Below are positions 1 to 64,000 of a stretch of 64,000 bases of DNA, piece after piece (position 1 is the stretch's first letter; every line of letters begins with the position of its first letter). The position numbers were made by a program, and so were the translations under genes. Location: assembly GCA_903907995.1 (NCBI GenBank), contig CAIVQH010000049.1, forward strand, positions 1 to 64,000, written 5' to 3'. The notes below the pieces were generated by a model that was not told the origin of the DNA, ran no database searches, and was given only the letters and a program-made list of their open reading frames with translations. The stretch comes from an uncultured Verrucomicrobiota bacterium (GTDB taxonomy: Bacteria; Verrucomicrobiota; Verrucomicrobiia; Limisphaerales; UBA9464).

Positions 1-240
1 CGAGCTACGCGAGCGTAGCTCGCTCCACCCCAGGCATTATTCGGAGGCGCTTTCAGCCCTCAAAAAATATCCATTTGCCGACCAAGCCACGACGCAAAGC
101 TGCGCCCGAGTAAGCGGAGCCAGCGTGCTGCCGTGCGTCCCGCCGGCAGAGGGTTCGGGCGAACCGATACGGGAAAACTCTTGCGGCGCAGGCTTCGGCA
201 AGCCCCTGCCAGCAAGATGCTGGCAGCACGTTGGCGCAGC
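1..240. repeat. Intergenic region with short palindromes and a copy of a dispersed repeat
   Basis: No gene is seen here. Bases 1-22 form a 10-bp perfect palindrome (CGAGCTACGC, loop GA). Bases 23-58 (CTCCACCCCAGGCATTATTC, then a GCGCTTTCAGCCC block) match sequences at about 34614-34650 (opposite strand) and 34791-34832, so this is a dispersed repeat. Bases 125-136 (CAGCGTGCTGCC type) and 219-230 (GGCAGCACGTTG type) form a further loose inverted pair. Function unknown. Confidence 0.6.
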
Positions 241-1512
241 TCAGGCCGCCACCGTCTCTTCTTCCTTCTTCGCCTCGGCGAGGTCCGTTTCGTGTTTCTC
301 GCGGGCGGCCTCGATATCGTAAGTTTCGTTGTCCGGGTGTTCCGGATTGAGCGGCGAGATGTCGCGGAGCCGTTGGATCAGGCCGGGCAGATGCTTGATG
401 AGGTAATCCACCTCTTCCTCGGTATTGTAAATGCCCAGGCTGAAGCGCACCGAGCCGCGCGCGCGCATCGGCGGCAGGCCCATCGCCATCAGCACGTGGG
501 AGGGGTCGAGCGAGCCGGTCGTGCAGGCCGAGCCGCTGCTGGCGCAGATGCCCAGGCCGTCGAGCAGGAGCAGGATTGCCTCGGCCTCCACGAAATCGAA
601 CGCGATGTTCGCCGTGTTGGGCAGGCGGTTCTCCTTGTTCCCGTTGCGGACGGTGTTCGGGATGTTCGTGAGGATGAAGTTCTCCAACCGGTCGCGCAGC
701 GCGCGGACCCGGGTATTCTCATCGTGCAGGGACGCGACCGCGAGGTCAGCCGCCCGGCCAAAGGCGACGATGTTGGCCACGCTCTCGGTGCCGCCGCGAC
801 GCCCGCGCTCCTGGTGACCTCCGATGAGGTAGGGCTGAAACTTGGTGCGCCGCTTGATGTACAGCATCCCGACGCCCTTCGGCGCGTGGAGCTTGTGGGC
901 GCTGAGGCTGAGGAAATCGACCCCCAGCTCCTTCACGTCGATCTTGAGCTTGCCCGGGACCTGCACGGCGTCGGTGTGGCAGAGCACGCCCTTGCTGCGG
1001 CAGATCGCCGCGATCTCGGCGATGGGGAAGATGACGCCCGTCTCGTTGTTCGCCATCATCACCGAGACGATGGCCGTGTCGGGCCGGATGGACTTCTCCA
1101 GCAGGTGGACGTCGAGCGAACCGTCGCTCTCGACCGGCAGGTAGGTGACGTCGTAGCCCTTTTTCTGAAGGAATTCGCCGAAATTGATGTTCGCCGAGTG
1201 CTCCACCTTGGTCGTGATGGCGTGCTTCTTGCCGGGGTTCATGAACAGCGCGCTGTTGATGGCGCTGTTGTTGGACTCCGTGCCGCAGCTCGTGAAAACC
1301 ACTTCCTTTGGATCGGCGTTGATCAGCGCCGCGACCTGTTCGCGGGCCTTTTCGACGTGGCCATGCACCTGCGCGCCGAACGCATAGGCGCTGGAGGGAT
1401 TGCCCCAGAAATCGCGGAGGAAAGGGATCATGGCGTCCACGACCTCGGGCGCCACCCGGGTGGTGGCGTTGTTGTCGAAGTAGTAGACATGTTTCGGTTC
1501 GGACTGGCTCAT
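241..1512 (-). CDS. Cysteine desulfurase, NifS/IscS type
   Basis: PLP-dependent enzyme expected to take sulfur from L-cysteine, giving alanine and a protein persulfide for Fe-S cluster and thio-cofactor assembly in the cytoplasm. The 423-residue protein has the class-V aminotransferase fold: N-terminal YYFDNNATT, the cofactor-side His105 (VEHSAN), the Schiff-base Lys207 in SAHKLHAPKG and the catalytic Cys330 in SSGSACTTG, the group-I loop. Length is near the family norm of about 400; the extra is a charged C-terminal tail. I start at MSQSEPKH rather than the in-frame ATG five codons earlier because homologues begin close to the YFDNNAT motif. It is transcribed away from the carB fragment. No isc, suf or nif partner lies nearby, so its scaffold is not identified and I give no specific symbol. 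Confidence 0.93.
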   Translation of the reverse strand: MSQSEPKHVYYFDNNATTRVAPEVVDAMIPFLRDFWGNPSSAYAFGAQVHGHVEKAREQVAALINADPKEVVFTSCGTESNNSAINSALFMNPGKKHAITTKVEHSANINFGEFLQKKGYDVTYLPVESDGSLDVHLLEKSIRPDTAIVSVMMANNETGVIFPIAEIAAICRSKGVLCHTDAVQVPGKLKIDVKELGVDFLSLSAHKLHAPKGVGMLYIKRRTKFQPYLIGGHQERGRRGGTESVANIVAFGRAADLAVASLHDENTRVRALRDRLENFILTNIPNTVRNGNKENRLPNTANIAFDFVEAEAILLLLDGLGICASSGSACTTGSLDPSHVLMAMGLPPMRARGSVRFSLGIYNTEEEVDYLIKHLPGLIQRLRDISPLNPEHPDNETYDIEAAREKHETDLAEAKKEEETVAA

Positions 1513-1735
1513 AAACGGCAAAATCAAAGCGGACGAAAAGACTCCGGTAGGCTAAGCCGTGGCAAAACATGCGCAAGACACGAATCCAGCCGGCCGGCTG
1601 GCTCTCCTTTGAAGTCCCGCGCACGGTGGGCCGCTTGTCCGGTGCCCAAGGTCTGGATCCGGTCCGGAAGGCTCAATCGCCCCTCGACAGGCCGGCCTCC
1701 GACCGGCTTACTTCGCCCGATTTTTTTCGCGCCGA

Positions 1736-3532
<1,797 letters not shown>

Positions 3533-3590
3533 GGTCTTTCCGGTTGTCCCCCCGGACACAGTTGATCCTGGCAGTCAGTGTTTTACGTAA

Positions 3591-3616
3591 GCCCCTCGTG
3601 TTGGAGGGGCTTTTTT
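3591..3616 (+). terminator. Rho-independent terminator after carB
   Basis: Perfect 7-bp stem GCCCCTC / GAGGGGC with loop GTGTTG, followed by six T. It lies 58 nt after the carB stop. Confidence 0.85.
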
Positions 3617-3678
3617 GTGCCGATGCTTTGAAGTCGTGCGCAGAGGGGGCACCAATGCGGATCATCCGATCAGGGCAC

Positions 3679-3713
3679 AAAAAAAACCTCTTCCGGCGAA
3701 CCGGAAGAGGTTT
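3679..3713 (-). terminator. Rho-independent terminator of the porin gene
   Basis: A 13-bp stem (AAACCTCTTCCGG / CCGGAAGAGGTTT) with a 4-nt loop. On the minus strand the stem is followed by a run of eight T (A run at 3679-3686 on the plus strand). It lies 20 nt beyond the stop of the porin gene. Confidence 0.88.
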
Positions 3714-3732
3714 CGAGAGCAACCGGGGTTGC

Positions 3733-4860
3733 TTAGAACTTGTAGATGACGTTGAGCGCGAGGCTCAGGTCGTTGCGCTGGCCATCGAAGCCGTTCATGT
3801 TGCTGCCGCCGGCGATGTGGTCCCAACGGAACTCGGCGCGGGTCACGACGTTGGCCCAGAGGGCGTAGTCCAACGTGGCGGTGACGCCCGCGATCTTCTC
3901 GTCGTTGTTGCCGGCGATGAAGATGCCACCGCTGGAGTTGGCATACTCACCACGCAGGTTGGCCTTCAGCTTCTCCGTGAGCTGATAGGTGACATAGACC
4001 GCGTAGGCGTTGGCGTAGGAGCCACTGAACGAGCCGTTGGCCAGGTAGTCGTAGGAGACGCCGAGGCTGAGGGCCTTGATCGGGGTGGAGATCGAGGCGC
4101 CCGTGTACAGGCTCAGGCTGTCCTTGGCGTTGGAAATGCCGCCGTCAATCACGCCCGCATACAGCGAGGAACCGGCGAGCCAGCCCCAGCTCTCGGGAGC
4201 CTTGAGGGTCAAGCCGGCCTGATAGGTCTTGAGGGACTCAACCAGGGGGGTGCCGGCGACGGTCTTGGCGTTGATCGCGCCAAAGTGAGTATCGGCGATG
4301 CCAACGGCGAGGCCGACGGCGTCAGTGAACTGGTAGTTGGCCAGGACGCCGGTGTGGCTGAGGGGCTCGAGCTGGAAGCCGAACGAACGGCTGAAGTTCG
4401 GGTTCGCCACGCTGTCGGCAACTTCGTAACCGATGATCGGGTCATACTGACCGATCTTGAAGTCGATGCCGTTGCCGACCGGGGCGCGCAGCGCGACATA
4501 GGCCTGCTTGATCGCGAGGTTGCTGCTGCCGAAACCACCAGGCAGGGCGGCCGCATCTGGACCGGCCCAGAGCTCGGCCTTGTAGCCGGCGGACCAGGTG
4601 CCTTCGTCGAGGGGCTTCTCCAGGGCGACCTTCACCACGTTGACGTTGAAGCCGTCCTGCCGGTCAGAGCCGGTGTTGACGAAACGCGCGGCCTGGGCCG
4701 AGCCCGTGCCGAGATTCCAGATCGCCGAGGTGTCGACGTAACCACTGAGGGTGGTCGCCGGCAGCAGCGTGTTGAGGGGGTGCGACTCTTCCGCGAGCAC
4801 CGCCGAGGCGAGGCTGACCACGCCTGTGGCCGCCAGTGCGACTGTCCACTTGTTCATCAT
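3733..4860 (-). CDS. Outer-membrane beta-barrel porin
   Basis: Predicted secreted outer-membrane protein of 375 residues. An N-terminal signal peptide (MMNKWTVALAATGVVSLASA, likely cleaved after the VLA) precedes a sequence rich in alternating hydrophobic residues, Gly, Asn and Tyr, ending in YKF; a terminal aromatic residue is typical of barrels inserted by BamA. The pattern resembles the OmpL-like barrel family (DUF1597) found in Verrucomicrobia and Planctomycetes; the substrate is unknown. The start is set by a strong ribosome-binding site (AGGAGG, 7 nt before ATGATG). It stands alone with its own terminator and about 180 bp of upstream sequence, so it is probably a single well-expressed transcript. 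Confidence 0.75.
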   Translation of the reverse strand: MMNKWTVALAATGVVSLASAVLAEESHPLNTLLPATTLSGYVDTSAIWNLGTGSAQAARFVNTGSDRQDGFNVNVVKVALEKPLDEGTWSAGYKAELWAGPDAAALPGGFGSSNLAIKQAYVALRAPVGNGIDFKIGQYDPIIGYEVADSVANPNFSRSFGFQLEPLSHTGVLANYQFTDAVGLAVGIADTHFGAINAKTVAGTPLVESLKTYQAGLTLKAPESWGWLAGSSLYAGVIDGGISNAKDSLSLYTGASISTPIKALSLGVSYDYLANGSFSGSYANAYAVYVTYQLTEKLKANLRGEYANSSGGIFIAGNNDEKIAGVTATLDYALWANVVTRAEFRWDHIAGGSNMNGFDGQRNDLSLALNVIYKF

Positions 4861-4885
4861 ATCAGTTCCTCCTGAGGGGGTGTGT
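4861..4885 (-). promoter_or_regulatory. Strong ribosome-binding site of the porin gene
   Basis: On the minus strand the leader reads TCAGGAGGAACTGAT directly before ATGATG. The AGGAGG core is a perfect Shine-Dalgarno match and fixes the start at 4860. Most other genes in the window lack such a clear site, which fits high expression of a porin. Confidence 0.7.
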
Positions 4886-5044
4886 ATCGTTGTGTGTTGT
4901 GTAACTTAGACCAGCATTCGCGGGCAAAAACAGTTCACCCACGGCGCCCAAAAATGGCGCAACGGGCGGACACTAGGAACCGCCGGTAGCCGTGACAACA
5001 AGTTTTTGCAGCCCAAAAGGCTGCTTCCGGACGGCGCGGGCACG

Positions 5045-6430
5045 CTACGCCAGCACGGTTTCACCGGGGCCGGGGCAATGCACCTGCAGCCTGGGGTGCC
5101 GCTCGCGGAGCTGGCCGGCGATCCATTCGCGGGCGGCGGTGTCGCCGTGGCCGAGAATGACAACCTTGGGCGACATTTGGGTGACAAAGTCCAGCAGGTC
5201 ATCGCGGTTGGCGTGCGCGGTCAGGTCGAAATGCTCCACCTGGCAGCGCCGGGTCAGTTCGCCGGCCTCGTCGCTGAAATGAAAAGTTTCGCCCGGTTGG
5301 GAGGCCAGCAGCCGGCCTCCGGGGGACGCCGGATCGGCATAGCCGACGAAGAAGATCCCGTGGCGTTTGTCCCCGGCGAGCCGCTGGGTCAGTTCATGCG
5401 AGGCGGTGTGCTCGCTCATCATCCCGGCGGTGAGGACGAAAATCCGGCCGCTTCCCAGGCTTAATCCGGCCAAATCCTTGGAGGACAGCACCGTGAGGTC
5501 GAGCGCGCGGGTCAGGAGCAGATCGGGGTGGTTACGGTTGGTTCGCTGGGCCAGCAGGTCGTAAATCTCGGTAAAGATCCGGCCCAGCCCACCGATATAG
5601 ACCTGCTGTTTCCGGAGCTTGCCGGCCTGCATGAGCAGGGCCAGCGCCGCCAATATTTCCTGGGTGCGTCCCAGACCGAAGGCCGGGACGAGCACACAGC
5701 CCTTGCGGTCGAGCACGCCTTTGATGGCGGAGGACAGGCGTTCCAGCTCGGCCTGGCGGGAAAAGCCGGGCGGCACCTGATGGGCTCCACGGGTGGTCTC
5801 GAGGATCAGCGTGTCGGCCCGGACGTCTTTGAACTGGGCGGCGCGCAGGATGGACTGGTCGTGGAAACAAACGTCGCCGGAGTAGAACAGCGAGTGCTTG
5901 CCGCTTTTCACCAGCACGCCGGCGGATCCCAGCGCATGGCCGGCATCAAAAAATTCCAGCGTGGGCGCGGGCAGCCGGCCGCGTTTGTGGGCCCATTCGA
6001 CCTCGCGGCGATACGGCATGCCCTGAAACACGGAGGCGTAATCGTCCACCTCCTCGTGCGTGTAGAGCGGATATTCGCGGATGCCCAGCTCCTGGCGCTG
6101 GCGGGTCATCACGTTGACCGAGTTGTGCAGCACCCGTTCCACGATGAAGTAGCTGTGGTCGGTCATCATCACCCGGGCATGGGAGAAGTACCGGAGCGCC
6201 ACGGGCAGGGCGCCGACGTGGTCGAAATGGCAATGGGAGATCGCGATCGCATCCACGGGCTCGTCACGCACCTGCTCAAAGAGCGGCAGGCTGGCATTGC
6301 CATCGCGACGCGGATGAGTGCCGGCATCCAGCAGGATGCGGTATCCATCCAGGCCCACCAGCCAGGCGCTGGCCCCGATGTTGGCATCGGGATTGAGGTT
6401 GGTGATCTGCAAGGGGGAAGGTTTTGACAT
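5045..6430 (-). CDS. Metallo-beta-lactamase/beta-CASP family hydrolase
   Basis: 461-residue protein of the MBL-fold beta-CASP group, enzymes that mostly cut RNA with two zinc ions. Residues 66-71 HCHFDH form the metal-binding motif 2. GHALGSAG (about residue 172) and SGDV are motifs 3 and 4. The middle holds the beta-CASP cap (VLVPAFGLGRTQE, then IYIGGL-like). Near the C-terminus come HFDLTAHANRDDL and VVILGHGD, motifs A-C of this group. It resembles the YSH1/CPSF-like exonucleases. The start at MSKPSPLQ is preferred over an in-frame ATG six codons upstream. It has no obvious operon partner, and its actual RNA target cannot be told from sequence. Confidence 0.82.
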   Translation of the reverse strand: MSKPSPLQITNLNPDANIGASAWLVGLDGYRILLDAGTHPRRDGNASLPLFEQVRDEPVDAIAISHCHFDHVGALPVALRYFSHARVMMTDHSYFIVERVLHNSVNVMTRQRQELGIREYPLYTHEEVDDYASVFQGMPYRREVEWAHKRGRLPAPTLEFFDAGHALGSAGVLVKSGKHSLFYSGDVCFHDQSILRAAQFKDVRADTLILETTRGAHQVPPGFSRQAELERLSSAIKGVLDRKGCVLVPAFGLGRTQEILAALALLMQAGKLRKQQVYIGGLGRIFTEIYDLLAQRTNRNHPDLLLTRALDLTVLSSKDLAGLSLGSGRIFVLTAGMMSEHTASHELTQRLAGDKRHGIFFVGYADPASPGGRLLASQPGETFHFSDEAGELTRRCQVEHFDLTAHANRDDLLDFVTQMSPKVVILGHGDTAAREWIAGQLRERHPRLQVHCPGPGETVLA

Positions 6431-6653
6431 GGTGCAGGCCCGGTTCACCGCGCCTTATGGTTGGACCGTATCAGCTCCAAACGGCCTTGCCGAGCTTTCA
6501 TCCCGGCTGGGAGCGCTTTCGTGACAGCAGCGGGCGGTTTCATCCCCAATTCATCGTGGAGACGGCGGGACGGAGTAAGTTGTGCCCAGATCGGACGAGC
6601 ACCCGAGCGGTGCGCGACCGGCAGAAATAAACAAAACACAAAACAGCAACATT

Positions 6654-7385
6654 ATGAAACACCAGTTCCCGCTCCTCGTGGCCAGCGCCCTCACCGCGCT
6701 CTTCGCCCTCAACTCCCGCGCGGACGATACGACGGCCCCGGCCGATCCCGCGCCGAAACACGGACCCCGGGGTGAAGGCCACGGCCACCGCCCTTTGCCA
6801 CCCGAGATTCTCGCCCAGTACGACCTCGACAAGGACGGCAAGCTGAACGAGGCCGAGCGCGCCGCTCTCAAGGCCGACATTGACGCCGGCAAGGTGACCC
6901 TGCCCCACGGAAACCCCGAAGATCATGGGCGCCCGGTCGATCTGATCGCGAAGGATCTGGGCGTGACGCCGGAGCAGTTCCGCGCGGCCTTCAAGGCGGT
7001 CCATCCGGCGGCAAAGGGCGAACAGCCGACGAAAGAGCAGCGCGAGGCGAACCGCCAGGCCCTGGCCACCGCGCTCGGTGTGCCCCTGGAAAAGCTCGAT
7101 GCGGTCATGGACAAGTATCGCCCCGAAGGGAAGGGCGGCCACGGCCCCGGGGGCCCTGGCGGCCCGGAAGGCCGTGGCCATCGTGCGGAAGGTGGCCCGC
7201 TGGCCAAGTATGACGTGAACAAGGACGGCCAGCTGGACGCGACCGAGCGGGCCGCGCTGAAGGCGGACATCGACAGCGGGGCCTTTCCTCCCGCCCGCCC
7301 GCAGCCGCCGCAGGGTGGTGCCGACACCTCGGCTCAGGCCCCGGACAACGCGCCCACTGTGATCGGGCCCGGGCCGCGCCGCTAA
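6654..7385 (+). CDS. Secreted EF-hand calcium-binding protein
   Basis: 243-residue predicted exported protein. Residues 1-22 form a signal peptide (MKHQFPLLVASALTALFALN), then a His/Gly/Pro-rich stretch. Two canonical EF-hand loops are seen: DLDKDGKLNEAE (residues 57-68) and DVNKDGQLDATE (187-198). Each is followed by the same RAALKADID segment, which shows an internal duplication. The segment between them is charged and may be helical. It probably binds calcium outside the cytoplasmic membrane; no enzymatic motif is seen. The start is the ATG followed by the signal peptide, not the longer open frame. A terminator follows. Confidence 0.78.
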   Translation: MKHQFPLLVASALTALFALNSRADDTTAPADPAPKHGPRGEGHGHRPLPPEILAQYDLDKDGKLNEAERAALKADIDAGKVTLPHGNPEDHGRPVDLIAKDLGVTPEQFRAAFKAVHPAAKGEQPTKEQREANRQALATALGVPLEKLDAVMDKYRPEGKGGHGPGGPGGPEGRGHRAEGGPLAKYDVNKDGQLDATERAALKADIDSGAFPPARPQPPQGGADTSAQAPDNAPTVIGPGPRR

Positions 7386-7414
7386 ATTGCAGGCTGGTGT
7401 GAGTTGTTAGGTGC

Positions 7415-7450
7415 AAAGGCCCGCCGGTTCGCTGGCGGGCCTTTCTTTTC
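7415..7450 (+). terminator. Rho-independent terminator after the EF-hand gene
   Basis: An 11-bp perfect stem (AAAGGCCCGCC / GGCGGGCCTTT) with an 8-nt loop, followed by the T-rich tail CTTTTC. It separates the EF-hand gene from the two-component pair. Confidence 0.8.
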
Positions 7451-7488
7451 GCTTCCTCACCGCCATCCCTGCCCGCCACTGTTTTCCC

Positions 7489-8727
7489 ATGCGCCCGCCC
7501 TTCCGGCTCCGGTCCCTCCTGCTCGGATGCCTCTGGAGCATCCTGATCTGGTCGGCACTCGGCCTGGCCTTCGCCGCGCAACTGGTCTTCACGGGCTCGC
7601 TTGAATGGGAGCAGGCGCTGCGGTTCCCGATCCACGACTGGGCCCCCTGGGTGGTTCTGTCCCCGCTGGTGTTCGTGATCGCCACGCAGTTCCCGCTGGA
7701 ACGCGGGCGTTGGCCGGTCAGTCTCATTGTCCATCTCTGCGCCTGCATCGTGACGCTGGCCGCCTGCGAATGGATCACGCACTTCGTCGAGCCGGCCGCC
7801 CAGCCGCCCCGCGAGGCGCTCATCCGCCGGTACCACGGGGAAGACCTCCCGGAAAATGCCCCCCGTCCCCGTCCGCAGCCGGGTGATCCGGGCCGGGAAC
7901 GTGAGCGCGAACGGGCCGTCCCCGAACACCGGCCACATCCGCCCTTTCCGCGCGTCCTGCCGGGCGGCGCGTTTTCCGCCCGGGTGCGCGTCAACCTGCC
8001 GATCTACTGGATCATTGTGAGTGTCGCGCATGCGCTCCTCTTTTACCGGCGTTCGCAGGAGCGCGAGCGCAAGGCCTTCGAACTGGCCGCGGGCCTCGCC
8101 CAGGCCAAGCTGCAGGCGCTCCGGATGCAGCTGCAGCCGCACTTTCTCTTCAACACGCTCAATGCCATCTCCACGCTCGTCCATCGGGATGCCCACGCGG
8201 CGGACGAGATGATCGGCAATCTCAGCGACTTCCTCCGGCTCACGTTGGAAACGGCCGACCAGCAGGAAGTCCCGCTGCGCCAGGAACTTGATTTCCTCGA
8301 CCGCTACCTCGCCATCGAGCAGGTGCGTTTTGGTGATCGCCTGCGCGTGACTCGGGAAATCACCCCCGAGGTTCTGTCGGCGCTGGTGCCCTCGTTGATC
8401 CTCCAACCGCTGGTGGAGAATGCCATCCGTCACGGACTGGAACCGAGCCGCCAAGCGGGGCTGCTGACGATCTCCGCCAACCGGGCGGATGGTCTGGTCC
8501 GGCTCGTGGTGCGTGACAATGGAGTCGGTCTGAAACCGACTCCGGCGGCCTCGGGTCGTGAAGGCATCGGCCTCGCGAACACTCGGGCGCGCCTGCGTGA
8601 ACTGTACGGCGAGGCGGCCCGGTTGGAACTGAAGGACGGTCCGGCAGGCGGGCTCGCCGTGGAAATAAGCCTGCCGTTTCACACCGAACTGATCGCCCCG
8701 GCCACTTCCACCCCCCTTGCCGAATGA
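7489..8727 (+). CDS. LytS-type sensor histidine kinase
   Basis: Membrane sensor kinase of 412 residues. Four hydrophobic segments (about 9-32, 51-68, 77-97 and 170-186) surround a Pro/Arg-rich, probably extracytoplasmic stretch at 105-165. The cytoplasmic part carries the His_kinase (PF06580) signature with the phospho-acceptor His218 in LQPHFLFNTLNAIS. An HATPase domain follows (LQPLVENAIRHGLEP, then DNGVGL and GIGLANTRARL). The last codon overlaps the next gene by 4 bp (ATGA), so kinase and regulator are co-translated. The start at MRPPFRLR is chosen because it opens directly into the first membrane helix. The signal is unknown. Confidence 0.9.
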   Translation: MRPPFRLRSLLLGCLWSILIWSALGLAFAAQLVFTGSLEWEQALRFPIHDWAPWVVLSPLVFVIATQFPLERGRWPVSLIVHLCACIVTLAACEWITHFVEPAAQPPREALIRRYHGEDLPENAPRPRPQPGDPGRERERERAVPEHRPHPPFPRVLPGGAFSARVRVNLPIYWIIVSVAHALLFYRRSQERERKAFELAAGLAQAKLQALRMQLQPHFLFNTLNAISTLVHRDAHAADEMIGNLSDFLRLTLETADQQEVPLRQELDFLDRYLAIEQVRFGDRLRVTREITPEVLSALVPSLILQPLVENAIRHGLEPSRQAGLLTISANRADGLVRLVVRDNGVGLKPTPAASGREGIGLANTRARLRELYGEAARLELKDGPAGGLAVEISLPFHTELIAPATSTPLAE

Positions 8728-9488
8728 AACTCCGGGTGCTCATCGTGGATGATGAACCGCTCGCCCGCGAACGGCTGCGCATGCTGCTCGCCTCCGAACC
8801 CGAGGCGGAGGTGGTGGGCGAGGGGGCCGACGGCGAAGCCGCCGTGGCAGCCATCCGCTCCTTGCATCCAGACCTCGTGATGCTCGACATCCAGATGCCC
8901 GGCCTTGATGGCTTCGGTGTGCTGCGGGCCCTTGAGCGCGCCGAACTGCCGCTCGTGATCTTCGTCACCGCCTTCGACCAGCACGCCGTGAAGGCCTTCG
9001 AGGCCCATGCGCTCGACTACCTGCTCAAACCCTGCAAGCCCGCCCGTCTGCGGGACGCCCTGCAACGGGCGCGCGAACAGCTCGCCTCGAAGCAGTCGCA
9101 GAATGTGTCCCAGCGGCTGCTGGATCTGCTGGAGGAGCGCAGCCCTAAGGCCGCCCAGCACCTGACCCGCATCGCCGTAAAGAACGGCGAGCGCGTCACC
9201 TTCGTGAAGGCCGCGCACATCGACTGGATCGAGGCCTCCGGCAACTATGTCGTCCTGCACGTCGGCAAGGAGAGCCACATCATCCGCGAGACCATCGGTG
9301 CGCTGGAGGAACAGCTTTCACCCGATACGTTTCTGCGCCTCAGCCGCTCGGCCATTGTGAACCTCGACCGCGTGAAGGAACTCCAGTCCGTCGCCCCCGG
9401 CGAACACGTCGTGATCCTTCACGACGGCAAGAAGCTGCCGATGTCCCGCGGCCTGCGCGAGGTCGAGGAAAAGCTGAAGTTTGGTTGA
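8724..9488 (+). CDS. LytR/AlgR-family response regulator
   Basis: 254-residue DNA-binding regulator, cognate to the upstream kinase. Residues 3-120 form a receiver with the acidic pair DD (9-10), phosphorylation site Asp55 in LDIQMPG, and Lys in LKPC. Residues about 147-250 are a LytTR DNA-binding domain (IDWIEASGNYVVLH, FLRLSRSAIVNLDRVKEL). This family usually binds paired direct repeats upstream of a few target genes. No target site can be named here. The start overlaps the kinase stop. Confidence 0.93.
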   Translation: MKLRVLIVDDEPLARERLRMLLASEPEAEVVGEGADGEAAVAAIRSLHPDLVMLDIQMPGLDGFGVLRALERAELPLVIFVTAFDQHAVKAFEAHALDYLLKPCKPARLRDALQRAREQLASKQSQNVSQRLLDLLEERSPKAAQHLTRIAVKNGERVTFVKAAHIDWIEASGNYVVLHVGKESHIIRETIGALEEQLSPDTFLRLSRSAIVNLDRVKELQSVAPGEHVVILHDGKKLPMSRGLREVEEKLKFG

Positions 9489-9551
9489 GCCGAGCAGTGT
9501 CCTGAAAAGCGACTGACGGAATTCACGGAAGGGTGACGGATGACAAAATTT

Positions 9552-9629
9552 CGGTGGGGCGAGCGTCCCCGCGAGCCGGGCCGCCCCAGACCAAAGCCGC
9601 TGCGGCTCGCGAGGACGCTCGCCCCACCG
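9552..9629. repeat. Dispersed palindromic repeat (GGTGGGGCGAGCGTCC family), copy 1
   Basis: Arms 9552-9568 and 9613-9629 are a perfect 17-bp inverted repeat (CGGTGGGGCGAGCGTCC). Inner arms GCGAGCCG / CGGCTCGC (9571-9578, 9603-9610) extend the stem. A second copy, sharing also GCGAGCCGGGCCGCCCCAGA, lies at 34896-34969. It is REP-like and sits just before the start of the next gene. Confidence 0.8.
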
Positions 9630-9641
9630 TGCGCCGGATCC

Positions 9642-12449
9642 ATGAAGCTCCTTCATTTGCGCACGTTTCTTAAACTGCGGCTCGCCCTGGTCCCGGCGAC
9701 GCGTTTTCATCCCGTCGTGCTTGCCCGCAGCCTGTTGCTTCTGCTCCTGCTGTCGCCACTCGGCCGTGCCGCCGAGCCGGTCGTCGCCCCCTCGCAGATG
9801 CCACGTGTCCCGGCCACCGAGCCGGCCCAGGCGGCCGCGACGTTCACCCTGCGGCCCGGTTTCAGAGCCGAGCTTGTCGCGGCCGAGCCTCTTATTTCCA
9901 GCCCGGTCGCCGTTACGGTGGATGAACAGGGCCGCGCCTATGTGGTCGAGATGCGTGATTATTCCGAGCGCCGTCCGGAGCGCCTCGGCCGCATCAAGCT
10001 CCTGGAGGACACCGATGGCGATGGACGCTACGACAAGGCGACGGTGTTTCTCGCGGACCTGCCGTGGCCGACCGCCGTCACCTGCTGGGATGGCGGCGTG
10101 TTCATCGGCGCGACGCCGGACATCATCTACGCCAAGGACACGAATGGCGACGGCGTCGCCGATGTGCACGAGGTGGTCTTCACCGGCTTTGCCAGCGATT
10201 ACGCGCCCTACGCCACGAACAAGTTGAACGTGCAGGCGCTCATGAACTCCTTCCAGTGGGGGCTCGACGACCTGATCCACGGCGCGACCAGCATGAGCGG
10301 CGGCAAGGTACGGCTGATCGACAGCGAATTCACACGCAGTTGGCGGGCGCGCGCGGCGGCATACGCCGGCAGCCGCCGGTCCGGCAGTACCCCGGGTTTC
10401 AATCCTCCGCCGACCAATGTGGTCAATCTACGCGGACGCGACTTCGCCTTTGATCCGCACACGCTCGAACTTCGCGCCGAAGCCGGCGGTGGGCAGCACG
10501 GCATGAGCTTCGACGACACGGGGCGCAAGTTCGTCTGCTCCAATTCGGATCATCTCCAGTTGATCGCCTTCGATGATCTGGAAGCCCCGTCGAATCCCTT
10601 CCACGAACTGCCGGCCTCCCGGGCGAGCATCGCCGCGGATGGGCCGAGCGCGGAGGTTTTCCGGCGCAGCCCAGATGAACCGTGGCGCGTCCTGCGAACC
10701 CGCTGGCGCGTGGCGGGATTGGTGGAAGGCCCGGTCGAGGGCGGTGGCCGGCCCAGCGGCTACTTCACCGGCGCGACCGGCGTGACGCTCTTCCGGGGCG
10801 ACGCCTACGGGCCGGACTTCGCGGGTGATGCCTTCATCGGTGATGCCGGCAGCAACCTCGTCCATCGGAAGAAACTGCGTCCGGCACCTGACGGGATCCT
10901 CCTCATCGGCGAACGGGCGGCGGATGAGCAGCAGTCCGAATTTCTCGCCAGCACCGACAACTGGTTTCGTCCGGTCCAGTTTTACAATGCGCCCGACGGC
11001 TGCCTGTGGGTCGTGGACATGTATCGCGAGACCATTGAGCACCCGTGGTCGCTGCCGGAGAACCTGAAAAAGAATCTCGATCTCGACAGCGGTCGTGAGC
11101 GCGGGCGCCTGTGGCGGCTCCAGCCCGAATCATTTGCCGCCTCGGCCACGCGCTCCGAAATCGCGGGCGCAGACACCGACGCGCTGATCGCGCTGCTGGC
11201 GCATCCGAACGGCTGGCATCGCGACACGGCGGCCCGGCTGCTCAGCGAGCGAGCGGATCCGGGGGCATTGCCCGGCTTGCGAAAGCTTGCCGTCAACCCG
11301 ACGAATGCCGTGGCCCGGTTGCATGCGCGGCATCTGCTGGTCGCGCTGGGCGGGGCTTCCGAATCCGACCTGATGACTGCTGCCAACGATTCCTCCGCCG
11401 CTGTCCGGCGGCATGCATACCAACTTCTGGCAGCGGAACTGGCAGGGTCGCTGTCCGAACACGCGAAATGTCAGGAGCGTTTGCAGTTGGCTGCCTCAAC
11501 GGAGACCGATCCGCTGGCCCGGCTTGAACTCGCCTTGGCGCTCGGCCGGCTGGCACCCGGGCAGAGGGTAGGGCCGCTCGCTACGCTGATTCGCCGAGGG
11601 CCGGCGATGGTGCAGTCGGCGGCCATTCACACCGCCAGCGGAGTTGAAGCGATGCTTTGGCGTGAACTGGTGCCGACCCCGATCCGTCCGCCCGCCACCG
11701 GATTGATTCCTGCCTTGGCCGAACTCGCCCGCGTGCTGGGCCGCCGAGGCGAAGCGGGCGAGGCCAAGCAACTGCTGGCTGCGTTGGCTGGTTGGGAAGG
11801 TGAGCCCACCGCCGCGAGGGTTGCCGCCGCCTTCGCTGACGGGCTTGGCATGGAACAGCACGGTGCGCTGGTCGCAAGGTTTGCGCCGCCCCTCCCCGTA
11901 TCCTTCGTGCAGGCGTGGCAACTCGTGACCAATCCGCCGCCCAAACCCAAGGCCTTCAAGCTGCCCCCGCCCAATCCCGACCGCCTCGCCGTGCTGGCCG
12001 CGTTTCTGCCGGCACTCGACCTACGCGGTGATACGCAGCGTGGGGCGGCCATTTTCCGCGAACGTTGCGCGACGTGTCACGCCTTCCACGGCGAGGGCCG
12101 GGCGGTTGGGCCGGACCTCGCATCGGTCGTCGCCAACGGGCCGAACCGGCTGCTGGTGTCCATCCTGGACCCGAACCGCGAGGTCGCGCCGAACTTCGCC
12201 GCCTGGACCGCCGAGCCCAAGGATAGCGAACCGGTCACCGGCCTGCTCGTGCGCGAATCGGATTCTTCCGTAACGCTGAAGCTCGCGGGTGGGACGGAGA
12301 CGACGTTTTCGCGCGCGCGTTTGACGGGATTCAAATCCGAGGGCCGCTCGCTGATGCCTGAGGGGCTGGAGGCCGGGCTGACGCAAACGGACCTGGCGGG
12401 GTTGCTCGCGTGGCTTCTCGCTACGCCCGTTCCAAAGGGCACGCCCTGA
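9642..12449 (+). CDS. PVC-type membrane-bound dehydrogenase-like heme protein
   Basis: Large exported protein (935 residues). An N-terminal hydrophobic stretch (LARSLLLLLLLSPLGRAAEP) is a signal or anchor. Residues about 60-500 are the propeller-like membrane-bound dehydrogenase domain (TIGR02604-type: FTLRPGFRAELVAAEP, DTDGDGRYDKATVF, KDTNGDGVADVHEVVF, HGMSFDDTGR). A HEAT-like alpha region follows (about 520-780). A PVC-specific c-type heme domain with CATCH (about 809-813), HGEGRAVGPDL and LDPNREVAPNF closes the protein. Such proteins are abundant in Planctomycetes and Verrucomicrobia and are thought to oxidise sugars or alcohols in the periplasm. The substrate is unknown. The start at MKLLHLRTF avoids reading through the upstream palindrome. 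Confidence 0.87.
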   Translation: MKLLHLRTFLKLRLALVPATRFHPVVLARSLLLLLLLSPLGRAAEPVVAPSQMPRVPATEPAQAAATFTLRPGFRAELVAAEPLISSPVAVTVDEQGRAYVVEMRDYSERRPERLGRIKLLEDTDGDGRYDKATVFLADLPWPTAVTCWDGGVFIGATPDIIYAKDTNGDGVADVHEVVFTGFASDYAPYATNKLNVQALMNSFQWGLDDLIHGATSMSGGKVRLIDSEFTRSWRARAAAYAGSRRSGSTPGFNPPPTNVVNLRGRDFAFDPHTLELRAEAGGGQHGMSFDDTGRKFVCSNSDHLQLIAFDDLEAPSNPFHELPASRASIAADGPSAEVFRRSPDEPWRVLRTRWRVAGLVEGPVEGGGRPSGYFTGATGVTLFRGDAYGPDFAGDAFIGDAGSNLVHRKKLRPAPDGILLIGERAADEQQSEFLASTDNWFRPVQFYNAPDGCLWVVDMYRETIEHPWSLPENLKKNLDLDSGRERGRLWRLQPESFAASATRSEIAGADTDALIALLAHPNGWHRDTAARLLSERADPGALPGLRKLAVNPTNAVARLHARHLLVALGGASESDLMTAANDSSAAVRRHAYQLLAAELAGSLSEHAKCQERLQLAASTETDPLARLELALALGRLAPGQRVGPLATLIRRGPAMVQSAAIHTASGVEAMLWRELVPTPIRPPATGLIPALAELARVLGRRGEAGEAKQLLAALAGWEGEPTAARVAAAFADGLGMEQHGALVARFAPPLPVSFVQAWQLVTNPPPKPKAFKLPPPNPDRLAVLAAFLPALDLRGDTQRGAAIFRERCATCHAFHGEGRAVGPDLASVVANGPNRLLVSILDPNREVAPNFAAWTAEPKDSEPVTGLLVRESDSSVTLKLAGGTETTFSRARLTGFKSEGRSLMPEGLEAGLTQTDLAGLLAWLLATPVPKGTP

Positions 12450-12458
12450 TCAACGTCT

Positions 12459-12548
12459 TACTCTTAATCGTAATCGTAATCCTCCCCTTCACGGCCATCA
12501 CCGTGCGTGCGCAAAGAGGATTATGATTGCGATTAGGATTAAGAGTGT
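12459..12548. repeat. Hexamer-phased inverted repeat element, copy A (with possible target-site duplication)
   Basis: Left arm (12459-12482) reads as hexamers TACTCT TAATCG TAATCG and TAATCC. Right arm (12519-12548) reads GATTAT GATTGC GATTAG and then GATTAA GAGTGT, complementary to the left arm. The loop is about 36 nt. The element is flanked directly by AACGTC on both sides (12452-12457 and 12549-12554), which could be a target-site duplication. It lies in the 200-bp gap between the heme protein and the ATP-grasp gene. Confidence 0.8.
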
Positions 12549-12649
12549 AACGTCGCCCATCAGACTGGGCGGTCGCTGTGTCGGTGAGCAACTCTGGCCG
12601 GAAACCCCTTTGACTCCCGGCCGCCGGTTCCTAGCGTTCGGGCGGATTC

Positions 12650-13921
12650 ATGGCAGTTGAAGCAAACGGGACAACGCGGGTGTCGGTGCTGGGCGTCGGT
12701 GCGTTTACGCAGGCGATGATGCGACGGCTGCGCGAGGACGGCGCGGAGGTGAGCGCCTACCTCACGCGTGACTACGCGCACCACGGCCCGCTCAGCGAAG
12801 GCCCGTGCATCACCGCCGCCGCCGAGCCGAACCCCTGCGCCCGCCTCCGCCGCGAACGGCCCGACCTTATCCTGCCCATGTCCATCGAGTGGGCGCTCAA
12901 GCCGTGGACGGACGAATTCCTCGCCCTGAACCCGCCGCTGCTCTGCCCCACCGGCGAGGGCCTGCGGCTGGAGCGGGAGCGGGATTTTGCCCGTGAGCTG
13001 TGCGGGCGCTTCGGCGTGCCTTTTGCGCGGGCTTGGTTTGTGCGGACCCGCGCCGAGGCCGAGGCCCTGGTGCGGCACGAGCAACGGCCCTGCGTCATCA
13101 AGAATCCGCTCTGCTCGCCCACCAGCCCCATCCACACCATCGTCTGTGAATCCGTCGCGGACACTTTGGCGTGGCTGCCCCGGCTCGATGACGCGGAAGG
13201 AATCTTTCTCCAAGAATATCTCGGCCGTCGCGAAGCCGGCCACATTGCGCTCGTGAGCGAGGGCGAGATTTATCCGCTGGTTACCAATCAGGAGTACAAG
13301 CGGGCCTTTGATGGCAATCTCGGCATCGTGGCCGGCGCGCCGCTGGGCGGATTGGTCGAGCGCGATCCCGGCGACAAGTATGGCCTCGTGCGGGAACTGC
13401 TGACACCGCTGCGGCCGTGGTTCCGCGAGGTGGGCTTTCGGGGACCTGTCCAGGTCACGGCCATGCTCCACGAGGGCCGCTGGCACGTGCTGGAATACAA
13501 TGTGCGCCTCGGTGTCACCAGCGGGCCGATGATCGCGCGCATGCTGGCCAATCCCCTCGAAACCTTCGTGCGTTGCGCCCGCAACGAATCGCTCGCCCCC
13601 CGCTGGCGCGACGGTCTTACCTTCGGCTGCAACCTCACGCTCGCGGGCTACGGCTATCCCTTCACGCAGCTCACCGGCCCACGGGTGCCGGTGACGGTGG
13701 CCGGGGAATTCACCTGCGATGTCTGGTGGCAGGAAGTGGCCGCCCGCGCCGACGGCGTGCTGGAGGCCACCGGCCACCGGCTCGGCGATGTTGCCGCCCT
13801 GGCGGGCACACTCGACGAAGCCATCGCCTCCGCCTACTCGAACATCCGCCGCATCCACTCGCTCGGAAGCTATTACCGCACGGATGTCGGCCAATCCCTC
13901 TGGCCCCCGGGAAACGAATGA
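12650..13921 (+). CDS. PurD-like ATP-grasp ligase of unknown substrate
   Basis: 423-residue ATP-grasp protein built like phosphoribosylamine-glycine ligase. An N-terminal Rossmann-like part (VSVLGVGAFTQAMMRRL) is followed by the ATP-grasp domain (about 105-330; IFLQEYLGRREAGHIA, NQEYKRAFDGNLG, metal-binding LEYNVRLG). The GARS C-domain follows (TGHRLGDVAALAGTLDEA, IRRIHSLGSYYRTDVG). The GG-REH start motif and the NTGGMG loop of true PurD are missing, so another amine or amino-acid substrate is likely (inference). It overlaps the alanine racemase gene by 4 bp (ATGA), and a transferase gene follows, so the three probably form one pathway. Confidence 0.8.
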   Translation: MAVEANGTTRVSVLGVGAFTQAMMRRLREDGAEVSAYLTRDYAHHGPLSEGPCITAAAEPNPCARLRRERPDLILPMSIEWALKPWTDEFLALNPPLLCPTGEGLRLERERDFARELCGRFGVPFARAWFVRTRAEAEALVRHEQRPCVIKNPLCSPTSPIHTIVCESVADTLAWLPRLDDAEGIFLQEYLGRREAGHIALVSEGEIYPLVTNQEYKRAFDGNLGIVAGAPLGGLVERDPGDKYGLVRELLTPLRPWFREVGFRGPVQVTAMLHEGRWHVLEYNVRLGVTSGPMIARMLANPLETFVRCARNESLAPRWRDGLTFGCNLTLAGYGYPFTQLTGPRVPVTVAGEFTCDVWWQEVAARADGVLEATGHRLGDVAALAGTLDEAIASAYSNIRRIHSLGSYYRTDVGQSLWPPGNE

Positions 13922-15066
13922 GCGCCCCGCTGCCACGCCGTACCGCCAACCTGCCACGTTCCGCCTGGGTCGAGGTGGACCTGGCCGCGCTTGCTCAGAA
14001 CTTCCGCCTCCTTCGCGCCGAACTGCACGCTCCCACGCGCCTGCTCTACGTCGTGAAGGACGATGCCTACGGGCTGGGGGCGGTCCGCGCCTCGCAGGTC
14101 GCGCTGGCGAATGGCGCGGACCAGCTCGCCGTGTTCACGCTGGGCGAGGCGGCGGAGTTGCGCGACGCGGGTATCCGCGCGCCGATCCTGCTGTTGGGCG
14201 AGCGTCTGACGGACGAATTGCGATGGGTGCTGGAACTCAGCCTGGAAACCTGTGTGGGCCGTATTGAAATCGCGCAACAGCTCTCCGTCCTAGGCCGGCA
14301 GCGCGGCCGTCCGGTGCCGGTACACCTCAAGATCAACACCGGTATGAACCGCTTTGGTCTGCCGTGGCGTCGCGTCGTGGATTGGAGTCGCGAACTGGCG
14401 GCGCTTCAAGGTCTGGAGTTTGTCGGCGCGCTGGGCCATTTCGCGCAGAGCGACGAGCTGGAGAAGGCCTTTGCGCGGACGCAGCAGGCCCGGTTTGAGG
14501 AGTGCGTGGCCACGCTGCGGGCCGCCGGTGTGCAGCCCCGCCTGCTGCACCATTGCAACTCAGGCGGCTTTCTCGATCTGCCCGAGGCCCACTTCGACAT
14601 TGTGCGCGTGGGCCTGCTCGCGCAGGGCGTTTTTCCGTCGTCGGTATGCCGGCGGCTGCCGGGGCTGCGCCCGGTGATGACGGTGAAGGCACGCGTAACG
14701 GCAATCCAGGACCTCGAACCCGGCGACACCGTCGGCTATGGGATGCGCTGGCGCGCGGAGCGGCCCAGCCGGATCGGCGTGCTGTCGCTTGGTTACGGCG
14801 ACGGCTTTCCGCGCGTGCGGAACGAAGGCTCGGCGCTGGTGCGCGGGCTGCGGGTGCCGATCGTCGGCGGCATCACGATGGATGCCCTCATGATTGACCT
14901 TACGGATGTCCCCGCCGCGGAGGTGGGTGACGAGACCGTGCTGATGGGCCGGCAGGGTGAGGTCGAGATCACGGCCCACGACATCGCCGCGCTGAAGCGC
15001 AGTGTGAGCTACGATGCCCTCACCGGGTGGAGGGCGCGCCTCCCGCGAGTCTATCTCGGCCCCTGA
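13918..15066 (+). CDS. alr: Alanine racemase
   Basis: Fold-type III PLP enzyme that interconverts L- and D-alanine for peptidoglycan. The 382 residues include the N-terminal TIM barrel with PLP-binding Lys47 in VVKDDAYGLG (usually VKADAYGHG) and LKINTGMNRFG. The C-terminal beta domain has VGYGMRW, the catalytic-Tyr motif LGYGDGFPR (Tyr293) and IVGGITMDALMIDL. All key residues are present, so it should be active; the altered D-D and L near the lysine could shift substrate preference. Its start codon overlaps the stop of the ATP-grasp gene, and the next gene begins 10 nt after its stop. Confidence 0.92.
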   Translation: MSAPLPRRTANLPRSAWVEVDLAALAQNFRLLRAELHAPTRLLYVVKDDAYGLGAVRASQVALANGADQLAVFTLGEAAELRDAGIRAPILLLGERLTDELRWVLELSLETCVGRIEIAQQLSVLGRQRGRPVPVHLKINTGMNRFGLPWRRVVDWSRELAALQGLEFVGALGHFAQSDELEKAFARTQQARFEECVATLRAAGVQPRLLHHCNSGGFLDLPEAHFDIVRVGLLAQGVFPSSVCRRLPGLRPVMTVKARVTAIQDLEPGDTVGYGMRWRAERPSRIGVLSLGYGDGFPRVRNEGSALVRGLRVPIVGGITMDALMIDLTDVPAAEVGDETVLMGRQGEVEITAHDIAALKRSVSYDALTGWRARLPRVYLGP

Positions 15067-15076
15067 TTTCCCGGCG

Positions 15077-15868
15077 ATGAAGTTGCTCTTCTCCGAAGCT
15101 GGCCCGGACTACGCGCACTATCTCTATCCCTACGTCGTGTGGGGCTTCCTCGAGCCGGGGGAGACGCCGGCGGATGCGTTCGCGGCGGGCTTCCTGCCGG
15201 CCACGCCGCAGCTGGAGCGCTTCTATCTCGTGCGCCAGTTGCGCGTGCCGCTGGCGGAGTGGAAGCCGAACACGGAGAACCGCCGCGTGCTACGCAAGGC
15301 CGAGTCGCTGCGCTGCGAACTGATTCCGCGCGCGGAGTTCGATTACTCGGCTGCCCGGCGCGAAGCATGGCTCGCCTTCGCCGAGACGAAGTTTGGCGCC
15401 GGCGTGATGCCGGGCGAACGTCTCGACCGGCTGATGAACGGGCGCGTCATCAGTCACCTGCTGCTGTTCACCGACATCGCGACGGGGGAGGAGGCCGGCA
15501 CCGCACTGCTCTTTCTCGAAGCGCCGCGTTTGGCGTTCTACTACTACGCGTTCTACCGGCTCACGCCGGAGACCAAGCACGTCGGCATGGCCATGATGAC
15601 GCGCGCGGTGGAGCACTTCGCGCAGGGCGGCTACGGGCACCTGCACCTGGGCACCTGCTATTCCGAACGGGCGCTCTACAAGGCGCAGTTCGAGCCGCTG
15701 GAATTTTTCAACGGCTTCCGTTGGTCGCGGAACCTCGACGAGCTGAAGCACCTGATCCGGACCGCGCCCGTGGATAAACACCGGCTGGAGACGGCCGAAT
15801 TCCTGGCCTTCCAGCCCGAACCTCCGGCCGAACTGGCACAAGCGAGCGGTTTCCAGGTGAGGCGGTAG
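15077..15868 (+). CDS. Ate1/Bpt-like GNAT-fold transferase
   Basis: 263-residue protein not assigned with certainty. Its C-terminal half resembles the catalytic part of arginyl-/leucyl-tRNA-protein transferases (Ate1, Bpt): a strand-rich FYYYAFYRLTPETKHVG, a helix, then HLHLGTCYSERALYKAQF, close to the LYLGYWI...YKAQF-PLE core of that family. The N-terminal Cys cluster of Ate1 is absent. It would therefore be predicted to move an acyl or aminoacyl group from a donor such as aminoacyl-tRNA or acyl-CoA to an amine. Position directly after a PurD-like ligase and alanine racemase suggests a role with amino acids, peptides or peptidoglycan (inference). Confidence 0.6.
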   Translation: MKLLFSEAGPDYAHYLYPYVVWGFLEPGETPADAFAAGFLPATPQLERFYLVRQLRVPLAEWKPNTENRRVLRKAESLRCELIPRAEFDYSAARREAWLAFAETKFGAGVMPGERLDRLMNGRVISHLLLFTDIATGEEAGTALLFLEAPRLAFYYYAFYRLTPETKHVGMAMMTRAVEHFAQGGYGHLHLGTCYSERALYKAQFEPLEFFNGFRWSRNLDELKHLIRTAPVDKHRLETAEFLAFQPEPPAELAQASGFQVRR

Positions 15869-15883
15869 TCCGAAACAGAGACC

Positions 15884-15953
15884 TAATCTGGAAAGCAGGA
15901 ACACAGGAAACCGGAGAGTCCTTTCCGTTCCTGGTTTCCTGTTTTCCAAATTC
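15884..15953. repeat. Octamer-phased inverted repeat element, copy A
   Basis: Left arm 15884-15915 reads as octamers TAATCTGG AAAGCAGG and then AACACAGG AAACCGGA. The right arm 15922-15953 read on the minus strand gives GAATTTGG AAAACAGG and then AAACCAGG AACGGAAA. The loop is 6 nt. The arms pair through a shared 8-nt register. It lies between the transferase gene and the next metallo-hydrolase gene. Confidence 0.7.
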
Positions 15954-16019
15954 AAACTCCCCTCCGGCTTATCTGCGTAGCGGATTGCGCGAATGGCTGC
16001 CGGCGCGTATGCCTCCCCC

Positions 16020-17063
16020 ATGCGCTTCCTCTCCCTGCTGTTCGCCTGTGCCGCGCTGCCTGCTCTCGCTGGCTCCGCCGATGGCACGCTGGACCTCTAC
16101 TGGATTGATTCCGAGGGCGGCGGCTCGACACTGATTGTCACCCCGGCGGGCGAGAGCGTGCTGATTGATTCGGGCAATCCCGGCGGCCGCGATTCGGGGC
16201 GCATTCACAAGGTCGCCACCGAGGTCGCCAAGCTCGACCACATCGACCACTACATCACCACGCACTTTCACGTGGACCATTTCGGCGGCGCGGCGGAACT
16301 GGCCGCACTCATGCCCATCGTCAATGTCTGGGACAACGGCATCCCTGACGCCGATCCGGATGGCAACAAGACCTCCACGTGGCCGCTGACCAGCAAGGCG
16401 TACCGCACGATGTCCGTGAAGGAGCGCCACGTTGTCCAGCCGGGCATTTTGATGCCGCTGAAATCCGGCAACCTGCCGCTGGAGATGCGCTGCCAGATTG
16501 CCCGGCAGGAGCGTTGGAATCCGCCGACGAAGGAGTTCAAGCACTGGACCAACGAGGCCCTGCCGGCGGCCAAGCCGACCGACACGTCGGACAACGCGAA
16601 CAGTTCCGCGTGGATTCTCGCGTTCGGCCCGTTCCGCTTCTACGACGGCGGCGACCTGACTTGGAATATCGAGGCCAAGCTGGTCTGGCCGGTGCCGCTG
16701 ATTCCGACGGTGGACATCTACCAGGTTACCCATCATGGCCTGGATGCCAGCAACAATCCGCTGCTCCTGCGCGCGCTGAACCCGACCGTGAGCGTGATGA
16801 ACAACGGCCCGACGAAGGGCACGGCGGCCGAAGTCATCACGAACCTGCGCGCCCTGCCCACGCTCCAGGCGCAGTACCAGATGCACAAAAACGTCCGCGA
16901 GGACGGCGTGACCAACAACACGACGGACGGGTTCATCGCGAACCTCGCCGCGAAGTGCGACGGCAACTACATCCACTGCCGCGTGGCCGCCGATGGGAAG
17001 AGCTACACTTTCGAAATTCCGGCCACGGGCCACCAGAAAACCTATTCGACGCGAGGGAAGTAA
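16020..17063 (+). CDS. Exported ComEC/Rec2-like metallo-beta-lactamase fold protein
   Basis: 347-residue MBL-fold protein with an N-terminal signal peptide (MRFLSLLFACAALPALAGSA). The metal site HFHVDHFGG is at about residues 82-90. A strand LIDSGNPGG precedes it, and GGDLTWNIE and VTHHGLDASNNP match the ComEC/Rec2-type MBL pattern. It lacks the membrane channel part of ComEC, so it is a free periplasmic hydrolase of unknown substrate, perhaps a nucleic acid or phosphodiester. The start was placed at the ATG before the signal peptide. Confidence 0.75.
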   Translation: MRFLSLLFACAALPALAGSADGTLDLYWIDSEGGGSTLIVTPAGESVLIDSGNPGGRDSGRIHKVATEVAKLDHIDHYITTHFHVDHFGGAAELAALMPIVNVWDNGIPDADPDGNKTSTWPLTSKAYRTMSVKERHVVQPGILMPLKSGNLPLEMRCQIARQERWNPPTKEFKHWTNEALPAAKPTDTSDNANSSAWILAFGPFRFYDGGDLTWNIEAKLVWPVPLIPTVDIYQVTHHGLDASNNPLLLRALNPTVSVMNNGPTKGTAAEVITNLRALPTLQAQYQMHKNVREDGVTNNTTDGFIANLAAKCDGNYIHCRVAADGKSYTFEIPATGHQKTYSTRGK

Positions 17064-17120
17064 ACCTTTGCGACCTCTGGCTGAAGAATGGCTTGGCCGG
17101 TGTCGTCCCTCAGTGGTTCA

Positions 17121-19580
17121 ATGCCGACGATGCCCCGTTCACCACAGCAAAGCCTCCTCTGGCGATCCGCCTTGGCGTGGACGGTGTGGCTTGGCGTGAC
17201 GGTCAGCGTGAAGGCGGCGCGTCCGGTGGCAGAGGAGCCGGTCTCCTTTCGTCGCGACGTGATGGCGGTGCTGGCCAAGGCGGGTTGTGCGAGCGGTCCC
17301 TGTCACGGCAATCGCAATGGCAAAGGCGGCTTCAAGCTCTCCCTGCGCGGGGAAGATCCGGCGACGGATTACGCGACCCTCATCAATGGCCTCGCCGGTC
17401 GCCGGCTCGATTTCACCGCGCCTGCCGACAGCCTGCTGCTGCTCAAGCCGACCACCGACGTGGCGCATGAGGGCGGTGCCCGGCTGAAGAAGGGCTCGCG
17501 CGAATACGAAATCCTGCGTCGCTGGATCGCCGCTCGTTCGCCCGACGACGCCTCGGCCCCGAAGCTCACCCGCTTGGAGGTCACTCCGCGCGACGATTAC
17601 TATTACGCGCCCAGGACCAACGCGCAGATCACGGCCACGGCCGTGTTTGCCGATGGCCTCCGGCGCGATGTCACGACGCTGGCTGTTTACGAGGTGTCGA
17701 ACGTGGCCGTGGCCGAGGTTGCGCCCGATGGCCGAGTCATGCGCAAAAGCGACGGCGAGACGACGGTGCTCGTGCGCTACCTCGACCAGCAGGCGCCCGT
17801 GCGGCTGGCCTTTGTCCCGCGACACCCTGAGTTTGCCGCGCGCAAGTTTCCGCAGCCGGCCAATGCCGTGGACGAGCAGGTGTACGCCAAGCTGAAGCAG
17901 CTGCGGCTGAATCCCGCCGGCCCCTGCACTGACGAGGTGTTCCTGCGCCGCGCCTATCTAGATCTGCTGGGCATTCTGCCGACCGCGGATGACGCCCGCG
18001 CCTTTGTCGCTGACACTGCGAAAGACAAGCGCGCGAAGCTGGTGGACACGCTGCTGGAGCGGCCCGAGTTCGCCGAGTCCTGGGCCATGAAGTGGGCCGA
18101 CCTCTTACGCCTCGACGAGCGCACGCTGGACCGTAAGGGCGCGCGGCTCTTCTACGACTGGCTGCGGACCTCCATCGCTTCGCACGAGCCGATCGACCAG
18201 TTTGCTCGCAAGCTGGTTTCCGCCCGGGGCAGCACCTACGCGAATCCGGCGGCGAACTACTACCGCAACCTCCGCACGCCGGTGGAACGCGCCGAGGCCG
18301 CCGCCCAGGTGTGGCTCGGCACGCGCCTCCAGTGCGCCCAGTGCCATAACCATCCCTACGAGCGCTGGACGCAGGACAATTACCACGACTGGACGGCCCT
18401 GTTTGAGCGCGTGGATTTCCAGGTGCTGGAGAACCGCCGACAGGACGAAAACGACAGCCACGAGTTCAAGGGCGAACAGGTCGTGTTCGTGAAGAATTCC
18501 GGCGAACACCAGAACCCGCGCACCAAGAAGACCTCGGTGCCGCGCTTCCTCGGGGTGCCGACGCCGGTGGGCGAATGGGCCAAACAGAACGCTGCCTTGG
18601 TCTCGACGGCCGCCACTCCCTCTCCCCTCAACGGGGAGAGGGGTGCGATTGCCAGTGGGCGTGCGTCTTCGCCCTCACCTCACCCTACCCTCTCCGCTCC
18701 CTCCGGGAGCGGAGAGGGCAAGGCATCGGCGGTTCCGGCAATCTCTGGCATCGCCTGGCCCACGAATGCGATCACGGGCCCGACGGACCTCGACGCGTTG
18801 GCAGCGTGGCTCACTTCCACCAACAACCCGCTCTTCGCGCGCTCACAGGCAAACCGCATCTGGTTTCACCTGATGGGCCGTGGGCTGGTGGACCCGATCG
18901 ACGACTTCCGCTCGACGAATCCGGCGTCGCATCCGGCGCTGCTCGACGTGCTCACGGCGGAGCTGGCGAAGTCCGGCTACGACCTGCGGCATGTCATCCG
19001 GCTGGTGATGAGCTCGCGGACCTATCAGGCCTCCTCCGAACCGACGAAGGGAAGCGAGGATGACATGGTGAACTACTCCCATAACATCGTTCGCCGCCTC
19101 ACCGCCGAGCAATTGCTCGATGCACAGAGCGAAGCGGCGGGTGTGCCGCTGGAGTTCGCCGGCTTTCCCGATGGCACCCGCGCCGGCCAGATGCCGCTGC
19201 TGAAGACGGGTGCGCGCCGCAAGAGCAGCCCGCTCGACCAGTTCCTGGTCGCCTTCGGCAAGCCGCCCCGCCAGACACCCAGCGAATGCGAGCGCTCCAG
19301 CGAGCCGACGATGACCCAGGCCTTCGCACTCATCAGCGGTCCGACCGTGCAGGATTTTATCGGCGAAAAGGACAACCGCCTGGCTCCGCTACTTGCCTCC
19401 GGCAAGCCGGCCGGTGAGCTGGTGAACGAGCTGTTCTGGAACGTCCTGACCCGCGCCCCGAGCCAGCCTGAGTCGGAGAAGCTGGTGGCATTGCTCGACA
19501 CCGCACCCAACAAGCGGGCGGCGCTGGAGGACATCCTCTGGGGCCTGCTGAACGCGAAGGAGTTTGTGCTGCGGAAATAG
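17121..19580 (+). CDS. DUF1549/DUF1553 domain protein with N-terminal cytochrome-like region
   Basis: Large exported PVC-group protein (819 residues from the ATG at 17121; an ATG at 17130 is equally possible). After a signal segment comes a planctomycete-cytochrome-like region with GCASGPCHG and GGFKLSLRG, a Big_2-like strand region (LEVTPRDDYYYAPRTNAQIT) and DUF1549 (VDEQVYAKLKQL, FLRRAYLDLLGILPTADDA, CAQCHNHPYERW). DUF1553 follows (NPLFARSQANRIWFHLMGRG, SSRTYQASS). Heme CxxCH motifs suggest redox activity, and the family is linked to sulfated polysaccharide use in Planctomycetes. Residues about 497-535 are encoded by a palindromic repeat inserted in frame. It pairs with the DUF1501 gene downstream. 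Confidence 0.88.
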   Translation: MPTMPRSPQQSLLWRSALAWTVWLGVTVSVKAARPVAEEPVSFRRDVMAVLAKAGCASGPCHGNRNGKGGFKLSLRGEDPATDYATLINGLAGRRLDFTAPADSLLLLKPTTDVAHEGGARLKKGSREYEILRRWIAARSPDDASAPKLTRLEVTPRDDYYYAPRTNAQITATAVFADGLRRDVTTLAVYEVSNVAVAEVAPDGRVMRKSDGETTVLVRYLDQQAPVRLAFVPRHPEFAARKFPQPANAVDEQVYAKLKQLRLNPAGPCTDEVFLRRAYLDLLGILPTADDARAFVADTAKDKRAKLVDTLLERPEFAESWAMKWADLLRLDERTLDRKGARLFYDWLRTSIASHEPIDQFARKLVSARGSTYANPAANYYRNLRTPVERAEAAAQVWLGTRLQCAQCHNHPYERWTQDNYHDWTALFERVDFQVLENRRQDENDSHEFKGEQVVFVKNSGEHQNPRTKKTSVPRFLGVPTPVGEWAKQNAALVSTAATPSPLNGERGAIASGRASSPSPHPTLSAPSGSGEGKASAVPAISGIAWPTNAITGPTDLDALAAWLTSTNNPLFARSQANRIWFHLMGRGLVDPIDDFRSTNPASHPALLDVLTAELAKSGYDLRHVIRLVMSSRTYQASSEPTKGSEDDMVNYSHNIVRRLTAEQLLDAQSEAAGVPLEFAGFPDGTRAGQMPLLKTGARRKSSPLDQFLVAFGKPPRQTPSECERSSEPTMTQAFALISGPTVQDFIGEKDNRLAPLLASGKPAGELVNELFWNVLTRAPSQPESEKLVALLDTAPNKRAALEDILWGLLNAKEFVLRK
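18618..18718. repeat. Palindromic repeat inserted inside the DUF1549/DUF1553 coding sequence
   Basis: Two perfect hairpins lie inside the reading frame: CCCTCTCCCC / GGGGAGAGGG (18618-18642, loop 5 nt) and CCCTCTCCGCTCCC / GGGAGCGGAGAGGG (18688-18718, loop 3 nt). They encode a Ser/Pro/Gly-rich stretch (TPSPLNGERG, then SPHPTLSAPSGSGEG) that does not resemble the domains on either side. The reading frame is kept. Confidence 0.85.
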
Positions 19581-19585
19581 TGGCG

Positions 19586-19972
19586 ATGAACCCGACCCCA
19601 CAACGTGTGGAAGCAGAAATTCCAGGGCCAATTGTCCGTGGTGCCCGACGGCGGTGGCGACTTTTCGGCCGCTTGGAAACGGAGCGGCGTTTCTGGCCAT
19701 TGTTCAGGCTCTGGCTTCTGCCGGTTGGTGCGATAGTGCTGTTGATTAGTTTAGTCAGTGGGTTTGCTGCGTGGCAGGGCAGCGATACGGTCAAAGTGGG
19801 TGGTGGCGCGGTGCATGGCTGGCGTGGGTTTGTCGCCGCCATGAGGATGGTTCCGCCTTTCATCCTGATGATCACCTTTGTGATCACAGGCTGCCTATGG
19901 ATGGAATGGAAGCTGCGGACTCTGTTCCGAGCGATTATGCAGCGTTTGTTCGGTAACAAGCAGAGCCAATAA
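19586..19972 (+). CDS. Small two-helix membrane protein
   Basis: 128 residues, function unrecognised. A basic N-terminus (RGARRRWRLFGRL) precedes a first membrane segment (WLLPVGAIVLLISLVSGFAA) and a second one (VPPFILMITFVITGCLWM), with a basic C-terminal tail. It lies between the DUF1549/1553 and DUF1501 genes, 5 nt after the first and 19 nt before the second, so it is probably co-transcribed and could anchor or assist those proteins (inference). Confidence 0.6.
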   Translation: MNPTPQRVEAEIPGPIVRGARRRWRLFGRLETERRFWPLFRLWLLPVGAIVLLISLVSGFAAWQGSDTVKVGGGAVHGWRGFVAAMRMVPPFILMITFVITGCLWMEWKLRTLFRAIMQRLFGNKQSQ

Positions 19973-19991
19973 AATTGAACGACAAAAAGCC

Positions 19992-21401
19992 ATGAACTCC
20001 TTCGCCTGCCCCGGCTTCCATTCCGCCGAGAAGTTTTCGCGCCGCACGCTGCTCAAGGTCGGCGGGCTCGGCATGCTCGGCCTGACGCTGCCCAAGCTGC
20101 TCGCGGCCGAATCGCTCGCGCCCGGGAGCGCGGTGTCGATGCCCAAGGCCAAGGCGAAGTCCGTCATCTTTCTCTACCAGTTCGGCGGGCCTTCGCAGAT
20201 CGACATGTTCGACATGAAGCCGGACGCGTCGGACAAGTACCGCAGTCCGCACAAGCCCATCTCGTCGAGTGCCGACGGGATTCAGGTGAGCGAGCGGCTG
20301 CCGGATGTGGCGAAGGTCATGGACAAGGTGACGCTCATCCGGTCTATGACCCACAAGATGCTGAACCACAATTCGGCGAGCTATTACGCGCTGACCGGTC
20401 ATGCGCCACCGGTGGATGACATCCGCCTGCGCGACACGCTCGACCTCGCCCCGGCCTACGGCTCGGTGGTGGATGCGCTCGCGCCGATCAGCGGGGAACT
20501 GCCGACCTTCGTGGCGTATCCGCACGTCTGCCGCGACGGGGCGATCACGCCCGGCCAGCACGCGAGTTTCCTCGGCAAGCAGCACGATCCGCTGCTCGTC
20601 CTGCGCGACCCGAACGCCGCCGATTTCAGCCTGCCGGAACTGAGCCTGCCCAACGGGGTGAGCTTCGAGCGGCTGACCGCCCGCCGCGAGCTGCAGAAGA
20701 TGATCGACGGCCAGTCGCGCCTGCTCGACTACGCCAGCGCCGCCCGCGGCATGGACGCCTATTACGAGAAGGCCCTGACCATGCTGCACAGTGACAAGCT
20801 GCGCAGCGCCTTCGACCTCTCGAAGGAACCGGAGAAGCTGCGCGACCGTTACGGGCGCACGACGTACGGTCAGGGATTGGTGTTGGCGCGGCGGCTGGTC
20901 GAGGCGGGCGTGAAGTTCGTCACGGTGTATTTCAGCGACAACATCGGCGGGCAGAGCACGGACAGCGGCGGCTGGGACACGCACGGGTTCAACAACACCC
21001 ACATGTATCCCATCGTGGAGAAGTACCATCTGCCCATAACGAACCAAACGTTGCCGGTGTTCCTGAATGATCTCGACGAGCGCGGCCTGCTCGACACGAC
21101 GCTGGTGGTGTGGATGGGCGAGTTTGGCCGCACGCCGGAGCTGAACAAGCAGACCAGCCGCGACCATTGGCCGCACTGCTACACCACGTTGCTCGCGGGC
21201 GGCGGTGCGAAGCGGGGCTTTGTCTATGGTGCCAGCGACAAGCAGGGGATGTATCCCGCTGACAAGCCGGTCCGGCCGGATGACCTGGCGGCCACGGTGT
21301 TCCACCTGCTCGGCATCGACCCGCGCACCGAGGTGATGAACCACCAGCAGCGCCCGCTGCCCATCGCCGAAGGCGAAGTGGTCTCGGGTGTGATCGCCTG
21401 A
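19992..21401 (+). CDS. DUF1501 domain protein (Tat-exported, sulfatase/phosphatase-like fold)
   Basis: 469-residue protein with an N-terminal twin-arginine signal (SRRTLLKVGGLGMLGL). The body shows the DUF1501 family pattern, distantly related to alkaline-phosphatase superfamily enzymes: VIFLYQFGGPSQIDMFDMKP, GGWDTHGFNN, VVWMGEFGRTPELN and RDHWPHCYTTLLAGGG. The D, H and E residues in these motifs are likely metal ligands. DUF1501 genes pair with DUF1549/1553 genes throughout the PVC phyla, as here, and are thought to act together on the cell surface or in the periplasm. The exact reaction is not established. Confidence 0.9.
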   Translation: MNSFACPGFHSAEKFSRRTLLKVGGLGMLGLTLPKLLAAESLAPGSAVSMPKAKAKSVIFLYQFGGPSQIDMFDMKPDASDKYRSPHKPISSSADGIQVSERLPDVAKVMDKVTLIRSMTHKMLNHNSASYYALTGHAPPVDDIRLRDTLDLAPAYGSVVDALAPISGELPTFVAYPHVCRDGAITPGQHASFLGKQHDPLLVLRDPNAADFSLPELSLPNGVSFERLTARRELQKMIDGQSRLLDYASAARGMDAYYEKALTMLHSDKLRSAFDLSKEPEKLRDRYGRTTYGQGLVLARRLVEAGVKFVTVYFSDNIGGQSTDSGGWDTHGFNNTHMYPIVEKYHLPITNQTLPVFLNDLDERGLLDTTLVVWMGEFGRTPELNKQTSRDHWPHCYTTLLAGGGAKRGFVYGASDKQGMYPADKPVRPDDLAATVFHLLGIDPRTEVMNHQQRPLPIAEGEVVSGVIA

Positions 21402-21477
21402 AGCACGTTTGCCGTGGGCATCCGTTCCGTCGCCTGACGCTCCGTTCGGCGGCGGGGACAGCGCCAGCGCGCCGTCC

Positions 21478-23262
21478 CTACCCTCCCGCAGGGACCGCAG
21501 CCGGCTTTCGGGCCCAGCGCTTAAGCGTTGCTTCCAGTTCCGAGCGGCGGATGGGCTTGGTGAGGCAGTCGTCCATGCCGGAGGCGAGGCAGCGTTCCCG
21601 GCTGTCGCCCAGCACCTCGGCGGTGACGGCGACGATGGGTGTGCGCGGGGTGCGCGTGGCCATCTCGTTCTGTCGGATCTGCCGGGTGGCGTTGAAGCCG
21701 TCCACCTCGGGCAGGTGGCAGTCCATCAGGATGAGGTCGTACCGGTTCAGGCAGGCGAGGCGTACGCCCTCGGCGCCGTTGTCGGTCACCTGGCAGGACC
21801 AGCCGGCGCGCCGCAGCATCTCGAGAAGTACGCGCTGGTTCAGCTCGTTGTCTTCCACGAGCAGGGCGTGGCCGAGCACCGTCTTGGGCGGGGCGCTGAT
21901 CCGGGGCGATTCCTCTTCGGGCACCAGCGTCATTTGCGTGTGGTCGGGTGCCGGTCGCAAGGTGGGCGCAGCGCGGACCGCGTGGATGAGCGGGGCGGCA
22001 CCCAGCACGGGCTTGGTCACATCCATGACGCCGAGGCTGGCCAGCGAGCCCGGTCCCGTCGGGCGCACGCCGGGACGCCGCAGGCAAACCAGCCCGGCCG
22101 ATTGCAGCTCGGCGTCCGCGCGCAACGCCCGGGCAAACGACCGGCCGGCCTGGTCGGGGAGCTTCTCGGCAAAGACGACGGTCTGGAACGGACGGCCCGC
22201 GAGGGAGGCCTGATACAGCCGCCGCAGGGCATCCTGGGCCGTGTCGGTGGCATCCACCGCGAAGCCGGCCGCCGCGAGGTGGTTCACGATCATCTCGCGT
22301 GAGGCGGTGGACGGCTCGACGACGAGCACCCGCAGGCTGTCAGTCGCGGCCGGAGCGCTCCCGGCAGGTGCCGCCGTGCCGGACTGGCTCTCATCGGCCA
22401 GCGGCAGTTGGAACCAGAAGTCGGAACCCTGGCCGGGACGGCTGGCGAAGCCGAGCTTGCCCCCCATGAGCTCGACCAGCCCCTTGGAAATGCTCAGGCC
22501 AACACCCTCAGTACCCAGCTGGCGGGCGGAGAAACCATTGGCCGTGGCCGACTGGTTGAACAGGCGGGCCTGGGCTTCCGGGGTAATACCGCAGCCGGTG
22601 TCGCTGACGGTGCATTTGAGCATCCCAAAGAGAATTTCCACGCGCACCACAATCTGGCCTTCGGAGGTGAAATTGACCGCGTTGCTGAGCAGGTTCAGCA
22701 GCACCTGCCGGGTGCGCGCCGCATCGGCATGCACGCGCAGGTGCGGATTCGGACCAAGGTTGTGGGCCAGCTCCAGGCCCTTTTCCGCGCTCCGCTGGGC
22801 AAACAGCTCCATGGCCGGCAGCAGGATCTCCGTGAAATCGAAGGACGCGGCGTGCAGTTCCAGCTGGCCATCCTGCAGACGGGCGTAGTCGCTGATGTCA
22901 TTGAGCAGGGCGACCAGCACCTCGGCGGACTGGCGCACGTTCATCGCAAACTCGCGCTGGTCGGCCAGCAGGGCCGTTTCGAGCAGCAGTTCCGTGTAGC
23001 CGATGATGCCGTTGAGCGGGGTGCGGATCTCGTGATTGACGACGGTGAGCAGCTCCCGGCGCGCCGGGGTCAGCGGTTCGGGCGCGGGCGTGCTCTCGGG
23101 GGCGGGCGGTGGGGTCGCCGGCGGTGGCTTCGCCGGGCGAGCATCGGATTTCGAAGGCTGCCAAAGGGCGCGAAGCAGCCAGCCCAGACTGGCGCCGAGA
23201 ACAATCAACACCAGCCCGGCAGCCCAGAGTGGCCAGGTGGAGTTGGCTGTCTGATCAAGCAT
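21478..23262 (-). CDS. Hybrid histidine kinase with pseudo-receiver and receiver
   Basis: 594-residue kinase with no sensor domain beyond one membrane helix (about 13-32) and a Pro-rich linker. HisKA has His77 in [16 protein letters not shown]. The HATPase shows NLLSNAVNFT, DTGCGI and GVGLSISKGLVELMGG. The first receiver-like domain (LRVLVVEPSTASREMIVNHL) has VVFAEKL where the phospho-acceptor Asp should be, so it is probably inactive. The last domain is a normal receiver (VEDNELNQRVLLEML, LILMDCHLPEVDGF). It lies downstream of a larger kinase with the same catalytic layout, so it is probably a duplicate of that gene's C-terminal half. The start is the ATG three codons in; 23271 is an alternative. 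Confidence 0.86.
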   Translation of the reverse strand: MLDQTANSTWPLWAAGLVLIVLGASLGWLLRALWQPSKSDARPAKPPPATPPPAPESTPAPEPLTPARRELLTVVNHEIRTPLNGIIGYTELLLETALLADQREFAMNVRQSAEVLVALLNDISDYARLQDGQLELHAASFDFTEILLPAMELFAQRSAEKGLELAHNLGPNPHLRVHADAARTRQVLLNLLSNAVNFTSEGQIVVRVEILFGMLKCTVSDTGCGITPEAQARLFNQSATANGFSARQLGTEGVGLSISKGLVELMGGKLGFASRPGQGSDFWFQLPLADESQSGTAAPAGSAPAATDSLRVLVVEPSTASREMIVNHLAAAGFAVDATDTAQDALRRLYQASLAGRPFQTVVFAEKLPDQAGRSFARALRADAELQSAGLVCLRRPGVRPTGPGSLASLGVMDVTKPVLGAAPLIHAVRAAPTLRPAPDHTQMTLVPEEESPRISAPPKTVLGHALLVEDNELNQRVLLEMLRRAGWSCQVTDNGAEGVRLACLNRYDLILMDCHLPEVDGFNATRQIRQNEMATRTPRTPIVAVTAEVLGDSRERCLASGMDDCLTKPIRRSELEATLKRWARKPAAVPAGG

Positions 23263-23378
23263 GCGACACACCAGTTTAGCGCGGCAAAACGCAGCCTCAA
23301 CCGTGCGAACACCAAGTATTTCCCGTAAGCACGAGCCGTTGCAATTCGCAATGTGACCGGAAAGTCACCTTAGGAGCG

Positions 23379-26300
23379 TTAACCGCCCGAGCCGTCGTCT
23401 GCTGGGGGATCCGTGGCCTCCGGGCCGGCGAAACTGGCACCGGATACCAGGCGTTCGATGGCGGCTTCCAGCTCGCTGCGCCGGAACGGCTTGAGCAGGC
23501 ATTCGTCCATGCCGTCCGCCTGGCAGTGCCCATTCCGGTTGGCCATCGGGTCGGCCGTCACCGCGATGATCGGGGTGCGGTCCCAGCCGGCGGCCCCCTC
23601 GGCTGCACGGATGCGCCGGGTGGCCTCGAAGCCGTCGACCGTGGGCATGTGGCAGTCCATGAGGATGAGGTCGAAGCGAAACCCGGTGGCGAGGTTCACC
23701 GCCATTTCGCCGTCGGTGGCGAAGTCGCAGCTCCAGCCGAAGCGGCGGAGCATTTCGGCCAGCACGGTGCGGTTCAATTCGTTGTCCTCGGCGATGAGGG
23801 CATGGAACCGGGTGGAGGATACCGGCAGGCCGCCCGTCAATGCCGTGGAAGCCGCGGCCGGCTGGGCGGTGTGCGCGCTGGCCTGGAGCACGGCCTGAAT
23901 GAGCAAGGTCGGGCGCAGCACCGGTTTGCCCAGCTCGACCACGGTCCCATCGGTCAGCGGCAGTTGCTGCGACCGCACGCCGGGCTGGTGCAGGCGCACG
24001 ATGCCCAGCCGGGCCAGCGCGGGCATCGTTCGGATGGTGGCGGTGAACTCGAAGGCGTCAAAATCGCCCAGCTGCTCGGCGATCACGACGGCTTGGAAAG
24101 GCCGGCCGGATTCCGCCGCCGCCCGCAACTGGGTCAGGGCCGCCTGGCCGTTCAGGGCGGTTTCGACCTGCATCCCCCCGATCTTGAGGTGCGAGACCAG
24201 CATGCGCCGGCCGATCTCCGCCGGTTCGACCACTAGGACGCGGTGATCCTTCGCGACCGACGGCAGTTTCTGGTAGGTGGTGGGATCGCTCTCCGACCCG
24301 GGCGGCAGGGTGAACCAGAAGCTGGAGCCGCTGCCGGCCTCGCTATGCAGTCCGATGCCGCCTCCCATCAGCTCCACCAGGCGCTTGGCGATGGCCAGTC
24401 CCAGCCCGGAGCCGCCGAAGCGTCGGGTGATGCTGCCATCTACCTGGGTGAAGCGGTTGAAGAGCCGGCCCTGGGCTTCCGGGGCGATGCCGATGCCGGT
24501 GTCGGACACGGTGCAGCGGAGCATCGGGGCCGGGCCTTCCGTCAGGTCGATTTTTACCAGCACGTGACCGGAGTGGGTGAATTTGACCGCGTTGCCGGCC
24601 AGATTGATGAGCACCTGACGGGCGCGCACCGGGTCGGCACGGACGCGAATGCTGCGCTGGGGCGGGGCCTCGTAGGCGAGCTCAAGGCCCTTTTCATTGG
24701 CGCGGGCGGCCAGCATCTCCAGCACCTCGATCACGATCTCCCGGAAATCGAATACCGTGACGTTCAGCTGCAAATGCCCCGCCTCGATGCGCGAGAAGTC
24801 GAGGATGTCGTTGATGAGCGACAGCAGCAGCTCGCCCGACTGGCGCACGGCCTGCACGAATTCGCGCTGCTCCGAACCGAGCGGCGAATCCAGCAGCAGG
24901 TCGCTGTAGCCGATGACGCCATTGAGCGGCGTGCGGATTTCGTGGCTCATCGTCGCCAGGAACTCGCTCTTGGCCTCGCTGGCGGCGTCGGCGGCCTGCT
25001 TGGCCTGCTCCATGGCCTCGGCGCGGGCGCGGGCGCTGGCCAGCTGCTCCGAGTGCTGGCGGCGTTCGGCCTCCCGACGGGACCGTCGGCGCTGTCCGGC
25101 CCACATGACCGCCCCGCCCAGCCCGGCGATGAGCCCAACCCCGACCGCCTGGAACCAGCCCGTCTGCCAGAAAAAGGGTTGCACCACGAAGTCCAGGCCG
25201 GCGGGGTGTCCGCGCCACTGGCCGTCCTTGTCGGCGGCGCGCACCTCGAAGCGGTAGTGGCCGGGCTTGGGATCGATCAGCTCGGTTTCCCAGGCGTGCT
25301 GGGAGTCGGGCACGCCGACCCACTCATGCTCGTCGGGGAGGATGCGAGTCTGGAAGCGGGTGCGCTCCGGGGTGCCGAGGTTGAGGGCGGCGTAATGCAT
25401 CTGCAGCCGCTTGGTACCGGCTGGGATTCGGAGCGTTTGGTGCGGGTCCGGCTGGTCGAACAGGCGAGAATCCGCCTGCACCCGCTCAATGATCACCGGG
25501 GGCGGGGCGGGGCGGGGCGGAACCTGGTCCGGGTCAATCATCACGACGCCCTTCATCGTGGAAAACCAGAGCCGGCCGTCGTAGCCGCGGTCCGCCAGGT
25601 TGCTCATCATCCGCCGGCACTGGTTGCTCGCGAGGCCGTCGGCCCGGTCCAGCATCAGGCAGTCCAGCTCGGTGGCCTGGCCGGCGGCGACCCGGTCGAG
25701 CGAGTCGCGCCGCACGCGGATGATGCCATCGTCCGTGCCCAGCCAGAGGTCGTACTCGTTGTCCTCGACAATCGCCACGACGGCGATTCCCGGCAACCCG
25801 TTCGTGACGCCGAAAACCGTGGTGCGGTTGGTCTGCCAGTGGATGAGCTGACCATTCTGGGTGCCCAGCCAGATGCCGTCATCCCGGGCGGCCTGCAGGG
25901 CGGTGAACGAGTCGCCCGGGGCGAGCCGGGGCAGGGGAGCCGGGCGGGCCTGCCCATCCCGCCAGGCACGGACAGCGCCGCCCTCGGTGAGCAGCCAGAT
26001 CGTACCCACGCCGTCTTCGCTCATGACTTCGATGTCGGTGCCGTTGGTTCCCCGGGGAACCAGGCCGGCTTCCGTGCCGAACTGCCGCCAGCGGCCGGCC
26101 TCATGGGAGAAGAGATTGCCTTCGCTGGCCACCCACAGCCGGCCGGCGGAATCGTACAGCAGTGCGTCCACCGTCGATTTGTCGAGGCCGGGCAGCGGCA
26201 CATGCTCGAGCTGCCCGCCCTGCTGGCGGTAAAGCCCTTCCGTGTAGAGCCCATACCAAGTCGGCCCCTGGGGCTCCGTGGCGACAGCGAACACCCAGGA

Positions 26301-27455
26301 ACCCGCATTGAGCCCCCGATCACCGCTGATCAGGGGTGGCTCAAAGTGTCCGTTGCGCAGGGTTTGCACGCCACTGCCGTGGGTCGCCACCAGCAGCGAG
26401 CCGTCGGGCTGGGGCATCAGGGTGTTGACGACACTCTGGATCAGGCCGGCATCCTCGTCGAACACCCGCACCGTGCGCTGGCGCAGCCGTGTGACGCCGC
26501 CACCATTCGATCCCACCCAGAAATTGCCCTCGTGGTCCTTGATGACTGACGTCAGGGCGTTGTTCATCAGGCCGTCGGCGGTGGTGCCCCGGATGACCGA
26601 GCCATCGGGGTACAGCACGGCCAGCCCGCGGCTGTAAGCGGTGATCCACAGGCGGCCGAAGCGGTCTTCATGGAGGCAGGTGACTCCGCCCAGATTGGTG
26701 GGCAGATCCCATTTTCGCTCCCACTGGCCGGCGCGCCATTTGCGGATGAGCTTGGTATCCGCGAGCCATATCCCGCCATCCGTGGACGGTGCGATCGCGA
26801 GCAGGGACGTGGCCTTGGCCTCACCGGGCCCGATCACGGTCTGCCAGCTAGTACCCTGCTGCCGGGTCAATTGGCTGTCCCCCATCACCCATAGGGCACC
26901 CTGGGTGTCGCGGGTCAGGGCGGAGGGCTGATCCTTGCCGGCGGGGGGCCAGGGCACCGCTTCGAAATGGTCGTTTTGAAAACGGAGCAGGCGGTCCGTG
27001 GCCCGGGCAAAGAGCTGTCCTTGTCCGTCAAACACCAGCGACGTCATGAACGAGTTGGGCACCCCCCGGCTGGGCCCAGATTCCTCCCATCTGCGCCCCT
27101 GCCGCCGGAAGACGGCACCCGATCCCCCGCACCATAGGTCCCCCGTGGGCGACAGGGTCAGGGCCACGCAGCCGGCCGCGAGGTTGGTGGAACCTTCCTC
27201 CTCGACCATGCGGAACTCGTGCCCGTTGAAGCGGGTCAGCCCGCGGAAGGTACCCACCCAGAGATATCCGTCGGCAGACTGCAGCAGCGTCTTCACGGCC
27301 GGATAGGGCAGACCTTCCTCAGTCCCCCAGGTGCGGACCAGAAATTCCTCGCCCAACCGCCGGGCCGGTGCTTCCGCAGCCAGGGCGGCAATCGCGCTGA
27401 AAAACAGCAGGAGGCTGAGCAGGCCGCCCGGCAGGGGGGCGGTCGGGGTTTTCAT
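23379..27455 (-). CDS. Reg_prop hybrid histidine kinase
   Basis: One-component-like sensor of 1,358 residues. A signal peptide precedes about fourteen two-component-propeller (Reg_prop) repeats that form a periplasmic double propeller ([38 protein letters not shown]). A Y_Y_Y domain, a membrane helix and a coiled coil follow. Next come HisKA ([20 protein letters not shown]), HATPase ([28 protein letters not shown]), a degenerate receiver lacking Asp (VVIAEQL) and a normal receiver ([14 protein letters not shown]). No AraC-type output domain is present, unlike the Bacteroides HTCS proteins. The ligand is often a glycan fragment in related sensors. The gene is divergent from the methyltransferase gene, and the shorter kinase follows it. 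Confidence 0.88.
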
Positions 27456-27660
27456 CGTTCTACATGTGTCACGGGCCGGGCCGAAGCCCGCAAGCGGCAA
27501 ATGCGGCTTTTGCCAGATTAAAGTATTAGAATGCCAATTAATATGTTAATCCTGCCGCCGTCGGGGCGGATGTTTCAGGGGGCGCCGGACCCGGGCGCGG
27601 ACGCCATGTCACCCATGCAGCGGCAAAAATGCCGTTTCGCTTGAGGACATTTCCGGTGGC

Positions 27661-28905
27661 GTGCGGCGCAGGCTTGTCGTGACCGGCCGTGACGCCGAGA
27701 CTGGGCGCGTGATTTCCGGAGCGCGCGAAGAGTTTGGGTCCCGGCTGCAGCAGGCGGTGGCCGACGGCTCCCTGGTGCGCCTGACCCTGGGTGGCCCCCA
27801 GGGCGGGGACGCGACTCTGCGGCAGCTGTCCGTGCGCCCCGTCCGGTTGCGCGCCGGCCCGCGGCTGGCCTTCGTGTGGCGCCACGAGACGCGGGATGTG
27901 ACCAAGAATCATCCGCCGGACGAGGCCTTGGCCCAGCTGGGCGAACTCATCGGCCACCGCTTTGCCACGGCGCACCTGTTCACCACGTCCGCCACGGTCC
28001 ACCTCGAATTCCGGCCAAACCGCCCGCCGCAGCTGCATGTGGGACCGCCGACCGAGTCCGCCCAACCGCTCTCCACCGGCCAAAGCCACGATCGCGACAA
28101 AGCCCGGCCAATCCCCGCCCAGACCGGCTGGTTGTCGGCCCTGGGAGTCACCACCGCCGAAGGCAAGGTGCGCGCCGGCATGGAGGCAAAATTCCGGCAG
28201 ATCAACCGCTTCGTCGAACTGCTGGCTCCGCTGCTTGGTGAGGCTCCGTTGCCTGCCGAGGGTCCGCTGGGCCTGGTGGATATGGGCTGCGGCAAGGGTT
28301 ATCTGACGTTCGCGGCCCATGATTGTCTGCGGCGCATGACGGGGCGACCGGTGCAGGTCCGGGGCGTGGAAGCCCGTCCTGAGCTGGTGGCGCTCAGCAA
28401 CCGGGCCGCCCATGAGTCGGGGTTGGAAGGCCTTGAATTCGTTGCCGGGAACATTGCGGACACCCCGTTGGAGCACACCCACATCCTTGTCGCCCTGCAC
28501 GCCTGCGACACGGCGACCGATGATGCCCTGGCCCGTGGGGTGGCGGCCGAGGCGGCCCTGCTACTGGTGGCCCCCTGCTGCCACAAGGAGGTGCGTCCCC
28601 AATTGGTGCCGCCCCCGGCACTCGCCGAGGCGCTGCGGCACGGCATTTTCCGCGAGCGACAGGCCGAATTCGTCACCGACGCCCTGCGCGCCGCGCTGCT
28701 TGAATGGGCCGGCTACACCACCAATGTGATGGAATTCATCAGCCCGGAGCACACCGGCAAAAACCTGCTGATCACGGCCGTGAAGCGTACCCGGCCCTTT
28801 GACCGTGAAGCCGCCGCCCGGCGCGTCCGTGAGCTGGCGGCGCTTTATGGCGTGCGGCGACAGGCCTTGGCCAGTCGGCTGGGTTTCGACCTGGCTGCGC
28901 CTTGA
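27661..28905 (+). CDS. SAM-dependent methyltransferase (Methyltransf_32 type)
   Basis: 414-residue protein. The N-terminal half is a mixed region with an odd FVWRHETRDVTKNH motif. The C-terminal half has a Rossmann SAM-binding fold: motif I VDMGCGKGYLTFAAHD, acidic loop VEARPEL, and LHACDTATDDALA. The APCCHKEVRP motif is typical of the Methyltransf_32 family. The substrate, likely RNA or protein, is unknown. The start is a GTG with no close ATG in frame. The next gene starts 5 nt after its stop, so the two are co-transcribed. Confidence 0.78.
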   Translation: MRRRLVVTGRDAETGRVISGAREEFGSRLQQAVADGSLVRLTLGGPQGGDATLRQLSVRPVRLRAGPRLAFVWRHETRDVTKNHPPDEALAQLGELIGHRFATAHLFTTSATVHLEFRPNRPPQLHVGPPTESAQPLSTGQSHDRDKARPIPAQTGWLSALGVTTAEGKVRAGMEAKFRQINRFVELLAPLLGEAPLPAEGPLGLVDMGCGKGYLTFAAHDCLRRMTGRPVQVRGVEARPELVALSNRAAHESGLEGLEFVAGNIADTPLEHTHILVALHACDTATDDALARGVAAEAALLLVAPCCHKEVRPQLVPPPALAEALRHGIFRERQAEFVTDALRAALLEWAGYTTNVMEFISPEHTGKNLLITAVKRTRPFDREAAARRVRELAALYGVRRQALASRLGFDLAAP

Positions 28906-28910
28906 ACCCT

Positions 28911-29927
28911 ATGGACCCCGACACGTTGGATTGGGCGGCGCTGGACCGGCTCCGGGAAACCTTCCTTCAGGGAAAGTCGGCCAGCGCGGGCGCCTACTGG
29001 CATTCGCGGAGCGATCTGGCCAACTACGATGCGACCTTTGGCGAGCGCATCGGCTGGAAATGGGATGCCGTACTGCGCGAGCTGCGGCTCCGGGGCTGGC
29101 AGCCGCCTCCGGGACCGGTGCTGGACTTTGGCTGCGGCAGCGGTGTCGCCGGCCTGCGGGTGATCGCGGCCTTTGGCGCGGAACGCTTTACGAAGCTGTT
29201 CGTGCATGACCGGTCGGCCTTGGCCGAGGAGTTTGCCCTGTTCCGCGCCCGGGAAGAATTTTCCACGTTGGCGACCGCCCGGCTGGCCCGTGCCGAACTG
29301 GCCACCCTCGAATTGCCCGGCACCCTGGTAGTCAGCCACGTGCTGAACGAGCTGCCGGACAACCAGCGGCGGCAACTGCTGGCACTGGCCCGGCGCGCCC
29401 AGGCTGTGATCTGGGTGGAACCGGGCACCCATGCCGACAGCGGGGAACTCATCGCCGTGCGGGAAGCGCTGCGGGAAGAGTTCGTGGTCGTGGCCCCCTG
29501 CACCCACTGCGAGGCGTGCGGGCTGCTGGCTCCCGGCAACGAACGGCATTGGTGCCATAATTTCGCCCCGCCCCCGCCGGCCATCTTCGCGGATTCCGGC
29601 TGGACGCGCTTTGCCCGGCGGGCGGGCATCGATCTCCGCAGCCTGCCCTACAGCTTCCTTGTGCTGGAGCGCAAGCCGGGTTCACCCGACTGTCCGCCGC
29701 CGCCGCCGGGGGTTTCGCGAATGCTCGGCATACCGCGCCTCTACAAGGGATATTTAAAGCTCTACGACTGCTCCAGCACCTCTGTCCGGGAGCTGATGCT
29801 GCAAAAACGGGACCTCCCGGAGCTGTTCGCCAGTCTGGCCGACGAGTCGGAGGCGGTTCCGCTGTTCCAGTGGCATACCGAAAAGGCACGTGCCCATGCG
29901 GGTACCCATTGGCCGCCGGCGGTCTGA
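28911..29927 (+). CDS. Rsm22-family small-ribosomal-subunit methyltransferase-like protein
   Basis: 338-residue protein. SAM-binding motif I (VLDFGCGSGVAGLRVI) is near residue 70. A Cys cluster PCTHCEACGLLA followed by RHWCHNF matches the Rsm22/METTL17 signature, which holds a 4Fe-4S cluster. The Rsm22 family helps assemble the small (mito)ribosomal subunit. The C-terminal part (PRLYKGYLKLYDCSS) is also seen in this family. I start at the ATG just after the upstream stop. It sits behind another methyltransferase, which suggests a joint role in ribosome or RNA maturation (inference). Confidence 0.72.
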   Translation: MDPDTLDWAALDRLRETFLQGKSASAGAYWHSRSDLANYDATFGERIGWKWDAVLRELRLRGWQPPPGPVLDFGCGSGVAGLRVIAAFGAERFTKLFVHDRSALAEEFALFRAREEFSTLATARLARAELATLELPGTLVVSHVLNELPDNQRRQLLALARRAQAVIWVEPGTHADSGELIAVREALREEFVVVAPCTHCEACGLLAPGNERHWCHNFAPPPPAIFADSGWTRFARRAGIDLRSLPYSFLVLERKPGSPDCPPPPPGVSRMLGIPRLYKGYLKLYDCSSTSVRELMLQKRDLPELFASLADESEAVPLFQWHTEKARAHAGTHWPPAV

Positions 29928-30275
29928 CTGGGATGACGCTGTGCCATTGCTGGTTTGGGCGCCGAATGGCTTGGCCCGCCTGCCTCGGATCAGCTTGGTC
30001 GTGAAATCCTTAACCTAATGATTCAAAGGCTCTTGCGTGACGATTGCAATTGCAGTTCTGCAGGGGGCATGGACCCGGGTTGGGCAGATTGGCTGGTGAG
30101 TCAGGTGTTTTACCCAGAAAGGTTAAAAATCGGCGAACCGGCTACTTTCCTAAAGACAACGGGCCGGAATCCGCTATGTCTGTAACGGAAGAGCTCGTTG
30201 GACAGAAAAAAACTGTTGACGTAGGCCCTAGTCTTTCGGCACGGTCACTGCACACACGGAAACAAACTAAACCAT
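29928..30275. other. Intergenic leader upstream of the secreted-protein cluster
   Basis: 348 bp without a gene. It contains a TTGACG hexamer at about 30215 and a sigma-54-like element at 30238-30251 (listed separately). No hairpin with a T tract or repeat copy is seen. Confidence 0.5.
30238..30251 (+). promoter_or_regulatory. Candidate sigma-54 (-24/-12) promoter
   Basis: The sequence CGGCACGGTCACTGCAC has GG and GC separated by exactly 10 nt and matches most of the TGGCACG-N4-TTGCA consensus (mismatches at the first base and at the first T of TTGC). It would start transcription about 13 nt later, just before the ATG at 30276. In other PEP-CTERM bacteria the PrsK/PrsR system with sigma-54 controls such genes, which makes the match worth attention. 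Only sequence similarity supports it. Confidence 0.4.
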
Positions 30276-30950
30276 ATGAAGACTCAATCTCTTCTCCTCA
30301 CTGCCGCTGCAGTGTGCCTCGGGGCGACATCCGCCTTTGGCGCCGTCAGCAGCAACATTGTCGGCTACACCAAGCTCAGCCTGAATGCAGGTCTGAACCT
30401 GATCGCCAACACTCTTGACAACAAGTCTGGCAACAAGATCGCCGACGTGATCCCCGCTGTGCCCGACGGCACGACGGTGTATCAGTACAGCGGCGGCACG
30501 TTCTCGAGCGCGCAGTTCCTCGCGAATGATCCTGCCAATCCGTCTGCTGGTGGCATCTGGAGCGCGGACGCGACTCTGGCGCCCGGCAACGGCTTCTTCA
30601 TCGACGTTGGCGCTGCCGCCACGTCCGTTGTCTTCGTGGGTGAGGTTCTTCAGGGCAGCCTGAGCAACCCCATTCCTTCGGGTCTGTCCATCAAGTCCTC
30701 ACAGGTTCCGCAGGCCGGCGCTCTCGACGCGCTGGGCCTGGTTGCCGGTGACGGTGACACGGTGTTCGTCTACAAGGGCGCCGCCGGTTATGATGGCTTC
30801 CAGTTCCTGGCCAATGATCCGGCCAATCCTTCCGCTGGCGGCATCTGGACTACGACGGACAGCGCGGCCCCTCAAATTGCCGTCGGTCAGGCTGTGTTCT
30901 ATTCCTCCGGTGGCCAGGCCACGTGGAATCGTACGTTCACTGTGAACTGA
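30276..30950 (+). CDS. Secreted protein with an internal duplication
   Basis: 224-residue exported protein of unrecognised function, with signal peptide MKTQSLLLTAAAVCLGATSAFG. Two halves share the exact block FLANDPANPSAGGIW (about residues 86-100 and 179-193), each preceded by a VY-Y-G strand pair (TTVYQYSGG, DTVFVYKGA) and followed by a G-(N)FF or AVFY strand. It is thus built of two similar beta domains. It ends without a PEP-CTERM sorting tail, in contrast to the seven genes that follow. It might be a surface or matrix protein. Confidence 0.75.
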   Translation: MKTQSLLLTAAAVCLGATSAFGAVSSNIVGYTKLSLNAGLNLIANTLDNKSGNKIADVIPAVPDGTTVYQYSGGTFSSAQFLANDPANPSAGGIWSADATLAPGNGFFIDVGAAATSVVFVGEVLQGSLSNPIPSGLSIKSSQVPQAGALDALGLVAGDGDTVFVYKGAAGYDGFQFLANDPANPSAGGIWTTTDSAAPQIAVGQAVFYSSGGQATWNRTFTVN

Positions 30951-31002
30951 AACGTTGAATTGACGGTTCATCTTCAACCCGGTTAGAACTCCCAATAAAC
31001 CA

Positions 31003-31530
31003 ATGAAAAAAATTCTACTCACGCTCGCGGCCAGTGCCACGGTTTTTAGCGCGTTTGCTACGGACGGCACTTTCTCCGCGTCCAACGTCATCAACAGTGT
31101 TCGTCAGTACATTTTCAATCCTGACGGGACCACCAAGCTGGCCAAGGCCAACGGTGCCGTTGAGTTCCTGTACAACGGGGCTGTGGTTGGCACCGGAACC
31201 TACGGCTTCCTGGCCGATGGTCTTTTCAGTGCTGGTACGGTCAGCATTCCTAATCAGGCCGGTAACGCGGTCGCGATCACCATCGAAGTTTGGGACAAGA
31301 GCACCCAGGCCACGTACGATCTCGCATCGACCGTTGCCGGTGGCACTTATTTGCCTGCTCAAACCGTGACCATCACCCTCGGTGGTGGTGGTAGCCCGGC
31401 GGCCACGCCTGCTCCGCTCACTGGTTTCACTGGTGGAACGCTTAAGGTCGTTCCCACCCCCGAGCCCTCTACGGTTGCCTTGGCCGCCCTCGGCCTCGGT
31501 GGTCTGCTGTTCATCAGCCGCCGCAAGTAA
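31003..31530 (+). CDS. PEP-CTERM protein, tandem copy 1 of 7
   Basis: 175 residues: signal peptide, a beta-rich central domain (DGTFSASNVINSVRQY, YNGAVVGTGTYGF, SAGTVSIPNQAGNAVAITIE) and a C-terminal PEP-CTERM sorting signal (PEPSTVALAALGLGGLLFIS, then RRK). The PEP box, hydrophobic helix and basic tail are recognised by an exosortase, which is not in this window. Such proteins are exported and may join an extracellular polysaccharide matrix. It is the first of seven related genes. A strong terminator follows. Confidence 0.9.
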   Translation: MKKILLTLAASATVFSAFATDGTFSASNVINSVRQYIFNPDGTTKLAKANGAVEFLYNGAVVGTGTYGFLADGLFSAGTVSIPNQAGNAVAITIEVWDKSTQATYDLASTVAGGTYLPAQTVTITLGGGGSPAATPAPLTGFTGGTLKVVPTPEPSTVALAALGLGGLLFISRRK

Positions 31531-31549
31531 TTGCGTCTGTCATTTCAAG

Positions 31550-31580
31550 AAGGCCGCTCTGCAAAGAGCGGCCTTTTTTT
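31550..31580 (+). terminator. Terminator after PEP-CTERM copy 1
   Basis: An 11-bp stem (AAGGCCGCTCT / AGAGCGGCCTT, loop GCAA) followed by T residues to 31580. The same hairpin follows copy 2, so it was duplicated with the gene. Confidence 0.9.
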
Positions 31581-31652
31581 GTTTTCCGTTGACAGGGAAA
31601 GCTTCATGCAATTGCTTCATCACCTCCTCAAGGCGGTCATTTATCCATTCTT

Positions 31653-32168
31653 ATGAAGAAGGCATTGTTTGCGTTCGCAACGGGAGCAGTTGTGTTTGGC
31701 GCGTCTGCCGCCGATGGCACTTTTTCCGCCTCCGCCGTCATCAATGGCGTTCGCTACTATGTCTATGACGTCGATGGCGCGAAGTTGTCCAAGGCCAATG
31801 GCGCCGTGCAGTTCATCTACAACGGGACGGTGCTCGGTGCCGGGACCTACGGCTTCCTAACCGATGGTCTTTTCAGTGCTGGTACGATCAGCATCCCTGG
31901 GCAGGCCGGCCAAACGGTCGCCATTACCATCGAAGTCTGGGACAAGACCAAGGCAGCGACCTATGACATCGCCTCGGCCTTCGGTCCCTACTGGCTCCCT
32001 CAGACAGTGACCATTACGCTCGGCGGTGCTGGCACCCCGGCGGCCACGCCTGCTCCCCTCACTGGCTACACGGGTGGACAGGCCTTTCTCCCCGTTCCCG
32101 AGCCTACCACCGTTGCCTTGGCCGCGCTCGGCCTCGGTGGCCTGCTCTTCGTCCGCCGGCGCAAGTGA
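31653..32168 (+). CDS. PEP-CTERM protein, tandem copy 2 of 7
   Basis: 171 residues, same layout as copy 1: signal peptide (MKKALFAFATGAVVFGASAA), DGTFSASAVINGVRYYVYD, conserved core and PEPTTVALAALGLGGLLFVR tail with RRRK end. The core has AKLSKANGAVQF where others have TTKLAKANGAVQF. It has its own upstream region of about 120 bp, with a TTGACA-like element at 31589, and its own terminator. Confidence 0.9.
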   Translation: MKKALFAFATGAVVFGASAADGTFSASAVINGVRYYVYDVDGAKLSKANGAVQFIYNGTVLGAGTYGFLTDGLFSAGTISIPGQAGQTVAITIEVWDKTKAATYDIASAFGPYWLPQTVTITLGGAGTPAATPAPLTGYTGGQAFLPVPEPTTVALAALGLGGLLFVRRRK

Positions 32169-32187
32169 TTGTGTTTGTCATTTCAAA

Positions 32188-32220
32188 AAGGCCGCTCTGC
32201 AAAGAGCGGCCTTTTGTTTT
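32188..32220 (+). terminator. Terminator after PEP-CTERM copy 2
   Basis: Stem AAGGCCGCTCT / AGAGCGGCCTT with loop GCAA at 32188-32213, then TTGTTTT. It is identical in stem to the terminator after copy 1. Confidence 0.88.
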
Positions 32221-32288
32221 CCCGTTGACAGGGAAAGCACCGTGCCGTTGCTTCATCACATCCCCAAGGCGGTGATTTATCCATTCTT

Positions 32289-32810
32289 ATGAAAAAGGCC
32301 CTGCTCGCGTTCGCAGCGGGAACGGTCGTCTTCGGTGCCTCGGCCGCCGATGGCACCTTTGCCGGCTCCAACATCATCGGTGGTGTTCGCCAGTATGTCT
32401 ATGACGTCGATGGCACCACGAAGCTCGCGAAGGCCAATGGTGCCGTGCAGTTCGTGTACAATGGTGCTGTGGTCGGTGCCGGTACCTACGGCTTCCTGCA
32501 GGATGGTATCTTCAGTGCCGGCACGATCAGCATCCCTGGTCACGCCGGCCAAACGGTCGCCATCACCATCGAAGTCTGGGACAAGACCAGGGCAGCGACC
32601 TATGATCAAATCGTGAATGAGGTTGGAACGCACTACCTTTTTCCCCAGACTGTGAGCATCACCCTCGGTGGCGTTGGAAGCCCTCCCTCCACTCCAGCCG
32701 CGCTCACCGGCTTTACTGGTGGCCGACTATTTCTATTGCCAGAGCCCTCCACGATCGCCTTGGCCGCCCTCGGCCTCGGTGGCCTGCTCTTCGTCAGCCG
32801 GCGCAAGTGA
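32289..32810 (+). CDS. PEP-CTERM protein, tandem copy 3 of 7
   Basis: 173 residues with signal peptide MKKALLAFAAGTVVFGASAA, DGTFAGSNIIGGVRQYVYD, core and tail PEPSTIALAALGLGGLLFVS plus RRK. The leader repeats the copy 2 leader (TTGACAGGGAAAGC, then GATTTATCCATTCTTATG). There is no terminator after it; copy 4 starts 47 nt downstream, so copies 3-6 are likely one transcript. Confidence 0.9.
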   Translation: MKKALLAFAAGTVVFGASAADGTFAGSNIIGGVRQYVYDVDGTTKLAKANGAVQFVYNGAVVGAGTYGFLQDGIFSAGTISIPGHAGQTVAITIEVWDKTRAATYDQIVNEVGTHYLFPQTVSITLGGVGSPPSTPAALTGFTGGRLFLLPEPSTIALAALGLGGLLFVSRRK

Positions 32811-32857
32811 CTGTGGCTGTTGGAAACCATCCTTGGAGCGGTACGCAGTCCCTTCTT

Positions 32858-33382
32858 ATGAAGCAGATCCTTTTGGCGGTCGTGGCAGGAACCGCTGCTT
32901 TCGGTGCCTCGGCCGCCGATGGCACTTTTGCCGCCTCCAACGTCATCGGTGGCGTCCGCCAGTATGTTTATAATCCGGATGGCTCGAAGTTGTCCGTTTC
33001 CCTGGGCGCGGTGGAGTTTCTTTATAATGGAGGCGTGGTGGGGCAAGGAACGTACCGGTTCTTGAAGGATGGTCTGTTCAGCGCCGGCACAGTTGCCATT
33101 CCCGATCAGGCCGGGAAGACCGTCGACATCACCATCGAGGTCTGGGACAAGACCTATGGCGAGACCTATGAGATTGCGGCCACCAAGCCGTTCGCGTTGC
33201 TCCTGCTCCCCCAGACCGTGACCATCACTCTGGGCGGTGCCGGCAGCCCGCCTGCCACGGCGGCTTCCCTCACTGGTTTTACCGGGGGTACACTCTACTT
33301 TGCAAACGTGCCTGAACCGTCCGGAATCGCTCTGGCCGCTCTCGGTCTCGGTGGCCTGTTTTTCGTCAGCCGGCGCAAGTGA
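32858..33382 (+). CDS. PEP-CTERM protein, tandem copy 4 of 7
   Basis: 174 residues. Signal peptide MKQILLAVVAGTAAFGASAA is followed by the conserved DGTFAASNVIGGVRQYVY and a divergent centre (SKLSVSLGAVEF, VGQGTYRFLKDG). The tail is PEPSGIALAALGLGGLFFVS plus RRK. The start is the ATG after the conserved CTTCTT leader; an in-frame start farther upstream would remove the signal peptide from the N-terminus. It lies 46 nt before copy 5. Confidence 0.88.
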   Translation: MKQILLAVVAGTAAFGASAADGTFAASNVIGGVRQYVYNPDGSKLSVSLGAVEFLYNGGVVGQGTYRFLKDGLFSAGTVAIPDQAGKTVDITIEVWDKTYGETYEIAATKPFALLLLPQTVTITLGGAGSPPATAASLTGFTGGTLYFANVPEPSGIALAALGLGGLFFVSRRK

Positions 33383-33428
33383 TTACGGCGGTTGGAAACC
33401 ATCCCGGAGCGGCAGGAAATCCATTCTT

Positions 33429-33953
33429 ATGAAACAGATGCTTATCGCGGCCATGGCTGGAACCACCGCTTTCGGTGCGCATGGCGCCGACGGCACTTTT
33501 GCCGCCTCCAGCAGCATCGATGGGGTTCGTCAGTTCGTTTACGACGTCGATGGCACCACGAAGCTTGCGACAGCAAACGGTGCTGTCCAATTCCTGTTTA
33601 ACGGCAGTGTGGTTGGCACCGGTACCTACGGCTTTTGGGTGCCTGGCCTCTTCAGCGCCGGAACGATCAGCATACCTGGACAGGCTGGTAACACGGTTGC
33701 AATCACGATCGAAGTCTGGGACAAGACAACGGCACCAACCTATGAGCAAGCAATGGGCTTTGTTGGGAATTTCCTGCCCGCACAGACAGTATTCATTACG
33801 TTGGGTGGCGCTGGCCGATTTCCCGACGTGCCGGCCTCTCTTACCGGCTTCACTGGTGGCAAATTGTTACATCTCATGGCTCCCGAGCCCTCCGCGATCG
33901 CCTTGGCCGCCCTCGGCCTCGGTGGCCTGCTCTTCGTCAGCCGGCGCAAATGA
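33429..33953 (+). CDS. PEP-CTERM protein, tandem copy 5 of 7
   Basis: 174 residues. Signal peptide MKQMLIAAMAGTTAFGAHGA, then DGTFAASSSIDGVRQFVYD, core GAVQFLFNGSVVGTGTYGF and tail PEPSAIALAALGLGGLLFVS plus RRK. The variable segment before the tail (EQAMGFVGNFLPAQTVFI, GRFPDVPASLTGFTGG) differs strongly from neighbours, while the signal and tail are almost constant. The 47-nt spacer to copy 6 keeps the shared leader sequence. Confidence 0.88.
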   Translation: MKQMLIAAMAGTTAFGAHGADGTFAASSSIDGVRQFVYDVDGTTKLATANGAVQFLFNGSVVGTGTYGFWVPGLFSAGTISIPGQAGNTVAITIEVWDKTTAPTYEQAMGFVGNFLPAQTVFITLGGAGRFPDVPASLTGFTGGKLLHLMAPEPSAIALAALGLGGLLFVSRRK

Positions 33954-34000
33954 CTTTAGTTGTTGGAAACCGTCTTTGGAGCGGTAGGCAATCCATTCTT

Positions 34001-34504
34001 ATGAAACAGAGCCTTATCACGCTGGTGGCTGGAACCGTCGCGTTCACTGCGTCTGCGAGAGATGGCACCTTTTACGCCTCCGCTGTCATCAGTGGCGTCC
34101 GCGAGTATGTTTATCTCTATGACTGGGGTGGGGAGAAGTTGCCGAAAGATCGGGGCGCTGTTCAGTTCGTTTACAACGGGGCCGTGGTTGGTGCCGGGAC
34201 CTACGGCTTCCTGGTCGATGGGCTTTTCAGCGCCGGTGCGATCGGTATTCCTGGTGAGGCCGGTAACAGGGTTCAGATCACTGTCGACGTCTGGGATAAG
34301 GCGTCGGGCGCAACGTTCGAGACCGCGTATGGTCGCCTGTCGCAGACCGTAAGCATCGTCCTTGGAGGTGCCGGTTCGCCGCCCGCCCTGCCCGCCCAGC
34401 TCACGGGTTACACCGGTGGGATCATCTACACACCCGAGCCTTCCACGGTGGCCTTGGCCGCCGTCGGTCTCGGGGCTCTGCTCTTCGTCAGCCGGCGCAG
34501 GTGA
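34001..34504 (+). CDS. PEP-CTERM protein, tandem copy 6 of 7
   Basis: 167 residues, the most diverged of copies 1-6: MKQSLITLVAGTVAFTASAR signal, DGTFYASAVISGVREYVYLY, then DWGGEKLPKDRGAVQF, core SAGAIGIPGEAGNRVQITVD and a shortened variable part. The tail is PEPSTVALAAVGLGALLFVS plus RRR. No terminator hairpin follows; a 629-bp repeat-rich gap separates it from copy 7. Confidence 0.87.
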   Translation: MKQSLITLVAGTVAFTASARDGTFYASAVISGVREYVYLYDWGGEKLPKDRGAVQFVYNGAVVGAGTYGFLVDGLFSAGAIGIPGEAGNRVQITVDVWDKASGATFETAYGRLSQTVSIVLGGAGSPPALPAQLTGYTGGIIYTPEPSTVALAAVGLGALLFVSRRR

Positions 34505-35133
34505 TTGCGGCCGGTTTTTCGGGATCGTCCGACGCAAAGCAGGGAGCATCATCTCAGCGTGGCCATTCTCCGATGGATCTCCCACGCATCTATTGGGCCG
34601 CAGCGCTGAAAGCGCGTCTGAGTAATGCCTGGGGTGGAGCGAATAACGTGAGCGAAGCCCCAAGGATAAGCCCCCTCAATTCTGTCTGAGGGCTGAAAGC
34701 CTGACTCGAAGGCCACCGCCACCTTGGGACGCGCTGACAGCGCTCGAGCGGGTTGGCTCTGTGAACCTGGGGCTGCGTTCGCAAGGTTCCCTCCACCCCA
34801 GGCGTTCTTCGTACGGGCTTTCAGCCCTGCCAACCATGGCTGTGCTCCCGCCTCGTCGAAAAGCTCCCGTGGTCAGCGTTGGGCTCCGGGTGCGTGGTGG
34901 GGCGAGCGTCCGCGCGAGCCGGGCCGCCCCAGACCGATGGAGCCGTGGCTCGCCGACGCTCGCACCACCGGGTTTTCTTTCGGCCGCGAGCGCCAGCTCT
35001 CGCCGGGCCCCTGGAAGCACTAACCACGGTGTCAAGATGAGCCCCTCAAAGCCTCGGCCCTGTTTCGTCATTGACGGAGAAAAGCTGCCGTCGTTCGCTG
35101 GTTGGGTTGGCGCCAACTTACCAATTGGTTCCC
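34505..35133. repeat. Repeat-rich intergenic region between PEP-CTERM copies 6 and 7
   Basis: No gene is supported in these 629 bp. 34614-34650 (minus) and 34791-34832 (plus) are two inverted copies of the CTCCACCCCAGGC...GCTTTCAGC repeat also seen at 23-58. 34896-34969 is copy 2 of the GGTGGGGCGAGCGTCC palindrome. The region looks like a site where several repeat families have accumulated. Confidence 0.7.
34896..34969. repeat. Dispersed palindromic repeat (GGTGGGGCGAGCGTCC family), copy 2
   Basis: Left arm GGTGGGGCGAGCGTC (34896-34910) pairs with GACGCTCGCACCACC (34955-34969) with one mismatch. The central block GCGAGCCGGGCCGCCCCAGA is the same as in copy 1 at 9571-9590. Confidence 0.8.
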
Positions 35134-35649
35134 ATGAAAGCCTTCACTCTTGCCTTTGCAATCGGAGCTGCCGCGTACCATGCGGTCGCGAGGGATGGCA
35201 TCTTTGTTGCCTCCAGTATCGTCGACGGTCTCCGTCAGTATATCTACGACGTAGATGGGACCACGAAGCTGGCGACGGCCAGCGGTGCGGTGCAGTTCCT
35301 TTACAACGGAGGGGTGGTGGGCAATGGGGTCTATGGGTTCCTTGCGCCGGGAACATTTTCTGGCGGCTACATCAGCATTCCTAACATGGCCGGCGAGAAT
35401 GCCAGCATCACCATCGAAATCTGGGACAAGACTACAGGGTCTACTTATGAGCAGGCCATGATTTCGGGGCATTACATGCCGACCCAGACGATCAGGTTCA
35501 CTTTGGGAGGGGGCGGTGGGGGGGTGCCGAGCCCGCCATCCGAACTCTACGGCTTCACCGGGGGCAAGCTGATTGTGGCTCCCGAGCCTTCCAAGTTTGC
35601 CTTGGCCGTCCTCGGTCTCGGTGGCCTGCTCTTCGTTAGCCGGCGCTAG
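35134..35649 (+). CDS. PEP-CTERM protein, tandem copy 7 of 7
   Basis: 171 residues. Signal MKAFTLAFAIGAAAYHAVAR, DGIFVASSIVDGLRQYIYD, TTKLATASGAVQFLYNGGVV, a glycine-rich turn (LGGGGGGVPSPPSELYGF) and tail PEPSKFALAVLGLGGLLFVS plus RR. It is the most distant of the seven in sequence and is set apart from copy 6 by repeats, so it may be the oldest duplicate or one separated by later insertions. The start is set by the signal peptide. Confidence 0.87.
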   Translation: MKAFTLAFAIGAAAYHAVARDGIFVASSIVDGLRQYIYDVDGTTKLATASGAVQFLYNGGVVGNGVYGFLAPGTFSGGYISIPNMAGENASITIEIWDKTTGSTYEQAMISGHYMPTQTIRFTLGGGGGGVPSPPSELYGFTGGKLIVAPEPSKFALAVLGLGGLLFVSRR

Positions 35650-35776
35650 TGATGGCGCCCCGCTCAAGTCGGCGGCGCGGCCGTCAGCCACGATGAAAGG
35701 TGCGCCCGCCAAGGCGGCCTACTCCGTTTCGTCATTGACGGGTGAACGGTTCCACCTTTACCAAGAGGGCGTCATT

Positions 35777-35851
35777 GGCGTGTTCGTCTATCGGCTAGGA
35801 CATAGCCCTCTCAAGGCTGAAAGACGGGTTCGATTCCCGTACGCGCTACCA
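35777..35851 (+). tRNA. tRNA-Glu (anticodon CUC)
   Basis: A 75-nt cloverleaf can be folded by eye: acceptor GGCGTGT / ACGCGCT (two G-U pairs), anticodon stem TAGCC / GGCTG with loop CTCTCAA giving anticodon CUC, and T arm ACGGG-TTCGATT-CCCGT. The discriminator A and an encoded CCA follow (35849-35851). The D-arm TCGTCTATCGGCTAGGACAT is typical of tRNA-Glu. A terminator lies 7 nt downstream. Confidence 0.9.
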
Positions 35852-35857
35852 ATTTCG

Positions 35858-35892
35858 CCGCCCGTGAAGGAACTTCACGGGCGGTTTCTTTT
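35858..35892 (+). terminator. Terminator after tRNA-Glu, overlapping the priA leader
   Basis: A perfect 12-bp stem (CCGCCCGTGAAG / CTTCACGGGCGG, loop GAA), followed by TTTCTTTT. The priA ATG starts right after the T tract, so priA must have a leader that crosses this hairpin or a start site inside it. Confidence 0.85.
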
Positions 35893-38154
35893 ATGGTCGC
35901 CCGTGTCACCCTCGAACTCGCCCTCCGCCGGGAGTTTGATTACGCCATCCCGGCCGAGCTGGCCGGGCGGGTGGAGGTAGGCACGCGGGTCAAGGTGCCC
36001 TTCGGCCACCGGCAGGTGCTGGGCGTGGTGACGGCGCTCGCCGAGGAATCCACCCACACCCAGCTCAAGCCGATCACCAAGGTCATCGGCGCGCAGAGCC
36101 TGGTCACGCCCAAGGTCCTGGCGCTGGCCCGCTGGATGGCTGAATATTACTGCTGCCCAGTCGAGACCGCGCTGAAGAGCGTGTTGCCCGAGGCGGTGCG
36201 CCAGGAAAAGGACGGCTGGCGGGAACTGCTCTACGTCCATGCACTGACTCCGCCGGCGGAATTCCCCAAACTGACCAAGCGTCAGGAAGCCATCTGGCAG
36301 ATCATCGAGGAATGGCGGGAACTGCCCCTGCAGGAGCTGCAGCGGCTCGGCGAGACCACCGCCGAAACCATCCGCAAACTGGAAGATCGCGGCCTCGTCC
36401 TGATCGCGCCGAAGGTGGACGAACGTGATCCCTACGCGAAGGAACAGATCGTCCCCACGCAATCGATGGTGCTGAACACGGATCAGGCGAAGGCGTTGAC
36501 CGCGATCGAGGCCGCGATGCTGGCCCTGGCGAAACCTCCTGCAGCAACCAAGGAACCGGGCGCTGCGGCGACACCGGGCACCTTCCTGCTGCACGGCGTC
36601 ACCGGCTCCGGCAAGACCGAGGTGTATCTTCAGGCGATCGCGCACGCGTTGGAGCGGGGCCTCGGCGCGATTGTGCTGGTGCCGGAAATCGCGCTGACCC
36701 CGCAGACCGTCGAGCGTTTCAAGGCGCGCTTCTCCTCGGGACCGCTCCAGACACTGGTGGCCGTGCTGCACTCGCACCTGAGCGGTGGCGAGCGCCACGA
36801 CGAATGGCACAAGATCCGGCAGGGCCGCGCCAAGATTGTCATCGGCGCCCGCTCGGCGATCTTTGCGCCGGTGGACCCGCTGGGGTTGATCATCGTGGAC
36901 GAGGAGCACGAGCATTCCTACAAGCAGGAGGAGTCCCCGCGCTATCACGCGCGCGATGTGGCGGTGCTGCGCGGCCAGCGGGAGGGCGCCGTTGTCGTGC
37001 TGGGCTCGGCGACGCCCTCGCTGGAGACTTACTACAACGCCAAGCGCGGCAAATACGCCCTGCTGGAGCTGCCTTCCCGCGCCACGGAAATGAAACTGCC
37101 GGTCGTCCGGGTGGTGGACATGCGGCATGAGGACACCAAGGGCAAGGCCTCGGTGCCGATCTTTTCGCAGCAGCTGCGCGAGGCCATCACGCAGCGGCTG
37201 GAGCGCGGCGAGCAGACGATGCTGTTCCTGAACCGCCGGGGCTACTCGACCTCGCTGCAATGCGAGAAGTGCGGCTACGTCGCCGGCTGTCCGAATTGCA
37301 GCGTGTCACTGACCTTCCATCGGCAGTCGCAACGGCTGCTCTGCCACATCTGCGGGCACGAGGAACCCGTGCCCAAGAAATGTCCGGCACCGCAGTGCGG
37401 CAACCCCGCCATCCGCTATTCGGGCGTCGGCACCGAACGCGTCGAGGACACCCTCGGAAAACTCTTCCCCAAAGCCCGCGTGCAGCGGATGGATTCCGAC
37501 ACGCTGAAGCGCAAGGACGACTACCGGCGCATCCTCACCGACTTCCGCCTCGGCAAGATCGACATCCTCGTCGGCACCCAGATGATCGCGAAGGGACTGC
37601 ATTTCCCGAACGTGACGCTGGTCGGGATCATCCACGCCGACCTGTCGCTGCACCTGCCCGATTTCCGTTCGGGCGAACGCACCTTCCAGCTGCTCACCCA
37701 GGTCAGCGGCCGGGCCGGGCGCGGCGATGTGGAGGGCGAGGTGTTTGTGCAAAGCTTCACGCCGTTTCATCCGGCGATCCAATACGCGCGCCGGCATGAC
37801 TTCCTCGGTTTCTACGACCAGGAGATCGAGTTCCGCGAGCAACTGCGCTACCCGCCGTTTGCGCGTGTGGCGCTGCTGACCCTGAAGGGCCGCAACGAGG
37901 AAAAGGTGAAGTTCACCGCCGAGCACGTCCGAAAGTGGCTCGATGAGCACCTCGCCGGTTGGAAGGACGTGACGATCGCCGGTCCCGCTCCGGCCCCGCT
38001 CGCCCGGGCGGAATCCTTCTTCCGCTATCACCTGATGCTCCGCACCCGCGCAATGTCACGGCTCAGCGCGGAGCTGACGCGGCTGCAAACGGAACTTGCC
38101 CTGCCCGACGACCTGACGCTGACGGTGGATGTCGACCCGGTGAATCTCGCGTAG
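35893..38154 (+). CDS. priA: Primosomal protein N' (PriA helicase)
   Basis: 753-residue 3'-5' DNA helicase that restarts stalled replication forks by loading the replicative helicase. Seen in order: N-terminal 3'-DNA-binding domain (residues 1-100), Walker A GVTGSGKTEVY (about 235), DEEH box (VDEEHEHSYKQEE) and GSATPSLE. The zinc-binding Cys region (CEKCGYVAGCPNC, CHICG, KKCPAPQCG) and helicase motifs V-VI (VGTQMIAKGLHFP, VSGRAGRGD) follow. Length is close to the usual 730. The gene stands alone behind tRNA-Glu and converges with a small membrane-protein gene, with a phased inverted repeat in the gap. Confidence 0.96.
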   Translation: MVARVTLELALRREFDYAIPAELAGRVEVGTRVKVPFGHRQVLGVVTALAEESTHTQLKPITKVIGAQSLVTPKVLALARWMAEYYCCPVETALKSVLPEAVRQEKDGWRELLYVHALTPPAEFPKLTKRQEAIWQIIEEWRELPLQELQRLGETTAETIRKLEDRGLVLIAPKVDERDPYAKEQIVPTQSMVLNTDQAKALTAIEAAMLALAKPPAATKEPGAAATPGTFLLHGVTGSGKTEVYLQAIAHALERGLGAIVLVPEIALTPQTVERFKARFSSGPLQTLVAVLHSHLSGGERHDEWHKIRQGRAKIVIGARSAIFAPVDPLGLIIVDEEHEHSYKQEESPRYHARDVAVLRGQREGAVVVLGSATPSLETYYNAKRGKYALLELPSRATEMKLPVVRVVDMRHEDTKGKASVPIFSQQLREAITQRLERGEQTMLFLNRRGYSTSLQCEKCGYVAGCPNCSVSLTFHRQSQRLLCHICGHEEPVPKKCPAPQCGNPAIRYSGVGTERVEDTLGKLFPKARVQRMDSDTLKRKDDYRRILTDFRLGKIDILVGTQMIAKGLHFPNVTLVGIIHADLSLHLPDFRSGERTFQLLTQVSGRAGRGDVEGEVFVQSFTPFHPAIQYARRHDFLGFYDQEIEFREQLRYPPFARVALLTLKGRNEEKVKFTAEHVRKWLDEHLAGWKDVTIAGPAPAPLARAESFFRYHLMLRTRAMSRLSAELTRLQTELALPDDLTLTVDVDPVNLA

Positions 38155-38166
38155 CGGGTGCAGCCT

Positions 38167-38254
38167 TAATCTTACTCGTAATCGTAATCATAACCTCTCC
38201 CCGATACGTCGTTGGAAGGAGCGAGATTACGATTACGATTATGACTATGATTAA
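38167..38254. repeat. Hexamer-phased inverted repeat element, copy B
   Basis: Left arm 38167-38196 reads TAATCT TACTCG TAATCG and TAATCA TAACCT. Right arm 38225-38254 reads GATTAC GATTAC GATTAT and GACTAT GATTAA. The arms are complementary in the same 6-nt register; the spacer is 28 nt. It lies between the ends of convergent genes, so it might also act as a two-way terminator. Confidence 0.8.
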
Positions 38255-38272
38255 GAAGAGAGACGAGCCAGC

Positions 38273-38656
38273 TCACTTCTTCCACGGATGCTTCAGGCCG
38301 GCCCAGGCCAGCAACGCCAGCCCGACCGGGGTGCCAGTGACGGAGAATGGCACCGCCGCAACCACGCCGAGAAACAGCGCTTTCCAGAACGACTTGCCCC
38401 GGCTGTCACCCTGTTTGCGACGCTGAATCCAGTACACCGGCAGAAACACGCTGAGGAAGCTCAACGGAATCGTGATCGGCCAGTCGATGACCGCCCAGTC
38501 GGCGAAATTCCACAGGTTGTCGACAATAATGAGCAGCGTGGCGGAGAGCGGATGGAAAGGTGCCCGACCGGCTGGCGGAGCTGATGGTGGGGGAATGGCC
38601 GGGGGAACCGGCGCATCCGGCGGCAGCACTTCCGGGATGATTATCGGTTCGCTCAT
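38273..38656 (-). CDS. Small membrane protein with a proline-rich N-terminus
   Basis: 127 residues, function unrecognised. A Pro-rich start (IIIPEVLPPDAPVPPAIPPP) is followed by a hydrophobic region with two likely membrane segments (WPITIPLSFLSVFLPVYWI and FWKALFLGVVAAVPFSVTGT). A basic stretch (QRRKQGDSRGKSFWK) lies between them. The start at MSEPIIIPEV follows an AAAGGTGG ribosome-binding site. Confidence 0.65.
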   Translation of the reverse strand: MSEPIIIPEVLPPDAPVPPAIPPPSAPPAGRAPFHPLSATLLIIVDNLWNFADWAVIDWPITIPLSFLSVFLPVYWIQRRKQGDSRGKSFWKALFLGVVAAVPFSVTGTPVGLALLAWAGLKHPWKK

Positions 38657-38715
38657 GCCACCTTTCATGTGACACGAAATGTCGCTCATCGCAAGGAGCG
38701 GTCAAAGTGGCAAAG

Positions 38716-38744
38716 AAAAAACCCGTGCCCATGGAGGGCACGGG
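38716..38744 (-). terminator. Terminator of the AMP-ligase-like gene
   Basis: A 9-bp stem (CCCGTGCCC / GGGCACGGG, loop ATGGA). On the minus strand it is followed by a run of T (A run 38716-38721). It lies 20 nt after the stop of the gene ending at 38765. Confidence 0.85.
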
Positions 38745-38764
38745 GCGAGAGAGCATCATGTAGC

Positions 38765-39847
38765 TCAGTAAACCCCTTCGACGATGTTTGCCGTCATGGC
38801 CCCAAAAGGGCGCACGTCACCGACGCCATCCCAGGCATAGGGCGGACGCGGCGCGCGGCGGAAGGCCTCGTCGCGTTCGAGGAAGCGGGGCATGAAGAAT
38901 TCCTTCGTGAGGGTGGTCAGCTCGACGCGGCCCAATTCACCGTAGTTCACCAGTTCGGTGGTCGCATCCGGCTTCACGACGCGCAGCACGGCGCGCGGCT
39001 GCGGGGAATAATAGGTGACGCTGAAATTGTCCTCCGGCTGGAGCGGCACGCTGGCTGCGAGGCCCATGAGGGTGTTGCCGTAGGTCGGGTAGAAGCCGAT
39101 GCGGTTCTCGAGCAGTTCCTCGACGATGAAGCGCACTTCCTGCGGCTTCATGGAGGTGCCGCCGCAGAAGACGCCGCGGATGCCGGCATCCCAGAGGTTC
39201 TCCCGTTCCGCGAGCGCCTCCAGCAGCTTGGGCGTGGTGAAGAGGCCGGTGACCTTGCGGTGCTTGAGGATCATCGCCGCCTGGTCCACGACGTGGGCCA
39301 TGTACTGCTTCGCGACGTCGTACTGCTTGTTCGTGATGAGCTTCTTCACGAAGCGCGGATCGAGATCAATGAAGTAGCATGAGCTGCCGCGCACGTTGGC
39401 GAGGTGCTCGATCGCGAGACGCAGCCGGCGGGGCCCGGTCGGGCCCATCATCAGCCACGCGCCGCCGCGCGGGAAGTGGGCGTCGGAGATCTTCTCGCTG
39501 AACTCGGAGTAATCGACCTTGTAGTCGTTCCAGCCGATGCGCTGCTTGGGCATGCCCGTGGTGCCGCCGGTCTCGAAGATGTTGAACGGTTTGCCCTTGA
39601 AGGCCGCCGGCACCCAGACCTCGGGCTGGAGGTCGCGCAGGAACTCGTCCTGGAAGTGCGGGAACTTCATCACGTCGGCGAAGCTCTTCACCTCCTTGCG
39701 CGGGTCGAAATTCTTGCCGGCCCAGTCGAGCCAGAAGGGCGAGCCGGTCTCGGGGCTGAAGTGCCACTGGATGATTTCGAGCAGGTGCGCGTCGAGCTGC
39801 GCCTGGGCGGCGGCGACGGCTTCGGGAGCGACAGTAGGGATTGGCAT
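38765..39847 (-). CDS. Phenylacetate-CoA ligase-like adenylate-forming protein
   Basis: 360 residues. The ATP-phosphate loop FETGGTTGMPKQRIG is at about residues 90-104, and other parts (GVFCGGTSMKPQE, YPTYGNTLMGL) fit the PaaK/acyl-CoA ligase family. It is shorter than PaaK (about 430) and the usual C-terminal lid seems reduced, ending near FGAMTANIVEGVY, so it may be an adenylate-forming enzyme that passes the acyl group to an unusual partner. The substrate is unknown. It is transcribed alone with its own terminator. Confidence 0.75.
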   Translation of the reverse strand: MPIPTVAPEAVAAAQAQLDAHLLEIIQWHFSPETGSPFWLDWAGKNFDPRKEVKSFADVMKFPHFQDEFLRDLQPEVWVPAAFKGKPFNIFETGGTTGMPKQRIGWNDYKVDYSEFSEKISDAHFPRGGAWLMMGPTGPRRLRLAIEHLANVRGSSCYFIDLDPRFVKKLITNKQYDVAKQYMAHVVDQAAMILKHRKVTGLFTTPKLLEALAERENLWDAGIRGVFCGGTSMKPQEVRFIVEELLENRIGFYPTYGNTLMGLAASVPLQPEDNFSVTYYSPQPRAVLRVVKPDATTELVNYGELGRVELTTLTKEFFMPRFLERDEAFRRAPRPPYAWDGVGDVRPFGAMTANIVEGVY

Positions 39848-39976
39848 AAAATCGATTGTTGCCGCGACGATATTACGTGTCCGTACCTTTTGAAAATGGG
39901 AAGTTGCGCTGAATGCGGCGAAATCACGGAGGGGTGGGGACGGCAGCGCCGTCCCTACCGGAGTTCGCCGGACGAT

Positions 39977-40336
39977 TCAGCGGCGTTTGCCCTGGCGCAG
40001 CAGTTCGATGGCGTGCAGGGCGATGGGGTCCCCGCGTTCCGCAGCAGCGGCGAGCTGGGTTTGCAATGTGGCGAGGGAATCCTGTACCGCCGTGAGCTGC
40101 TCGGCAGTGAGGTTCGGCCGGTAGCGCAGGTCCTGCAGGGCTACCACGGCGGTTTCGACATCGTTGGAGCGGGCGGCGGCCTGGGCCAGCTGCGCCAACC
40201 GGGAAAGCTCGTCGTCCTTGCCGGAGAAGGTTTGCGCCAGCGGCGCGGTCGCGCTTTCCGCCGTGTCCTTTTTGCAGCCCGCCGCGAGGAGCGCCAGGAA
40301 CGCCAGGCCGGTGGCCAGATTCCGCACGTTCATCAT
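39977..40336 (-). CDS. Small lipoprotein
   Basis: 119 residues. N-terminal signal with lipobox ([20 protein letters not shown] followed by C) marks a lipoprotein. The mature part is Ala/Gln/Leu-rich and helical, consistent with a coiled coil ([20 protein letters not shown]). Function unknown. Its ATG overlaps the stop of the upstream pseudopilin gene (ATGA), so the two are translated together and may act together in secretion or the pilus-like system. Confidence 0.7.
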
Positions 40337-41055
40337 TGGCCGCCTTTCGCCGCCCCGGGGACGTTCCACAGCCGGCTCGGGCCGCGCACGGCCTCCTGCT
40401 GGAAGGCCAGCAGCTTGATGTACTCCACGCTGCCGCTGACGACGCCGACCGTCGTGCCCCGGTTGTGAATGCGCGTGATGTTTTCGCTGGGTGAGCTGGA
40501 GGCGTCGTTGAAGTCGGAGAAGCTCCGCTCATCCGCCTGCCACAGGATGATGCCGTCCGGCCGCATCACCGACTGTTTGAAGGTCTTCCGCTGCGCCTGA
40601 AACTCGCTGACGCTGCCGTTCATGATGTAGCTGGAAAGCTTCTCCGCGCGCAGGCGGAAGGCGGCGGTGTTGGTCTTGTCGAGCGGGCAGAAGTACGGTT
40701 TGTCCTCGCGCACGTAGCGCCGGAGCAGGCCGCGGTCCACGAAATCGCGGTTGGTGATCGCCGGCGGCTGGCCGCTGAGCATCGGCAGGTAGAGCCAGCC
40801 GGCAAAGCCCGGGTCGAAGCCCCAGTTGGGAAAGGGCAGGAAGTCGTTGTTGTCCCCCGTGTAAAGCGACACCGAGAGCATGATCTGCTTCTGGTTGTTC
40901 AGGCAGGCGGTGCGGTGGGCCTGCTCCTTGGCCTTGCTGAGTGCGGGCAGCAACAGGCCGGCGAGGATGGCGATGATCGCAATGACCACCAGCAGCTCGA
41001 TGAGGGTGAAGGCCCGGCTGAATGGGCGACCGGGACGGTTGAAAGCGGATCTCAT
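40333..41055 (-). CDS. Type II secretion pseudopilin-like protein
   Basis: 240 residues. The prepilin signature ([20 protein letters not shown]) begins about residue 15, with cleavage expected after Ala15. A C-terminal domain with [19 protein letters not shown] and [11 protein letters not shown] follows, as in the many PVC-group pseudopilins annotated with DUF1559-like or type II secretion domains. These proteins are often numerous in Verrucomicrobia and may form surface fibres or a secretion pseudopilus. No secretion ATPase is nearby. Confidence 0.85.
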
Positions 41056-41251
41056 TTTCTGGGGAAGCGAAGCTTGGTCGGTTTCTTAGACGGGTTCGCT
41101 TTCCAAGATCAATAGGGGAATGCGGGCGCGGCTTCATGCCGCGAACAGGGGATTCTTCCCGTGGCCCGGCGTGCACACTGCGGGGAGTCGCAAATCATCG
41201 CCGACGGGTGTCGGCGGTCGCTGCGGCGTCAACGGTCCAAACCTTCAAACC

Positions 41252-43906
41252 ATGCTTACCTCTGTTCTTCTCCGGCGGTGCTGTGCGGGGCTGGCGGCGC
41301 TGAGTGCCGCCGCCCTCACGGCCCAGGCCGGCACCTACAAGACCATCACGATTGACGGCTCCTTCGGCGACTGGGCCGGAGTGCCGCTCGCCTACGAGGA
41401 TCCCGCCGACTCGACCGATTCGGCGGACTACCGGCGCATCTACATCGCGAACGACGACAACTACCTCTATGTGCGTTTCACGCTGGAGCGGGCCGCGAAT
41501 CCATTCCTTTCCAACGCGAACATCTTCATCGACACCGATGCCAGCGTTGACACGGGCTACAAGGCCATCGTCGGCTCGGAGCTGCTGATCCAGAGCGGTG
41601 CGGGTTACGACGAACGCGGCGGCGGCTTCAACGAGGGCGGCGTCAACGGGCTTGGCTGGCTGGCTGCGCCCACGGGCGAGGCGACGGAGTTTGAAGTGCG
41701 CATCGCGCGCAACGCGGCTTATGGCAGCGACGGTGCGCCGGTCTTTGTCAGCGACACCTTCGCGCTCCTGCTCGAGTCGGAGGATTCTCATTTTGTGCGC
41801 CAGGATACCGCCCCCGACACGGAAGGCCTGGTTTACACCTTCGCGCCGGCACCGCCGCCGCTGACGACACCGCAGACCCTGGCTTCACTCACCGGCACCA
41901 CCTGGCGCGTGAACGATTCCGGCAACGATCTCGGCACGGCCTGGAAAGAGTCTGACTTCGATGATTCGGGTGCCGGCTGGAAGAGCGGCACCGGCCTTTT
42001 TGGCTACACGCCGGCGGCGGGCAGCTATCCGGCGGCCATCGCCACCCCGCTCGCCATCGGGGCAGGCACGGTGTACCTGCGGACCACGTTCCCCTGGAAC
42101 TTCAGCCCGCTGAACCTCGTTTTCGCCGTCAGCAACTATCTGAGCGATGGCGCCGTCATCTACCTGAACGGCGCGGAGGTGCGCCGGGTGCGGCTGCCGG
42201 ACGGGACGGTCAGCTTTGGCACGGCCGCCACGGGTGGACCCGCGACGGTGGGGCAGGCGGAGATCTTTGGCATTCCCGGTTCATCGCTCATCACGGGCGA
42301 CAATGTGCTCGCGGTGGAGCTGCATCAGTCCGCCGCCACGCCGGCCGATCTCGTCTTCGGCCTTTCACTCACGGCCACACCGTCGTATCCGGTCAGCCTG
42401 GTAAACCCGGCGGAACCGGCCGACCGCACGGTGACCGCCGGCGACACGACGACCTTCACGGCGGAAGTGCTGGGCACGCCGCCGCTGACCTACGAATGGC
42501 GCAAGGGCAGCGATCCGATTCCCGGCGCGAACGGGCCGACCTACACGCTCACCCCGGTGCTCAAATCGGATGAGGGCACGTACTCGCTGCACGTCACCAA
42601 TCCGGGCGGCACGGTGGCCACACGGGCCGCGCAGCTCACTGTCAACGTCACGCCGGTCACGATCACCGACGCCACCCTGCCCGCCGACCTCACCATCGCC
42701 GAAGGTTCACCGGCCACTTTCACGGTCGCCGTGGCCGGTTCACCGACGATCACCTACCAGTGGCTCAAGGGCGGCTTTCCCATCACCGACGCCACGGCGG
42801 CCACGTACACCATTCCCGCCGTGGGTCCGGATGATGCCGGCGACTACGCCGTGCAGGTCAGCAATCCGGCGGTGCCGCTGCTGCTGAGCCGTACGGCCAA
42901 GCTTACGGTGCTCAAGGATCAGACGCCGCCAAGCCTGGCTTCCGTGGCGGGCTCGCCCAACGTGGTGACGGTGACTTTCTCCGAGCCGGTGGATGCGACC
43001 ACGGGTGGCGACAAGAGCCATTACACGATCGGCGGCCTGACGGTGACTTCAGCCACCGTCAGCACCAACAATCCGGCGGTGGTGACGCTGGTCACCTCGA
43101 AACAGACGCTGCTCACCGAATATACGGTGTCGGTTACCGGCGTGCAGGACCGCTTTGGCAACACCATCGCGGCCGGCTCGCAAAAGAAGTTCCGCTCGAC
43201 CATCGTCATCGACGGTTCGTTTGACGACTGGGGCGACGTGGCGGTGGCCTACAGCGACGCCAACGAAGCACCTGCGGCGGGCACCGACTTCAAGGACATC
43301 TGGGTCGCGAATGACGACCAGTATCTCTACATCCGCTTCACGCTGTATGCCCCCGGCGATCCTGGCACCTACCTGAACAACATCTTCGTGGATGCCGATC
43401 CGAACAACGCCGGCTTCAGCACCTACGGGATCGGCTCGGAGATGCTCATCCAGCAGGGGACCGGCTATCAGCAGAAGAACGGCGCATTCAACGAGGGCGG
43501 CATCGACGGGCTGGATTCTGCCATGCTGCCGACCGGCCAGGGAACGGACTTCGAGCTGCGCATCTCGCGCTCCGCGAAGTATGACACCGACCAGTTGCCG
43601 GTGTTCGTGGCCGACACCATCAAATTCTTCCTGGAGACCGAGAATACCAGCTTCGTCACCACCGACACGGCCCCGGACAGCGGTGGCCTGGAATACACCT
43701 TTGTCAGTGTGACCCCGAGCGATCTGGGGCCGCTCGTCATCACGCCGCAGGCCGGCGGCAAGCTCGTCATCACCTGGACCGGGCAAGGCCGGCTGCAGTC
43801 ACGTGCCTCCGCCACGGACGGTGACTGGACGGATGTAGCCGGCGCGGCCAGTGGCGTCGAAATCACGCCGAGTGCGGCGGCGCAGTTTTACCGGCTCACG
43901 CTGTAG
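41252..43906 (+). CDS. Large secreted protein with two CBM9/DOMON-like and Ig-like domains
   Basis: 884 residues, exported (signal about 1-27). Two copies of a DOMON/CBM9-like domain begin ITIDGSFGDWAGVPLAYED (about 30-180) and IVIDGSFDDWGDVAVAYSD (about 650-810). Both share the blocks IANDDNYLYVRFTL / VANDDQYLYIRFTL and FNEGG(V/I)(N/D)GL. Between them are a galactose-binding-like domain with NVLAVELHQSA, two Ig-like domains (YEWRKGSDPIPGANGPTYTL, YQWLKGGFPITDATAATYTI) and an SbsA-like Ig domain (VTVTFSEPVDATTGG). No sorting tail is seen. It probably binds carbohydrate or matrix outside the cell. Confidence 0.82.
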   Translation: MLTSVLLRRCCAGLAALSAAALTAQAGTYKTITIDGSFGDWAGVPLAYEDPADSTDSADYRRIYIANDDNYLYVRFTLERAANPFLSNANIFIDTDASVDTGYKAIVGSELLIQSGAGYDERGGGFNEGGVNGLGWLAAPTGEATEFEVRIARNAAYGSDGAPVFVSDTFALLLESEDSHFVRQDTAPDTEGLVYTFAPAPPPLTTPQTLASLTGTTWRVNDSGNDLGTAWKESDFDDSGAGWKSGTGLFGYTPAAGSYPAAIATPLAIGAGTVYLRTTFPWNFSPLNLVFAVSNYLSDGAVIYLNGAEVRRVRLPDGTVSFGTAATGGPATVGQAEIFGIPGSSLITGDNVLAVELHQSAATPADLVFGLSLTATPSYPVSLVNPAEPADRTVTAGDTTTFTAEVLGTPPLTYEWRKGSDPIPGANGPTYTLTPVLKSDEGTYSLHVTNPGGTVATRAAQLTVNVTPVTITDATLPADLTIAEGSPATFTVAVAGSPTITYQWLKGGFPITDATAATYTIPAVGPDDAGDYAVQVSNPAVPLLLSRTAKLTVLKDQTPPSLASVAGSPNVVTVTFSEPVDATTGGDKSHYTIGGLTVTSATVSTNNPAVVTLVTSKQTLLTEYTVSVTGVQDRFGNTIAAGSQKKFRSTIVIDGSFDDWGDVAVAYSDANEAPAAGTDFKDIWVANDDQYLYIRFTLYAPGDPGTYLNNIFVDADPNNAGFSTYGIGSEMLIQQGTGYQQKNGAFNEGGIDGLDSAMLPTGQGTDFELRISRSAKYDTDQLPVFVADTIKFFLETENTSFVTTDTAPDSGGLEYTFVSVTPSDLGPLVITPQAGGKLVITWTGQGRLQSRASATDGDWTDVAGAASGVEITPSAAAQFYRLTL

Positions 43907-43928
43907 AGTGTGGGGTTGAGTGAGAACG

Positions 43929-43965
43929 GGCGGCGGCCGGTCTCCGGTCGCCGCCTTTGTTTTTC
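43929..43965 (+). terminator. Terminator after the large secreted protein
   Basis: A 12-bp stem (GGCGGCGGCCGG / CCGGTCGCCGCC, one G-U pair, loop TCT), followed by TTTGTTTTT. It lies 22 nt after the stop. Confidence 0.82.
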
Positions 43966-44004
43966 CAAGACGGTTGCCCCGGTCTCCGCCGGATGGGCGG
44001 CGCG

Positions 44005-44991
44005 TCAGTCGATGCGGGCCTGGAAGAAGGTGCTGGCCGCAGGCGTCAAAAGCACCGGATCAAAGACCACCTGACCGGTGAAGGTGAGATTGGTCGTGAG
44101 GGGTGACCAGGTCGGAAGGTTCAGGGAGCGTGAGACCACATAGCGGCCGGCGGGGCCGTTCACTTCCAGCCGGCCCGCGTCCGCGCCCGTGCGCTTCAGT
44201 TCGACCTTCGGGGGCTGAATTTCCGCCGCCGCACGATTGGCGGCCTCGACCAGGTTGAGTTCCGTCTCCCAGTAGGTCGGCAGGGTATCCCATGGGTTGT
44301 CGAGCACGTCGTCGGTCACGTAGAGGAAGCCGGCGTTGCGCGCCTGCGCCAGCGTGACGGTATTGGTGAGCGAGGCGGTGCTCGCTACCGTGTGCAGCAG
44401 GTGGCAGAAGCGGTGCGCGGGATATTTCTTGTTCCATGCCGACGGCACATAGCCCGCGTAGCCGCTGCCATTCTCGAAGGTGACCAGCGTGTCCACCGTG
44501 GGCTTGGTGAGGTAGATTTCCTGTGTCTGCGTGCCCGGATTGCCTGTGACGTGGTAGGTCGCTTTCAGGCGCACGATGTAGTCGTGCAGTTCCTGGTAGT
44601 AGGCGACGGAGTTGGTGCCGCCGTCGTTGCTCATCTCATCGAGGAAGAAGCCGTCGAGGGTGTACCACTGGTGGTAGCGCAGGATGTCAGCTTCGGCGTC
44701 GGCGGTCGGACGCTTGCCGTAGGCGGTGGAAACATAGCCGGTGACGCGTCCGTCGGCATTGCGCACGGCCTGGATGGCGCGGGTGTACTGCGCACTGGCA
44801 GAAGTGCCCGGGCCGCTGTTCGGATTCATGATGGCGACCAGGGGCACGCGTTTGGCCGCCACGGCCAACCGGTCCCAATCACCGCCCGGTTGTGGGTCAA
44901 AATAGGCGGGCACCATCACCGATAGACCTCCGGCCAGGGCGGGTGAGGCGAGGACGGCCAGGAGGAGCAGGGGAAGCAGCGGACGGTTCAT
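44005..44991 (-). CDS. Spherulation-specific family 4-like secreted protein
   Basis: 328 residues with signal peptide MNRPLLPLLLLAVLASPALA. The domain matches Spherulin4-type proteins (VMVPAYFDPQPGGDWDRL, AIMNPNSGPG, YVSTAYGKRP, DGFFLDEMSNDGG), a TIM-barrel-like fold related to glycoside hydrolases such as endo-alpha-1,4-galactosaminidases. A C-terminal beta region follows (YVVSRSLNLPTWSPL, FFQARID). It may bind or cut an extracellular polysaccharide (inference). It ends a minus-strand run with a two-component pair just upstream. Confidence 0.78.
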   Translation of the reverse strand: MNRPLLPLLLLAVLASPALAGGLSVMVPAYFDPQPGGDWDRLAVAAKRVPLVAIMNPNSGPGTSASAQYTRAIQAVRNADGRVTGYVSTAYGKRPTADAEADILRYHQWYTLDGFFLDEMSNDGGTNSVAYYQELHDYIVRLKATYHVTGNPGTQTQEIYLTKPTVDTLVTFENGSGYAGYVPSAWNKKYPAHRFCHLLHTVASTASLTNTVTLAQARNAGFLYVTDDVLDNPWDTLPTYWETELNLVEAANRAAAEIQPPKVELKRTGADAGRLEVNGPAGRYVVSRSLNLPTWSPLTTNLTFTGQVVFDPVLLTPAASTFFQARID

Positions 44992-45012
44992 GGCAAAGGA
45001 TTCAACGGCGGT

Positions 45013-45690
45013 TCAACGGGTCTGGCGCTGCGTGACTGCACCCGCGCCCTCCGAGGAGAGGAAGCGGACCACCGCCTCCGTGCGCGAGTGGACGTGCAGC
45101 TTGTCGTAGATGTGCTTCATGTGGCTGCGGACGGTTTCGTAGCTGACGCTAACGCGGTCGGCGATTTCCTTGTCGGTGAGGCCCTCACTGAGCAGCGACA
45201 GCACCTCGCGTTCACGCGGGGTCAGTTCGTTTTCACCGCGCGGAACCGGGGAGATGCGGCGGAACGACTCCACGACCTTGCGTGCGATCTCGGGCGACAT
45301 CGGTGCTCCGCCGGCCACGACCTCCTGCACGGCGGCGAGCAGTTCCTGCGGCGTGGTGCGTTTAAGCATATAGCCGCTCGCCCCGGCGCGCAGGGCGTCA
45401 AAGATGCGGTCGGTCTCACCGTACACCGTGAGCACAAGAATCTGCATCTTGGGCAGCGCGGCCTTGAGGCGGGCGGTGCATTCCACGCCTGAGATGCCTG
45501 GCAGGTTCAGGTCCATCAGCACCACCGCCGGGCGCAGCGTCGGCAGCGCGGTAAGCGCGGCCTCGCCGGTGGCGTAGGTGCCGGTGCAGCGAAAACCCGG
45601 GGCGCGGTTGATGACCTGCGCCCAGGATTCACGCAGCTCGGCGTGATCTTCGACGAGCGCGATCTGGATTGGGGCGGAGTGGCTGTTCAT
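45013..45690 (-). CDS. NarL/FixJ-type response regulator
   Basis: 225 residues. Receiver: IALVEDHAELRESW, phospho-acceptor Asp in VVLMDLNLPGISG (about residue 60), Lys in MLKRTTP. LuxR-type DNA-binding domain: LTPREREVLSLLSEGLTDKE and VSYETVRSHMKHIYDKL. It pairs with the HisKA_3 kinase gene that ends 39 nt upstream. It probably controls the neighbouring secreted-protein genes (inference). Confidence 0.93.
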   Translation of the reverse strand: MNSHSAPIQIALVEDHAELRESWAQVINRAPGFRCTGTYATGEAALTALPTLRPAVVLMDLNLPGISGVECTARLKAALPKMQILVLTVYGETDRIFDALRAGASGYMLKRTTPQELLAAVQEVVAGGAPMSPEIARKVVESFRRISPVPRGENELTPREREVLSLLSEGLTDKEIADRVSVSYETVRSHMKHIYDKLHVHSRTEAVVRFLSSEGAGAVTQRQTR

Positions 45691-45729
45691 CCAACGAGAC
45701 CGGGAAAATGGCGGTACGGAAGCGTCATG

Positions 45730-48700
45730 TCATCCCGCGGTTGGGTGATTGCCCGGCGTTCCGGCCAGCCGGAGGTGGAACTCGATCCGGGTGCCGGCCC
45801 CGGGCGCGGTGGTCACCACGCACGTGCCGCCAATGTCGGAGAGACGTTGGCGCAGGTTGGCCAACCCGCTTCGGCCCCCGGCGCCGCGCTGCGGATCGAA
45901 TCCGCCGCCGTCGTCGGACACGGTGATGGTGAGCCGGTCCTCCTCCAGCCGCAGACGGAGGTTCACTTCGGTGGCGTGCGCATGCTTGGCGATGTTGTTG
46001 AAGGCCTCCTTCGCCGCCAGGAAGAGATGGTGGCGCACGTCCACCGCGAGCGGCACCGGCGGAAGATCCACCGGGATGTCGAGCCGCAGCCGGGGCCGGC
46101 CGGCCACGAAAAACTCGCGGGCAAACTGGGTCAGATAAGTGGCCAGGGCCGGCAGCGAATCGCAGCGCGGGTTGACGGCCCAGACAATTTCATCCAGCGA
46201 CCGGCTCAACTGCCGCGTGCGGGCTTTCAGCGCGTCGAGATGGGTGCGCTGTTCTCCCGGAGGCGCGTGGGTGTCCCCGGCCAGTTCGCCGAGCAGGGTG
46301 ACCTGCGTGAGTCCGGCGCCCAGGTCATCGTGCAGGTCACGGGCGATGCGCGAGCGTTCGCGCTCCAGGGCGCGTTCATGTTCGGCACGTTCCAGGCGGA
46401 GTTTCCACGAACGGCGTACCAGATGACGCGCAGTGCCGGCCACCACCAGCACCGCCAGCAGAACGGCTGCTGCGGCGAACCAGCCGGTCTCCCACGGATG
46501 CGGCAGAACGACGAGGTCCACGGTGATGCCGGTGTCGTTCCACAGCCCGTCGTTGTTGGCCGCGATGACCTGGAACCGGTGGCGGCCGGGTCCGGCGAGA
46601 TTGTAGCTGGCGCTGCGGGCCGTTTCCGGGGCGCTCCAATCGTGATCCACCCCGACAAGCTGATGCCGGAATCGAACCTTGGCCGGGGCGGTGAGGCTCA
46701 GGGCCGTGTAGTGAAATTCCAGCTGTCGTGTGCCCGGTGGAAATTCGAGCTGCACGGGGGAGCCGGCCTCCGCGGCGGAAAGTGCCACCGCATGGCCGTT
46801 GGCTTTGACCGATTCGAGCACCACCGGCGGCGGGAGCGGGTTCAACACCACCTTTTCGGGGTCCACCACGACCAAGCCCTTTGGGGTGGGAAACCACAGC
46901 CGGCCATCCCGCGAGCGGCAGCCCGAAGGCTGAAATCCACCGCTGCATTGCGCGCTCGGGAGGCCGTCGGCCTTGGTCAGGCCGAACCATGTCGCGGCCT
47001 GCTGCCGACCATCCAGCGTGCGACGCAACGCCTCCTTGCTCACCCGCCAGATGCCGTCGTAGGTGCCAAACCAGAGATTGCCCCGGTTGTCCTCGATGAT
47101 CTGGCAGATGTTGCCGTCTGGCAGCCCGAGCGTTTCGTTCACATGCCGCAGCTTTCCGTCCTGCCAGCGCGCGAGCCCTCCGCGATAGGTGCCGATCCAA
47201 AGGGCACCATCGTCATCGGCGTGCAGCGACCACACCGTGTCCGAGCCAAGCCCGTTGGTGCGCCCCAAGCTGAGGACCTGCCCGTCGTGCCAGCGAAAGA
47301 GCCCGTGTCCGCTGGTTCCGAACCAATAAGCGCCGTCGGTGGTCTTGGCGACGGCCCGGACGTCGCCGGCATCCGGCAGACCGGCTAGCGCCGGTGTGAC
47401 CGGCACGCCTGCCTCCAGCCGGGCGACCCCGCCCAATCCCTGCTGGCCAACCCACAGCGATGGCCCGTCCTCAAAGAGTCCGAGCACCTCCCAGCTGATC
47501 CGCTGGTTGTCCGAAAGTCCATTGAAGTGCCCGCCCGGGGTGCGGGCGAACAAGCCGCCCCAGGTACCCGCCCAGACCACCCCCTGCCGGTCTTCCAGCA
47601 CGCTCCACACGTGCCCGTTACCCAGGCCCTGCTCCGCGCCGATGCGTTCCACGTGTCCATCCTTGAGGTGGGTGAGTCCGTCGCCATTGGTGCCCACCCA
47701 CATGCCGCCGTCGCCGGCCTCGCTCACCGCGAGCACCTGTTCGGAGGGCAGCCCTTCACGCTGGCCAATCACCTGAAACGCCGCCGCCTTTAGCCGGCAA
47801 AGGCCGCCGCCCTCGGTGCCGAGCCACACGTTGCCCTCGCGATCCTCGCAGACGCAGCGGATGAAGTCGGTCGGCAGCCCGTCCTTGGTGGTGAGCGAGA
47901 GCGTGCGCCCTGGTTCGCAGCGGTGGACGCCCGCGCCGAGCGTCGCGACCCACACGCGGCCCCGGCGATCCTCGTAGAGGTCGTACACGGGCCGGTTGGT
48001 CCACGCGTAGGCCCCGAGATCGGCGGCCCAGCCTCCCTGGTCAAACCGGCGCAACCGGCGATTGGCCGCGACCCAGCAGCCCCCGAGCCGGCTGGGTCCG
48101 AGATATTCCACACGGAAGTCCGGTTCCTGGTTGGTGCTCCAGACCTGTCGGAAAGCGGTGCCGTCATGAAATGCCAGCTCCACGCCGGTGCCGATCCACA
48201 CACCATTGGGAGCGCTGGCGACACTATAGCATTCGTTGCCCGCCAGGTTCCAGGCCGCGTTCTCCCGCGTAAAACTTCTGTGGGACAGGCTCAGCAGCTG
48301 CCATTCACAGGAGGCCATCCACAGCGTTCCGCGGGCATCGGAGGCGAAGCTGCGGGCATAGTTGTGCGCGGTGCCGAGGCCGGGCGCGAGGTGGGTGGTG
48401 AAAACGCCGTGGCGCAGGCCGACCACGCCGCCCAGCTCCGTGCCGATCCAGAGGGTGCCGGCGGAATCCTCCAGCAGTTGGACGATGCGGTCGCTGGGCA
48501 GTGCCGGGGTGTTGTGCGTGTCGAACAGGGCGAACCGCACGCCATCGAAGCGCACCAACCCGTTCTGAGTGCCGAGCCAGAGATAGCCATCGCGCGTCTG
48601 CGTGAGCGCGGTGATGGTGTTGTGCGGCAGGCCGTCGTCGGTCTGCCACACGTCCACGCGATACTCGGCCGCGCCCGCCCGCAGGCACCAGCCCAGCAGG

Positions 48701-48759
48701 GCGAGAACCCACAGCCGGCTCTGGCGGGCGCTGAGGAACAGGGACAGCACTCGCGCCAC
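45730..48759 (-). CDS. Reg_prop sensor kinase with HisKA_3 (NarX-like) domain
   Basis: 1,009 residues. A signal segment (about 1-31) is followed by a propeller of many Reg_prop repeats (TDDGLPHNTITALTQTRDGY, VWVATLGAGVHRC, VWAGTWGGLF) outside the membrane. A Y_Y_Y-type domain (VRFRHQLVGVDHDWSAPETA) precedes one membrane helix. The cytoplasmic HisKA_3 has the His in RSRIARDLHDDLGAGLTQVT, and the HATPase has DDGGGFDPQRGAGGRSGLAN. Domain order matches one-pass sensor kinases that detect extracellular ligands. The NarL-type regulator downstream is the expected partner. Confidence 0.9.
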   Translation of the reverse strand: MARVLSLFLSARQSRLWVLALLGWCLRAGAAEYRVDVWQTDDGLPHNTITALTQTRDGYLWLGTQNGLVRFDGVRFALFDTHNTPALPSDRIVQLLEDSAGTLWIGTELGGVVGLRHGVFTTHLAPGLGTAHNYARSFASDARGTLWMASCEWQLLSLSHRSFTRENAAWNLAGNECYSVASAPNGVWIGTGVELAFHDGTAFRQVWSTNQEPDFRVEYLGPSRLGGCWVAANRRLRRFDQGGWAADLGAYAWTNRPVYDLYEDRRGRVWVATLGAGVHRCEPGRTLSLTTKDGLPTDFIRCVCEDREGNVWLGTEGGGLCRLKAAAFQVIGQREGLPSEQVLAVSEAGDGGMWVGTNGDGLTHLKDGHVERIGAEQGLGNGHVWSVLEDRQGVVWAGTWGGLFARTPGGHFNGLSDNQRISWEVLGLFEDGPSLWVGQQGLGGVARLEAGVPVTPALAGLPDAGDVRAVAKTTDGAYWFGTSGHGLFRWHDGQVLSLGRTNGLGSDTVWSLHADDDGALWIGTYRGGLARWQDGKLRHVNETLGLPDGNICQIIEDNRGNLWFGTYDGIWRVSKEALRRTLDGRQQAATWFGLTKADGLPSAQCSGGFQPSGCRSRDGRLWFPTPKGLVVVDPEKVVLNPLPPPVVLESVKANGHAVALSAAEAGSPVQLEFPPGTRQLEFHYTALSLTAPAKVRFRHQLVGVDHDWSAPETARSASYNLAGPGRHRFQVIAANNDGLWNDTGITVDLVVLPHPWETGWFAAAAVLLAVLVVAGTARHLVRRSWKLRLERAEHERALERERSRIARDLHDDLGAGLTQVTLLGELAGDTHAPPGEQRTHLDALKARTRQLSRSLDEIVWAVNPRCDSLPALATYLTQFAREFFVAGRPRLRLDIPVDLPPVPLAVDVRHHLFLAAKEAFNNIAKHAHATEVNLRLRLEEDRLTITVSDDGGGFDPQRGAGGRSGLANLRQRLSDIGGTCVVTTAPGAGTRIEFHLRLAGTPGNHPTAG

Positions 48760-48824
48760 ACTAGGCGGTCGGGCGTGGCACCGCCACCCCGGAACCGGTC
48801 AGGCAGGTTCCGGCCGCCAGCGCG

Positions 48825-50477
48825 TCACTTGACCTGCACTTCGTCTTTTTTCGGAGCGTCGCCGGCCACCGGCTTGGCATTCGCCCCGATGGCGAAGAGG
48901 TGGGTCTGGCTGGCGACATACATCGTGCCGTTGGCGATGACGGCGGTGCTGTAAACCGGCGCGCCGAGGTTGGTCTCGCTGAGGACCTCCGCCTTGCTGC
49001 CGCCCTTGGCGGCGAGCACCACGAAGTCGCCGTCCTCGTCACCGACGTACACCTTGCCGTCCGCGACCATCGTGGAGCCCCACATGTGGGCCTTCATGTC
49101 GTAGGTCCAGTTCAGCTTGCCGGTCTCGGCGTCGAGGCAGTGCACGAACCCGGAAAAATCACCGATGAACAGCAGCCCGGTCGCCGGGTCGATGCTCACG
49201 CTGGAGATGGAGCGGTGGATGCCCTTGTAATCCCAGATGACGCCGGTCTTGGTGATGTCACCGGTCTTGGTCGCATCAAGGCAGACCAGGTGGCCGACGC
49301 CCTCGCCATGTTCGGGGTCCTGGCCGGTCGCCACGTAGATGCGGTTCTTGTAGAAGACCGGCGTGGCGTTGATTTCGCTCGGGCCTTCGGCGGCCGGATA
49401 CTTGTACGGCTTGCCGGTCTTGTCGGTCTTGTACTCGGGCGGGTTCAGGTCGGCCCAGAAGACCTTCTTGATGTAGTCCGTGTCCTTGTCTTCCTCCCGG
49501 TCGAGCACTGCGCCAGGGAGCACGGGGATGATCTTCGAGCCGTCGCCCTTTGTCGGCTTGGCGTCGAAGGCGTAGAACACGCCGTCGCCGCCACCGAAGA
49601 ACACGAGCTGCTTGCCATTCACTTTCGCGGTCGAGGGCGAGGTCCATTGGCCGTGGAAGATGCGCGGGCCGATGCCGGCGTTGTCCTCGGCGAGGAGCTT
49701 GCCGGTTTTCGGATCCAGGGCGATGAAGCTCGGAGAGGTTGGCGACGGGATGTTCACGTGCGTCCAGTCCTGCCCGTTGGAGGTGCAGACGTAGAGGATG
49801 CCATCCACCATGATGACGGAGCAGTTCGAGGCGTTGTGCGGGAACACGCCCAGCTCGTCCATCATGTCGTAGCGCCAGATGATGTCGGCGTCGGTCTTGC
49901 CGGGCTCGATCGGCGGCTTGCCCGCGTCGAGCACGAAGTACTTGGCCTCGTCGGTGTAGGGGCCGTCGTTGCCGTTGGCCATGCCCTCGGTGTCGAGGCA
50001 GAGCACCTCGCAGCGGCTGGTGACGACGTAGAGGCGGTTGCCGACGACCAACGGCGAGGCGAGCAGGCCGAGATTTTCCCAGTCGTTGACCTTGCCGGAT
50101 TTCAGCTTGGGCACGACGAGCTGCCAGAGGAACGCCCCGGTCTTCTCGTCAAAGCAATAAAGACAGCTGCGGTCGCCGGTGTGCTTCTTGTCCCGCGGCG
50201 ACTCGTTGTTGGTGCCGACGTACACTTTGCCGCCGGCAACCACGGGATTGCCGTAACTCTGCGAGCCGAGCTTCACGGCCCACTTCACGTTCTTGGTCGT
50301 GGCAATGTCGATCTCCTCGGTGCCCGACTTCAGCTTGCCCGGCTCGAACTTGTCGGGCAGGCCCTTGGCGGGGGAATAGAAATTGCGTCCGGGGTCGTTG
50401 CCGCCCCATTGGGGCCAGTCTTCGGCCGATGCGGCGCAAGCCACCATCACCGCCAGGGTCGCCGTCACCCCATTCAT
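48825..50477 (-). CDS. Exported PQQ-type beta-propeller protein, gene 1
   Basis: 550 residues. Signal peptide (MNGVTATLAVMVACAASA), then a WD/PQQ-like propeller with repeats such as SYGNPVVAGGKVYVGTNNE, CLYCFDEKTGAFLWQ, VYVGDEDGDFVVL and PVYSTAVIANGTMYVASQTH. It resembles BamB or alcohol-dehydrogenase-type propellers, but no catalytic Ca/PQQ ligands can be confirmed by eye. I start at MNGVT because the first six codons of the longer frame (MIKIKI) lie inside the hexamer-phased inverted repeat. It shares its architecture with the gene at 50966-53332; the four-helix-bundle element lies between them. Confidence 0.82.
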   Translation of the reverse strand: MNGVTATLAVMVACAASAEDWPQWGGNDPGRNFYSPAKGLPDKFEPGKLKSGTEEIDIATTKNVKWAVKLGSQSYGNPVVAGGKVYVGTNNESPRDKKHTGDRSCLYCFDEKTGAFLWQLVVPKLKSGKVNDWENLGLLASPLVVGNRLYVVTSRCEVLCLDTEGMANGNDGPYTDEAKYFVLDAGKPPIEPGKTDADIIWRYDMMDELGVFPHNASNCSVIMVDGILYVCTSNGQDWTHVNIPSPTSPSFIALDPKTGKLLAEDNAGIGPRIFHGQWTSPSTAKVNGKQLVFFGGGDGVFYAFDAKPTKGDGSKIIPVLPGAVLDREEDKDTDYIKKVFWADLNPPEYKTDKTGKPYKYPAAEGPSEINATPVFYKNRIYVATGQDPEHGEGVGHLVCLDATKTGDITKTGVIWDYKGIHRSISSVSIDPATGLLFIGDFSGFVHCLDAETGKLNWTYDMKAHMWGSTMVADGKVYVGDEDGDFVVLAAKGGSKAEVLSETNLGAPVYSTAVIANGTMYVASQTHLFAIGANAKPVAGDAPKKDEVQVK

Positions 50478-50952
50478 AATCTTGATCTTAATCATAATCT
50501 TAATCTATCGGTTTAAAATCACGCCGCGTTCACCCGGTAGGGGATGACATCCTCATGCATCCGCGACTCCGAATTGCTCCTGATTAAGCCCACCAGCATC
50601 GAGACAATCTCAATCAATGCCAGCTTGCCGGGCTCTGAATCCGTCTCGGTTAAAATCTTCCTAGCCACCAGGACATCCAACGCGGCCGCACACTCCAATG
50701 CGGATCCCCGGGCGATGTCGAAGAAACGGCAACGGTCCATCGAAGTGTGACGACCATTGCCCTCGGCGATATTTAGCGGGATGGAAGTGGCGGCGCGGTC
50801 CAGCTGTGCGTACGCCGAAAGTTTCGCCGGGATCTTTTCCGAAATCCCGGAGACCCAGGCGACGAACGAGAGTGAACGCTGGTAAACGTTCAGCCTTTCG
50901 TGGTCGAAGCGGGCGGACACGGGATTAAGATTAAGATTACGATTAGGATTAA
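50477..50952 (-). mobile_element. IVS-like element: hexamer-phased inverted repeats around a four-helix-bundle gene
   Basis: Left arm 50477-50506 reads TAATCT TGATCT TAATCA and TAATCT TAATCT. Right arm 50923-50952 reads GATTAA GATTAA GATTAC and GATTAG GATTAA. Both are in 6-nt register and mutually complementary, enclosing 416 bp that hold the four-helix-bundle gene and little else. The left end touches the ATG of the downstream PQQ gene. In 23S rRNA intervening sequences, a gene of this protein family is likewise enclosed by complementary ends cut by RNase III. Gene-less copies of the same arms occur at 12459, 38167 and 60614. No clear target-site duplication is seen here. That it moves as a unit is inference. 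Confidence 0.65.
50519..50920 (-). CDS. Four-helix-bundle protein (23S rRNA IVS / S23 family)
   Basis: 133 residues, family TIGR02436/S23. The helix-bundle core motif QLDRAATSIPLNIAEGNGRH is typical of this family (usual form RRAAVSIPANIAEG). Other parts (ERLNVYQRSLSFVAWV, ALECAAALDVLVARKIL) fit the four helices. Homologues are encoded in 23S rRNA intervening sequences, and the fold is shared with Avd proteins of diversity-generating retroelements, which bind nucleic acid. The start is a GTG 2 nt from the right hexamer array. The gene lies between two operon-like PQQ genes, enclosed by the phased inverted repeats, with no other gene inside. Biochemical role unknown. Confidence 0.88.
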   Translation of the reverse strand: MSARFDHERLNVYQRSLSFVAWVSGISEKIPAKLSAYAQLDRAATSIPLNIAEGNGRHTSMDRCRFFDIARGSALECAAALDVLVARKILTETDSEPGKLALIEIVSMLVGLIRSNSESRMHEDVIPYRVNAA

Positions 50953-50965
50953 GAACCGATCGGGC

Positions 50966-53332
50966 TCAGTTCGCCGTCACGCTGATGTTGTCGATCGCCA
51001 CCCGCATGTCCTGCGGGGAGAAACCGTAGAGACCGGGCGAGCCATGCGAGTGGGCGTGCTTGTGCGGCACCTCAATGGTCCAGGCCTCGGGTTCGGGATC
51101 ACCCTTCTTCCACGCCTTGGCCCGGACGACACCGGAGCCATCGGCCGCGATATCCACGCGCGTCTTGAGGTGGTACCATGTCTCGGGCACCCACTTGAAC
51201 TGCACGGCGGCCTTCACACGCTCCTGGTTGGAGTTCACTTCGAGCTGCTGGGCGTTGCCCTTGAGGATGATGGCGTAGCGCTGGTTGATCAGGCCCACCT
51301 CGGACATCTTGCGCTTGTTGCCCTCGCTCAGCACATCAGCCTCGACGGTGTAATTCGTCATGTCGGGGAAGCCAAAGAAGACCTGCCCGCGCTGGAAAAG
51401 CCGGTTGTCGATCGTCTTGACCAAGGCCTGATTGGTGCCGCCCGTGGGATCCTTGACGCGCACCTCGAAGCGGAAGCGTGCCGAGTTCCATGGCAGTGGC
51501 GGGTAAGCGAACAGGGTCGGCGGTTCGACCGTGTTCGTCGTGAGGTTCGTCACCGCGAAGCTCTCAAAATTCTGCTTGAGCGGGATGCCCGGCAGCACGC
51601 GGCCTTTGACGTAGCCAGACAACTCGGTGCCGTCGGCGAGCTTGAGCGTGGCCTTGAACTGGCCGCCACTGCCCACCGGCACCTTGTCTGCCACGAGCTG
51701 CCCGTCGGGGTTGAAGCTGCCCTTCATGGTCGCCTTCACCAGTGCGGTCGGCGGAATGAACGACTCCCAGTGGAGCGACTTCGGATCGACCTCCTCCTGG
51801 ACGGTGAAGCCGTTGGCATCCAGCGTGCGCACGTGGAAGGACTGCGTCTGGCCGGGCCGGAGCAGCACTTCGTAGGGGATGATCTGGAGCTGCTTGGCCG
51901 GCCCCGGAGCGGGCCAGTCGGCGGCCATGGGAACGGGCTTGAGGCCGGGATTGTTCCCCGCCTTGCCGAAGGCGTAGAGCTTCTTGTCGGTCTGCACGTA
52001 CAGCTTGCCATTATAGCCGATGGGCGAGCCGAACACGCGGCCGGTCACCTGCGTGCGGCAGATTTCCTCGACACCGTCGGCGCCGGGCTTGAGCACGACC
52101 AGGTCGCCGTTGGCCACGCTGTCCGCGTCGGCGGAAGTGGCGTTGCTGGCATCCTTCATCGTGACGTACATGCCGACGTACAGGAGGCCATCCGCGTAGA
52201 AGGGCGTGCTCTGGCGCTGCTCGATGCCGACCTTCTTCTTCCACAGCACCTTGCCGGTCATGGCCTCCACGGCGCACAGCTCACCGGTGCCGTTGACCTC
52301 GTAAATGGTGTCACCCACCAGCACGGGCGAACTGGCCAGGGAGCCGACGCCGTTGCGCCACTGTTCCAGAGTCTTCCCGTCCAGGACGTGCGGCGTGGTC
52401 GAGTTGGTCGGGTGAATTTCGTCCGGCTTCGGGATGCGGAACGAGGCCATGCGGCCGATTTCGGAGGAGTCGAGATTTTCCGACTCATGCAGGGCGATGA
52501 GGCTGTCCTTGTAACGGATGAGTCCGGCATTGATGCCTCCCTTGGCCCCCGCCTTGGCGAACGGGAAGCGCCAGAGCGGCTCGCCGGTGCGGGCGTTGAT
52601 GGCCAGCACGGTCGAATCGCCGCCGGCGCTGTAGAGCACGCGTTTGCCGCCCCACACGTCCAGCCACGGCTGCGAGAAGGTGTTGTCCTGCGGCCGGTCG
52701 CCGGGCGCGCTGGACCAGACGAGCGCGCCCGTCTTCTTGTCGAACGCGTAGAAGCGGTCACCGGCCGGGCCGTGCGCACCCCACGAGCTGGTGACGCCGC
52801 GCGTGATGACCAGTTCGTGATCCACGACCGGCGTCGCTGTGCGGGAGTTGGGGAAGGTGAGCCGGCCAAACTCCTCCATCATCGAGTGCTGCCACAGCAG
52901 CTTGCCGTCGGCGCTGAAGGCCGAGAGCAGCCCCTGCGTGTGCAGCGCATAAACGTTGCCGGTCTCGGCATCGACGGTCGGGCTGGAAGTGGCGTAGCGG
53001 GAGTAAACCGTGTCGCTTAGGAAGTCGTTCTCGCCGTGCCGCCAAAGCTCCTTGCCGGTTTCCGCGTCAAAGCAGGCGGTGAACTCCTGCAGGTCCGGCC
53101 CGTCGCCGACATAGCCGTTGATGAAGAGCTTTCCGTCCGCGATGACGGGCGTGCTTTGGCCGGGAAAATCCACGCTCCAGAGCGGTGCCTTGGCGTCCGG
53201 TTTGGCGGGCAGGCCCGTTTCCGTGGAGACCGAGGTCCCTGCGGGTCCACGCCAGGTGAGCCAGCCGGTGGCGGCGAAGGACGGTGAAAGGGCGAGAAGC
53301 GAGACGGCGGCCGAGACAAAGAAGCGGTTCAT
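50966..53332 (-). CDS. Exported PQQ-type beta-propeller with C-terminal jelly-roll-like domain, gene 2
   Basis: 788 residues. Signal MNRFFVSAAVSLLALSPSFA is followed by propeller blades (STPVIADGKLFINGY, TACFDAETGKELWRHGEN, VLAINARTGEPLWRFPFA, LCAVEAMTGKVLWKKKV) to about residue 470. A linker (VLLRPGQTQSFHVRTLDA) and a C-terminal domain follow (VKTIDNRLFQRGQVFFGFPD, YTVEADVLSEGNKRKMSEVG, YGFSPQDMRVAIDNISV). That last part resembles concanavalin-like or 3-keto-disaccharide-hydrolase-like folds that bind glycans. It is divergent from the MarR gene, with an operator-like palindrome between. The start is the ATG at the signal peptide. Confidence 0.84.
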   Translation of the reverse strand: MNRFFVSAAVSLLALSPSFAATGWLTWRGPAGTSVSTETGLPAKPDAKAPLWSVDFPGQSTPVIADGKLFINGYVGDGPDLQEFTACFDAETGKELWRHGENDFLSDTVYSRYATSSPTVDAETGNVYALHTQGLLSAFSADGKLLWQHSMMEEFGRLTFPNSRTATPVVDHELVITRGVTSSWGAHGPAGDRFYAFDKKTGALVWSSAPGDRPQDNTFSQPWLDVWGGKRVLYSAGGDSTVLAINARTGEPLWRFPFAKAGAKGGINAGLIRYKDSLIALHESENLDSSEIGRMASFRIPKPDEIHPTNSTTPHVLDGKTLEQWRNGVGSLASSPVLVGDTIYEVNGTGELCAVEAMTGKVLWKKKVGIEQRQSTPFYADGLLYVGMYVTMKDASNATSADADSVANGDLVVLKPGADGVEEICRTQVTGRVFGSPIGYNGKLYVQTDKKLYAFGKAGNNPGLKPVPMAADWPAPGPAKQLQIIPYEVLLRPGQTQSFHVRTLDANGFTVQEEVDPKSLHWESFIPPTALVKATMKGSFNPDGQLVADKVPVGSGGQFKATLKLADGTELSGYVKGRVLPGIPLKQNFESFAVTNLTTNTVEPPTLFAYPPLPWNSARFRFEVRVKDPTGGTNQALVKTIDNRLFQRGQVFFGFPDMTNYTVEADVLSEGNKRKMSEVGLINQRYAIILKGNAQQLEVNSNQERVKAAVQFKWVPETWYHLKTRVDIAADGSGVVRAKAWKKGDPEPEAWTIEVPHKHAHSHGSPGLYGFSPQDMRVAIDNISVTAN

Positions 53333-53396
53333 ACGGCGAAAGATTTTTCGGCGAACGCTGCCGAACATGGCGGGTGCGGCCACCGCTGGCAACCGA

Positions 53397-53418
53397 ATTG
53401 ATACGGGTGCGTATCAAT
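53397..53418. promoter_or_regulatory. Candidate MarR operator (perfect palindrome)
   Basis: ATTGATACG / CGTATCAAT, a perfect 9-bp inverted repeat with a 4-nt spacer (22 bp in all). It lies in the gap between the divergent PQQ-propeller and MarR genes, a usual place for a MarR-family operator. A weaker one, TCGTT-TTGT-AACGA, is at 53448-53461. That the MarR protein binds here is inference. Confidence 0.6.
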
Positions 53419-53490
53419 CGTCCTGACGCTCGGAACGGGCGTCGGGCTCGTTTTGTAACGAACTGGCGCGGAGTCCTTGGCAAGACCCGC

Positions 53491-54024
53491 GTGGCCACGC
53501 TAAACAAACCCCGCTTGGCCACGAAAAAGGCAACGACCCTTCCGGAGCCCCCCCTGCCGCTCGATTCGCCGCAGCGACGACGCCTGCCGCCCTTGCTGCG
53601 CCGGGCCTGGTACGGGCTGAACCAGGCCTTTCGCCGCCGCATCGCGCACACGGGCGTGACGCCGGACCAGTTCACCGCCCTGCGGACGCTCATCGAGGGC
53701 GACCCCAGCGGACTGACCCAGCGCGATCTCACGCTCGCGATGTCGAGTGACCCCAACACCGTCGCCTCGCTGCTGGAACGCATGGAGGAGGCCGGCTGGG
53801 TCGAGCGCAAACCGCACGAGCGCGACCGCCGGGCCTACCGGATCCGTCTCCTGCCCGCCGGCAATGAGCGCTATGAGGTGGTGCGTGAGCTGGCCATCGC
53901 CTTGCAGACGGATGTGCTGGGCGTGCTGCCGGAGGGCGAGCGGGAACATTTCCTCGAACAGCTCGCCCTGGTCGCCGCGAACTGCCGCAAGGCCGCCGAG
54001 GAAGCGCCTCGTGGACGCGGCTAA
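53491..54024 (+). CDS. MarR-family transcriptional regulator
   Basis: About 177 residues. Winged-helix core: FTALRTLIEGDPSGLTQRDL, SSDPNTVASLLERMEEAGWV and ERKPHERDRRAYRIRLLPAG, the recognition helix and wing of MarR proteins. The start is uncertain: GTG at 53491 gives a reasonable length; TTG at 53515 is also possible. It is divergently transcribed from the PQQ-propeller gene, with a palindromic site between, so it likely represses itself and that operon (inference). A palindromic repeat begins at its stop codon. Confidence 0.85.
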   Translation: MATLNKPRLATKKATTLPEPPLPLDSPQRRRLPPLLRRAWYGLNQAFRRRIAHTGVTPDQFTALRTLIEGDPSGLTQRDLTLAMSSDPNTVASLLERMEEAGWVERKPHERDRRAYRIRLLPAGNERYEVVRELAIALQTDVLGVLPEGEREHFLEQLALVAANCRKAAEEAPRGRG

Positions 54025-54144
54025 GTAGGTCGGGCCGCTGGCCCGACACCGTACGGCGGGCTGCCAGCCCGCTGAAAGCTACCGCTCCGCACCCGACGGG
54101 CTGGCAGCCCGCCGTACCTGTCAGGCTGGCAGCCTGACCTACTT
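54023..54144. repeat. Nested palindromic repeat after the MarR gene
   Basis: Outer arms AAGTAGGTC / GACCTACTT (54023-54031, 54136-54144) and inner arms of 21 bp (54051-54071 and 54097-54117, starting GTACGGCGGGCTGCCAGCCC) are perfect inverted repeats. The whole 122 bp can fold into one long hairpin with side branches. It starts 1 nt into the MarR stop codon. Probably REP-like; it could also act as a terminator. Confidence 0.8.
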
Positions 54145-54207
54145 GAGCCGCTCTGGGACGCTTTTGTTTTGCGCTGGACCGGGGCTTTCGCAGCTAATCC
54201 CCCACCA

Positions 54208-55074
54208 ATGGAAGCACCGCCCGTCCTGTCTGCGGACTCCGCGCCGCCGGAACTGCCCGCCCCGACGCCCAAGCCCGTTTGGCGCTGGGCGGTAATGCTA
54301 CTGATACTGGCGTCCTATCCCCTCACGCTGGGCCTGCTGGCGGAAGTGCTGGGACGTTTTGGGATCAAGGAACCTTCGGGTCAGACGGCCATCCTGCCCG
54401 ATACCACGAGTGGGCTGCTGTGGGTCTGCGTGGAAAATGCCGGCATCTTCGCGTTGCTCTTTGCCCTTGCGTGGGTGTTTGGCCGGGCGTCGTTGGACGA
54501 CTTGTTTGCCCGCTGGCGGCGTCCTTGGCTGACGCTGGGTCTGGGGGCGGCGTGGTCGGTCGTCTTAAGGCTGGTCGTCGGCGGCTTGGTCGCCGGTGTA
54601 GTGGTGGTGGTGACGCTCTGGAAGAAGCTGTCCGGGGGCGGCGAGGTGGCGCTGGATCAGTTTCGGCCCAAGATCGAAAATCTGCTGTCGATCGACGCCC
54701 TGCACCATCCGCTTTACCTCCTGGTGGCGGTCACGCTGGTGAGCTTCGTGGTGGCCGGGCTGCGCGAAGAACTGTGGCGGGCCGGCATGCTGGCGGCCTT
54801 CCGGGGCCTCCTGCCGGCGCGCTGGCAGAACCGCTGGGGCCAGGCGGTGGCCATCCTGTTTGCGGCCATCATATTCGGTCTCGGCCACCTGCCACAGGGG
54901 GCGGCGGGAGTGCTGATGACGGGCCTGCTCGGCATCGGGCTCGGCTGGGTGATGACGCTGCATCGCTCGCTCTGGGTGGCGGTGCTGGCCCACGGTTTCT
55001 TTGACGCGACCTCCTTCGTGGGCATCTGGGCGCTCGACCGCTCCGGGCTGCTGAAGCAGATCATCCCCGGCTAG
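54208..55074 (+). CDS. CPBP-family intramembrane metalloprotease
   Basis: 288 residues, several membrane helices. The CPBP (Abi/Rce1-like) motifs are seen: GLREELWRAGMLAAF (EExxxR, Glu about 187), IIFGLGHLPQG (FxxxH) and LAHGFFDATSF (HxxxD). These residues coordinate metal in Rce1-type proteases. Members process prenylated proteins or bacteriocin-related peptides; the target here is unknown. The start at MEAPPVL gives a Pro-rich cytoplasmic leader before the first helix. Confidence 0.85.
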   Translation: MEAPPVLSADSAPPELPAPTPKPVWRWAVMLLILASYPLTLGLLAEVLGRFGIKEPSGQTAILPDTTSGLLWVCVENAGIFALLFALAWVFGRASLDDLFARWRRPWLTLGLGAAWSVVLRLVVGGLVAGVVVVVTLWKKLSGGGEVALDQFRPKIENLLSIDALHHPLYLLVAVTLVSFVVAGLREELWRAGMLAAFRGLLPARWQNRWGQAVAILFAAIIFGLGHLPQGAAGVLMTGLLGIGLGWVMTLHRSLWVAVLAHGFFDATSFVGIWALDRSGLLKQIIPG

Positions 55075-55105
55075 GACGGGGTGTTTGCGGTGGCGCCACT
55101 ACGCC

Positions 55106-55912
55106 TTACACGCTGAAGCGGTCGCCATCCTTGGCGATCGTGAAGGGGATTCCGCCCAGCAACGTCTTCAGCCGTTTCCGCGTTTTTGGCAGGTCTTCCC
55201 AGAGCTCACGGGCGAGGTGCATGAACACGATCTTTCCGATGGGCCGTCCGCGCAGCAACGCCGCCAAGGGCTCCAACTCGACGTGCGCCAGCTCGCAGAC
55301 GAGGAGGTCGAGTGGCTTGGAAAGCAACGGGACGAGATCGGTGGCGGCCCCCAGATCGGCAGTATGGGCCACGCGCACACCCGGGGCCTCCAGCAGAAAG
55401 CTGAACGCCTCGAACCCGATGTGCGGATAGCGCGGCTGCAAGGCCCGCCGAAGCGATTCGAGATGGGTGGTGGGGTAGGCCGTGACGTTGACCTTGCCCG
55501 CCCGGAATTTCCGGCCTGCGATCAGGGCGGTCCAGCGGATTGGGAATCCCAGCAGCGCCGGCGGCAGGATGGTTGCCTCCAGCCACGCCTTCAGTGGGGC
55601 GATGCCGGAGCCGGGCAGGTGGATGGGCAGGGACCGTCGCCGCTGGTTCAGCCAGAGGTCCTGCACGAACAGCGAAAAGCCGCCCACGTGATCGCTGTGC
55701 AGGTGCGACAGCAGCACCCCATCGAGTTCCTCATATTCCAGCCCACTGGCGAAAAAGCCCGCATTCACACCATCACCGCAATCGACCAGCAAACGGGTGT
55801 CGCCGAAATGGTACAGGTAGGCGGAATGCCGCCGGTCCATCGAAGGCCAGCCGTCGCCCACACCCCAGCAGTGCAGCGTGGCCCGGTTGCCGTCGGCATT
55901 GGTGGAGGTCAT
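55106..55912 (-). CDS. RNase Z-like metallo-beta-lactamase fold protein
   Basis: 268 residues. Metal motif LLSHLHSDHVGGF (about residues 67-79), VDCGDGVNAGFF before it, VAHTADLGAATDL and IVFMHLARELWEDL further on fit the RNase Z/ElaC-like group. It lacks the flexible arm of true RNase Z, so it may process another phosphodiester. The gene converges with the CPBP gene and is divergent from the S1/P1 gene. Confidence 0.78.
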   Translation of the reverse strand: MTSTNADGNRATLHCWGVGDGWPSMDRRHSAYLYHFGDTRLLVDCGDGVNAGFFASGLEYEELDGVLLSHLHSDHVGGFSLFVQDLWLNQRRRSLPIHLPGSGIAPLKAWLEATILPPALLGFPIRWTALIAGRKFRAGKVNVTAYPTTHLESLRRALQPRYPHIGFEAFSFLLEAPGVRVAHTADLGAATDLVPLLSKPLDLLVCELAHVELEPLAALLRGRPIGKIVFMHLARELWEDLPKTRKRLKTLLGGIPFTIAKDGDRFSV

Positions 55913-56106
55913 GCGGGTTGGTGAGGGGCTGGCTGAATGACGTCAGAAAACCGTAATCTGTAAAAAAGGGCGATACAACCGCCAACCTCCGCTGCGTGAG
56001 GTCTGATGAGCTGACCACCCAAAAACGCCGCCTTCCGCCCTGCAAAAACAGGGAGACACCCGTTCTCCTGCTTGCCAGCGCCGGGGCGGTCGGGTGCTCT
56101 TGGGCC

Positions 56107-57138
56107 ATGCGAACGACCACGCTGCTGTTCCTGCTGCTCACCGCCTTCCGGGCGGGTGCCTGGGACTATGAACTCCACCGCCTGGTCAACGAGCTGGCCC
56201 TCGCGTCGCTGCCCGCCAATTTTCCCGCCTTTGTCCGCGAGCCGGCGGCCCACGAGCGCATCGCGTTCCTGGCCGGCGAGCCTGACCGCTGGCGCAACAC
56301 GGCCGACGCGACGCTGCGGCACGTCAACGCCCCTGAGCATTTCCTGGACCTCGAGGATCTGGAGCCCTACGGCCTGACGCCGGCGACTGTCAGCGTGTTT
56401 CGCCACGAATTCGTCGCCCAGCTCGCGGTCGTCCGGGCCAGGGATCCGTCGAAGTTTCCCGGGGCCGATCCCGCGAAGGATGCCGACCACAACCGCTGGC
56501 TGCCCGGCCTGCTCCCGTGGCGGATCACCGAGGATTACGCGAAGCTCAAATCGGTCTTCAGCTATCTCAAGACCTATGAGCAGTACGGCGGCACGGCGGA
56601 CGAGATCGCCAACGCCCGCGCCGACGCCGTGTATGTCATGGGGGTGATGGGCCACTTCGTGGGCGACGCCGCCCAGCCGCTCCACACCACGCGCAACTAC
56701 AACGGCTGGGTGATGGCGAATCCCCACGGCTACACGACCAACCGCACCTTCCACGGCTGGATCGACGGGGGCTACATCGGCAAGGTCGGGCTGGAGCGGG
56801 CTCCCATATTCGCCCGCGTGCGGCCGGCCAAGCCGGTGTGGGAGCGGCTTACCGGCGGACCGCACGACAACGTCTTCCCCGTGACGATGGCCTTCCTGAA
56901 CGAGCAGTTCGGCGAGATGGAAAAGACCTACCGGCTGGAGAAGGAGGGCCGCCTTTCCGGCGACGGCGAACGCGGTCTCGAGGGTCGCACTTTCATCGCG
57001 CAGCAACTGCTCCGGGGCGGCCAGATGCTGGGCGACCTGTGGTTCACCGCCTGGGAAAGCGCTCCGATCGACAACTACCTCCGCTCGCAGCTCGCCCAGC
57101 GCAGCGATGAGCCGGTGCCGGCGAAGAAGTCGCCTTGA
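56107..57138 (+). CDS. S1/P1-type zinc nuclease (secreted)
   Basis: 343 residues. A signal peptide (MRTTTLLFLLLTAFRAGA) is followed directly by W-D-Y-E-L-H-R, the N-terminal Trp and His that bind zinc in S1/P1 and phospholipase C enzymes. The core motif MGHFVGDAAQPLHTTRNYNG gives further His/Asp ligands, and HDNVF and a late TAWESAPIDNYL belong to the same fold. It is likely exported to degrade single-stranded nucleic acid or phosphoesters outside the cell. Confidence 0.8.
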   Translation: MRTTTLLFLLLTAFRAGAWDYELHRLVNELALASLPANFPAFVREPAAHERIAFLAGEPDRWRNTADATLRHVNAPEHFLDLEDLEPYGLTPATVSVFRHEFVAQLAVVRARDPSKFPGADPAKDADHNRWLPGLLPWRITEDYAKLKSVFSYLKTYEQYGGTADEIANARADAVYVMGVMGHFVGDAAQPLHTTRNYNGWVMANPHGYTTNRTFHGWIDGGYIGKVGLERAPIFARVRPAKPVWERLTGGPHDNVFPVTMAFLNEQFGEMEKTYRLEKEGRLSGDGERGLEGRTFIAQQLLRGGQMLGDLWFTAWESAPIDNYLRSQLAQRSDEPVPAKKSP

Positions 57139-57177
57139 TGGGGGGCTTCCATTTGAGGAGCCGGTTCAATTATTCAT

Positions 57178-57414
57178 ATGAATATAAAAGAAATCTACAT
57201 ACCTCTCCTTAATGAAGGGACAGCCACATCCTGGCTGACATACGGAAAGCAGATTACAGACGAAATCTTTGAGGTTTTACCAAGCGAAGACTACGATCCA
57301 GAAGATGAGATTTGGAAGTTTCTGCCTGGAACTTTTGTCAAATGCCGTACGGATACATGGCAAAACCAACCTGTTCTAATTGCATGCTGCCAAGTCGAGA
57401 ACGCCGAGAAATAG
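57178..57414 (+). CDS. Small hypothetical protein of atypical composition
   Basis: 78 residues, function unrecognised. The start MNIKEIYIPLLNEGTATSW and FEVLPSEDYDPEDEIWKFLP, FVKCRTD resemble small proteins often found as single genes in varied bacteria. Codon use is clearly more AT-rich than the genes around it (many AAT, ATA, AAA and TTT codons), a sign of recent acquisition. It lies alone between the S1/P1 gene and the HEAT-like gene. Confidence 0.6.
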   Translation: MNIKEIYIPLLNEGTATSWLTYGKQITDEIFEVLPSEDYDPEDEIWKFLPGTFVKCRTDTWQNQPVLIACCQVENAEK

Positions 57415-57525
57415 TCTTCGCCGTTTACGGTATGGATCACCGTTGGCCGTCAGATTGAGGCGCCTCGATTGACGTGTGAATGAAATGCATTTCCAAAGAG
57501 AGCGGCGGCCAATAAAGCTGTCGCC

Positions 57526-58851
57526 ATGAAGCCGGCCGACAAGCGACGAGGGGGATGGCTCGCTCTGGGTTTGGTTGGCCTGGTGCTGGCTGGTTGGTGG
57601 TTTGGCACCCCGCGCTACGAGGGCCATTCGCTGGCCTATTGGTTCAACGAGTTTCACCGGACGTCCCAAGGCCAGCGCCAGCCCCGTGCCCGACATGTGC
57701 AGCGGGCCATTCAGGCCTTCGGCACCAATGCGGTGCCCTATTTGCTCGAACTGTCGTTCAACGAGGATTACCGGCCTTGGGACGTCCGGCTGTGGAGCCA
57801 ACTCACGGCCCGGATACATGGGCTGAACCGGGCGGGACCGGAAGCGTTCAGGGAGTATTTGAACGCCCGGGAACGCGCCCAGTTCGATCCGGCCGACGAT
57901 GCGTCGATGTGGTTCTGGTATCTCCGCCCTCCGACAGCGTTGGTCCTTCCCTCCCTTACGAATCGGTTGCAGGACCCGCGCCTGCCGATCCGTGCGCGGG
58001 CCATCATGCTGCTGGGCTGTCTCGATGCCACGGCGCTGCCGCATCTGCGGCCCTTTTTTACCAATCAGGATGCCAATGTACGCTCGTTTGCCTTCGCCGC
58101 CCTGGCCCGGCTGGACACGAACGCGGCCGGAGCGGTGCCCGATCTGATCGTGGCGCTGGATGATCCGGTTTTGAGTCACTTCGTGCCCGCCCAGATTTTG
58201 CATCGGATCGGCGGGCCCGCCCGTCCCGCCCTGCCACGCTTACGCCAAGTGTGGCAGTCCGAAACCAATTTTGACGCGCTGGCGGCCAGCATCCAGATCG
58301 GCGACGAAGACTGGGGCAAGGACGCGTTGCGTCAGAGCCTGCAACCGCAGGCCGACCCGGGGTTACGGCTCTGGGCGCTCCGGTATCTCAGTGGCCAACA
58401 CTTTTTGGGGATCCCCTATCAGTTGCCCCCGATCACGGACGGAAAATTCCTGCTGCCGGAACTGTCCCAGGCGCTACAGGACAGCGACGCCGAGGTGCGT
58501 TCCCCGGCGCTGGCCGCCCTCTGGCGCCTCCATCTGGATACAACCGGACTGAAGCCCTGGCTGGAGGACAAGCTCCGACAGCCCTGGCCCACCGCAATCA
58601 ATACGACCGCCGAGTGGAGCGAATGTATGATGGCCAGCGGTCTCTTGCTACAGCTGGATCCAGCCCACCCGGCTGCGCTCCGCTTTCTCGCCGCCCGGCT
58701 GGACGATTTTCAGGCGCGGGAGGCGGTGGACTTGCTCGCGCGGATGGATCCGCCCAGTCCGCCGGCTCTGGAGATTCTTCAGCGGGCCTCCTTGCATAAG
58801 GATCGGGCAGTTCGCGAGCAGGCGATTGAGGCGATAGGTGAATTTCGCTGA
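57526..58851 (+). CDS. HEAT-repeat-like membrane-anchored protein
   Basis: 441 residues. One N-terminal membrane helix (GWLALGLVGLVLAGWWFG) is followed by YEGHSLAYWFNEF and a series of helix pairs like HEAT/armadillo repeats (RARAIMLLGCLDATALPHLR, VRSFAFAALARLDTNAAGAV, VRSPALAALWRLHLDTTGLK). Such proteins usually act as scaffolds. The partner is unknown. Genes with the YxGxxLxxW start are frequent in this phylum. Confidence 0.75.
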   Translation: MKPADKRRGGWLALGLVGLVLAGWWFGTPRYEGHSLAYWFNEFHRTSQGQRQPRARHVQRAIQAFGTNAVPYLLELSFNEDYRPWDVRLWSQLTARIHGLNRAGPEAFREYLNARERAQFDPADDASMWFWYLRPPTALVLPSLTNRLQDPRLPIRARAIMLLGCLDATALPHLRPFFTNQDANVRSFAFAALARLDTNAAGAVPDLIVALDDPVLSHFVPAQILHRIGGPARPALPRLRQVWQSETNFDALAASIQIGDEDWGKDALRQSLQPQADPGLRLWALRYLSGQHFLGIPYQLPPITDGKFLLPELSQALQDSDAEVRSPALAALWRLHLDTTGLKPWLEDKLRQPWPTAINTTAEWSECMMASGLLLQLDPAHPAALRFLAARLDDFQAREAVDLLARMDPPSPPALEILQRASLHKDRAVREQAIEAIGEFR

Positions 58852-59000
58852 CCCTGCCGGCATGGTTCTGGCTAGGTAACAGCTGTGATCGTGGCCCGCA
58901 AAAATCACTTTTCCGGAACTTCCGCTTGCTCCGCGCGAAAGGTTTGGCTTTTTAACGCGATGCACTGTGGCGCGCCCGGTCCAACCAACGCGCCCAGAAC

Positions 59001-59336
59001 ATGATTACGACAGTCAACGACATGCATTCGCTCCGCCCGGAAAGCTCGCCCCTGCGCCGCCTGCAGGCCAAGGCCACCCTCAAGCCCATCAACTTCTTCT
59101 GCGTCGCCCCGCAGGCGAAGGAGGCCTTCCTGGTCGGTGATTTCAATGACTGGGACCCGACCAGCCACCCGATGAAGAAGAGCTTCGACGGTTCGTGGCA
59201 GCTCACGGTCACGCTCGGTCACGGCGGGCACCACTACCAGTTCCTGGTGGATGGCAAGCTGATGAACGATCCGCGCGCCCAGGGCCTCGCCCGCAACGAA
59301 AAGGGCGAGAAGGTGTCGATGCTCTTCGTGAGCTGA
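59001..59336 (+). CDS. Free-standing glycogen-binding (CBM48/AMPK-beta-like) domain protein
   Basis: 111 residues, essentially one domain: INFFCVAPQAKEAFLVGDFN, DWDPTSHPMKKSFDGSW and HHYQFLVDGKLMNDP, the CBM48/AMPK-beta glycogen-binding pattern including the Trp positions. A stand-alone protein of this kind could bind glycogen or act with a kinase or amylase elsewhere. A short hairpin-rich gap follows. Confidence 0.85.
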   Translation: MITTVNDMHSLRPESSPLRRLQAKATLKPINFFCVAPQAKEAFLVGDFNDWDPTSHPMKKSFDGSWQLTVTLGHGGHHYQFLVDGKLMNDPRAQGLARNEKGEKVSMLFVS

Positions 59337-59532
59337 ACGGGACGAGTGCAGGAGAACGGAGCGCGGACCGTCTGGTCCGCCAGTCGGACCTGTGGCTTCC
59401 GGCAAGGCCGGAAGCGTCACCCCGACGTTTCGTGGTTGAGTGAGTCCCTCAGCCGAAATGGATGTCGAGTCGTGTATGCAGTGTTCACGCGGACGTGACC
59501 GTCCGCGCTCCGGTCAACTGCCCGACTCCGGC
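59337..59532. repeat. Intergenic inverted repeat between CBM48 and tadA genes
   Basis: Two blocks, GGAGCGCGGACCGTCTGGTC and onward (59358-59380) and GCGGACGTGACCGTCCGCGC and onward (59489-59511), are inverted copies, each also containing an inner palindrome. It lies between convergent genes. Probably a REP-like repeat that could serve as terminator for both. Confidence 0.65.
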
Positions 59533-60042
59533 TCAGTTATCCGCCGGGTTGGCTTCCGCGCCGCCTTCGGCTTTCCGTTCGGCGCGGCGTTCCGCAAAGA
59601 ACGCCTTCAACACCCCTGCGCATTCCTCGCCCCGCACGCCGGACGTGATGTCGCAGCGGTGGTTCAGGGTCGGAAACTGCAGCAGGTTCAGCGCGCCTCC
59701 CGCCGCGCCGCCCTTGGCATCCGGCGCCCCGAACACCACGCGGGCTAGCCGGCAATGGACGACGGCCCCGGCGCACATCGGGCAGGGCTCCTTGGTCACG
59801 TAGAGGGTGCAGTCCGTGAGCCGCCAGTCGCCCACGGCATCCTCGGCCATCGTGAGCGCGAGCATCTCGGCGTGGGCGGTGGCGTCCTTCAGCAGTTCCA
59901 CCTGGTTCCACGCGCGCGCGATGATCTTCCCCTCGCGCACGATGACCGCGCCAACGGGCACCTCGCCCGCCTCATAGGCACGCAGGGCCTGCCGGAGCGC
60001 CTCGCCCATGAAAACTTCGTCCGCCTCAAGCTCGGTCATCAT
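59533..60042 (-). CDS. tadA: tRNA adenosine(34) deaminase TadA
   Basis: Zinc deaminase that makes inosine at the wobble position of tRNA-Arg(ACG). 169 residues: catalytic HAE (His57, Glu59) in DATAHAEMLAL, and zinc ligands Cys87 and Cys90 in KEPCPMCAGAV, all as in the family. FGAPDAKGGAAGGALNLL is the usual following segment. The start is the first ATG (ATGATG). The NUDIX gene ends 3 nt upstream, so they are co-transcribed. Confidence 0.95.
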   Translation of the reverse strand: MMTELEADEVFMGEALRQALRAYEAGEVPVGAVIVREGKIIARAWNQVELLKDATAHAEMLALTMAEDAVGDWRLTDCTLYVTKEPCPMCAGAVVHCRLARVVFGAPDAKGGAAGGALNLLQFPTLNHRCDITSGVRGEECAGVLKAFFAERRAERKAEGGAEANPADN

Positions 60043-60045
60043 GGC

Positions 60046-60555
60046 TCAGGAAAGGTTGCCCGGCCGGGATTCTTCCACGGTCCAGATATTGGTGCCGCCC
60101 GCATGGCAGTGGCAGTGGGCCGAAAAGAATCCGCGCCGGTGCTGCCAGAAGAGCGGCCAGATCTGTTCGCGATCGGTGGCGGGCAGTGCCAGATCCTCCA
60201 GTGCGGCGCGGCTGAAAAAGCCGAACTGACCCTCGCGATGTGGCGGCGGCAATTCCACCAGCGGCAGCTTAACCTCGAACAGGAACATCAGCCAGTGGGC
60301 GGTGCCGAGAAAGCCGTGCTCGCTCACGATGCCTGTCAGGTGCAGGTCGGATGGTCCCAGACGCAGGCCAAACTCCTCGAAGGCCTCCCGGCCGGCGCAG
60401 GCGTAGGGCGATTCGCCCAGTTCGGCCTTCAGCTTGCCGCCCGGCGGCGACCACAGGCCGAGATTCGGTTCCTGGGCGCGCTGCAATAGCAGCACATCGT
60501 CCGCTTCGTTGAACACGTAGAGAAGCGTCGCGATCTTGTGCGGCAGCGTGAGCAT
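60046..60555 (-). CDS. NUDIX hydrolase
   Basis: 169 residues. The Nudix box GGKLKAELGESPYACAGRE followed by AFEEFGL has the REAFEEFGL catalytic helix but a loop about two residues longer than the canonical GX5EX7REUXEEXGU. N-terminal ATLLYVFNEADDVLLLQRA gives the usual beta strands. The family cleaves nucleoside diphosphates linked to other groups, often 8-oxo-dGTP or similar. The start is set at MLTLPHKIATLL; a longer frame would run up toward the hexamer-phased repeat. It precedes tadA in one operon. Confidence 0.88.
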   Translation of the reverse strand: MLTLPHKIATLLYVFNEADDVLLLQRAQEPNLGLWSPPGGKLKAELGESPYACAGREAFEEFGLRLGPSDLHLTGIVSEHGFLGTAHWLMFLFEVKLPLVELPPPHREGQFGFFSRAALEDLALPATDREQIWPLFWQHRRGFFSAHCHCHAGGTNIWTVEESRPGNLS

Positions 60556-60613
60556 GGCCCACAGGAGCAGGTTTTGTGTTCTCGGACAAGCCGCTGCATC
60601 CCGCAATCCATCC

Positions 60614-60686
60614 TAATCGTAATCTTCCTCGTCTTCTTAATCCTCTCGCTCTCCGCGATTAGGATTACGAGCAAGATTGGGATTAG
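60614..60686. repeat. Hexamer-phased inverted repeat element, copy C
   Basis: Left arm 60614-60643 reads TAATCG TAATCT TCCTCG and TCTTCT TAATCC. Right arm 60657-60686 reads GATTAG GATTAC GAGCAA and GATTGG GATTAG. Two units in each arm have decayed but the 6-nt register is intact, and the spacer is 13 nt. It lies between the end of the RluE-like gene and the start of the NUDIX gene. Confidence 0.78.
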
Positions 60687-60697
60687 GACTCTGTCCG

Positions 60698-61261
60698 TCA
60701 CGCCAGCACCATCCGACGCTCAGCGGGTGTCAGTTCCCGCCAGGCTCCCGCGTCCAGGTCTCCGAGGGAAAATTCCCCGATCTGCACCCGGATGAGCCGC
60801 AGCGTGGGATGTCCCACCGCCGCCGTCATCCGGCGCACCTGGCGGTTCTTGCCCTCGTGCAGTTCCAGCGCGAGCCAGCAGTCGGGCACATTCTTGCGGT
60901 ACCGGATCGGCGGATCGCGCGGCGGGACGGACGGTTGTGGGTCCGGCAGCCAGGCACGGCACGGGCGGGTGCGGTAATCCTGGATGACCACGCCACGTTG
61001 GAGCTGCGCGAGCGCTTCGGTGGAGGGGATTCGTTCCACCTGGGCCCAGTAGGTGCGGGGATGGCCGCGTTCGGGGTCCAGCAGGCGGGTGTTCAGACCC
61101 GGTTCGTCGCTCAGGAGCAGCAGCCCTTCAGAATCCGCGTCCAGCCGGCCCAGCGGATACACCCGGGGCGGCAGGGCGAACTCGGCGAGTGGACGGTTCG
61201 GCGAGCCGTCGGGGGTGAACTGCGACAGCACGCCGTAGGGCTTGTGGAAGGCCAGCAGCAC
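60698..61261 (-). CDS. RluE-like 23S rRNA pseudouridine synthase
   Basis: 187 residues of the RsuA/RluE group, without an S4 domain. Catalytic Asp41 lies in YPLGRLDADSEGLLLLSDE. The start LLAFHKPYGVLSQFTPDG matches the FNKPYDVLPQFT of RluE. KNRQVRRMTAAVGHPTLRLI is the conserved C-terminal motif. Start: GTG at 61261; a longer frame from the ATG at 61348 would lie within the octamer-phased inverted repeat and is less likely. RluE modifies U2457 of E. coli 23S rRNA; the target here is presumed similar. Confidence 0.85.
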   Translation of the reverse strand: MLLAFHKPYGVLSQFTPDGSPNRPLAEFALPPRVYPLGRLDADSEGLLLLSDEPGLNTRLLDPERGHPRTYWAQVERIPSTEALAQLQRGVVIQDYRTRPCRAWLPDPQPSVPPRDPPIRYRKNVPDCWLALELHEGKNRQVRRMTAAVGHPTLRLIRVQIGEFSLGDLDAGAWRELTPAERRMVLA

Positions 61262-61268
61262 GGCCAGA

Positions 61269-61350
61269 TGATGAACAACAAAGCAACGAAGGAACCAAGA
61301 TTTCCCCTGCGGAATCTGCCTTCGTTTCCTCGTTTCTTGGTTGTTCATCA
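61269..61350. repeat. Octamer-phased inverted repeat element, copy B
   Basis: Left arm 61269-61300 reads TGATGAAC AACAAAGC and then AACGAAGG AACCAAGA. Right arm 61319-61350 read on the minus strand gives TGATGAAC AACCAAGA and then AACGAGGA AACGAAGG. Spacer 18 nt. The outermost octamer is perfectly conserved. The element ends 8 nt before the GTG start of the RluE-like gene. Confidence 0.78.
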
Positions 61351-61421
61351 ATCCCCTCAGCTGTCCGGGGCCGGATTCAAATTGGCACCGGCCGAAATTC
61401 CCGGCACGCTCACGGCACAAC

Positions 61422-61721
61422 GTGAGCGCCACCGCCCCCGGAAAATCCACCAGTGCCCACTTTCGCGACGTGACCGTGCTGAACAAGCAGGGCATTCACG
61501 CGCGCCCGTCTTCGCAGTTCGTCAAGCTCGCCAGCCGCTTCACCTGTGAGATTTTCGTCGAAAAGGACGGGGAAACCATCAACGGCAAAAGCATCATGGG
61601 GTTGCTCATGCTGGCGGCCGGTCCCGGCAGCAAGCTGCGCATTGTCTGCGAGGGTGAGGGGGCTGAGCAGGCGCTCCTCGAGCTCGTGGCACTCGTGAAC
61701 AACAAGTTCGGCGAAGAATAG
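61422..61721 (+). CDS. HPr-family phosphocarrier protein
   Basis: 99 residues. Phosphorylatable His26 lies in NKQGIHARPSSQFVKLA, and the regulatory Ser57 site in INGKSIMGLLMLAAGPGSKL, both as in HPr. It is slightly longer at the N-terminus than classic HPr (about 88). It may serve the PTS or, in a bacterium with few PTS parts, a regulatory kinase (HprK-like). Start: GTG at 61422, because the ATG at 61341 gives an unlikely N-terminus and sits in the octamer repeat. It precedes gatC and gatA. Confidence 0.9.
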   Translation: MSATAPGKSTSAHFRDVTVLNKQGIHARPSSQFVKLASRFTCEIFVEKDGETINGKSIMGLLMLAAGPGSKLRIVCEGEGAEQALLELVALVNNKFGEE

Positions 61722-61755
61722 CCGGGCGTTACGCGCCGCCCTTTTTCCCATTCCC

Positions 61756-62037
61756 ATGTCCGATTTTAACATCCACTACGTCGCGAAGCTTGCCCGGATC
61801 GAGCTGTCACCGGACGAGGAGACCAAGTTGGGCACCCAGCTCGGCAACATTCTCGGCTACATCGCGAAGCTCAAGGAAGTGGACGTCACCGGCGTCGAGC
61901 CGACCGCGCATGCCTTCCCGCTCGTGAACGTCACCCGGCCCGACGAGGCAACCGGTTCGCTTCCGCACGACGAGGCCCTCGCCAATGCCCCGGCGAAGGC
62001 TGGCGGGCTGTTTGTGATGCCGAAGATCGTGGAGTGA
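61756..62037 (+). CDS. gatC: Asp-tRNA(Asn)/Glu-tRNA(Gln) amidotransferase subunit C
   Basis: 93 residues, small subunit of the amidotransferase GatCAB that turns misacylated Asp-tRNA or Glu-tRNA into the amide form. [20 protein letters not shown] and [18 protein letters not shown] match GatC, with conserved RPDEA near the end. It lies 34 nt after HPr and 25 nt before gatA. Confidence 0.94.
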
Positions 62038-62062
62038 TGGCTGTTCAACTTCCCGCGTTCCG

Positions 62063-63556
62063 ATGCTGCACCGCCTCACCATTTCCGAACTGACCGGCCG
62101 GCTTGCCCGCCGCGAATGCACCGCCCAGTCCGCGCTGCGCGCCTGCTTTGATCACCTGACGCAGGTGGACGGCCAGGTCCGCGCCTTCATGAGCTACGAC
62201 GTGACCGACGCCTACGCCCAGGCGGAGGCCGCCGACCGTGACCTGGCGGCCGGGGTCACCCACGCGCAGAAGCCGCTGCTCGGCGTGCCCATCGCGCTCA
62301 AGGACCTGCTCGCGCATCGTGGGCAGCCCCTGAACTGCTCCTCGAAGATTCTGGGCAACTACCGTTCCCCCTATGACGCGACCGTCGTGGAGAAGCTCAA
62401 GGCCGCCGGCGCGGTGGTCTTTGGCCGGCTGAACATGGACGAGTTCGCGATGGGCAGCTCGACCGAGACGTCGGCCTTCCAGACCACGCTGAACCCGTGG
62501 GATCTCACGCGCATTCCCGGGGGCAGCTCGGGCGGCTGCGCCGCGAGCGTCGCGGCGAACATGGCCTTTGCGAGCATCGGCTCCGACACGGGCGGTTCCA
62601 TTCGCCAGCCGGCCGCGCTCTGCGGCGTCGTCGGCGTGAAGCCGACTTACGGTTTGGTGTCACGCTATGGCCTGACGGCCTTTGCCAGCTCGCTCGACCA
62701 GATTGGGCCGTTTGCCAAAGACGTGCACGACGCGGCGCTGCTCACACAGGTCATTGCCGGCCACGACCCCCGCGATTCCACCAGCATTCCGCAGCCGGTG
62801 CCCGACTACTTGGCCGCGCTCGCGAAGAACACCGGTCCGCAGCCGCTGAAGGGGCTAAAGCTTGGCCTGGCCAAGGAGTACATGATCGGCGGCCTTGATC
62901 ACGAGGTGGATGCCGCGATGCAGGCGGCCGTGAAGCAGTACCAGGCCCTGGGCGCGGAAGTCGTCGAGGTGTCGCTGCCGCACAGCGACTACGCGGCGGC
63001 GACCTACTACATCATCGCGCCCGCCGAGGCGTCGGCGAACCTGGCGCGCTTTGACGGCGTACGCTACGGCGCGCGGGTCGATGGCCGAGACCCTGCCGAG
63101 CTGAATGCGAAGACGCGCGGGGCCGGTTTCGGCGCGGAGGTGAAGCGCCGCATCATCCTCGGCACCTATGTGCTGAGCTCGGGCTACTACGACGCCTACT
63201 ACCTGCGGGCGCAGAAGGTCCGTACGCTCATCCGGCAGGACTTTCTGAAGGCCTTCGAGACGGTGGACGCCATTCTCACTCCCACGACGCCGACCGCCGC
63301 ATTCAAGGTCGGCGAGAAGAGCGACGATCCGTTGCAGATGTACCTGAGCGACATCTTCACCATCTCCTGCAACCTCGCGGGCATTTGCGGCATCAGCGTG
63401 CCGTGCGGCTTCACGAAGCCGACCGAGACCGCGCCGCGACTGCCGCTCGGCCTGCAACTGCTCGGCAAGCCCTTCGGCGAGGAGACGATGTTCCGCCTTG
63501 CGCATGCCTACGAGCAGAGCACCGGCTGGCACCACGAGCGCTCGCCGCTGGGTTGA
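62063..63556 (+). CDS. gatA: Asp-tRNA(Asn)/Glu-tRNA(Gln) amidotransferase subunit A
   Basis: 497-residue amidase subunit. The catalytic triad of the amidase signature is visible: Lys80 in [10 protein letters not shown], Ser155 in [12 protein letters not shown] and the nucleophile Ser179 in [14 protein letters not shown]. It frees ammonia from glutamine for Gat[21 protein letters not shown] and the C-terminus fit GatA. GatB would be expected; it is not downstream in this window. The next gene starts about 360 bp later. Confidence 0.96.
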
Positions 63557-63912
63557 AGACCCATATTTTTGCAGTCGAATCGGAGACGTTCCGATCCCCG
63601 TTCACGACGAGCGAACTGACGATGCGCTGGTGGGGCGGTCGCTGTTGCGACGCCCCTTATTTTCGCCCTGACCAGCGCAGCGCCGTCGGGGCGTTTTCCC
63701 ACGGGCATTTCCGGTTGACCACGGCTACCCTTGTGGCCTTCGGCTCTGGGGCGGTCGGCCGTCTGCATCGCTGCGCTCGCGGGACGGCGAATTCAGGGCA
63801 ACGCGACAGCGTTGCCCCACCCAGTTGGATGGTGGAAGCCTGGCGGCTCCGGGATTCAACCCGCTGAGACGCAGTTGCGCCTCGGCCTCCGGGCATGGAC
63901 ATTCCCGCACCG
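63557..63912. other. Intergenic region after gatA with short palindromes
   Basis: 356 bp with no gene seen. GGGCAACGC / GCGTTGCCC (63796-63804, 63809-63817, loop GACA) is a perfect 9-bp palindrome. Other GC-rich short inverted repeats lie around 63690-63790. It probably holds the promoter of the next gene; no clear box is identifiable. Confidence 0.5.
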
Positions 63913-64000
63913 ATGTCCAATGCCGTCGCCCCGCTCCGGCTGCTGTTTGAGGTCAATGCCCGCTCCGTATGGCGGCGTCTCGTGGCGTTGAAGGACCAGT
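63913..64000 (+). CDS. Start of a gene truncated by the window end
   Basis: ATG at 63913 opens MSNAVAPLRLLFEVNARSVW, then RRLVALKDQ, to the window edge without a stop. The short sequence resembles the beginning of ABC-2 type permeases in this phylum, but 29 residues are not enough to assign a function. Confidence 0.4.
   Translation, partial: MSNAVAPLRLLFEVNARSVWRRLVALKDQ

Follow-up and report, generated by a model that had tools for sequence, protein, structure and literature searches.

The stretch at 12450-12550 is probably a gene-less, non-autonomous member of a dispersed repeat family whose gene-bearing members encode 23S rRNA intervening-sequence proteins (IVP; S23, PF05635) of a distinct group, and whose arms would be read by a pentameric IVP ring, one hexamer per subunit. 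Positions refer to the window, the whole 64-kb stretch of DNA that was analysed, which belongs to a genome of 5.1 Mb (G000). A relative, G003, was used for orthologous comparison. The parts of the element, read from the sequence, and the other features of the window were as follows.

12450 to 12481, + strand: left arm, TC-A-ACGTC-T-TACTC-T-TAATC-G-TAATC-G-TAATC; an outer TC and five TNNTCN units, the outermost decayed to ACGTC
12452 to 12457, + strand: left AACGTC, within the outermost unit (spacer A plus ACGTC) and in register
12482 to 12518, + strand: loop of 37 nt, gene-less
12519 to 12550, + strand: right arm, GATTA-T-GATTG-C-GATTA-G-GATTA-A-GAGTG-T-AA; five GANNAN units, with an outer AA in place of the usual GA
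12549 to 12554, + strand: right AACGTC, beginning at the final two bases of the right arm
35777 to 35848: tRNA gene (Rfam)
38167 to 38259, no strand assigned: gene-less hairpin, lying between two convergent genes; the matching place in G003 holds a hairpin of TGCTC type
50474 to 50954, - strand: gene-bearing element; TC and five units, IVP gene, five units and GA
50519 to 50920, - strand: IVP gene of 133 aa, PF05635 (E 3.6e-23); TIGR02436 four helix bundle protein
60608 to 60691, no strand assigned: gene-less hairpin; orthologous place in G003 without hairpin

The sequence-only reading had described a hexamer-phased inverted repeat, and this is real: in register, 12450-12550 reads as TC, five units, loop, five units and AA. 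The element measures about 101 bp, a little more than the limits of 12459-12548 given there. A tolerant arm caller sets the start of the left arm at 12447. With at most one mismatch, TAATCNTAATC had 26 matches in the window against 0.29 expected, and TAATCNTAATCNTAATC (three exact units) had 49 matches in the G000 genome against none for the reversed control. Chance is therefore excluded as an explanation of the units. The + strand of 12450-12550 folded as RNA at -43.9 kcal/mol (z -8.1). A coding role, with the units as hydrophobic codons, was considered and dropped, as the frames at 12459 differ by eye between G000 and G003.

Elements of the family consist of two arms of TNNTCN units, mostly TAATCN, in which the sixth base is nearly free. 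The unit cores in 39 hairpins comprised TAATC (209), TGCTC (65), TACTC (32) and TGATC (15), plus others. A scorer for TNNTC units found 32 hairpins in 864 kb of G000, mostly picked around three-unit matches. In 1.574 Mb of G003 it found 25, and neither set of sequences gave any when read in reverse. The arms have a fixed polarity. Among strict three-unit runs, the order TNNTC to GANNA was seen 27 times in G000 and five times in the first 395 kb of G003, the opposite order was seen in neither, and the reversed motif gave one case in each genome. The outer ends were TCN and NGA in 26 and 27 of the 32 G000 hairpins and in 24 and 19 of the 25 from G003.

The family is widely spread. Complete TAATC hairpins occupied at least 119 stretches of genome contigs (at least 123 matches), and the taxa among the matches listed were Verrucomicrobia, Lentisphaerae, Kiritimatiellales, Planctomycetota, Desulfobacteraceae, other Deltaproteobacteria, Ignavibacteria and one Bacteroidetes MAG. 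Chthoniobacter flavus, a laboratory species of Verrucomicrobiota, is among the carriers. Within the phylum, 35 of 387 genomes contained the hairpin pattern, with up to 129 matches per genome and strand when overlapping registers are included; the reversed control pattern matched in one of those 35 (G119). Two viral contigs carried the pattern, and no close IVP relative was found in viral contigs. Four distant IVPs were found on plasmids.

The relation between the gene-less hairpin and the gene-bearing element, proposed in the sequence-only reading, was upheld, and IVP genes with like arms recur across the phylum. We collected the 30 nearest IVP homologues by protein search alone (387 genomes, one locus per genome, the first being the window's own). 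By the TNNTC scorer, both arms lay within about 250 bp at 23 of these 30 loci. A count by protein hit, in which the gene limits differed a little, gave 22 of 31. One arm only was present at L360, L369, L370, L373 and L382, and neither at L384, L385 and L386. The same scorer found arms at 2 of 32 other PF05635 hits from 19 relatives (L121 and L122), and at none of 18 Y1-transposase loci, 56 positions shifted by 900 bp or 2000 random G000 positions. The IVP at L121 has AAATCG-type arms; its genome, G015, contains ten IVP hits, of which several are interrupted by internal stops. At L122, the DNA from 1922, directly 3' of the right arm, resembles the 5' end of a group II intron. Rfam at the gathering threshold gave the tRNA as the sole match in the window and four loci, with no group II intron and no 23S rRNA.

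Four arm types, assigned by eye, occurred at IVP loci: TAATC, TTCTC, TTGTC and AAATC. A tree of 68 IVPs was built on few columns, and has many open forks, from the proteins nearest to the window IVP and the best PF05635 hits of the relatives. All arm-bearing rows, including L121 and L122, fell within 36 rows (support 80), alongside three armless ones (L123, L385 and L386). Five arm labels required six changes on this tree against 27.8 when shuffled, and none of 200 shuffles was as low. The TTCTC type accounted for one change, on a branch without support. These comparisons lend modest support to the view that arm type largely follows the protein, and that arm-bearing IVPs cluster in one part of the tree. 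Twelve residues were invariant in 30 sequences of the group: H7, E8, R42, S46, N50, E53, N55, D62, R63, S73, E76 and K99. R42, E53 and E76, among others, seem to match residues retained in IVPs generally. A single-sequence AlphaFold model of the window IVP had a pLDDT of 40.8, too low for use.

Protein and hairpins were also compared across genomes. Where an IVP matched at E 1e-30 or better, TAATC hairpins occurred in 15 of the 19 genomes in which its arms are of the TAATC type, and in none of the 10 in which the arms are of another type or absent. Of the remaining 358 genomes, 20 had TAATC hairpins and no IVP at that threshold, although weaker IVP hits are present in some (G234, G342, G362). 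The split of 15/19, 0/10 and 20/358 gave Fisher p values of 4e-14 and 5e-5, from hand counts that ignore kinship; since the genomes are related, the counts are not independent. Four of the 19 genomes with a TAATC-type IVP had no TAATC hairpin. In the genus, IVP presence and three-unit hits were concordant in six of eight genomes. The discordant ones were G004, with an IVP flanked by TGATC-like arms and no TAATC three-unit hit, and G005, with three-unit hits and no close IVP. The IVP element lies at one conserved place, beside the same genes, in G000, G001, G003, G004 and G006, which argues against recent movement of that copy.

The solved relative family is pentameric, and five units per arm was our expectation. 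This expectation was written down before any count, though after the run lengths in G000 had been seen. Five strict units was the mode in G000 (34/84 arms), in G003 (18/54) and in other bacteria (115/266, with four in 30 and six in 44). After removal of copies sharing a loop, 83 of 182 arms in 91 hairpins had five. The tolerant profile consisted of the outer TC, five units at a conservation of about 0.7-1.0, then a drop to about half, and then background. The tolerant caller counts the outer TC as one unit; its totals were six in 20/50 and seven in 17/50 arms of G000, seven (the mode) in 12/28 and six in 8/28 of G003, and six in 81/260 and seven in 70/260 elsewhere. Arms that enclose an IVP were more variable; among 25 left arms, ten had five units, and among 27 right arms, nine did. 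A count of five is the mode, not a rule. L305 and L374 have runaway arms of 17 and 18 units, that of L305 with a repeated multi-unit block. The sole solved relative that we found, 2gsc (XCC0516), has five chains; according to PMC4990558, it is a toroidal homopentamer whose subunits are four-helix bundles.

We next compared orthologous places. For 15 of 45 G000 sites, the G003 DNA compared included the orthologous stretch, and 14 of these were occupied in both genomes (L043 and position 12754 of L039 were judged by eye from the alignment); the site at 60608 was empty in G003. At three of the 14 shared sites (12450, 38167 and position 9930 of L060), the hairpin sequence clearly differed between the two genomes, and three G003 hairpins faced other DNA at the matching G000 place. 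At L044 3565-3647, a hairpin lies in frame within an HrpB-like helicase gene in both G000 and G003, and the length difference in G003 preserves the frame. In the HrpB-like proteins of G002, G004 and G007 the hairpin is missing; the sequences to either side of it align, and the short loop there is different. The hairpin is probably a gain rather than a loss. This supports the view that hairpin copies behave as insertions. For 12450-12550 itself, no close empty site was found: G002, G004, G005 and G007 are without the element but too diverged there.

The core of the unit was also constrained at resident copies. We counted changes in 13 aligned arms or elements common to G000 and G003, two diverged sites included. 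The unit positions changed in 2/85 (T1), 12/85 (second), 9/85 (third), 1/85 (T4) and 0/85 (C5) cases, against 25/85 for the free base and 205/2452 for the flanks. Units were picked by the G000 sequence, which lowers the core counts, though hardly this far. Copies differed in length, in some cases by 6, 12 or 24 bp; other gaps were not multiples of six. From this constraint, the cores of resident hairpins are probably bound or in use and not mere debris. The free bases of the two arms agreed in 41, 35 and 37% of cases against 31, 32 and 30% by chance (p 0.007, 0.23 and 0.003), and another version of the test gave 37 against 32%. Since this agreement is just modestly above chance, selection for a perfect stem was rejected as the main feature. 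The modest excess may be left over from the birth of the arms.

The sequence-only reading had further proposed that AACGTC, flanking the element directly on both sides, was a 6-bp target-site duplication. Both copies are where it placed them, although the left one lies inside the outermost, partly decayed unit of the arm and so is not cleanly outside the element. The ACGT core of AACGTC is its own reverse complement. We set the ends at the outer TC and GA and scored direct repeats within 18 bp. Of all 158 elements, five (about 3%) had repeats of at least 6 bp, while the shifted controls gave 5-7%: 3/36 in G000, 0/25 in G003 and 2/97 in other bacteria, with controls of 4.7, 5.2 and 6.6%. At 5 bp or more, the values were 13/36 against 16% in G000, 6/25 against 22% in G003 and 18/97 against 20% elsewhere. 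Another form of the test at 6 bp or more gave 4/32 against 1.8 expected in G000 (p 0.09) and 2/25 against 1.6 in G003. The AACGTC pair is outside both counts because its left copy sits inside the arm; adding it brings G000 to 4/36. The orthologous G003 copy has no AACGTC pair, and its flanks, GGGTT and AACCC, form an inverted and not a direct repeat. Most copies therefore lack direct repeats, an outcome that the earlier reading had said would point to chance. It counts against the duplication and not against the family.

These results bear on the other ways in which such hairpins might arise. One view is that selection maintains them for a host function, as terminators, RNA stabilisers or processing sites, the IVP being a coincidental or secondary partner; this is unlikely. 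The core is conserved at orthologous copies, all four strands that we folded gave stable RNA, many hairpins lie just 3' of stop codons, and hairpins of different sequence fill the same slot in G000 and G003. Set against this, the arrangement in G000 is close to background (22 tandem, 6 convergent, 6 divergent and 3 in genes, against 217, 68 and 71 gaps by crude gene calls), free bases pair just somewhat above chance, and the IVP association is left without an explanation. As to a terminator role in particular, the arrangement showed no enrichment over background gaps by these crude gene calls, although stop codons are often near. A classical MITE, with hairpins that depend on a transposase in trans and with a target of 6 bp, such as AACGTC, duplicated on insertion, seems quite improbable. 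The hairpins resemble MITEs as short, non-autonomous, dispersed inverted repeats, present or absent at orthologous places, as with the helicase-gene hairpin found in two genomes and missing from three. At some loci the hairpin lies within longer repeats bearing terminal inverted repeats of their own. G000 alone leans this way at both thresholds (13/36 and 3/36), and L063 has one 8-bp pair. However, there is no duplication excess in G003 or elsewhere and no consistent duplication overall, the outer terminal repeats vary among loci, and the parents seen carry an IVP and no transposase; of the transposases, Y1 loci alone were examined (arms at 0/18).

Palindromes served by a Y1 HUH transposase, as in the REP/RAYT type, are very unlikely here. 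Y1_Tnp genes were present in 19 of 19 relatives searched, with five in G000, and the family resembles REP/REPIN and RAYT in joining many small intergenic palindromes to a gene that bears the same repeats. That gene is an IVP and not a Y1 transposase, though; arms were absent from all 18 Y1 (PF01797) loci, and Y1 genes also occur where TAATC hits are absent (G002, G004, G007). We give hardly any credence to a retroelement, in which a reverse transcriptase would copy hairpin RNA and so spread the hairpins, the IVP helping in the manner of Avd. PF05635 is reported in PMC10053308 to be similar to the DGR protein Avd (4DWL), yet a reverse transcriptase (PF00078) matched in none of the eight genomes of the genus, which are drafts with a completeness of 54 to 96%. 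The 23S rRNA IVS is alike in having an IVP gene for a PF05635 protein between inverted repeats. It differs in sitting in 23S rRNA, whereas the elements here are intergenic or in genes, and in its repeats, which pair as an ordinary stem; that of Coxiella has 28 bp, one mismatch and a bulge (PMC4990558). The arms here have about five hexamer-phased units each, and there are dispersed copies without a gene. The family may be an IVS relative that escaped from rRNA genes. No known kind examined fits the element, within the part of the literature covered: it has neither the location of an IVS nor the duplication of a MITE, and neither the link to RAYT nor the enzyme of a DGR was found. The repeat strings were unmatched in the papers searched, which included few subscription journals and no bioRxiv preprints, and no paper listed described such arms in its title or the opening of its abstract. 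TAATC and GATTA do not occur in the available part of PMC3733652. A figure legend of PMC10910872, which was available in part, names the 23S rRNA IVP among CRISPR associations.

We therefore return to the reading in which 12450-12550 belongs to an IVP-linked family. A homopentameric IVP ring would recognise the arm, one hexamer per subunit, with the sixth base of each hexamer as a spacer. TRAP (trp RNA-binding attenuation protein) is a ring protein that reads evenly spaced triplets with free spacers. The likeness of a ring to spaced repeats with free spacers is an analogy only; the TRAP protein is unrelated and has another ring size. In the present case, the IVP element would supply the protein, and the gene-less hairpins would be dispersed sites derived from it. 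Both arms are kept alike, whereas a single-stranded binder would need just one; the IVP would therefore likely recognise the two ends of the element as duplex DNA or, after melting, the arm on the 5' side of either strand. We infer that the IVP may bind the arms directly, with one unit per subunit, and that it may act in trans to mobilise the hairpins.

If this is so, the whole IVP group comes with a cognate regular motif that allows a direct binding assay, and the pairing of IVP and arms would explain a dispersed repeat family in several phyla. Five subunits and five units would make a candidate code between ring protein and repeat that is quickly checkable. PMC4990558 calls the origin and function of IVS unclear and the S23 proteins of no known function. 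A broader reading, tentative and on balance doubtful, is that the family forms a separate class of mobile or domesticated element. In such a class, five-membered IVP rings would read five-unit arms and would have seeded non-autonomous hairpins in several phyla. They would move arm-flanked DNA, or assist its movement, with no known transposase or reverse transcriptase involved. In that case, the conserved polar residues of the IVP group could include an active site, and the long-standing question of IVS protein function would become open to test.

Some further repeats were noted. L168, L190 and L224 (from one Akkermansia-labelled MAG), L234 and L236 have a common loop and mostly common outer flanks, with differing arm lengths. 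At these five loci, at L211, at L187, L245, L247 and L262, and at L146, L149, L154, L156 and L178, the hairpin is embedded in a longer repeat. The outer sequences of these repeats differ, and some of the repeats carry terminal inverted repeats. At window positions 63632-63656 with their surroundings, and at L037 2371-2701, G003 has a hexamer hairpin, and the G000 DNA has an unrelated palindrome (GGGGCGGTCGC and CCCTCACCCCGG types). It is as if palindromes took each other's place within one slot. Window positions 9553-9636 belong to another palindromic repeat family, which reads GERPREP in frame; G000 and G003 contain tens of copies of it, and these lie on both strands.
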